From NCBI GenBank assembly GCA_026874595.1, contig CM049309.1, positions 47,848,079 through 47,912,078 of the forward strand: a DNA stretch of 64,000 nt, read 5' to 3'. Origin of the DNA: Sipunculus nudus (lineage: Eukaryota > Annelida > Sipuncula > Golfingiida > Sipunculidae). This document shows positions 1 to 64,000 of the stretch, piece after piece. The number at the start of each line of letters is the position of its first letter. The stretch's first letter is position 1. Both the position numbers and the translations under genes were made by a program. The notes beneath the pieces are model-generated. The model did no database searches. It was not told the DNA's origin and saw only the letters and a list, made by a program, of their open reading frames with translations.

Positions 1-26162
<26,162 letters not shown>

Positions 26163-27498
26163 GAAGATTTGTTCCTTGAATTACAGTCTTGTGTTCACCG
26201 AGCATTTACTTTAATCAGATAAAGAAGATGAAGATTGAAGAAATTGAACCTCTTTCATACTTCTATTTTCCCAGTACCAGCGGCTGAATGAGTTGGTGTT
26301 TATAAGAAGGCATTTCCATGTTTTAATATCCGGTGGGCCCATGCATTACTTGAGCCTGGGGAATTCCTAAGTGGTTTGATCAACCACAATTTGAGATATG
26401 CTTTGATTCATATCAGTTAAAAAGATTTCTAAATTTTCTAAAAAGTCTTACATATTTGTAAGCTGTAGTTAAGTTAAAGGATATTCCTGTATAATATATT
26501 TGGAAAACCACCTTGTGTACAAAAATTAAGCACATGATGTTTGTGAAACACTTCATGAAATTCCTGTAAAACTCATAAATATTCCTAAATGAGTCTTGGA
26601 AACAGCTTGCTGGAAGGTTGATTACTTATATAATTTCAGTATTGGTAGTTTAGTAATACACTTGTGTCGTAAAGTATCACAACACTTCTCTATCATGTCC
26701 AAACGAGACAGACAACATCTATACCAACATTAACTTCAGTATACCACTCTAATAATTCATTACAACAGAGAACATATTTGATACAAACACAACATAAAAA
26801 ATTAGTGGTCATATACCAAACTCCAGCAACTGTTTGTAATGTTATATCATTTTGGTTCTGCAGTGAGGACTTGGTTCTCAAAACATTCTGAATTTATTTC
26901 CATGTAATATTTGGTACCTTAATATTTACAAGGGATATGTGTATTTTTCTGTTGCAGATTCCAATCTTTCTGATATATGTTATGTTTTCTCTTTAGCTTA
27001 AGTGTTTCATTCCTTTCTCCTGTTTGATGTATCTTTAAAAGAATATACTAAGAACAGTAAGGAAAATTACAGCTGTAAACTGTAAACCCTCTAAGTTTCT
27101 TTATAAAATAGGTGTAAGAAAAAAGTACTTACATATTTCAGTTTTGGGTTGCACACATTTGATGGATACTGTCAAATTGTCAGTAAATATATTGTTTGTA
27201 CATTAGCCTTTGTTATATACTTCAGATATGAGTGTGTTGAATATAGAATGAATGGAGGTCTTTTGTGCGAGTGTATGAAGAGCATAATGTGTTTGGTTGG
27301 TTTGTTGACTGGTTGATTGAAATTTGAAGTTGAAATATTGTGAACGAGCCCACCAAGCTGTGGTCATCACTTCTTTGTCCACTGTGATGGGGGGGGGGGG
27401 GGGGGGGAGAGGGGGAGATCATTGAAATTGTGTTGCTTCGCCGATCCCGTCCCCCAGACTATCTTTATATCAGAAACCCCTGCACCTATCATTACAAA
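26163..27498 (+). other. SMARCA4 3' UTR and downstream sequence
   Basis: No open frame of note. I found no canonical AATAAA in the first 1.3 kb after the stop; the AGTAAA variant at about 27180 is the best candidate poly(A) signal. A 19-base poly-G tract lies at 27389-27407. Confidence 0.5.
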
Positions 27499-27948
27499 CA
27501 GTGATGTAGGACTAGAGTCCAGACTTGGACTGGAGTCCACATTTTTAGTGACTCTGACTCAGAGGTAAGGACTCGAGAAATTAGGCCAAGTCCATCTCCA
27601 ATCCAGTAGTAGAAAGCTCTTTCAAGTAACACAAAGACATAGATGTGCAAACTATTAACAGAATATTACATAAAAAGATATATAACCAAACTTTTGTGCC
27701 TCTATGGGAGATATATGTAATTACTCATTCAAGTCAACAGCGTGCACATGTGTACAATTAAACAAAAACACATGACAATCTCCAATTTTCCTGTTCCACT
27801 TTATTTTAATCAGATGTACATGTGTTATGGACTCTGACTTGATCCTGGTTCCAAGTGACTGACTCGAAGAGGGTGGACTGGAATCAGACTCAAGGGGCTT
27901 GGACTCTTTGACTTCCACTCGGGTAGTTTGGACTCCACTACATCACTG
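27499..27948. mobile_element. hAT-like MITE with 8 bp target duplication
   Basis: The ends are CAGTGATGTAG and CTACATCACTG (11 bp perfect inverted repeat), with further inverted GGACTCCA/TGGACTCC blocks inside. Flanks ATTACAAA and ATTACCAA match 7 of 8, the target length of hAT transposases. 450 bp, no coding frame. Confidence 0.8.
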
Positions 27949-28318
27949 ATTACCAATTTTGTCCATCTATGATGTCTTTGATCAAGGCAACAATCAAAAC
28001 TGTTGTAGTGTATGGATATATAGTTCAACTTCATTGTTTCTTGCACCCCCTAACTGTCATGGGTTAAAGGCAACGAGGTCAGACTTGCTAGTGTATTTTG
28101 CATTTATATAATAAGTGTTCAAAGAACCATGTTTATATTGGGAAATACTAAATGTACAAAACTAAGATTTATTTTCGGAGGTCCATGTGTTATTGCGAAA
28201 GATACCATGTAGTTACGGTTGGGAAATTTTCTTAACATTAAAAAAATTGATATAATGATAAATATTGATACAATTCTAGATTAACTGTCCAGGTAAATTA
28301 TTATTGCAAATTTAATTA
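27949..28318. other. Intergenic, nothing recognised
   Basis: AT-rich unique sequence between the hAT-like MITE and the next Helitron-like element. Confidence 0.5.
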
Positions 28319-30838
28319 TTGTATCCCCAGAAAAAAATGGGGGGGGGGGGGGGGATAGTATGGATTAAGCACAGTCGTGACGCTGCCGCTGCAGAGATTT
28401 CTTTCAGGCGACAGCTTAAAAAATATTTCACAGATCTTTACCAAACTTGGCATGTGCATAGATAAGGGTGAGAGGACGAAGCCTATTCAAACTGGGGTCA
28501 TGACCTTTATTAGCAGAGTGACATTGACTTTGAAAAGGTCCACAAATTCTTAAATATCTCGGGGAAATATTGATTGATTGATCCAAAAATCAACTTGACT
28601 GAAAGATCTTGGATAGTGTTGTCACGTACTGGAAACTAGTGGAGCCACTTATTATCCTTTTCTTGTATTCGTGCCTTTTATACCCCCATCATTGTCACTT
28701 GACAGTACAGCAATATAAGTAAAAAACTTATGGACAGATTTCTTTCATATAATACATATATATAGGTATGGGTTTTAGGATTATGTATATTTAAATTGGG
28801 GGCATGACCTTTCCTATGAGAGTGACATTGACCTTGAATGTTGTGATATATGGTTAATATCACAAAAAATCATAAATAACTCAATAAGGGATGCGTGGAT
28901 TGGTCCAAAAATCAAATTTACCGAAGATCTTGGATAGCTTTGTCTTCTGTGGAAGACAAGGTGGCGCCACCTTCTGTCCTTTGCTTGTTTTCACAACTTC
29001 TAATTCCCCATCATTGCCACTTGACAGTACTGTGAGCATTTATAATATATCAAAAGCTAATGGACAGATTGAGCTAAAAGTATGCATGTTCATTGAGCTT
29101 GGATTCCTCCATCTTGTATTCTAGACTGGTATGCCATCTGCAATCGTTTTTGTGTGGCGTCCATCTCGTGGTGTGCCACTCATTGTGGTTCGAATCTTAC
29201 TATATTGGTATCGGAATCAACGTCTATGTATAAAATGGGGTTACACTACTTCCAGTTTCTTTAATATCTCTAACGGGGTAAGACAAGGGGGTATATTGTC
29301 TCCGAAATTGTTTGCTTTATATACAGACTCCTTGTCGGCGAACTTGTTACTTTGTAACGCTGGTTGTTATGTTAGTGAGGTATGTATGAACCATTTAATT
29401 TACGCTGATGATATTTGTCTTGTTGCACCTAGTTCATCAGGCTTGCAGAAACTTTTAGATGTTTGCGTGTCTTATAGTCAATTACACAATATCTCGCTTA
29501 ATCCTGCCAAAACGTTGTATATGGTATTTAAACCCAGAAAATGTAAATTAACTTGCCCTAGTGTTAGTATTGATGACACACCGATCAAATATGCAAAAAA
29601 TGCAAAGTATCTTGGTTATATATTCAGTGACAGTTGTAAAGATGATGACGATATGATGCGTCAAACGAGACTTTTGTATGTACGCTCTAATATACTTTTA
29701 CGTGACTTTTCCCATTGTACTAAGGCTGTTAAAATTCAGCTGTTCAAAAGTTATTGTCTCGCTTTTTACTGCCCGTTTCTATGGACTGATTATAGTTCGT
29801 CTTGTTTCAATAAATTACGTGTTGCATTCAATAATGTGCACCGTAAATTATTAGGTTATCAACGGAATGATAGTGCTAGTCTTATGTTTGTGAAACATGG
29901 TTTTAATAATTTCGAGGCTGTGTTGAGGAAATGTATCTTCGCTTTTATTAGACGAACTGAATGCTCAGCCAATCCTCTCATACGCTGTCTTGTAAACAAC
30001 ATGAATGTACAAGCTGGTAGAATACAAACACATTGGAATGAATGTCTATATCATAAATAGAAGCGTGAATGTCTAATGATGCATCATAATGTTTTTTAAT
30101 TGTATCTTATTTTACTATACTATACCATTTTAATGTACTATTTTATATCGGCTGTGGCCTGAAATAAACTTCTATCTAAACTTCTATCTATCTATCTATC
30201 TGTACATGTGCTTTGGGTGAAAATTGATTATATCTCGGGGGTGGTTCAATGTAATGGTCCGAAATTTGGCATGTCTATCCATCTTGGGGAGTTTTCTCGT
30301 AAATCTGAGAGATGGCACCACCTACCTTACCGTTTACATAGTATAAATTAATTCCCTTTTCTCAGGAATGATTTGCCGGTTTTGCCTGTAATTAAGCTAG
30401 TCCATAGATCTTGGATACCTCCATCTTATGTTCAAGACTGGTGACGCCATCTGCAATCGTTTTCATGTAGCGTCCATCCGTACATTTGCTTTAGGTGAAA
30501 ATTGCTAATATCTGAGGAGTCGTTCAATGTGTTGGTATGAAATTTGGCATGTACATCCACGCTCCACCTTGGAGAGTTTTCTCGTATAGCAGACAGATGG
30601 CGCCACCTACCTTATTGTTTTCATAGTATTAATAAATGCCCTTTTCTCAGGAATGGTATGTCGTATTGGCCTGAAATTGTGTTTGTCCATAGAACTTTGA
30701 TACCTCCTTCTCATATTCAAGACTGGTGGCCCATCTGCTATGGTTTTCGTGTGGCATCCATTCATAATTTGATTTAGGTGAAAATTGCTCTCAACATATA
30801 AAGCAAACATGCACTCATTAAGATATAATAACGAGACC
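28319..30838 (+). mobile_element. Helitron-like element, interrupted by a LINE
   Basis: The left end TTGTATCCCCAG is followed by the same order of blocks as the element at 14031 (GCTGCCGCTGCAG, CCAAACTTGGCATGTG, GGACGAAGCCTATT, GGGGTCATGACC). Tandem core units with GGTGGCGCCACC follow, around 28960, 30430 and 30600. A poly-G tract sits at 28339-28354. No inverted partner, hairpin or CTAG end was found, so the right edge is approximate. The LINE fragment 29167-30200 splits one core unit. Confidence 0.55.
29167..30200 (+). pseudogene. 5'-truncated non-LTR retrotransposon, reverse transcriptase C-terminal part
   Basis: The frame from 29167 to TAG at 30058-30060 encodes about 297 residues of RT: GVRQGGILSPKLFALYTD (palm and fingers), YADDICLV with the catalytic Asp pair, then the thumb and C-terminal region. 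Upstream RT motifs, the endonuclease and any ORF1 are missing. A short 3' UTR has AATAAA at about 30164 and ends in (TCTA)n. The frame looks open to 29131 only because the host repeat happens to be open. The host repeat resumes after ATCT with GTACATGTGCTT. The clade resembles CR1/jockey-type elements, but I cannot assign it firmly. Confidence 0.85.
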
Positions 30839-31393
30839 ATATACGGCTATACCGAGCGCCAATACCTGAACAATGGAGAGTCTCGATTAGTTATTGTAAC
30901 TGTTTGTAACCCATGGAAGATAAAGTTAAAACTTTAAGGGACAGAGGACTTTGGGGGGGGGGGGGGTGTTAATAAAGCTCGGCGCTCTCGTTGCGGAACC
31001 CGTCCATGGTGGTTGTTTTTCTACGGATCCTTGGAATTCCTCCAAAGAATGCCAAGCATTAGTTATTGTAGCTATTTGTACAGTTTATGTGAAATACAGT
31101 ATCTTCAAACGTGTTCATTATTCCCTTCCCTCAAGAGTATGCAATGACCAGGGGCGACAGTATAGGGGGGGGGGGGGGGGAATTAGGGACCACTTTTTAG
31201 CAAGGGGAGGGATTTCAATGTTATCATACCCCCCCCCCTGAAATTCAGGTAACAATATTTATATATTGGAAATGAAATATTAATAATTAGAATTATAGAC
31301 TTTCGTTCCATTTATGAGTTTACTTTGAAATATATATATAATATATATCTGAATCTTGTTAAGAAATAATCTATAGTGGAAACATTTACCTTA
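30839..31393. other. Intergenic, poly-G/poly-C-rich
   Basis: G tracts at 30953-30966 and 31165-31180 and a C tract at 31229-31238. The last two may bracket a small repeat related to the GGCGGATCC family. No gene seen. Confidence 0.5.
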
Positions 31394-31395
31394 TT

Positions 31396-31468
<73 letters not shown>
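31394..31468. repeat. (TA)n microsatellite
   Basis: Nearly pure TA over about 75 bases with one AAA interruption. Confidence 0.95.
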
Positions 31469-31471
<3 letters not shown>

Positions 31472-32490
31472 GCTATTTTAGAACAGCCTATGTAAAATAA
31501 AGTTTATATTCAAACGTAACGAATTCATTATATTATTTTCTCACCGCAGAGTCTGAATGAACAGGGTGGATGGGGGTATATATATTATATGTATGTGCGT
31601 GTTAGTCTGTCTAATGATTTTGTGACGGGGGTGTTTACTTGTGTCCGTCAGCGTATTTATGTGCGCATGCATATGGTCTGCGTGAACTTGGGGGATTAGG
31701 GGTAAAATGACACCACTTAAGCATCTTTTTGTGGAGGGCCTACTTGATCCACTGTACAAATATTTTAGTCGGCCTGTTCACGCATATACGCGCACATGGA
31801 AACACACCTATTTTTTTTCACGCATATATACGCGCACATGGAAGCACTCTTTGACACTCGAACATTCTACATTCGCGACAAATGACTACTTTATTAGTGC
31901 CCGCACTGACTGGCCTTATGTCAAATGTATGTGAAATTAACAAAAATGGTTCTTTGTGAATGGAATGTTAATCAAACCCAAGCAGTGACTCCTTAAGATT
32001 CCCCACAAAGCTAGAAATTAGCATTAAAAAGTGAAATTAAATGTTCATGTCCATGTATTGGACTTCCATGCATATCATTTTTAATCTGCGATTTATCGGG
32101 CGCGCGGTGTGCAATAAGTCGAATGCAATATGAAAAACGAGGTAAAATGGAATTCACAGTGAAGAACTGAAAATTGGAAAAATAAAAATTATTTACAGGG
32201 ATTTGATAAGCAAACAGTAATAATCTGATAGATCACCACATGCTATCGCATCAAAAACAGTATATAGTTTATAACGTGAGTCAGATTATAACTCACGGTT
32301 TACATGGATCAACCCAACAAATCGAAGCAAACGTTAAATAATAAATAAGACCAAGCCTGGAGTTGTTTGTATGTTGAATATTTCATTGTAAGCATCAACA
32401 AAACGCATCCATAATTGACTTGCCATAATAATATAAAAAGCTCTGTGCGTTCGTGAAAAATTGGTGGTCGACATTAAACAATCATACACA

Positions 32491-32521
<31 letters not shown>

Positions 32522-33778
32522 GAACGGCATTCATGTTAAGTTTATACTTTTGTAATTCTATATATAAAAGATTATACTTAAGTTTTATACTTAAGAAAGA
32601 GCAAAATAATATATCGTAATTATAAAGAATCAAAGGAACAGATTTCCGGACCGAAACGGAGCCTGTATGTATTATCACGAAATAAATATTAATTAATTAT
32701 TAATTAGTTTTTTCCCCCTTTGACGGATGTGCCTCACATGCCTGACCCCCACCCCCGAAATACACACACACGCATACTATACAAAACAAAAGTGCGCCCC
32801 TAGCTGCTGTCTCGTACTAAATTTTAGTCCAATAGATTTTTCTGGTCATTTTTATATAAAATCCTTTTTCCGATTTTTCCCCAAATGTACATAAATTTTT
32901 TTGAGCCCAGGAAACTCCTGGGCCGCCCTGGACCTTCGGCCAACGGAAGTAAAAATATGAATTAACTAATACAATTAAGGACAAATGAAAGTTCAAGCAT
33001 GTTTAACGTTCTTGTGTCCTTGGAAACTCCGTGACCCGAGCCATGATAGGCCATTCTTATCACTTCCGATTAAAACTATTTATAAGCTCACAACAAAAAC
33101 AAATAAAATTCCCAATTTTCAAATATTTAATTGGACACTAGAAAACTCCATGGGCGGCCGTTGGTCCCTACTGGTTAAAAGCTATATTATGTAAGTTGAA
33201 ATAAAGCCAAAAGACATTTCCTTATTTGTTTATTGAGAAACTTTTCACCGGCCCGGGCCCCTTCGGCCACTCTTGACGAAAATTGTATATATAAGCTTAT
33301 ATACAATAACGGGATTTCCGCTTTTTCCTGTGCCATGTACTCTCAAGGCCTCTGACCCTCTCCCGACTTAAAATAATATATGCCAAAAAAAAAAATTAAT
33401 AAATGCGACTTCTACATGTTTAAACATATTATTTGGCTCTATAAGAAATGTTTGTTCGACCTGGGAACCCGGTACCGCCAGAACACCCACTCCCCCTTCT
33501 TCTCATACAAGACCTGCTTGTATAACGATCAAAGTCCCACATATCTGACTTTGAGACGGTTTACCATGATATGACGGTTTAATTTCAAATATTTTCTAAA
33601 CGATTACGGAACAAACAAAATATAAAACATTTTCAGAGAATAGGTTAACACAGGTGATGCCACCTGCAGACGAAAATCACGGTGGCCAAATTAGGAAATG
33701 ATTCGTGTAGAAGTCCACGGGAAAAAGGAAACAGATTTTGCAGTATTCATGTACCTGAAAAAAAAAAAAAAAAAAAAC
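31469..33778. other. Intergenic, simple repeats only
   Basis: Contains a 30-base direct duplication around CACGCATATACGCGCACATG (31781 and 31820), a (CA)n tract at 32493-32520, GC-rich islands near 32920, 33130 and 33250, and poly-A at 33759-33777. I see no supportable gene. Confidence 0.5.
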
Positions 33779-34598
33779 TAGGGACCCAGCGGTCTCGACG
33801 CTCAGTTGAATTTTTTTTCTGTAAGGATGTGTTTATGAGCTTTTTTCAAAACATTGAACTGTGATAGTTTGAAGCCCACCTGTCTACCCAAACTGGAGAT
33901 ATCATCCGTGAACTAATTTGTGATTGGAGTGGTCCTGCGACCTTTACCTTTGACCTAGTAACACCAAAATCAAAAGGAACCTTCCCCTACGTGCAGGTGC
34001 GCCACATGTGGAAGACGGGAGGTTTGCGATAAAAGGTTTGGCTTAAGATGCATACACAATCTTTCTAAAGTAGTTGGTCCGTTGATGTATATGTTAAAAA
34101 TTTAACCAATATTTCAATCCAAACTGGTGTTATCATCTGGAAACATAGGATGATAGAAGGCAGCTGTGACCTTGACCTTTGGCCCCAAACCCATAAGTGT
34201 CCTCCACTATTGGCAGGTAAGCAATATCTTAAAGATGGAAGGCTTAGGTTGGAAATTTTGTCTTCAAATATATCTACAATCTCTTTAAAGAAGTGGCTCC
34301 TGTGACCTTGACCTTTGGTTCTTAATTATTGATGGGTCATATATAAGTCAATATGTCAATCCAAACTTAAGTTATTATCCGGAAACAAATTTGACGGACA
34401 TAAAGAAAGATGAACGGAGGCACGGGCAGGGTGGTTAATATAGGATATCTGCTTATTCAAGCGGGGCTCTAATAAACACACAAGGTTTAAGGATACAGAT
34501 GAAACCACGATTGCAAATCTGATAGTAATACATATCATAGTATCAATTAAATTTGGCAGTCTCAAAATAAAGGGGAAATACGTCAAAAATAGAAAACA

Positions 34599-36231
34599 AG
34601 GGACCCATTAGTCACGGCGCTCAGCTGAAGTCTGAAATTTTAGCAAATGTAAAATATGAAAAATATTCTATTGTAATGTTTTATATATATATATATAGCA
34701 TATATAGGCATATGAGAAGCTAGGAGGAAAGGGGCCCTCCTAGTAAAGTTCTAAATATATGATTGCTAAACTAATACTCTGACAAGACTGTCATAAAGAA
34801 AAACAGTAAAAGTTTCGAGAAACTGTGATGCATATAATGCAAGTTTATATTAAAGCCTATTTTTTTTAGCAAATCAACTCTTTCCATTGATAGTTTTTTT
34901 TTCAGATCCATTCTTCTATTTACAAGTTTTATAAATGTGTAATAAAAAAAACTGAAAATATAAGTTAAAATATCAGAATTCTAAGTTTCAATCATTATAT
35001 ATACAGAGTTTAGCTCACATCAGGTCATATTATGCACACACACACACACATACACACACACACATATATATATATATATTATATTTATAAATCACAAATG
35101 TTTAAACTGAATTTAACAGAAAATAATGCAACAACAGGGCATCTTCAAGATTATTCCTTGAATCACAATTAAAAAGTTTTGTACATTGGACTTTTCAGTA
35201 AATGCTTAATTTTATTCACCTAAATAAAAGATTCAGTAAATTTGATAAAATAAAACATCTTTTCAAATGAGGTATACACACAGTTGATTAAATTAGGGAC
35301 AAACAATATCACAGTGCTAATTACTATCTCAGCTATAATTTATTACAAGAATTAATATTCAATTTCACACTTGGTGAAGGTTTTACTCGTCTGAGGTAAG
35401 TGATTCCTTATCTGATGAACATCCACACTTTCAAAACAAAACACCACTTTGTGGACACAATTAAATGTGCACTTAAATTATTTTAACCCTGGTGGTACAA
35501 TACAAAATCTAAAATGTAGCATAGCATAGAATAAGAATGAATCAAATACAGAAATTTATAATGATCATATAGTTTATGCACCAGTTGGGGGGGGGGGTGC
35601 AGGACAGAGGGGAAGCCTGCTTGTAGTGGCTAAGCTGAGCCAAGGCAAGCTGCCTCCAGTGGGTTACATAACACAAGTGAAGGCTGCACTACTAGGTGGG
35701 CTTGATGTAAACAACATTTGACAGGTGTATGAATAATTTAATAAAAGCTGCTCTTTTTAATAAATCCTTTGAAATTTCAGATTAAAAAAAATTAAATCCT
35801 TATATGTATATGCTGTGAAAAATAAATCAACAGTGCTTACAGGGAAATAACGTGCCGTGAAAAGATCGGACAAAATTAAAGGTATTTATTTTTTATTTAT
35901 GCTCATAACTTAAGAAAATTGCACAATTCAGACCTAATTTGGGGTAAACAATTGAATTTTGATTAAATAAAGTTTCATCCCTGAAAAAGTCTCCTGCTTC
36001 GGCAATTATCATGTTAAGTGAATAAATATATTTCCTGATTTTTTAAAAATTGCATTATGTTTGGGCCCACAACTTCAAAACAATACGCAATACTGACCAT
36101 ATTTTGATAAAACTACCTGGATATTCAGTTACAAGTTTTTCTAGGGTGAGCGGTTATGATTTGAGCCCTGCTAACGGGCGGGCGACGGACAAGGCGCCAT
36201 TCCACATTACTTTATAAGTCAGCTGAGCTAA
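34599..36231. mobile_element. GGGACCC...CAGCTGAGCT repeat family, long copy
   Basis: Starts AGGGACCCATTAGTCACGGC and then GCTCAGCTGAAG. The first ~330 bases closely match the copy at 48898. It closes with CAGCTGAGCTAAAAA near 36220, which is inverted relative to the left CTCAGCTG. The middle 1.2 kb is unlike the short copy and includes CA/TA microsatellites near 35036-35080. Further starts of this family lie at 33779 and 48289. Confidence 0.5.
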
Positions 36232-37150
36232 AAACGAAAAATTTACAAACTTCACAAGATTTAAAGACCGGTGGAAACAATTTTTTAGAATAATTCCTTT
36301 TAGTGTAAATTTAATTCCCCTAGCTTCAAGGAATACTTGTGTTTTACTGGAAATCTAATGACATGCGAGACCAGATGTTAAAAGGTAGCAGTTTTTCACC
36401 ATATGCAATTGTGAAATCAGAATATTTTCTCGATCAATTTGAAAATAATTCAATCAAATATAATATTCATTTAATTCCCAAAGCTCCAATGAATACTTGT
36501 ATCATTCGAAAACCTAAATTCTTATTTACGGACTTATTTGAAGAAGACTGGTAAAGGCCAAGTTAGAACGCTCGAAGTACTTCAATGAGGTTGATCGATC
36601 ATAATCACGCCATTCGTGCGAAATGTCTGCGAATTGTTGAAGATAGAAAAGCGGGTTTTAAAAAAAAGAGTTATTTGGTTAAAGAAGCTGGTAGGATGGA
36701 CGGACTGAAGGACGGAGAGATGGATGCACTGACCATTTTAGTGGTCCTCCCTCCTGAGACAGAGAACTAAAATATGTCTATCGGTGCATCCCTTAATTTT
36801 CAGTCTCTTGAGGTTATGCCCATGGAGTTACCAGGATATCCATGATATGATTATTGAAGATGCCAAATTTAGTGTAAAAATCAATTTTATAATATATTAT
36901 TAAAAGTGAAGGGGGGTCTGTGAGCTGTCAGTCATAATCTGAATGAAGATCAGTTCTATATATCCGACCCACTGATGCTGCTTTATAGCCAAGCATTTGT
37001 GCGTGATGTCATAATTTGCAATGACACAACACCCACTTTTACAATACATATAGTCTACTGCTAATACAAGGTTTTCAGTCATGGAACAGTAATAAGGAAA
37101 TTAGTTTTTGGCAATGAGGAACATATAGGTGAGAGTAAAACAAAATATCC
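36232..37150. other. Intergenic, nothing recognised
   Basis: AT-rich; contains a repeated AATTCCC-TAGCTTCAAGGAATACTTG / AATTCCCAAAGCTCCAATGA motif pair (36315, 36475), which suggests a diverged tandem repeat. Confidence 0.4.
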
Positions 37151-38409
37151 ATCCAACACAAACTTTAATAAAATTTTGATTTCACTTTTATATACAATTC
37201 CTGTACCACAGTAACAATGATATTCAAAAAGAGTGATATGCAAAACTATATAGCATGAATGAACTGGAAAATCATAACAGTAAATTTCTTACACACAATT
37301 ATAAGATACAAACATCCTGGAAGCATACTAACGACTTACTAGTACAGACACTGAATGTGCCACAGATCGTAACTGTCCTATAAGCTAAATTGAGGAATGA
37401 AGGAGCGAGGGTTTTTTTTTATCTTTAAACATCATCCAAGAAGCTTGAAATCACCAGACTTTCAATGGATATGAAAAACAATGGCACTTGAAAACAGAGG
37501 AAATGAGACTACGTGTCTTGATTTAATATGAAATTCATGGCAAATAATATCAATTTAAATTATACAAAGTCACTAAAAAATTGTCACACGATATGATGGA
37601 TAACAGTGACAGGATCTATATAGGTCAGTTTTAAGGATAAATTTAACCGTAACATTTTGAAAATATTTTACACAAAATCATAGATAAAATCCATCTCCCA
37701 TGCCATATGTTGCGATTAGAAAAGGGGAGTCACTTGTCTAATGCTTGGTCACAGGAGTTCTAACTCCATGTGAGAAGTTTACCAGAATGATGGACACATC
37801 TGATACAAAACTGGTCTATGGGTAAAATCATTCCCCAATGCTAATGAAACTGAATAGATACAATTCATGTAAAAGGTAGAGGCCTATAATCAATTGATAA
37901 AAAATAAAACAAAATACATTCATTACAAATCGTGTCGATATATATATGGCATCTTATTTTGACATCTTACATTCTTTTAAGCAGCGACTTACAATGAGAA
38001 AAACAAACATTTTACATTCATTGTGCACTATCATGAAAGGACATGGACATTTTACTGTGAAAAAAGTCCCTTCTAATCTACATATTATACTGTCCAAGTT
38101 GAGAGACGACATAATAACAGATCCTGCTCGGTAAAGGGTCAAAGAACCCGACAACAAAAAATAAATCCCTCTTCTGTAAGGTGGAAGTCTGCCAGTATAA
38201 ATATGACATACAATATGTACAGTTAAGCTGCAGTACTTACAAATTTAACAAAGCTGGCACATACAGCTCACTGTGTTGGTTTTGGTCATTTGAAATCGTA
38301 TACAAAGACATGCAACACCATACCTGAAATAAAACGAACAATGCAAAATCAGGCACTGGAAAGCACATTTAACTTGCACAGAATATCCTTCATCTTTTAC
38401 AATGGAGGG
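37150..38409 (-). other. Probable 3' UTR of the 38410-43161 gene
   Basis: On the minus strand the stop at 38412-38410 is followed by non-coding AT-rich sequence. A possible ATTAAA signal reads on the minus strand at 37169-37164. The 3' end is an estimate without transcript data. Confidence 0.35.
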
Positions 38410-41400
38410 TCACCTTGGACTGCTGGTATTACTCATAATTACTTGATCTACAAGTTCCATAACCACATCAAAGTCCTCTGGATCTCTTACGTCTAGGTCT
38501 GGCAGTAACGTCTGCAGAAGGCGGGAAGTTTTACGACACAGCTGTTTCACACACTTTCTCGGAGACTGACACAATATGACTTCAATATGGAACCCGTTAT
38601 TGGAAGGGTCCACATTATCCAACTGGTCTGAGACTACAGCAATAATCTGGTCCATCATCCTTTCAACTGAATGTGTATGTTCATGAAAATTGTTTGGGTA
38701 TTCTAAAGCCGGAAAGAGCACTCTGAACAACTGGCACACTTTTTTCCGCAACTTTTCTACTCTACATTGATGTTTTTGATAAGCTTTGACAGGGAATTTT
38801 GGGTATGACATTACTGGTTCATTGTGCAAACAACAGGTGCACATACTGTGCAGTCCTAATAATTTACTTTTGGGTCTGAGATTGTAAGATTCCTCATCAG
38901 GTGTCCCAGTGTCAGTTTGACTTTGTTCACTGGCCCAGTCTGCCGGGCTTTCAATGCCTGACATTTCAGAGCTGCCCTGATCAGCATACATGTGTTTTTG
39001 GCTAATATACTCAAGGTAACTGAAGGCACTCCTGTTCCTTTTCTTGTGCATCATGCAAGGAGCCTCTGAAGAGGTATCAGAAAACTGTGAAGGACTGTCA
39101 TAGAAAAAGTCACTCTCAGTTCTGTCACTATAAAAATCATTGTCTATATGGTGTTTTGGCTGTCTTTTGGATCTGCGCAATGAGGAGCTACCTTTTTGAG
39201 AGTCGCCTGGATCTGTCACCGCAGCATTTGGTATGTAAGCTGGATCCTGTGACACCCTGGTTAGTCCCTCCCTATTTTTCCTTTTACATTTTGGCAGTTT
39301 ATTAACATCTTTTTCTGGCACTACACTGAGATAATCTGGGTCATAGCTACCTATCATAGAGAAAGCTCTCTTTCGTCCTCTTCTGGATTTCTTTTTGCTT
39401 TCTGGATCCTGGTTATCCGTGTTTGGCAATGACAATGTTCTCTTCCTCGGCCTCCCACGCCTTCCCGGCACCTTCTTATGATCACCTGAAGTACTAAGCA
39501 TTTTTGGAGAACTAACATTTTCTTCAGAATCACTTAATACTGAATGATTATTTGGAGGTGAAATCTCGGGTACAACAGGCATTATTTGCTCTTTCTGATT
39601 CTTTAGGCTTCCTGACTTTGGCTTTAGACTCTGCTCTTCTTTTGTACTTTCTGACAAGGCCTCTTTTTTATTTGAGAGGTTAGAGTTGGAACTTGTTAGA
39701 ACAGGACTATATCTGTCTTTCAAAAACTTTGTGAATTCACTGACAAATTCAACCTTGGGTCTTAATGTAAATGAACTTTTATCAGTTTGCTTGTAACTTT
39801 CCACACCATTGTGATAGTCTTCACTCTTAACTGAACGTTCATGGCTCAAAAATCGAACGGTTTCACTGGCCTGAATAATACCACAAGTCCTTCTGGGAAA
39901 CTGATCAGAAATACTGCTTCGCCCATAACTGTCATCTTGTGTATCATTAGAGTCTGATGAGAATGATTCTCTGTTATGAGGTTCATTTTGTAGGTTATTC
40001 TCTTTGTCTTTTGATTCTTTGTCCTTAGCATTTTTACATTCTACTTTCTCCAATAGTGAATTAAGTAATGCCCTGACAACATCGTTTTCATCACTTGATC
40101 TTTGTACTGAGGAAGTACCTCGGTTTTCAGCATCCTTTTCATCAGCATTGGGTTTGTCCTTCAAGTCCTTCCTTCTATTCTGACCAGTGCAAGGGTTGGA
40201 ATCCTGCTGTGGCATTTCATCAGCCGTTTCAACAAAATTTCCATTCTTATCACAAGAATCTATTTCACCTGTTTCCTTTTTGTTTTGGGCATCACTTAAA
40301 GTGTCAGTTCTTTCTGGACACCCCACTGCAGTTTTGCTTACACCTACCTGAAGGTGCTCAGGATTATCACTAGCATCATGGCCCTTGCACTCTGAGCCAT
40401 TTAATCTCAAAAGAACCTCCTCTACATCAGATTTACACACATTTTCCTCTTTCAATGATACATCAGATGTTTGATCCTCTGACTTGTCACTGCTGGCGGT
40501 TTTCAAAATTTCAACAGAACCGTTTTCACTGTTACTGTCTGTTTTACAAGGCAATTTGGCATCTGCTTGATTTTCTCCAGCAGACGTACTCTTTTCTGGC
40601 AATATAAAAATCTGTCCCTCTGCAATGTTCTGAAAATATGATTTTTCAGGTGATTCGCCACTGTCCTCTTCTCTGCTTTTACTGTTATCATCACAAACAG
40701 TTTCATTTATCAGTTTTATGTCCAATGTATTATTACTTACTGGATGATTAGTTTTGTTTTGAGGATTAGAACCTGTACATTCTTTTGATTTATCACTCTT
40801 GCATGCAGCTTCTGAGGTCGGCATTGATTCTATTAGGTCTGGTATTTCAGGTGAGCTGGCTTGACATAAAACATATTCAGTTCTCATTAATGAACTATCA
40901 GGACCTGGTGTCACCTGTGGATCATCTCCAGATTCAGTATATACAGATTCACAGTTGCTACTCTGTGAGGTTTCACTGACATAGCAGTCAAGCTTAGGCA
41001 TTTCCTTATCTTTCACAGTTTTTGAATTCTCATTAATTTCAAAATGTGCCAACACAGGTTCTGCAGTTGCCGTATTAACATCATCAGTCTCTATACACTG
41101 TGGGATATTAAACTGAGGTTCAATACAAGCAATTTCACATTTAGTTTGTTTTCCAGATGATTCTGTACTACTTTCTTTGGTTTGAAAAAAATTCGCTCCT
41201 TTGTTCTTTCCATGCAAATTCACCTTACCCTCATTAGCCGATGATTTAAATTTTTCATTCTCAGGTGTTGGATTACTGGATGCCAACATGGATTCTTGGA
41301 TATCTGGCCGACTCATGCTAATACTTGTAGGACTTTCCCTTAACTTGCATTTTTTACAGGCATTAATTTGTTCCACAGGGATACTGCCTTTTAACTGTGT

Positions 41401-43161
41401 TTTAGTTTGTAATCTGCAAACCTTTATTTTCAACTCAGTCTTTATCTGATATGACTGTTTCTTCTGTGAAATACTTGGATCAGGGGATAGTTTTGTTACC
41501 TGTGACTCACACTGGCCACTCTTTGAAGTTATTACATCTTGCTTTGAAGTTTTCAGTCCTTGTTCCATACACATTACATCTTTTGTCACAGAATTATCGC
41601 TATCAGTCACTTCTAAAGAGCTACACACTATCGACATTGGTTCCAATACAGGTGGATCATCTTTGGAACCACTACTGTTTTTAACATCAAAATATTCACC
41701 CTTATCTGGAGAATTTTCAGCAGCGAGGGGTTTTATCCTCTGTTTACCATTGTCACAATTATCTCCCTTAAAGAAGTTTAAAGTACTTTGTTGAGAATCA
41801 TCCAGAACAGCGATATTAACAGACATGTCTGACTTATATGACAAAGATTTACTTTTCAAGTCTTCCATTTTCTCTGAGCTACAGAAACTGTCACTAAATT
41901 TTTCACCTGCAACCATTTTGTCTGTGGCAGAATCGTTATGTAATACTGTGCTTTTAATATTATCTTTCTCACAGTTCACATTTTCAATATTCATTTCCAT
42001 CATATCCCTACTCTTTTCTGTACTTGTGTTCCTCTCTTCCAGATAAGCCTGTGAGTGATTACTTGTGTCCACTGGCTCATTCCTTTTCAATTCAGAACCT
42101 GTAATGTTTTCACTCTCTGGCAGTATCTCACCCATGTTGGCAGTTTTTCCTGATGTTTGGAATATTGTGATTTCTTCTGTAGAATGATGTACATTTTTTG
42201 ACAGTTCAAAATCATTATTGGTTTTGGCAGGAATATTTGGTGACAACTGGATGTCTGTTATAGGCTTTGTGCATGCTGATCCCTGTGTATCCTTCTGAAC
42301 ACTTTTATCAGTATCTGACAAGTCAAACACTTCCACAACCTTTTTGAGATCTTGGGAAACATCTATAAATGGAATTTTCTCTGTTTCTAATGTAGTTCTT
42401 TCATCATTTGTAGACTGTTTGTCTACAGCAGCACTTTCACTCGATCCTGCAGTCCAACTTTGTTCCAATTTACATTCTGCAGAACTATTGTCCATCGTTT
42501 TCTCTTTGTCCAAACCTGCTAAAGAAGCAGTTGGTGCATCATATTCAAAACAAACTTGAGTATCAGAGGTAGGAACACTTTTAGACTCATTATCAACCAT
42601 TTTTTCACTTTTGTTTTTTGTATCATTTCCAAGATGGCTACCTTGGGAAGTACTTTTGGAAATGTCTACTTCCCGAGCATTAAGCGGATCACAACATGAA
42701 GGCAATGAATCTTGTTCTTCAGAAAATGCTACCACTGGTACATCCTGTGTCTCTGCAAAATGACAGTCATGCGTGCTTTCTTCTTTGGTACGGTTAAATG
42801 CACTGGTACTTGTTTTGCCGGATGCACCAGTCACTGCACAACTTACAGATACACACTGTTGAGTTTTTTCTATGGATGCATCACCTGAAACCTCTTTGAC
42901 TGTAAGGCAGTGGGAATGTTCATCATTTGTATTACATCTCTCTTTATTTGTTTCATGTATAATTGTCTGACTTTTTTCTGTGTCACTCTCTGTTTTGCAG
43001 TCATCAGCCTTACTCCCATGCTCAAGACTAGTATTTTCTGCATACAGACCATGTGACACATTTTTGTAAGTCTGTTCAACAGATTCATCTTTTCCCACAA
43101 AACAGAGTTGGGTTTGAGATGACTCTTCACCTAATTGTTTCACTCCATTTGTTGTTTCCAT
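38410..43161 (-). CDS. Large hydrophilic, probably nuclear protein with AT-hook-like motifs and a duplicated C-terminal helical module (1583 aa, unrecognised)
   Basis: An uninterrupted 1583-codon frame in one exon. The ATG at 43161 is the first after an in-frame TGA (43200-43198) in the same exon. Residues ~1-1180 are Ser/Thr/Lys/Glu/Asp-rich without hydrophobic stretches, so probably disordered. Basic patches PGRRGRPRKR (~1230) and KKKSRRGRKR (~1255) are AT-hook or NLS-like, followed by DPDYLSVVP and DPAYIPNAA. A Cys cluster MCTCC lies at ~1440. The end holds two related helical modules (1468-1510 and 1538-1576) sharing V-x2-L-x-(R)K, L-x2-L-x-P-x-L and DQ-[IV]-I. No signal peptide or membrane helix. 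I do not recognise the family; DNA or chromatin association is inferred from the basic motifs. It is convergent with SMARCA4. Confidence 0.9.
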   Translation of the reverse strand: METTNGVKQLGEESSQTQLCFVGKDESVEQTYKNVSHGLYAENTSLEHGSKADDCKTESDTEKSQTIIHETNKERCNTNDEHSHCLTVKEVSGDASIEKTQQCVSVSCAVTGASGKTSTSAFNRTKEESTHDCHFAETQDVPVVAFSEEQDSLPSCCDPLNAREVDISKSTSQGSHLGNDTKNKSEKMVDNESKSVPTSDTQVCFEYDAPTASLAGLDKEKTMDNSSAECKLEQSWTAGSSESAAVDKQSTNDERTTLETEKIPFIDVSQDLKKVVEVFDLSDTDKSVQKDTQGSACTKPITDIQLSPNIPAKTNNDFELSKNVHHSTEEITIFQTSGKTANMGEILPESENITGSELKRNEPVDTSNHSQAYLEERNTSTEKSRDMMEMNIENVNCEKDNIKSTVLHNDSATDKMVAGEKFSDSFCSSEKMEDLKSKSLSYKSDMSVNIAVLDDSQQSTLNFFKGDNCDNGKQRIKPLAAENSPDKGEYFDVKNSSGSKDDPPVLEPMSIVCSSLEVTDSDNSVTKDVMCMEQGLKTSKQDVITSKSGQCESQVTKLSPDPSISQKKQSYQIKTELKIKVCRLQTKTQLKGSIPVEQINACKKCKLRESPTSISMSRPDIQESMLASSNPTPENEKFKSSANEGKVNLHGKNKGANFFQTKESSTESSGKQTKCEIACIEPQFNIPQCIETDDVNTATAEPVLAHFEINENSKTVKDKEMPKLDCYVSETSQSSNCESVYTESGDDPQVTPGPDSSLMRTEYVLCQASSPEIPDLIESMPTSEAACKSDKSKECTGSNPQNKTNHPVSNNTLDIKLINETVCDDNSKSREEDSGESPEKSYFQNIAEGQIFILPEKSTSAGENQADAKLPCKTDSNSENGSVEILKTASSDKSEDQTSDVSLKEENVCKSDVEEVLLRLNGSECKGHDASDNPEHLQVGVSKTAVGCPERTDTLSDAQNKKETGEIDSCDKNGNFVETADEMPQQDSNPCTGQNRRKDLKDKPNADEKDAENRGTSSVQRSSDENDVVRALLNSLLEKVECKNAKDKESKDKENNLQNEPHNRESFSSDSNDTQDDSYGRSSISDQFPRRTCGIIQASETVRFLSHERSVKSEDYHNGVESYKQTDKSSFTLRPKVEFVSEFTKFLKDRYSPVLTSSNSNLSNKKEALSESTKEEQSLKPKSGSLKNQKEQIMPVVPEISPPNNHSVLSDSEENVSSPKMLSTSGDHKKVPGRRGRPRKRTLSLPNTDNQDPESKKKSRRGRKRAFSMIGSYDPDYLSVVPEKDVNKLPKCKRKNREGLTRVSQDPAYIPNAAVTDPGDSQKGSSSLRRSKRQPKHHIDNDFYSDRTESDFFYDSPSQFSDTSSEAPCMMHKKRNRSAFSYLEYISQKHMYADQGSSEMSGIESPADWASEQSQTDTGTPDEESYNLRPKSKLLGLHSMCTCCLHNEPVMSYPKFPVKAYQKHQCRVEKLRKKVCQLFRVLFPALEYPNNFHEHTHSVERMMDQIIAVVSDQLDNVDPSNNGFHIEVILCQSPRKCVKQLCRKTSRLLQTLLPDLDVRDPEDFDVVMELVDQVIMSNTSSPR

Positions 43162-43206
43162 AATGACACCTTGACACCATTTGAATGCGGTTAATGCTCA
43201 GGCTAC
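43162..43206 (-). other. 5' UTR part of the coding exon and its splice acceptor
   Basis: The minus strand reads TTTATTTTGCAG|GTAGCC with the exon starting at 43206, then 45 bases with an in-frame TGA before the ATG. At least one upstream non-coding exon is therefore expected at higher coordinates. Confidence 0.65.
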
Positions 43207-45580
43207 CTGCAAAATAAACAAAATTAAATTAGCTGTGCAGTTGCAGATTATTAGCAAGTAAATGATTACTGGAAGTAAGCCTGTATCTATAACTATCTAA
43301 TCTATTAAATAAATCTATTAAATATTAAATTTTCACTCATCCTGAATAAACACTTGTGGGGGATCAAAATTTTCAGGAAACGATTGCATGAATTATCCTG
43401 AAAATTCTACATTACAGAACTATTCTTTATATACTTTTTTATTTGGGCTTTGAGGAAGGTAAAGATTAACTGAACAAGTCACCGGGAATAACTGTACAAA
43501 CTGTACTCTAAACTGTATATTGAGGTAGGTCAGATGTACTTTGAACAGGTCCATGTCCAGGGACCTGAATGAAAGCATATATAATATTTGTCCCCTGCTC
43601 TGTGGTGGACAGTGATTTTGATTTATCTGTCTGTTTGTCTGTCCTTCAGGTTTATTTGTTACTGTGCGATAAATTTCCTAAATTTTATCCCATTTCATTC
43701 AAATTTGGGTCAGTGATTGCTCTCATGCATACCTTGGTTGGGATTTGTTCCTATCTGAAAAATAATTCTCTCAAGCTAAAAAACAAAATTATCAAATTTT
43801 GGTCCAATTTCTCAATTTGTCTTAAGTTTTCATGTTAGCTTGCAGATTTCTCCACATGTCGTAGTAGATTTTGGTCCTATTTCTCAATGTGTTTTAGTTT
43901 TTTTTGTCTGCCAGCAGATGTCTCCACATGTCATAGTGCATCTGTTTAAGTTTTCATGTGCCCTCAAAATTTTCTCCACATGTCATAATTTTGGTTGCTT
44001 ATCAAGCATGAAAGACAACTAGATCCCAAAGCGGAGGACATTAATTCCATGAATTTGCTTGTTCATAGCAGTTGTTGCATGGATTGTCCTGACACATGGT
44101 GTGCACATTAATCTTTGACATAATAAGATCCAGATGAACAATACCAGAGAAGCCAATTTCAATTTCTTTCATTGTACAGTGTATTAATATTAAAATGACT
44201 ATATCAGGCATGTCACAGATTGAGCTCTGCAGTCAAAAGGTTAATATGATCATTAAACTGTCAAATAATGAATATTATAAAATGCACTGGTTAAATATAA
44301 CAAATGACTGATCTGCTCATCAGAATGTAGTGGACACAGTTGCAAAATTTATATTACAGAGGCCAAGCAAAATCCACCTAAATATTTCATCTAAATATAA
44401 AATTTAACAGGATATATTCAGTTTAACTGTATAGACTGTGCAGAATATTGGTGTGCTTACGGATGGGCACAATTTTGTTTTGCAATCTGGGGGTTGGGGG
44501 GGGGGGTGGGGGGTGGGGGGGGGGGGGGGGGAGGCCGACAATAAACATTGGGGCAATTTGCTTGGGGACTTATCCTCCTTTTCAAATATCCCCCCATATC
44601 ATGGTATTACAGAGGATAATTAATATTCTTGGGGAACCTTCAGTACAAGTTCTCATTTGATACCTTGAAAATAACATGAAATATCTCATTTCTATACTGT
44701 ATAGCTGGGGTCAATAATGTTGTTGAAACGAGAATCTTGTCAAATTAACACATCCCGATGCCATCACTTTTAAAAGTTCCCTGTCAGAAACTCTTGGGGA
44801 AAATCAAGTTACCAACTGAATCAATAATTACACATTTTTGTTAATATAATTGGTGACCTAGAATGAAAGGAACACATTTTAGGGGGATTTAAACCCTTAT
44901 TAATCACAGTTCTTCCCCTATTCCAAAAATATATTTCTTTAGGTTTTATGAGCTGAATTTTCATTTAAAAAAGGACATTCTTTTATATTCAAGATGTGTC
45001 AGATTTAATAATGTGTTGGTTGCCCCCCCCCCCCTTTCAGTTGAAAGTGGGGAAAGGAATTGTCCTTACATCCTGTTTGCCACCACATGGCTCCCATACT
45101 AATGAATCACTAATTGCTCGAAACATCCCTTGTACCTGCAATGTCATTGCACGCAGTATTATGGAGGTTTAGTTCTGAAATCTGTCTGCAGTAAAGAATG
45201 CATATTTTGTGATATATACCAATTACTGTTTGCAACAAGTGATTAACATCAATTCTCTCTTGAAATAGAGCTTAAATATATACGCATTACTCATGTGACA
45301 TATACCCATTTCCGTGCAACTCATGTTACGTTACTCACGTTACACATTAGAAAAAGCTTCAAAATTTAGAAAAGCAGACACATTTTTTTTTGTACACAAA
45401 CATATAAAGCACCACATGCAAATATGACACGGGAGTTACAGCAGACATGGCTTTTAAGTGAAGAAAAATTTCCTTCCTCTGCATACCACTCTCATTAAGA
45501 ACAGGGAAATTGCAAAATGAACGCATCGCCACCGAAAAAATTCTTCATTCTTTTAAACTTTAAATTTATATGTTCTTGTG
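43207..45580. other. Probable 5' intron of the minus-strand gene; repeats only
   Basis: Includes a diverged three-copy ~85 bp tandem repeat at 43795-43995 (CTCCACATGTC at about 43851, 43923 and 43974) and a G-rich tract at 44489-44531. No exon was recognised. Confidence 0.5.
43795..43995. repeat. Diverged ~80 bp tandem repeat, three copies
   Basis: Each copy has TTTCTC, TTTAAGTTTTCATG or similar, and CTCCACATGTCRTA. Part of a degraded repeat. Confidence 0.6.
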
Positions 45581-45858
45581 TCTTGAAAAATGCTTCAAGG
45601 TCATCCATGTTCCAACTTGACCTAGCGCTTGATAAGGTGCATTTATGTTGCAGGTTGGCTGACTGTACCTCAAATTCTTGTTGAGTAATTGTGTTAACAT
45701 CATTTTTATCATTATCACTGCTTTGACCTTGAAAAATGCTTCAAGATCGCCTGTCCAACTTGACCTAGCCCTTTGAATAGGTGCAGGTTTGGTGACTGTA
45801 CTTCAAATTTTTTTTGAGTAATTGTGTTAACATCATTTTAGCATTATCACCACGGTGA
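45581..45858. repeat. Two-copy ~146 bp tandem repeat
   Basis: CTTGAAAAATGCTTCAAG starts at 45582 and 45728. Both copies continue with CCAACTTGACCTAG and GAGTAATTGTGTTAACATCA. The second runs into the minus-strand Helitron-like repeat. Confidence 0.8.
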
Positions 45859-46088
45859 CCTGATTATAGGTGGTGCCACCTGTGTGGTGAGGAAAGGTCA
45901 GAGGTCAACCCAAAATGAGGGTGCAGCAGTTCACATTTGACCTGATCATAATTCTGAGTTTTGTAAAATTCTGTCCGTTGGTTACAAAAGAGTTCTCCAG
46001 AAACCCTTGTGGCGGGGGCAGCTGTGTAGCTGGTGGCGGGGGGGCTAAAAAATGTATTGTCCGCAAAACTGGGTTTTGGCGGATACAA
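45859..46088 (-). mobile_element. 5' end of a TTGTATCCGC-type Helitron-like element
   Basis: On the minus strand the sequence starts TTGTATCCGCCAAAACC (from 46088), closely matching the left end at 4795, with the partner TTTTGCGGA hairpin. GGTGGTGCCACC and AGGTCAGAGGTCA (45895-45907) follow. The 3' end was not found; the two 146 bp repeats may be its core. Confidence 0.55.
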
Positions 46089-47181
46089 TTATGACACAAA
46101 AAATCTGATGCCCAACTCCAAAATCTAATATTGATTTGACTCAAATCTGAGCACAGACAACAAACTGAAACAGAACCCAGGGCTCAGATATGTTCAATGC
46201 ACATCATCATCAACTTTAATTCAGACAACAAGTGACCTGTGCACCAAGACGGTGATGATCCTCATCTGAACCTGACACAGTACTAGGGGCTTGGCAGATA
46301 CAAGTATATTTAGGTCCCAATGATCTGATTTGGACCTAAATAGAGGAATATAAAATTTAAAACCATGATGCAAAGGCTAAAGTGTAAATACTTCATGTTC
46401 TGCATACAAACAAGTGGAGATAGTTTGTCTGGCTAACAGAAAGATCAATACAGTACACAACACAAGTGAACTTAGATCGGAGGTTGCTGATTGACCTTAT
46501 TGGATTCCTAACAGGTATAAAATTTGTTAGTACACATCCTTCCATAGGGATCAATCATTATGTGGGATTTAAACCAATAAACTGAATGTTTTTTTAGGCT
46601 GACTTCCAGGTTGCTCAAAATCAGGGTTTGCTGAATGTCAGTGATCTAATTTGAGATTTCCCCCAAGGACCTTCCTGGATATTAATTTTGAAGTTTCTAG
46701 GTCTAACACTTACCACTGGTATCCTTTGATGGACAATCAGACAGCTGTACATACAGACAACAGACAATGGCCTGTATCTTCTGAATAATCTTCAGCTCAG
46801 ATGAGTTTCTCACTGACTGAAGATGTTTTAAGCTCATAGAGCAACTCAAGTTTAGAAACACAGCCCTAGGCGCTCCTTAAGCTAAATGAGTTTAAACTTG
46901 CTTGGCTCAAAACTGATGTCACTACATCCCTCTGAACCTGAAACCTCATTGTTGATCAGCTGAACTGTAAATTCATTGGCTAATTTCAACCACACAATGA
47001 TACATGATAACCTCAGCAAGAGTATCCTGGTACATAGACAGCAATCTGTCCATATAAAAAGGTGAGGTATTCTTGATAGCACTAAACAAGTCACCATCGT
47101 CTTAATGTTAGCAAATGTGTTTGCTCTATCAATCAGAGAATCACCCATGGAAAGCTATATCTGCCTGCATCACAGAATCAG
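46089..47181. other. Intronic/intergenic, nothing recognised
   Basis: No open frame of significance and no repeat I could define. Confidence 0.5.
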
Positions 47182-47380
47182 AAGCGGATCCAGGGGGGGG
47201 GGGGGGTCCAGACCCCCCCCTGTTTTTCATCAGAAACCATGTTTTTTTTAAGGGCTTCAGACAAACTTTTGCTGCCTGGACCCCCCCCCCTTTTTCAGAC
47301 CTGAGGACCTCTTTTTTAGGGTTTCCATTTCTCCTCCTGGGTTGGACCCCCCCTTTTCCTAAAACCTGGATCCGCCCCTG
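47182..47380. mobile_element. Small MITE with GCGGATCCAGG/CCTGGATCCGC ends and poly-G/C
   Basis: The ends are an 11 bp perfect inverted repeat. Just inside lie a poly-G run (left) and several poly-C runs; the arms are broadly palindromic (GGTCCAGACCCCC and TTGGACCCCC). Fragments of the same family lie at 60926 (GGGGCGGATCTAG plus poly-G) and 63384-63446. Confidence 0.65.
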
Positions 47381-47726
47381 TGAATGCATGGCTGCTGGCA
47401 GACATTCTATCTATTTTGAGATACATTAAATAGTGCCTAATACTATTACTATAAGCACTGGCCTATTAAATAATTTATGACTGCAATTACCATTATTTTA
47501 ACTGATCATCAAGACTGTTACTGGTACTTAGTGGCAACCATTACTTACTAACTATCGAGTTAATGAATGAAAACAATTTTCAAAATTTACTCCCACAAAT
47601 TAATTATCTCATGAGAAGACGTACTGAATCACATTTACACTTACTTTGTTACGTAACTAGGCCAAGAGAATATTTGTTAAATTAATTATTTTCACTGTGA
47701 GCTGATTACTTTGAAACTAAATAGAA
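47381..47726. other. Nothing recognised
   Basis: AT-rich spacer between the MITE and the nested Helitron-like element. Confidence 0.4.
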
Positions 47727-48897
47727 CAAGAATTTCTTGGCACTGCAGACAACCCCCCCCCCCTTAAAAAATAGGCCCCCCCCCCCCATCTTCAGCAGCA
47801 TATACTGACACTTGACAAGCGACCATGGTTTCTTCCATCTATCAATTAGAGAAACAATATTTTTCACCAAATATGGAAATATTCAAGGTAAAGGCCACTC
47901 TCATAGGAGAGGTCATGATCCCAATTAAAATACATGTCATTCCATAACCTATATCTATGTATGTGTCACAGGACAAACTCCGATCCAGTAGAATCGTCGA
48001 TCCTACCAGGACAAAGTCCGATCGGACTTTCTACTAGGAGACACTCTGATCAGACTTTCTACTAGTAGGATCAGCGATTCTACTAGGACAAACTCTGATA
48101 ATAGCCTCTACTAGGACAAACTCCGATCAACCAGAGACCACAACATAATTAGACTTTCTACTAGTAGAATCGGCGCTTCTACTAGGACAAACTCTGATCG
48201 TAGTCTCTACTGGGACAAACTCTGATCGTAGTCTCTACAAGGAGAAACTTACCATAATTTATCTAATTTCTGAAACCTGAGATTAAAAAGGGACCCATGG
48301 GTCACGGCGCTCAGCTGTAATATATGATAAAAAATATGATTTTGAAATGAGGCACATGCTGGTTTTGTGTGGTAATAAATATAAGCTGTATTATGAGTTG
48401 TTGGTGTTTCGCTTATGTATGATTTTGATAGTTTCTTTGGAGACAGGGAAGAGATTGATTTCATTTATTTTATTAACAAATTGAGTGCTATTGTCATACA
48501 GATTTTGACTTGGCCATATAACTGATAGGCAGCACATATAAATTAAGAGTTTTACTATTTATTAAAATTTAATAACAAATATTGTGTCAAATATAATTTT
48601 TATTAAAAATAATAAGAGAATCATGATTTTTTTTAAATAAAATATAACTGAAATGATTATTAAAATAATATTATAGAATATATTCATGAATGCATTCATG
48701 AATACATTTTGAAAGTATTTGCACTGGTATTCAAACACTTATATTTTTACCTGAATTCCCATTCTTATGCAAGAAATTTTATAATGGAGTACATATTCAT
48801 ATTCATATTCAAATACATTTGCAAAGTATTCGCACCATGTCTGGTATTTATTCAGTTTTAGCCAAACAATGCTGTTGAGAATCCAAAATATAAACAA

Positions 48898-49312
48898 AGG
48901 ACCCATGGGTCACAGCGCCCAGCTTAAGTTTGAAATCTTTGCAAATGCAAAATATGAAAAATATTCTATTGTAATGTTTTTCATTTATATAAGCATATGA
49001 GAAGCTAAGAGGAAAGGGGCCCTCCTACTTGGTTATAGTAAAGTTCTAAATATATGATTGCAAACTAATACTCTGACAAGACTGTCATGAAGAAAAACAG
49101 TAAAAGTTTTGAGATACTTTGATGCATATAAAAAATTTACAGACGGACAGGCAAGTGGATAGAATGGACTAATACCTTTATTTCACTTTCAAGGGAATAA
49201 TGCATTTAAGTTTATATATAAGCTAATTTTTTTGGCATATCCACTTTTTCCATTAATAGTTTTTATCCGATTCATTTTTTATTAACAAATTATAGTCAGC
49301 TGAGCTAAAAAT
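48898..49312. mobile_element. GGGACCC...CAGCTGAGCT repeat family, short copy
   Basis: About 415 bp from AGGACCCATGGGTCACAGCG to GTCAGCTGAGCTAAAAA. The first ~330 bases match 34599-34930, including GAGAAGCTAAGAGGAAAGGG and CCTCCTA. A second start of the family lies just upstream at 48289. Confidence 0.6.
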
Positions 49313-49494
49313 GAATAAAACACAGTAATATTTTAACAAAATGATTTATTTATGTATTTGAAAAAAATAAAGAAAAATAAATACAAGCACATATGACAAA
49401 ACACAATATCCTACGATTATATATACAAGTCACAGATATACATCTAAATGTTTCATTCAAACTTATTCATACAATTTTATTTGATAAAAAAAAT

Positions 49495-49905
49495 TACACA
49501 TATAAGCACAAGCACATGTAAGCACAAACTGTTTATCTACTTGTATATATGTAAAATTCCTGAATATTGATCTAAAATATTTCATTCACATCCTGTCTTA
49601 AATTCACAGCAAAAAAATGCAATATATACATCCACCTGTACTTATGTTTATCAATTAAACCACTGATACAGAATGTGGGTATTTTCAAATAGATCTTGGA
49701 TTCTCAGAAATACACATCCCTTGGTTAAGTACAATTCATACAAGTTCATATTCTAAAAAATACAAATAAAAGCACAAGCACATATAAGCACAAACTGTTT
49801 ATCTACTTGTATATATGTAAAATCCCTAATTTAAGGATAGATCTAAAATATTTCATTCACATCCTGTCCTAAAATCACAGAGAAAAATTGCAATATATAC
49901 ATCCA
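49495..49905 (+). repeat. Two-copy ~160 bp direct repeat
   Basis: Both copies read AGCACAAACTGTTTATCTAC, TTGTATATATGTAAAAT, then ATTTCATTCACATCCTGTC and GCAATATATACATCCA. They start near 49500 and 49755, inside the TIR transposon. Confidence 0.8.
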
Positions 49906-50824
49906 TATTACTGTGTTTAATTTATTCATAATCTCTGATTTTAGAAATTAAGACCATTATGGTAAGTTTGTCCTAGTAGAGACTACAATCGGAGTTTGTC
50001 CTAGTAGAAGCTCTGATCCAACTAGTACATTTATATATGATTGGGAGTTTTTCCTAGTAGAGATCACGATCGGAGTTTGTCCTAGTAGAGGCTGTGTTCG
50101 GAGTTTGTCCTAGTAGAATCGCCGATCCTACTAGTAGAAAGTCTGATCGGCGTTTCTCCTAGTAGAAAGTCCAATTGGACTTTGTCCTAGTAAGATCGAC
50201 GATTCTACTGGATCGGAGTTTGTCCTGTGACATATATGCATAACATGCAAGAAATTTGTCCCTTAGTTTTTCACATAATAAAATGCTCACAATACTGTCA
50301 AGTGGTAATGAAGGGGTATTTAAGGTGCAAAAACAAGAAAAGGACAGAAGGCTGTGCCACCTGTTTTCCACAGAAGACAAAGCTATCCAAGATCTTTGGT
50401 CAATTTGATTTTTGGACCAATCCGTCCATCCCTTATTGAGATAAAAATTAAGATTTTTTGGGATTTTTACCAAATACAGAAATATTCAAGGTCAAGGCCA
50501 CTCTCATAGGAAAGGTCATGTCCCCTATTTAAATATTCATCATCCAATAACCCATTTCTATGTATATGCATAATATAAAAGAAATCTGTCTGTGCAAGAT
50601 TTCTTGAGTTATTTAAGAATTTGTGTGATTTTCTCCAAAAATGAACAATTTCAAGGTCAATGTCACTCTCCTGGTAAAGGTCATGACCCTATTTTAAATA
50701 GGCTTTGTCCCCTCACCCTATCTATGGACATGTCAAGATTGGTAAAGTAATGTGAATTATGTTTTGGAGTTATCTAGCCTGAAAGAAATCTCTGCAGCGG
50801 CATTGGCATGACCGTGTCTAAACC

Positions 50825-51221
50825 AACCAAACCAAAAGAAGTATACGCTCATCGAGCAGCTACAGGTTGCTGCAGTCAAGACCTCAGCCCTGTGCGCTCC
50901 TTGAGCATGTTCTCTGAGCCAACAGTCGCAGTGCCACGCCAAGCCAAGCAAGGAGCCATAGGGGGCCCCCTCTTCTCTCCTGGGTTGAAGTCCTTATTAG
51001 AAAGCTACAGCACCCACAGCCACAAAGCCCAAAGCAACCCGCATTCCCTCCACCGATCCCAGCAGCGGAGACCCAGCCATGCCATTCGAGAGCCGAACTC
51101 GATCCTTGTGAACGACTTTACTTCAAGACGCAAAGCCCTTTTACTTGCGATTTCGGTCATTTGGACCGTTTTAACCAGTTTCCCGGTTGTGCAAGTTTAC
51201 AAGTTTTTTCATCATCGGCAC
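50825..51221. mobile_element. GC-rich 397 bp insert with 14 bp target-site duplication
   Basis: Flanked by ACCGTGTCTAAACC at 50811-50824 and 51222-51235, interrupting the Helitron-like 5' region whose intact order is GCCGCAG-(T)CATGACCGTG-ATAGTATCC. The insert is much richer in GC than its surroundings and, including its flanks, is open in one + frame (50808-51230, 140 residues). That frame is Ser/Arg/His-rich and ends in one hydrophobic stretch (ALLLAISVIWTVLTSFPVV). No inverted ends. On the minus strand it ends in a TTGGTTTGG-like tail, as after target-primed retroposition. A SINE or processed transcript is likely; its source is unknown. Confidence 0.7.
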
Positions 51222-51263
51222 CGTGTCTAAACCATAGTATCCCAATTTTGTCAAGGAATACAA

Positions 51264-52890
51264 AGAAGACTCTCTAAATCATTGAGTGTAAGTGGACTTT
51301 ATTAAATAAGGCCCTAAAAGAGGTCAATAACAGGGAAACTGTAATCAGAAACCATAATCAATTCAAATAAGTTACATTTTAAAATGTAATTGTTACTGAT
51401 TAACATATTGTTTAAGAGCACAGTAATAGTTAACAAATACACTGAAAAAGTAATCATAATAATAGATGATTACTACGATTATTTTTCATAATTAGGTTTT
51501 ACAATTATGCTGTTTATTTATATATTACTCGAAAGTTGAAATTTAAAGCAAAAAATATTGAATCCAAAAGGATATACATAAAATATTTTAATAAATGTCA
51601 ATACCATAATTAATATTCTTTTTTTTTTCTGTTACTTTCCTTTAATTCACAAACATAAGTTTTACATTTGCATGCAGTGTGTGTTTGTTTTGGTGTTTCA
51701 ATCATACCTAGATATCACATTTTGGATGCTGATTTTGCATGTCACATCATGTGTATATATGTTATGGTGTATCATTCACAATAATGAATATTGGTACGTT
51801 TCAGAATATGCATATATGGATTCACGATTGTGAAATATTATGTATATCTCCCAACAGTAATATACTATGTATCTCTACCTTAAGAGAATCTGTGCCTCTG
51901 TTTATCCATGTGTTAGTCACAAAGAACTAGATGGAGCTGGGTTGCTTACTTGCTCAGGCTGAGACCTGCATTGCCCAGTACTCTTATGTAATTAACACTG
52001 ATCAAGGTTTTGATTAACAATAGGCACATCTTGGCAAACACAGGCCCTGGGCCAGAACAGTCAGTTCAGCATGATTTGCCCATATGCTTAATGACTTGGT
52101 ATACTATATGACATGGGTAGTAACAGAAAATAATATACAATATTACTCTATTACTTTGCCCTCTGTTGCAATAACTATTACTATTACAGCACAACTTTTT
52201 GGTTCTATAACTATTACTATTAAATGAAAAAAAGCTGTCTGTCCACTGCTTTTTTTAAACACAAAAACATACTCTTGGCATCATTTTCGTACAAGAAAAC
52301 AGTTGGCACAAGTTTTATCTCAACTGCTAAAATTGAGTTAATTCCATCACAATTCATTCACTCAATCCATCACAAACAGTTGTGTTTCATTCCCAGGGAT
52401 TGTTTTACCTAAGAATGCACCATGAACCAGGGTTGGTTTTCTTCCGGAAGACATGTATTTCTTCCGAGTCAACCTGTATTCACATGAGGTTTAGAGGAAG
52501 TTTTCTGTATTTTTCAACTAGTTCTTACATAATTGTGTCACTCAGCATTGTTACTTTTGTATGATAGAGAATTACAGATTGATATACAACAATTTTCTCA
52601 TCTTGTACATCTTAACAGTCAAGTGCATATCTGCCAAAGTGCATGCAGTGCTGCATACTAACTCACTAACTAATGTAGAATCTAAATAGTATGCAAACTG
52701 CACTTCCTACAAAATATAACACAATTAATAGCTTTCTTGTGTATGACTTTACAATATCCTGTGTACTATTACACTATGATTAATTAGTGATTACCAGTTG
52801 AACTTATGATTATCACTCATTCAAATTTATGCATCTCTCCATGTAAGTTCTGTTGTTAATCACAGTGGAGTACAATCAGTACCTATCAGT
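51264..52890. other. Nothing recognised
   Basis: AT-rich sequence without a supportable exon or element. Confidence 0.5.
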
Positions 52891-53242
52891 GAGCCACTAT
52901 AGAACGCGGGCTACCAACGAGACAAGATATCAACTGGGGCGAGTTTTGTTCATTTATATCTGCGATTGAAGCGCCATCTACCGTGAAAATGGGGAACCAT
53001 TTACTATTTGAACAGGAGAATTAAGCTTAAGGTGGGGGCTCTGCCCCCACACCCCTATTCAGGCCGGGAACCCGGCCAAGGTTCCCCGGACCCCTCCTCC
53101 TCTAATATAATAGACTCCAGTTATAAGCAAAAGTAAATACGGGAATCCTCAGGAAAATAATATGTATCGGCATTTATTATGCAACACCTGTTGTGCATAA
53201 GGTTCCGGCGGTAGGTTGCAGCCCGGATTCTATAGTTCTGCC
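52891..53242. mobile_element. 352 bp MITE with 8-9 bp target duplication
   Basis: Flanks CCTATCAGT (52882-52890) and CCTATCAGT (53243-53251) are identical. Subterminal inverted repeats ACTATAGAACGCGGGC and its counterpart GCCCGGATTCTATAGTT oppose each other. Inside are a GGGGGCTCTGCCCCC palindrome and GCCGGGAACCCGGC. No coding frame. Size and duplication suggest a hAT- or Mutator-like non-autonomous element. Confidence 0.78.
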
Positions 53243-53251
53243 CCTATCAGT

Positions 53252-54525
53252 AATCTACATTTAAATTACCTAAGAAGCCTGCAATAGCAAAACACCAATT
53301 TTGCAGCTCTGCAAACACAGTCTATTCCTAAGCTTGTTGTGAATTATACCAAAACTAGAAAATACCCTTTCAATTGAGACAGAGGATGCACAAGCTGTTT
53401 GTAAAGATACCAGGAGATCAACAAATCCCTTTGGAAGATGAGTTTTATACAGTCATTTCCACCAAAGAGCTGGATGCAAACCTTTATATTTGCAAATAAG
53501 ATGGATCAGATTATGTTTAAAGAGGAAATAAAGCTGAAAATTTATTGTTTTATTTATTCTCACATGAAATTTGAAATTTTCTTCCGGAAGAAATGGAGGG
53601 AACTATTTCTTTCAAGCTCAAAGTTTCCGGAAGTTTCAATGGAAGAAACCACCTCTTGGAAGAAATTGCCAACCCTGCCATGAACCATATCAACCTGGTC
53701 ATTACGAAATGATTGCCAGTTGTCATCCTGGTTATGAGGTCAAACAGTTACTATTTCAGCCTGTGAACCTGGACCAGGCTTGTCCATAAATTCCTACTCT
53801 GGATATCAGTGGGCCAAACTGTTCAAATGAGAAACTAAAAACTAGTATTGGGAGTCACCTCCTTGATCATAATCTATCATAAACAGTACATCTTAAACCG
53901 ATGATTGATTAGCAGTCGTTTTTGAGAAGTGTTGGGAATCAAGTGCAATTTCATGATCAGTAAAAATTGGTTGACATCTAGGAGTATGACAATTGACATA
54001 ACTGATTAAATATAGACCTGTAAATCCCCATTTGATATGTAGGCCTACATGCTACCTATATAACCATACAGTGTACGTGTGTATATATAATAAACTTAGG
54101 CGTGAATCTTTTAGTATTAAAGCACAGACTGCTCTAAAATTTGTTTAAATAAATTTTGTGAAAGCATACCTTCTTTCTTTATAAGGCATTACCTTGGTGA
54201 AAGATTCATTATGGCAATGCAAGATAGGTCATCAGCTTGTCTGCATTAGACGACCAATCACCGATTATTATCGATCATCAGTCCAAACACTACTAAAAGC
54301 CCAATGAGACTCCTAATTTTCAACAACAAATACAGCATATTTTCAATTTCATAACCATTATATTAATAATTTTCTTTCACATTTTGAAAGTGACAGGTCT
54401 ATGAGTGATCATGTGATGGCACACTGCTGACGAGTATGACCTGTAATAATGAACTCATCACAAACGAATTTTTCAATCTAAGAGAATGGTATTCTTTCAT
54501 CCAAACTGCCAATGATTCATGTCAA
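53252..54525. other. Nothing recognised
   Basis: Short frames only; contains several CTTCCGGAAG palindromes (52441, 53581, 53625) of unknown meaning. Confidence 0.4.
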
Positions 54526-56430
54526 AGTTTGGGGCAGGTACTTGTACCTGTACCTAGGTACACCATTGAGAGTACCTGTACCTTTCTGTCATGAGTAGGA
54601 AGTACCTGTACCTGTAACTAAAGTACCTGTACCTGGTATAAAGTACTCCAGGTACATGTATAATACTGGAAATGGACATCAGATTTGGGTTAAGTATATG
54701 TACATAGCTGGCATCCCTATCAAGACAGTCACCTAACCGTGGCATGGGTTATTACCAATCTATAATTCAGGGTTGGGTTTTAGGCTGCCGAAAACAGGTT
54801 TTAGGCATGGCAGTGCCCAAACCTGCCTTAAACTGCTGTTAACTGCCTAAAAGCTAAATAACCCTTACATATGACATGCAGTTGAAACAAGTTTTATTGT
54901 TACAGAGCTAAATACACTAAAACAGGTTCAACAAATTAAAAGTGAGGAACTCTTCATTCAAACCAAAAATTAAACCATCATAAGAAAAATGAGCAACAAA
55001 TGATAACAACACTACTTGTCCAAAAGAACACAGTTCTCTGTCAGTTTCAGTTTGTTTCACAAATCATGTCCTGAGGTGTCCCACCTCTGCATGCCATTAT
55101 GTAATTATGTTACTGATATACTTACACAGGTAATCTCAAGTGTAAACATACAGCACTATCATCAATGAAAGAATGACCACACTGTAAGCTTTTAACAGGG
55201 TACTGTGGTTGGGAATATTTTCAGGAGGGGTTAAATTTTGAAATATGTGAAAGATGAGTTATCCCGGAAAAAAAATTAGGCTGACTCAAGAACAGTTTCC
55301 AGCACAGAGGCTCTTATTGCATCATCCTAGTCATGTAAAACTATGGAAGTTCACATAAATCTCTATTAGAAAACAGTAGTGTGAAATGACCACAGTGGGT
55401 CTTATGATTAAATCACACTGATAAATAGTAATCAATCTAATCAAGCACGGCTTCCTCCTCTGATACCCATCCTTAGTATATGGCTACTGGAGGCTCTATT
55501 ACATCATACCAGGTAGCAGGGATTTCATCAGGAAACCCATAAGATCATGATAAAGATATTAACTTGGCCTGTGAAACCATGTGCCATACAAACATGGTCT
55601 CCTCCTCAGAAACCTATACAGGCTCTTAAAATACTGAAAGATTCCAGTCAATTGGAAATTATGCAGTAGTAATACCTGAAACCTTCCCAGAGCCTAGTAA
55701 AGCCTTGTGACTTCAGCATCCCAACCAACAAATTTAAATGAAAATAAGTTTTAGGCACTTTAGTGCCTAAAACCTATTTAAGCGGGGCAGTTTTTACCAG
55801 ATTATAACCTATGGTTAAAACCTTCCTGCAAAAAAACTTGCCAAACCTGCCAATCTTTAATCCCAGCAGCCTCTGAAGTTGACAGGGCTGACTGGGCTGG
55901 CAAGCTGGTCTACCAGTACCACCAGCCTGAAAAGAGGAAGTTCACAGTAGCAATTCCAGCACACAGTAAATTGTAACCAGCAAAGCACATGAATAGGGTT
56001 TGCCAACATGCCCAATGTATAGATACTTGTTGTCTAGTATTCATAGAACCCTGGCGAAGAGTAAATGAAGAAATGAAGAAAATACAGATTATGTCAATGA
56101 ACTCTCAACATCCGCCAAAAAAAAAACTTTTTAATTGACAGAAAAACACTCCCCTGATCAAGCACTTAGTTCAGTTGCTGTTTTTCTCAAAACTTTCCCC
56201 AGGTGATTTTCTGTAATTAACATGTTTATTTTTCCTAATACAGACATAAGATTCATGATATTTTAGTATATGAATGAAAGTTTAATATTTCTTTATTAAT
56301 AGCTTTGTAAAATTTTATCAGCTTTGTATGTTTATCCCTTTCATTAAAGGCTTTCCTGTATATTTGTGATTCCTTTATTGAGATGTACCTACCGGTAGGT
56401 ACTGTCACATGTACCTGACCCCAACCCTGA
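54526..56430. mobile_element. Composite repeat with GTACCTGTACC satellite and TTTTAGGC arms
   Basis: The left GTTTGGGGCAGGTAC and right GTACCTGACCCCAACCCTG oppose each other. The left end carries at least six GTACCTGTACC-type words (54536-54660). An inner segment starts CAGGGTTGGGTTTTAGGC (54769) and has TTTTAGGCACTTTAGTGCCT and AAAACC palindromes near 55749. Boundaries are approximate. No transposase frame. Confidence 0.45.
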
Positions 56431-59400
56431 TCGGGGCCTGCTTCATGTTAAAACTAGACAATTAATTTAAAGCCAGCTATTCACTTACCCTTTCTATCTA
56501 CAATTTATGTGATTTCTGGCTTACTGTACTCTCCATACGTTTTAATGTTGAAGAGAGTCAAATAGTAAATATCAGCGCCAAAATTGATAAGGCTTCAATA
56601 TATATGAAACAGATCTTTGAAAATGCATATGCTAGTGTGAGAAAAATCTGTCAAGCAGTTGTGAAGTTAAAGAGCTTCAAGCACTCATGAGTCATTAAAT
56701 GCTTTAGTCTTTGGGTGTTAATCACCAAAAATGGACCTATTCAAGAAAGATAATGGGCAGTTTGGGCACCAAAAAAACAGAAATGACTGCAGCCAACGAC
56801 ACCAGTCTTGAGTAAAATATCAAGTAATCCTTGGTCTAGGTTTAGGCACCTGTATGACTGAGGGAGGAAACAGCAATGACTCCATATTAATCATTATTAA
56901 TGAGGCTTCATTATGTTAATCATATCTACAAAGATGCATAATATGACAGAAATTCATCCAGCAGAATTACTGGAGTTAAATAATAGCTGCTGTTAACCAT
57001 CAGTAATGAAGAAGCTAAACTGGGCAAACACAGAATGACATGTAGGTGGCAGCACAAGTGCTCTATACATGATACAACTGTCTGAGAACTTTAAATAATC
57101 TTTTTGGATGCTATATTCTAGGACAATCCTCAATTTTTGTGCCACAATTCTTTTGTACAAGATACAACTATCCAATATATGCGAACATGTACACTTTTGA
57201 GGACAATCCAAGCAAGGTCTTGTGAGACTGTAGGAGAATAGAGAACAGATAATGCAAGGATGGACACCACAAGCAGACCAAAGGTCAGAGGTCAAGCAAA
57301 ATGAGGACTTCAGTTCACCTAAAACCCTATTAAGAAGACATTCTGGAAAACTATTTAGTGGTTCACTAGTTACTGACAGAAATGATAAATATATTTTGAT
57401 TGCAGTAACAGAACATGCATTAGAAAAATAGCAATGGTGCAATCTTTCTTTCCACTCTTATGCTCCACTTATTATTGAAACTGGTTAAAGGATGTCACTT
57501 AAGGTTATTGTATAACAGTGTTGCAGAGGCAATTACAGAAATCACACCAAAAAAAATGCTTATTTCTTTGTAAAACTGCTATACAGCCTATATATAAATA
57601 TATATATATATATGTATGTATGTATGTATGTATATCAGGCATGCATAATTTGCGCGTTAAAAACCAGTTCAGGTTACACAAACCTAAACTGGCACGAAAA
57701 AATGTTTGTTCACGTAATATATCTATAGATGAAATAAAGAGTTATTGAATCTATTAAAAAGGTGAAGCAAAGTAACTTTCCAGGAAGGGTTAGTCTCTGA
57801 GAAATAATTGGCGATACGTCAGGTTTATCTCTCAACATATCAGAGTGGGCAGCCACTCATTTGCCCTCAACAACTGCAAAAGATCATGATGTAGCATGCA
57901 TGCATGCTTTATATAATGTCAACTGGATAAATAAAGTGATCATAACATCAGTGTATTGTTAAAAAATAAGAAAATGTAATTCAAGTCCTGTCATTGTACA
58001 ATATTAAGCTGCAAATAAAGCAGGGTTAGTTTTACATAAGAAGTACAGCAACACTCAGCAGGTATGGAATTTGACATCACAGTTATGAATATGCTATTAG
58101 TATTTCCCCTGGTGTTAAAAAATGTAGCCATCGGAAAATGAATGATCACCACATGTTGCCGCAAAATTTGCACTTAACTGATCACCAATGTTCATTTTAA
58201 CTCAGACCAGAGCACGAACGTTGGTTCAGGTGACAGAACAAATATGGGTACACATGAACCTGAATTGGTAGCCACAGTGACCACATGTCATGTCATTGGT
58301 TCATTTCAATTCATTTGCATAGCCAGAGATGGCACTTCTTCCTTATATTGCCAACTAGCGACAATGCATACAAGCAGGCCATTAATGAGGCCTTACAGTT
58401 AGAGCTATCACTTGCGGAGAACCACATTTATAGCCTGGAAGGAGCCGCTTATTTCTCTAGTGGAACGTTTTTAATATTTATCCACTTTCTATCAATTATA
58501 AACCCTGCGTAATGAAAAGCTGTTGTGCAGAACTGCGCTCTCAGCTAACAGACCCCCTCATGCATATGACCATCCACACACAGTTTTTATGTGGGCATAT
58601 TGGAATACTGGTTCTTGATGCAGGTGTACCAGGATTGATGTCACACTGCACATTTCTCAAAAAAAGCTGTGAATTTTAATCACAGGATGAAAGAGTCTAA
58701 ATGATTTATGCGTTTAATATTTAAATAATTCAACATTAAACAAAAAATGTGCTTGTTGATTTTAAGTTTCAAATTTTTATTCAAACACACACCATCTAGA
58801 AATCTAGACAAGTTAATTTAAAACATCATTCAAATTGTCAGTGTGGAACCAAGGAATTATCAACCCGGCAGTTTTAAGAAAAATGAAAGAGGAAAGAAAG
58901 GTTTACAGTGTAATTTAAGGGTCAGGGTGCCTAAAATATAGTTTGTTTACCAGAAAGTAATTTTCATTTTTATCTCCTATGTTCTTTTTAAACATTCTGA
59001 CAATGTATTTTTTTTATTTTTATATTTACACTTTGTTAAAACAGTAATGCAATCTTGGGCGTTCTATATTTGGTTTATTTTCCTTTAATAACTTAGCAAT
59101 ACGATTAGTAAGGGATTAACTGAATTATCATTAACATAGCAATAAAATAAGCTGAAATTCTTAGAAGTGTATTTAAGTTTCTTTTAAATTTACCAGACTT
59201 GACAGCCGATTTGATATGTTAACATAACACAACATCAATTCTCCTCTGCAAATGTCCCTTTTACTAGAGCATGCTCATTAGAATATAAGAATAAAGGTTT
59301 CATTCTTATCTTGATCTTTTAAAACATTTTCTAAAATGGGTTACACAATACCAGTGGGTTATGCAGTTAAGATTTTGCATAACCCATTTATGGGTTGACC

Positions 59401-60029
59401 AAAATATTTATATCTGCATGCCTGTATATATACTTTTATTCTTTTTGATGTTTATTCAGCCGTCATCAAAGCAGCTTCAGTCACAGTAAAAAAAAATATT
59501 TCAACAAAATTGCTGTTAATATACCGACCTGGGCATTGATTAATGGAAACATAAATAGGACCATCAATGTGGTATTAATGACAGAAATAATGCAGGATAA
59601 AAACATCTTTCACAGAAAACAATGGTAACATCTCAGTCGGTCAATATTCTTTCTGACTTACTGTGATGACAAAATACTGTGCTGTTTGGGTGTATTGCGA
59701 AATGACACATGTATCTTTAATGCCCAGTTCCATTAACCGGGTCAGCAGTAACATGAGCAATGTAATCTGGCGGGCAACACCCAGCTTATACAAGTTATGG
59801 ACATAATATTATTAATTAGTCATTCCTCGATTCCCACAATACACTGGCAACACCGCGACTGCATGAAATACAAATATCCAATGCCAGCAAGAGTTAAATT
59901 TCACAAACCTCCAATGACACTGATTTATACCCGAAGTGAATGCCACTCAATTTCAAAGGATCTATCACTTAGCCTAAATTCACTAACATAACCAGCTGCT
60001 CATGGTGTTTATGATGAAATCTTGAGAAA
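56431..60029. other. Nothing recognised apart from simple repeats
   Basis: A TA/TATG microsatellite at about 57592-57633, a 12 bp stem around CCAGTTCAGGTT (57663-57691), and a DR1 word at 57282-57294. A 149-codon minus-strand frame at 57442-56993 has no recognisable similarity. Confidence 0.45.
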
Positions 60030-60680
60030 GATGCCATGTTCGGGTCAATTGTTCCGGGCTCCGTCTCAATTATGTGCCTCGGAAGTTCTGATGTTTTTGT
60101 AACAAATTTTTAAACACGACATGTCAGGCCATTAGGTGGAAATAAATGATAATGTTTTCGTTTAGTCTAAGCTTTGGTGGTTTGTGTGAACTGCTGTTTT
60201 GATACGCACCTTCACTGGGGCTTTTTGAACGAGAAGATTTCGGGGCATCAAGTCGTAACTCCTACGAAACCACTTGCCATATTGAAAGTAGTGCCAGGTT
60301 TAAAGGACGCGGACTAATTTAAAATAAAATACCCAAAATAATTATTATACTTTTATCGCTTCAAACTAATAAAATTATTAGTTTAAAAGAGCGAATGATT
60401 CTTAGAACAAAAGAAAGCGTTTAGATAGTTTCCATCGTGATAACATTAGGGACTACATTTATGAGTGGAATAATATCCTGTCTGTGTTATATGGTCGTAA
60501 ACATCAACAGGGTCACGTGTACTTGGTCAACGAACGTGAACCAGTACACGTTGGTGTTGCTGCCGATCAATCAAGCTCTGGGCAATCGCAAACCGTGGAA
60601 TCATCTTGTCCCAGATTATAATATTCAAACATAAGTTTTTTTTTAAATCAATCGACTTACACATGTCGCTCGTAAATAGA
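60030..60680. promoter_or_regulatory. CpG-enriched patch, candidate promoter and 5' non-coding exon region
   Basis: Roughly 25-30 CpG dinucleotides occur in 650 bases, far denser than the surrounding AT-rich DNA. A CACGTG E-box lies at 60514-60519 within an imperfect inverted repeat (60515-60551). On the minus strand a good donor, GTGAAG|GTGCGT, ends a possible exon at 60210, which could be the 5' non-coding exon of the 38410-43161 gene. No initiator or TATA box is certain. Confidence 0.4.
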
Positions 60681-63556
60681 GAAGAACAGTAAACATTTAA
60701 ATATTATAATTAATATTTTTTTACTACTTGAACTGGACTGTGCGGGACTATTTATAATCTGATCTATGTAACATAAATATAGACCCCGAACAGTCCAGTT
60801 ATGAACTAGGTCCGAATATGAAATCTTGCATATTGATGCTTTTAGAGGAAATCCGTGTAATTTGGTCCATTTGTAGAAAATCTTCGACAATTTAAATATA
60901 TAAAACATACAAAAAATTATATATAGGGGCGGATCTAGAATTTTTCAGGGGGGGGGGGGGGGTTGGCTAAAAGTGCATGTTTATATATATATATATACAT
61001 ATTGTTTAATAATTTAGAAATGGAAAACACATGCATGGGACAAGGTTGAGACGAAACGTAAATTAATGCAGCCCTTAAAGTTATTAGATTCATGTTGTGA
61101 TAATCGTTTTTTTTTATTTGGGAAATATATATACATTTTTATTCATTTTCCTATTTCATGATTTCTAGGCCTTAAGTGAAAATCACCCAAACGTCCTTCA
61201 ACAGGTACTATAATGTTCGAAATGCTATTCATCTATTTCTTTTAAATATCGATGTAAAGACGCCACGGAATATATATATAACCTTTGTCAAAGGACGGAG
61301 ACATACACTTTCTTCAAGAGTCTCTAAATGGCGGAGGGCTTGGGGAGGGGGGGGGGGGGGGGGCACAGCGCTAAAGCAGGAAGCGTTTTTATTTCACCTA
61401 TTAAAATCACAATTTTGGGTTCTTTTTCTGTTCTAATTAAGATATTAACTTTCATTCAATCGCCGGAGGCTATAAATTATAATGAATCTACGTTGAGAAA
61501 GATCAAAATAAAAGACTAAATAGGATTTTCCTGGTTTTTCCCCATATTACTAACAAGTAAATGTATTTAATGCATATTGATTTTGTCATCTCACATTTGT
61601 TTTGAGTCTTCTATCCTGACTAAATTCATACTAATGATTCCATAATTGATGAATTGATTATTCAAGCGATGATCGATATGAGCTCAACCATCAACTAATA
61701 ACAAAGTTAATTTTAAGTACCTTAAGTGTTACTTTGTTCTCTAAAGATTTTACTACTTTGTCTAGTCCTACCGGCCTAATATCAAAACCACTCATCTGTT
61801 TTTCCTCATATTTACCATTAATATTCCTCCATATAGTTCCTAGGCCTTTTTTATTAAATATATACAGGGACCTTTCATGAACTCATCAAAACACCATAAC
61901 TGTTAAATTAAAGCTGACAGAATATGTGTCTTGTGTCGCCCTTCGGACCTGCCATATTTCATAGACTGGAGATCTTGTTCATTTTGCTCTTAATATATCG
62001 GAAAGCAAACAGAAGTTGGGCTGCTTTTTTCTCTGAATTTCATATTTAAAAATATATTTCTATAAAATACTAAACCCTCGCCCATACGTTTAAACACTTA
62101 TTTTTTACGATGTTTGATAGACAGGATACTAAACAACTTATGGGGGGGGGGGGGGGATAAAAACAATATATGAGAAAGAAACAACATTTTCTTGACTATG
62201 AAACCCTGAATAGATTACAAATTCAGACTTGACGGAATGTATGTATATATATCAGAAAAAAATATGTATGTGTAAGCTTATATGACGGCTGCTTGCTATA
62301 GTTAGATAAAACTATATACACATCTATGATTTTATACACATGAATCGAAAACATGGACGTCACATGTTCCCCTATGTATACGAAAAGATAATTTTTACAA
62401 ATTTGGTGCAGCCTATAAATGGTATTCGAACATTTTGATTCCTTTGAGCCATGGGTTATTTAACAACAAAGCTTATCCATTTGTAAAATAATGACAAAGG
62501 TAAACATTCAAAAGTATTGTAAAACATTGAAACATTTAAATATTAATGTAAGGTAAACCGATACCCCGATGTTATACTGTAATTGCTCTGCTGAATTTTC
62601 AATTTGATTTTATTCACTCGTGTTTATTTTGATTAACCACTATGGCTTGAATTACTACCCCCCTGTGTGCAGTTACTTTATATTTTGCATGCAGGCTATC
62701 AGCTTATAAGAAATTTTATCTCTGGCATGTACTTTGAACGTATTATAAAACGCTTATTTCCTTATATATTTATGCAACGTTTGTAAATACAATTTTGATC
62801 GATAGTTAATAGTCATAAACCAATGCTGTCTGTATATCTAATTATCCTATAACTTTTTGAATAGTTAATCTGTTCACCATTCATCGGCGAGGACAAATGC
62901 GTTCAACAAAGTGTTCCCCTACAAACTTAGAACGGATAGGCCCACATATACAGCCCCGATCCTAGTTCACTTACATGGTACATGTATGTTTGACGAGGCA
63001 AAACGTTTTCAGTGTTTACTTTAAACTGGGTAAAAAAAGCAAATAACATGCATATACATACACCGTATATTGTGTTTAACACAATATCGCTGTTAAAATC
63101 AAGCAAGCGTGTATATCCAAACAGATGGAGAGGCGAAGAAAAGCTCGATTTCAAATTCCACAAATTAATTATTCAGGCCCACAGGCAAGATGCCCAAGCC
63201 TGAAGAAGCTAAAACATTCCACGTGAACGGCCAAAGTCATGGCTGAGAAATCATTTGAACAGAAATGTTAATGTTTTCAACCATTGTGGTTATATTTCCA
63301 ACTTATTCTTCTGAAAACACAAATGGTATATAGCCGTCATGAGTGAAAAAAATAAAAGCTGTGATTTCGATTTTTTTTTTTTTGGGGGGGGGGGGGCGGC
63401 TTGAGCATCCAAAGCCCCCCCCCCCCTCCTTCAGGATCCGCCACTGTATAGTTACCTTGTTAAAAAATTCATAATGTATATATGTATTAACTTTTAGATT
63501 ATTTTCATAAAACCAGCTGGTTTAGCTTATGACGTTATGTATTTATAATTTTTCAG
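60681..63556. other. Repeats and poly-G tracts; no gene recognised
   Basis: Poly-G at 60948-60962 (next to GGGGCGGATCTAG, a MITE end), 61347-61363, 62142-62156 and 63384-63396; poly-C at 63415-63426. The stretch 63371-63446 looks like a small member of the GGCGGATCC family in minus orientation, ending GGATCCGCCACTG. Confidence 0.5.
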
Positions 63557-63595
63557 GCCCGTGGTGTTTTTTCTTACTATCAAATGAGGATGAAG
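63557..63595 (+). CDS. Candidate 39 bp micro-exon of an unidentified + strand gene
   Basis: TTTTTCAG|GCC and AAG|GTAAGC enclose exactly 13 codons, ARGVFSYYQMRMK, open in frame 1 with strong splice sites on both sides. No neighbouring exon was found in the window, so the gene and the phase are unknown. A chance pair of splice sites remains possible. Confidence 0.35.
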
Positions 63596-64000
63596 GTAAG
63601 CATAAAGAATGATATTATAATTAATCCTTCAGGATGTAAATTTTTATTATCAGCTTTTTATTATTAAGTCCTCTGGTTTTCAGGTAACAGGACTAGGCAT
63701 TAGAAGTTGTGAATGATTGCTAAGATATTGGACTGAACTTCTGAGGTTCATTTATTTTTTTGCAATTTAACTAGTGGGGATCAAATTATCAAAACAAAGA
63801 AATTAAACAAGGCCTACAGGCCTAATGCGAACCTGTGCAAAGTTTGGGAGTATTAATGGAGGATTATTTTTAAAATTTTAATATTGATCCTCTTATGTCC
63901 TGCATATCTACCTTAGTATTATGATTTTAGCAAAATGGATGTTTCGGACCTGCAAGTTTCGGACTAGGACATTTTAAAACTTACAATACGGGTAGTCGAC
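63596..64000. other. Nothing recognised
   Basis: AT-rich; would be intron if the micro-exon at 63557 is real. Confidence 0.4.

Follow-up and report, generated by a model that had tools for sequence, protein, structure and literature searches.

A gene of Sipunculus nudus with a single coding exon for a putative AT-hook protein with two similar halves in its C-terminal tail

What kind of protein is encoded by the 1583-codon open reading frame that lies on the reverse strand of a 64,000-nucleotide stretch of Sipunculus nudus DNA (the window in what follows), and is its C-terminal tail built from two copies of one helical module? The original prediction had proposed a single-exon, chromatin-associated scaffold ending in a tandem protein-interaction domain of no recognized family. 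We took up the gene model, the composition of the protein, the likeness of the two halves of the tail and the search for relatives in turn; the features are collected in Table 1.

The open reading frame and the composition of its product

Reading the frame confirmed the position, strand, and length that had been given for it. The start codon is preceded by an A at -3 and followed by a G at +4, GC content at the three codon positions is 0.457, 0.395, and 0.311, uneven as for coding sequence, and the log10 chance of a frame staying open over 1583 codons is about -49.6 at the base composition of the window. An in-frame TGA lies 13 codons 5' of the ATG within the same exon, shortly downstream of a good, pyrimidine-rich candidate 3' splice site; the ATG would thus fall within an internal or the last exon and all of the coding sequence within that exon, as had been predicted, and the splice site would imply at least one upstream exon and a spliced 5' untranslated region. 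The ATTAAA listed in Table 1 is one of several possible poly(A) signals, a nearer one being at 37527. On sequence evidence alone, we regard the frame as a real, ordinary-looking animal gene.

Table 1. Positions in the window of the features discussed in the text.
Feature	Positions	Strand	Basis or remark
Single-exon coding sequence, 1583 codons, ATG to TGA	38410..43161	-	ORF reading
In-frame TGA 5' of the ATG	43198..43200	-	
Predicted 3' splice site TAATTTTGTTTATTTTGCAG, first exon base 43206	43207..43226	-	sequence only
Possible poly(A) signal ATTAAA in the 3' UTR	37164..37169	-	sequence only
Canonical AT-hook GRRGRPRKR, residues 1233-1241	39439..39465	-	letters checked; shuffles
Second basic patch RRGRK, residues 1260-1264	39370..39384	-	
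Mildly Cys-rich stretch, Cys 1441, 1443, 1444, 1466, 1476	38734..38841	-	
Helical module, first copy, residues 1468-1510	38632..38760	-	helix, P-x-L loop, helix
Helical module, second copy, residues 1538-1576	38434..38550	-	
Patch with FTLRPKVEFVSEFTKFL, residues 1080-1160	39682-39924	-	no Pfam match
SMARCA2/4-like (Brahma/BRG1) SWI/SNF ATPase gene	11239-22640	+	left of the studied gene, convergent
Array of ~130-146-bp repeats containing GGTCATGAGGTCAAAGGTCAAGGTCAC	15254-16042		
Tandem array, ~80-bp unit, 4 copies	18024-18331	+	
Tandem repeat, 121-bp unit, 7.9 copies	24102-25054		
Reverse transcriptase fragment	29125-30060	+	RVT_1, E 2.6e-15
Inverted-repeat element	47960-50236		

The composition is skewed toward S (13.5%), K (9.1%), E (9.0%), and D (7.7%), with T and N also abundant, and the hydrophobic content of the protein, taken in 40-residue windows, exceeds 0.30 only from about residue 1461 onward; judged by this composition, everything before that point is probably disordered. 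The sequence outside the tail had been called low-complexity. Strictly taken, that does not hold: an entropy filter run over 12 residues at 2.2 bits marks just 50 of the 1583, and composition-biased is the apt term.

An AT-hook is defined by a GRP core between basic residues. GRRGRPRKR has such a core with basic flanks and holds the sole GRP of the whole protein; the core [RK]RGRP[RK] arose in 1 of 20,000 shuffles of the protein. The surrounding residues 1201-1300 form the most basic of 16 tabulated 100-residue blocks, with 24 K+R vs 12 D+E. Of the AT-hook-like patches that had been noted, this one is canonical, whereas the second, RRGRK, lacks the GRP and is not. Pfam hmmscan did not report the AT-hook in the full protein, the tail pieces, the islands, or the N-terminal 720 residues; a model as short as that of the AT-hook can go unreported by this search. 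The Cys-rich stretch that had been placed before the tail is indeed the densest Cys region of the protein but is mild, with 5 Cys in 51 residues.

Separately, the patch at residues 1080-1160 includes KVEF, which we take to be a loose PP1-docking pattern of the RVxF type; it is one of two matches to that loose pattern in the protein.

Two similar halves in the C-terminal tail

Aligning residues 1460-1525 with 1526-1583 gave 36 columns, 13 of them identical (V, L, K, L, L, P, L, P, F, V, D, Q, and I) and 23 positive, and thereby reproduced the pairing of residues 1468-1510 with 1538-1576 from which the original prediction had started. With full shuffling, the BLOSUM62 local score of 41 was equaled once in 2000 trials, as were the BLOSUM45 and PAM250 scores (1/2000 each); among shuffles that kept the hydrophobic/polar pattern, only 5 of 5000 attained 41, so the likeness of the halves goes beyond a shared amphipathic pattern as well as beyond composition. 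These shuffle counts are to be read in the knowledge that the pair was chosen after looking: among 2775 pairs of non-overlapping 60-residue windows of the protein, it ranks 14th, the 13 pairs that outscore it (best score, 58), some of them overlapping one another, coming from stretches of biased composition.

Most of the signal is borne by helix A, for which the comparison of the two copies was equaled by 5 of 2000 full and 1 of 2000 pattern-preserving shuffles. Helix B alone is not significant (180/2000 and 341/2000, respectively), and even the non-corresponding pair of helix A and helix B of the first copy does better (91/2000 and 156/2000). Likeness at the DNA level is gone, the score there being reached by 85 of 500 shuffles, and the same codon is used at 5 of the 13 identical residues; any duplication of the halves must therefore be old. 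When 18-residue windows of the protein are ranked by hydrophobic moment, the top 15 fall within residues 1468-1557.

For the 154-residue tail, AlphaFold2 predicted helices at positions 29-53, 60-84, 105-130, and 132-150, which gives each half a helix-turn-helix hairpin, and two further helices of four residues each (55-58 and 90-93); the confidence of this model, the sole one to contain both halves, is low (mean pLDDT 48, pTM 0.37). The first copy, modeled in alignment with the second, yielded a two-helix hairpin at mean pLDDT 75.5 and pTM 0.43, which is not an independent test of likeness because the alignment presumes that the copies are alike. Foldseek returned no PDB match at E ≤ 0.001 for either model; at E ≤ 10 there were 58 matches for the tail model, which is too weak to interpret, and six for that of the first copy. 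As to the duplicated helical module that had been proposed, then, the shuffle statistics support it and it is consistent with the hairpin predicted in each half, but the similarity, as judged from the sequence, is real and modest, and helix B contributes nothing significant of its own.

The second copy matched Pfam DUF4798 (PF16055) at E 0.0062, its 17 bits falling short of the family cut-off of 27 bits. The match spans 31 residues of that copy and positions 52-82 of the 100-position profile, 18 residues remaining thereafter in both query and profile. It fades as context is added (E 0.014 and 0.046 for two intermediate pieces, 0.037 for the longer tail, and 0.069 for the 154-residue tail), and the first copy alone had no DUF4798 match in Pfam. 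Three of ten pattern-preserving shuffles of the second copy matched some Pfam family, the best at 0.017 and to another family; none reached 0.0062, ten controls being too few to settle the matter. With ten controls and several overlapping queries, the match is not evidence, and we treat it as a lead only. A literature search for DUF4798 or PF16055 found no paper.

Relatives and readings of the protein

The full protein matched no Pfam, NCBIfam, or PADLOC family at E ≤ 10 and no PDB sequence at E ≤ 1, and the 154-residue tail matched no PDB sequence at E ≤ 10. Further Pfam queries, with the 154- and 296-residue tails, either half, a pair of longer pieces of the tail, four islands elsewhere in the protein, and its first 720 residues, gave nothing at cut-off; nor did any NCBIfam model reach its cut-off with the full protein or the tail. 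Sub-threshold Pfam matches besides that to DUF4798 were to BMFP (E 0.13-0.26), KH_N4BP1_1st (0.18, first copy), and Vel1p (0.14, N-terminal part). The earlier statement that no known family fits thus holds for Pfam, NCBIfam, PADLOC, and PDB sequences, which sets its scope. Several families were also considered (bHLH, PAH, KIX, LCOR/PALI, RESF1, NEXMIF, and ICE1), none of which the Pfam scans gave at cut-off.

A profile of the two halves found five aspartate aminotransferases in the PDB at E 1.3-1.4 over 25 columns, which we take as chance. Against the six-frame translation of the window (1631 frames of at least 25 amino acids), the sole other frame above the inclusion threshold was 55782-55973 on the forward strand, at E 0.0095 over 15 residues; it was dropped as a relative because 1 of 100 shuffled profiles scored equally well. 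Seven stretches in viral contigs and 24 in prokaryote genomes fitted a peptide pattern, and none was confirmed; phage records held no relatives. Such absence is as expected for an animal gene, and with no relative found in viral, prokaryote, or phage sequences, conservation supports no part of the protein. Our literature search found no paper on a disordered invertebrate chromatin scaffold with an AT-hook and a C-terminal helical hairpin (at least five of six features).

Besides DUF4798, three known systems bear comparison. Human AHDC1 has 1603 amino acids and one coding exon; its two AT-hooks lie at 396-408 and 544-556, and it ends in a PDZ-binding sequence at the C-terminus (PMC12476444). 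The present protein is like AHDC1 (Gibbin) and other DUF4683 proteins in its similar length, its AT-hook, and a single coding exon behind what would be untranslated 5' exons; unlike AHDC1 as there described, it has one AT-hook and a helical tail, and in Pfam the full protein gave no DUF4683 match at E ≤ 10. The chromatin-linked PRR14 binds PP2A-B56 via [L/F/M]xxIxE in a conserved region near its C-terminus, and the most conserved element of Tantalus is [L/F]ETIFE (PMC7272351). A loose [LFM]xx[IV]xE, akin to the PRR14 motif, occurs five times here, one of them in the second copy (FDVVME); [L/F]ETIFE is absent from the protein, and Pfam gave no Tantalus (PRR14, PRR14L) match. Finally, the harmonin homology domains of the RTEL1 type are two helical domains in tandem (PMC10853778), as is predicted here, each domain being a compact five-helix bundle of ~70 residues (PMC8048344). 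Unlike those, the copies here have ~40 residues and two helices apiece, predicted at low to moderate confidence, and no harmonin homology domain was matched in Pfam or among PDB sequences.

The most economical account of the protein, to which we would give a probability of roughly 0.4, is that of an animal nuclear adaptor. The AT-hook and the adjoining basic stretch (residues ~1220-1300) would sit on AT-rich DNA or chromatin, an association suggested by the one good AT-hook and its basic surroundings. The first ~1200 residues, mostly acidic and rich in Ser and Thr, would serve as a long disordered tether, and the last ~120 would form two related helical hairpins that stem from an old internal duplication and pack against each other or against a partner, which would thereby be brought to chromatin. 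What the analysis shows of this is the open frame with its sequence signals, the AT-hook motif, the statistical likeness of the halves, and the helix-turn-helix predicted for each; the nuclear location, the binding of DNA, the disorder, an origin of the halves by duplication and not convergence, and the recruiting role are inferred, as are the scaffold role and the view of the tail as a tandem protein-interaction domain.

The chief competitor is that the gene is a diverged member of a vertebrate or insect family whose models are too narrow, with a domain already known under another name. We hold this to be a serious if somewhat doubtful prospect. A comparable single-coding-exon AT-hook protein does exist in AHDC1 (PMC12476444), and none of the ten shuffles did as well as the second copy against DUF4798; yet that match lies under the cut-off, weakens with context, and has no counterpart in the first copy, some Pfam family was also matched by 3 of the 10 shuffles, and NCBIfam offered nothing and the PDB nothing credible. 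Another view denies the duplication: an ordinary amphipathic helix bundle or coiled coil might have come to have similar spacing in its halves by convergence, which would suit the concentration of signal in helix A, the lack of significance of helix B, the absence of DNA similarity, and the choice of the pair after looking. The rarity with which pattern-preserving shuffles attain the score, and the L-x-P-x-L and DQ-[IV]-I positions that recur in the same order in both halves, speak against convergence, which we think unlikely. A pseudogene or chance open frame is scarcely credible: the failure to find a homologue in viral, prokaryote, and phage sequences would accord with it, but the codon-position composition is that of coding sequence and the odds against so long an open frame are very large.

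A bolder reading would take the tail for a new pseudo-symmetric four-helix domain, made by duplication of an L-x-P-x-L / DQ-[IV]-I hairpin, in an invertebrate AT-hook chromatin family without a vertebrate counterpart; we consider this quite improbable. Unnamed disordered nuclear proteins are common in animal genomes, and as no family model tried recognized the faintly duplicated helical tail, the product counts as an unnamed protein, which falls short of establishing a new kind of machine. We regard the result as genuine but modest. Were both halves retained in orthologues, the tail would amount to a small interaction domain without a name, carried by a chromatin protein, and would merit its own family entry and a screen for partners.

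Surroundings in the window

Matches at E ≤ 0.01 were obtained in three of the eight frames scanned elsewhere in the window, to an SNF2 domain, a bromodomain, and a reverse transcriptase. The first two of these belong to the SMARCA2/4-like gene, which also includes a frame (17895-18161, forward strand) that matches BRG1 at 2e-18; this neighbor says nothing direct about the function of the studied protein. The reverse transcriptase fragment, situated between the two genes, is likely a retroelement remnant. The window yielded no tRNA in a tRNA scan and no match in an Rfam scan.

Repeats are found at several places. The ~80-bp array, whose other copies are 62-78% identical to the reference copy, repeats what looks like the end of a SMARCA-like exon and its 5' splice site (GAGGATTTCCTCATCTA...) into the next intron, and the 121-bp tandem repeat (97% matches) lies downstream of the SMARCA-like bromodomain frame. 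The inverted-repeat element has arms of 169 nt that are 92% complementary and 1939 nt apart, with 28-bp subrepeats. The GGTCATGAGGTCAAAGGTCAAGGTCAC in the array of ~130-146-bp repeats holds what we take to be AGGTCA-type half-sites in direct repeat.
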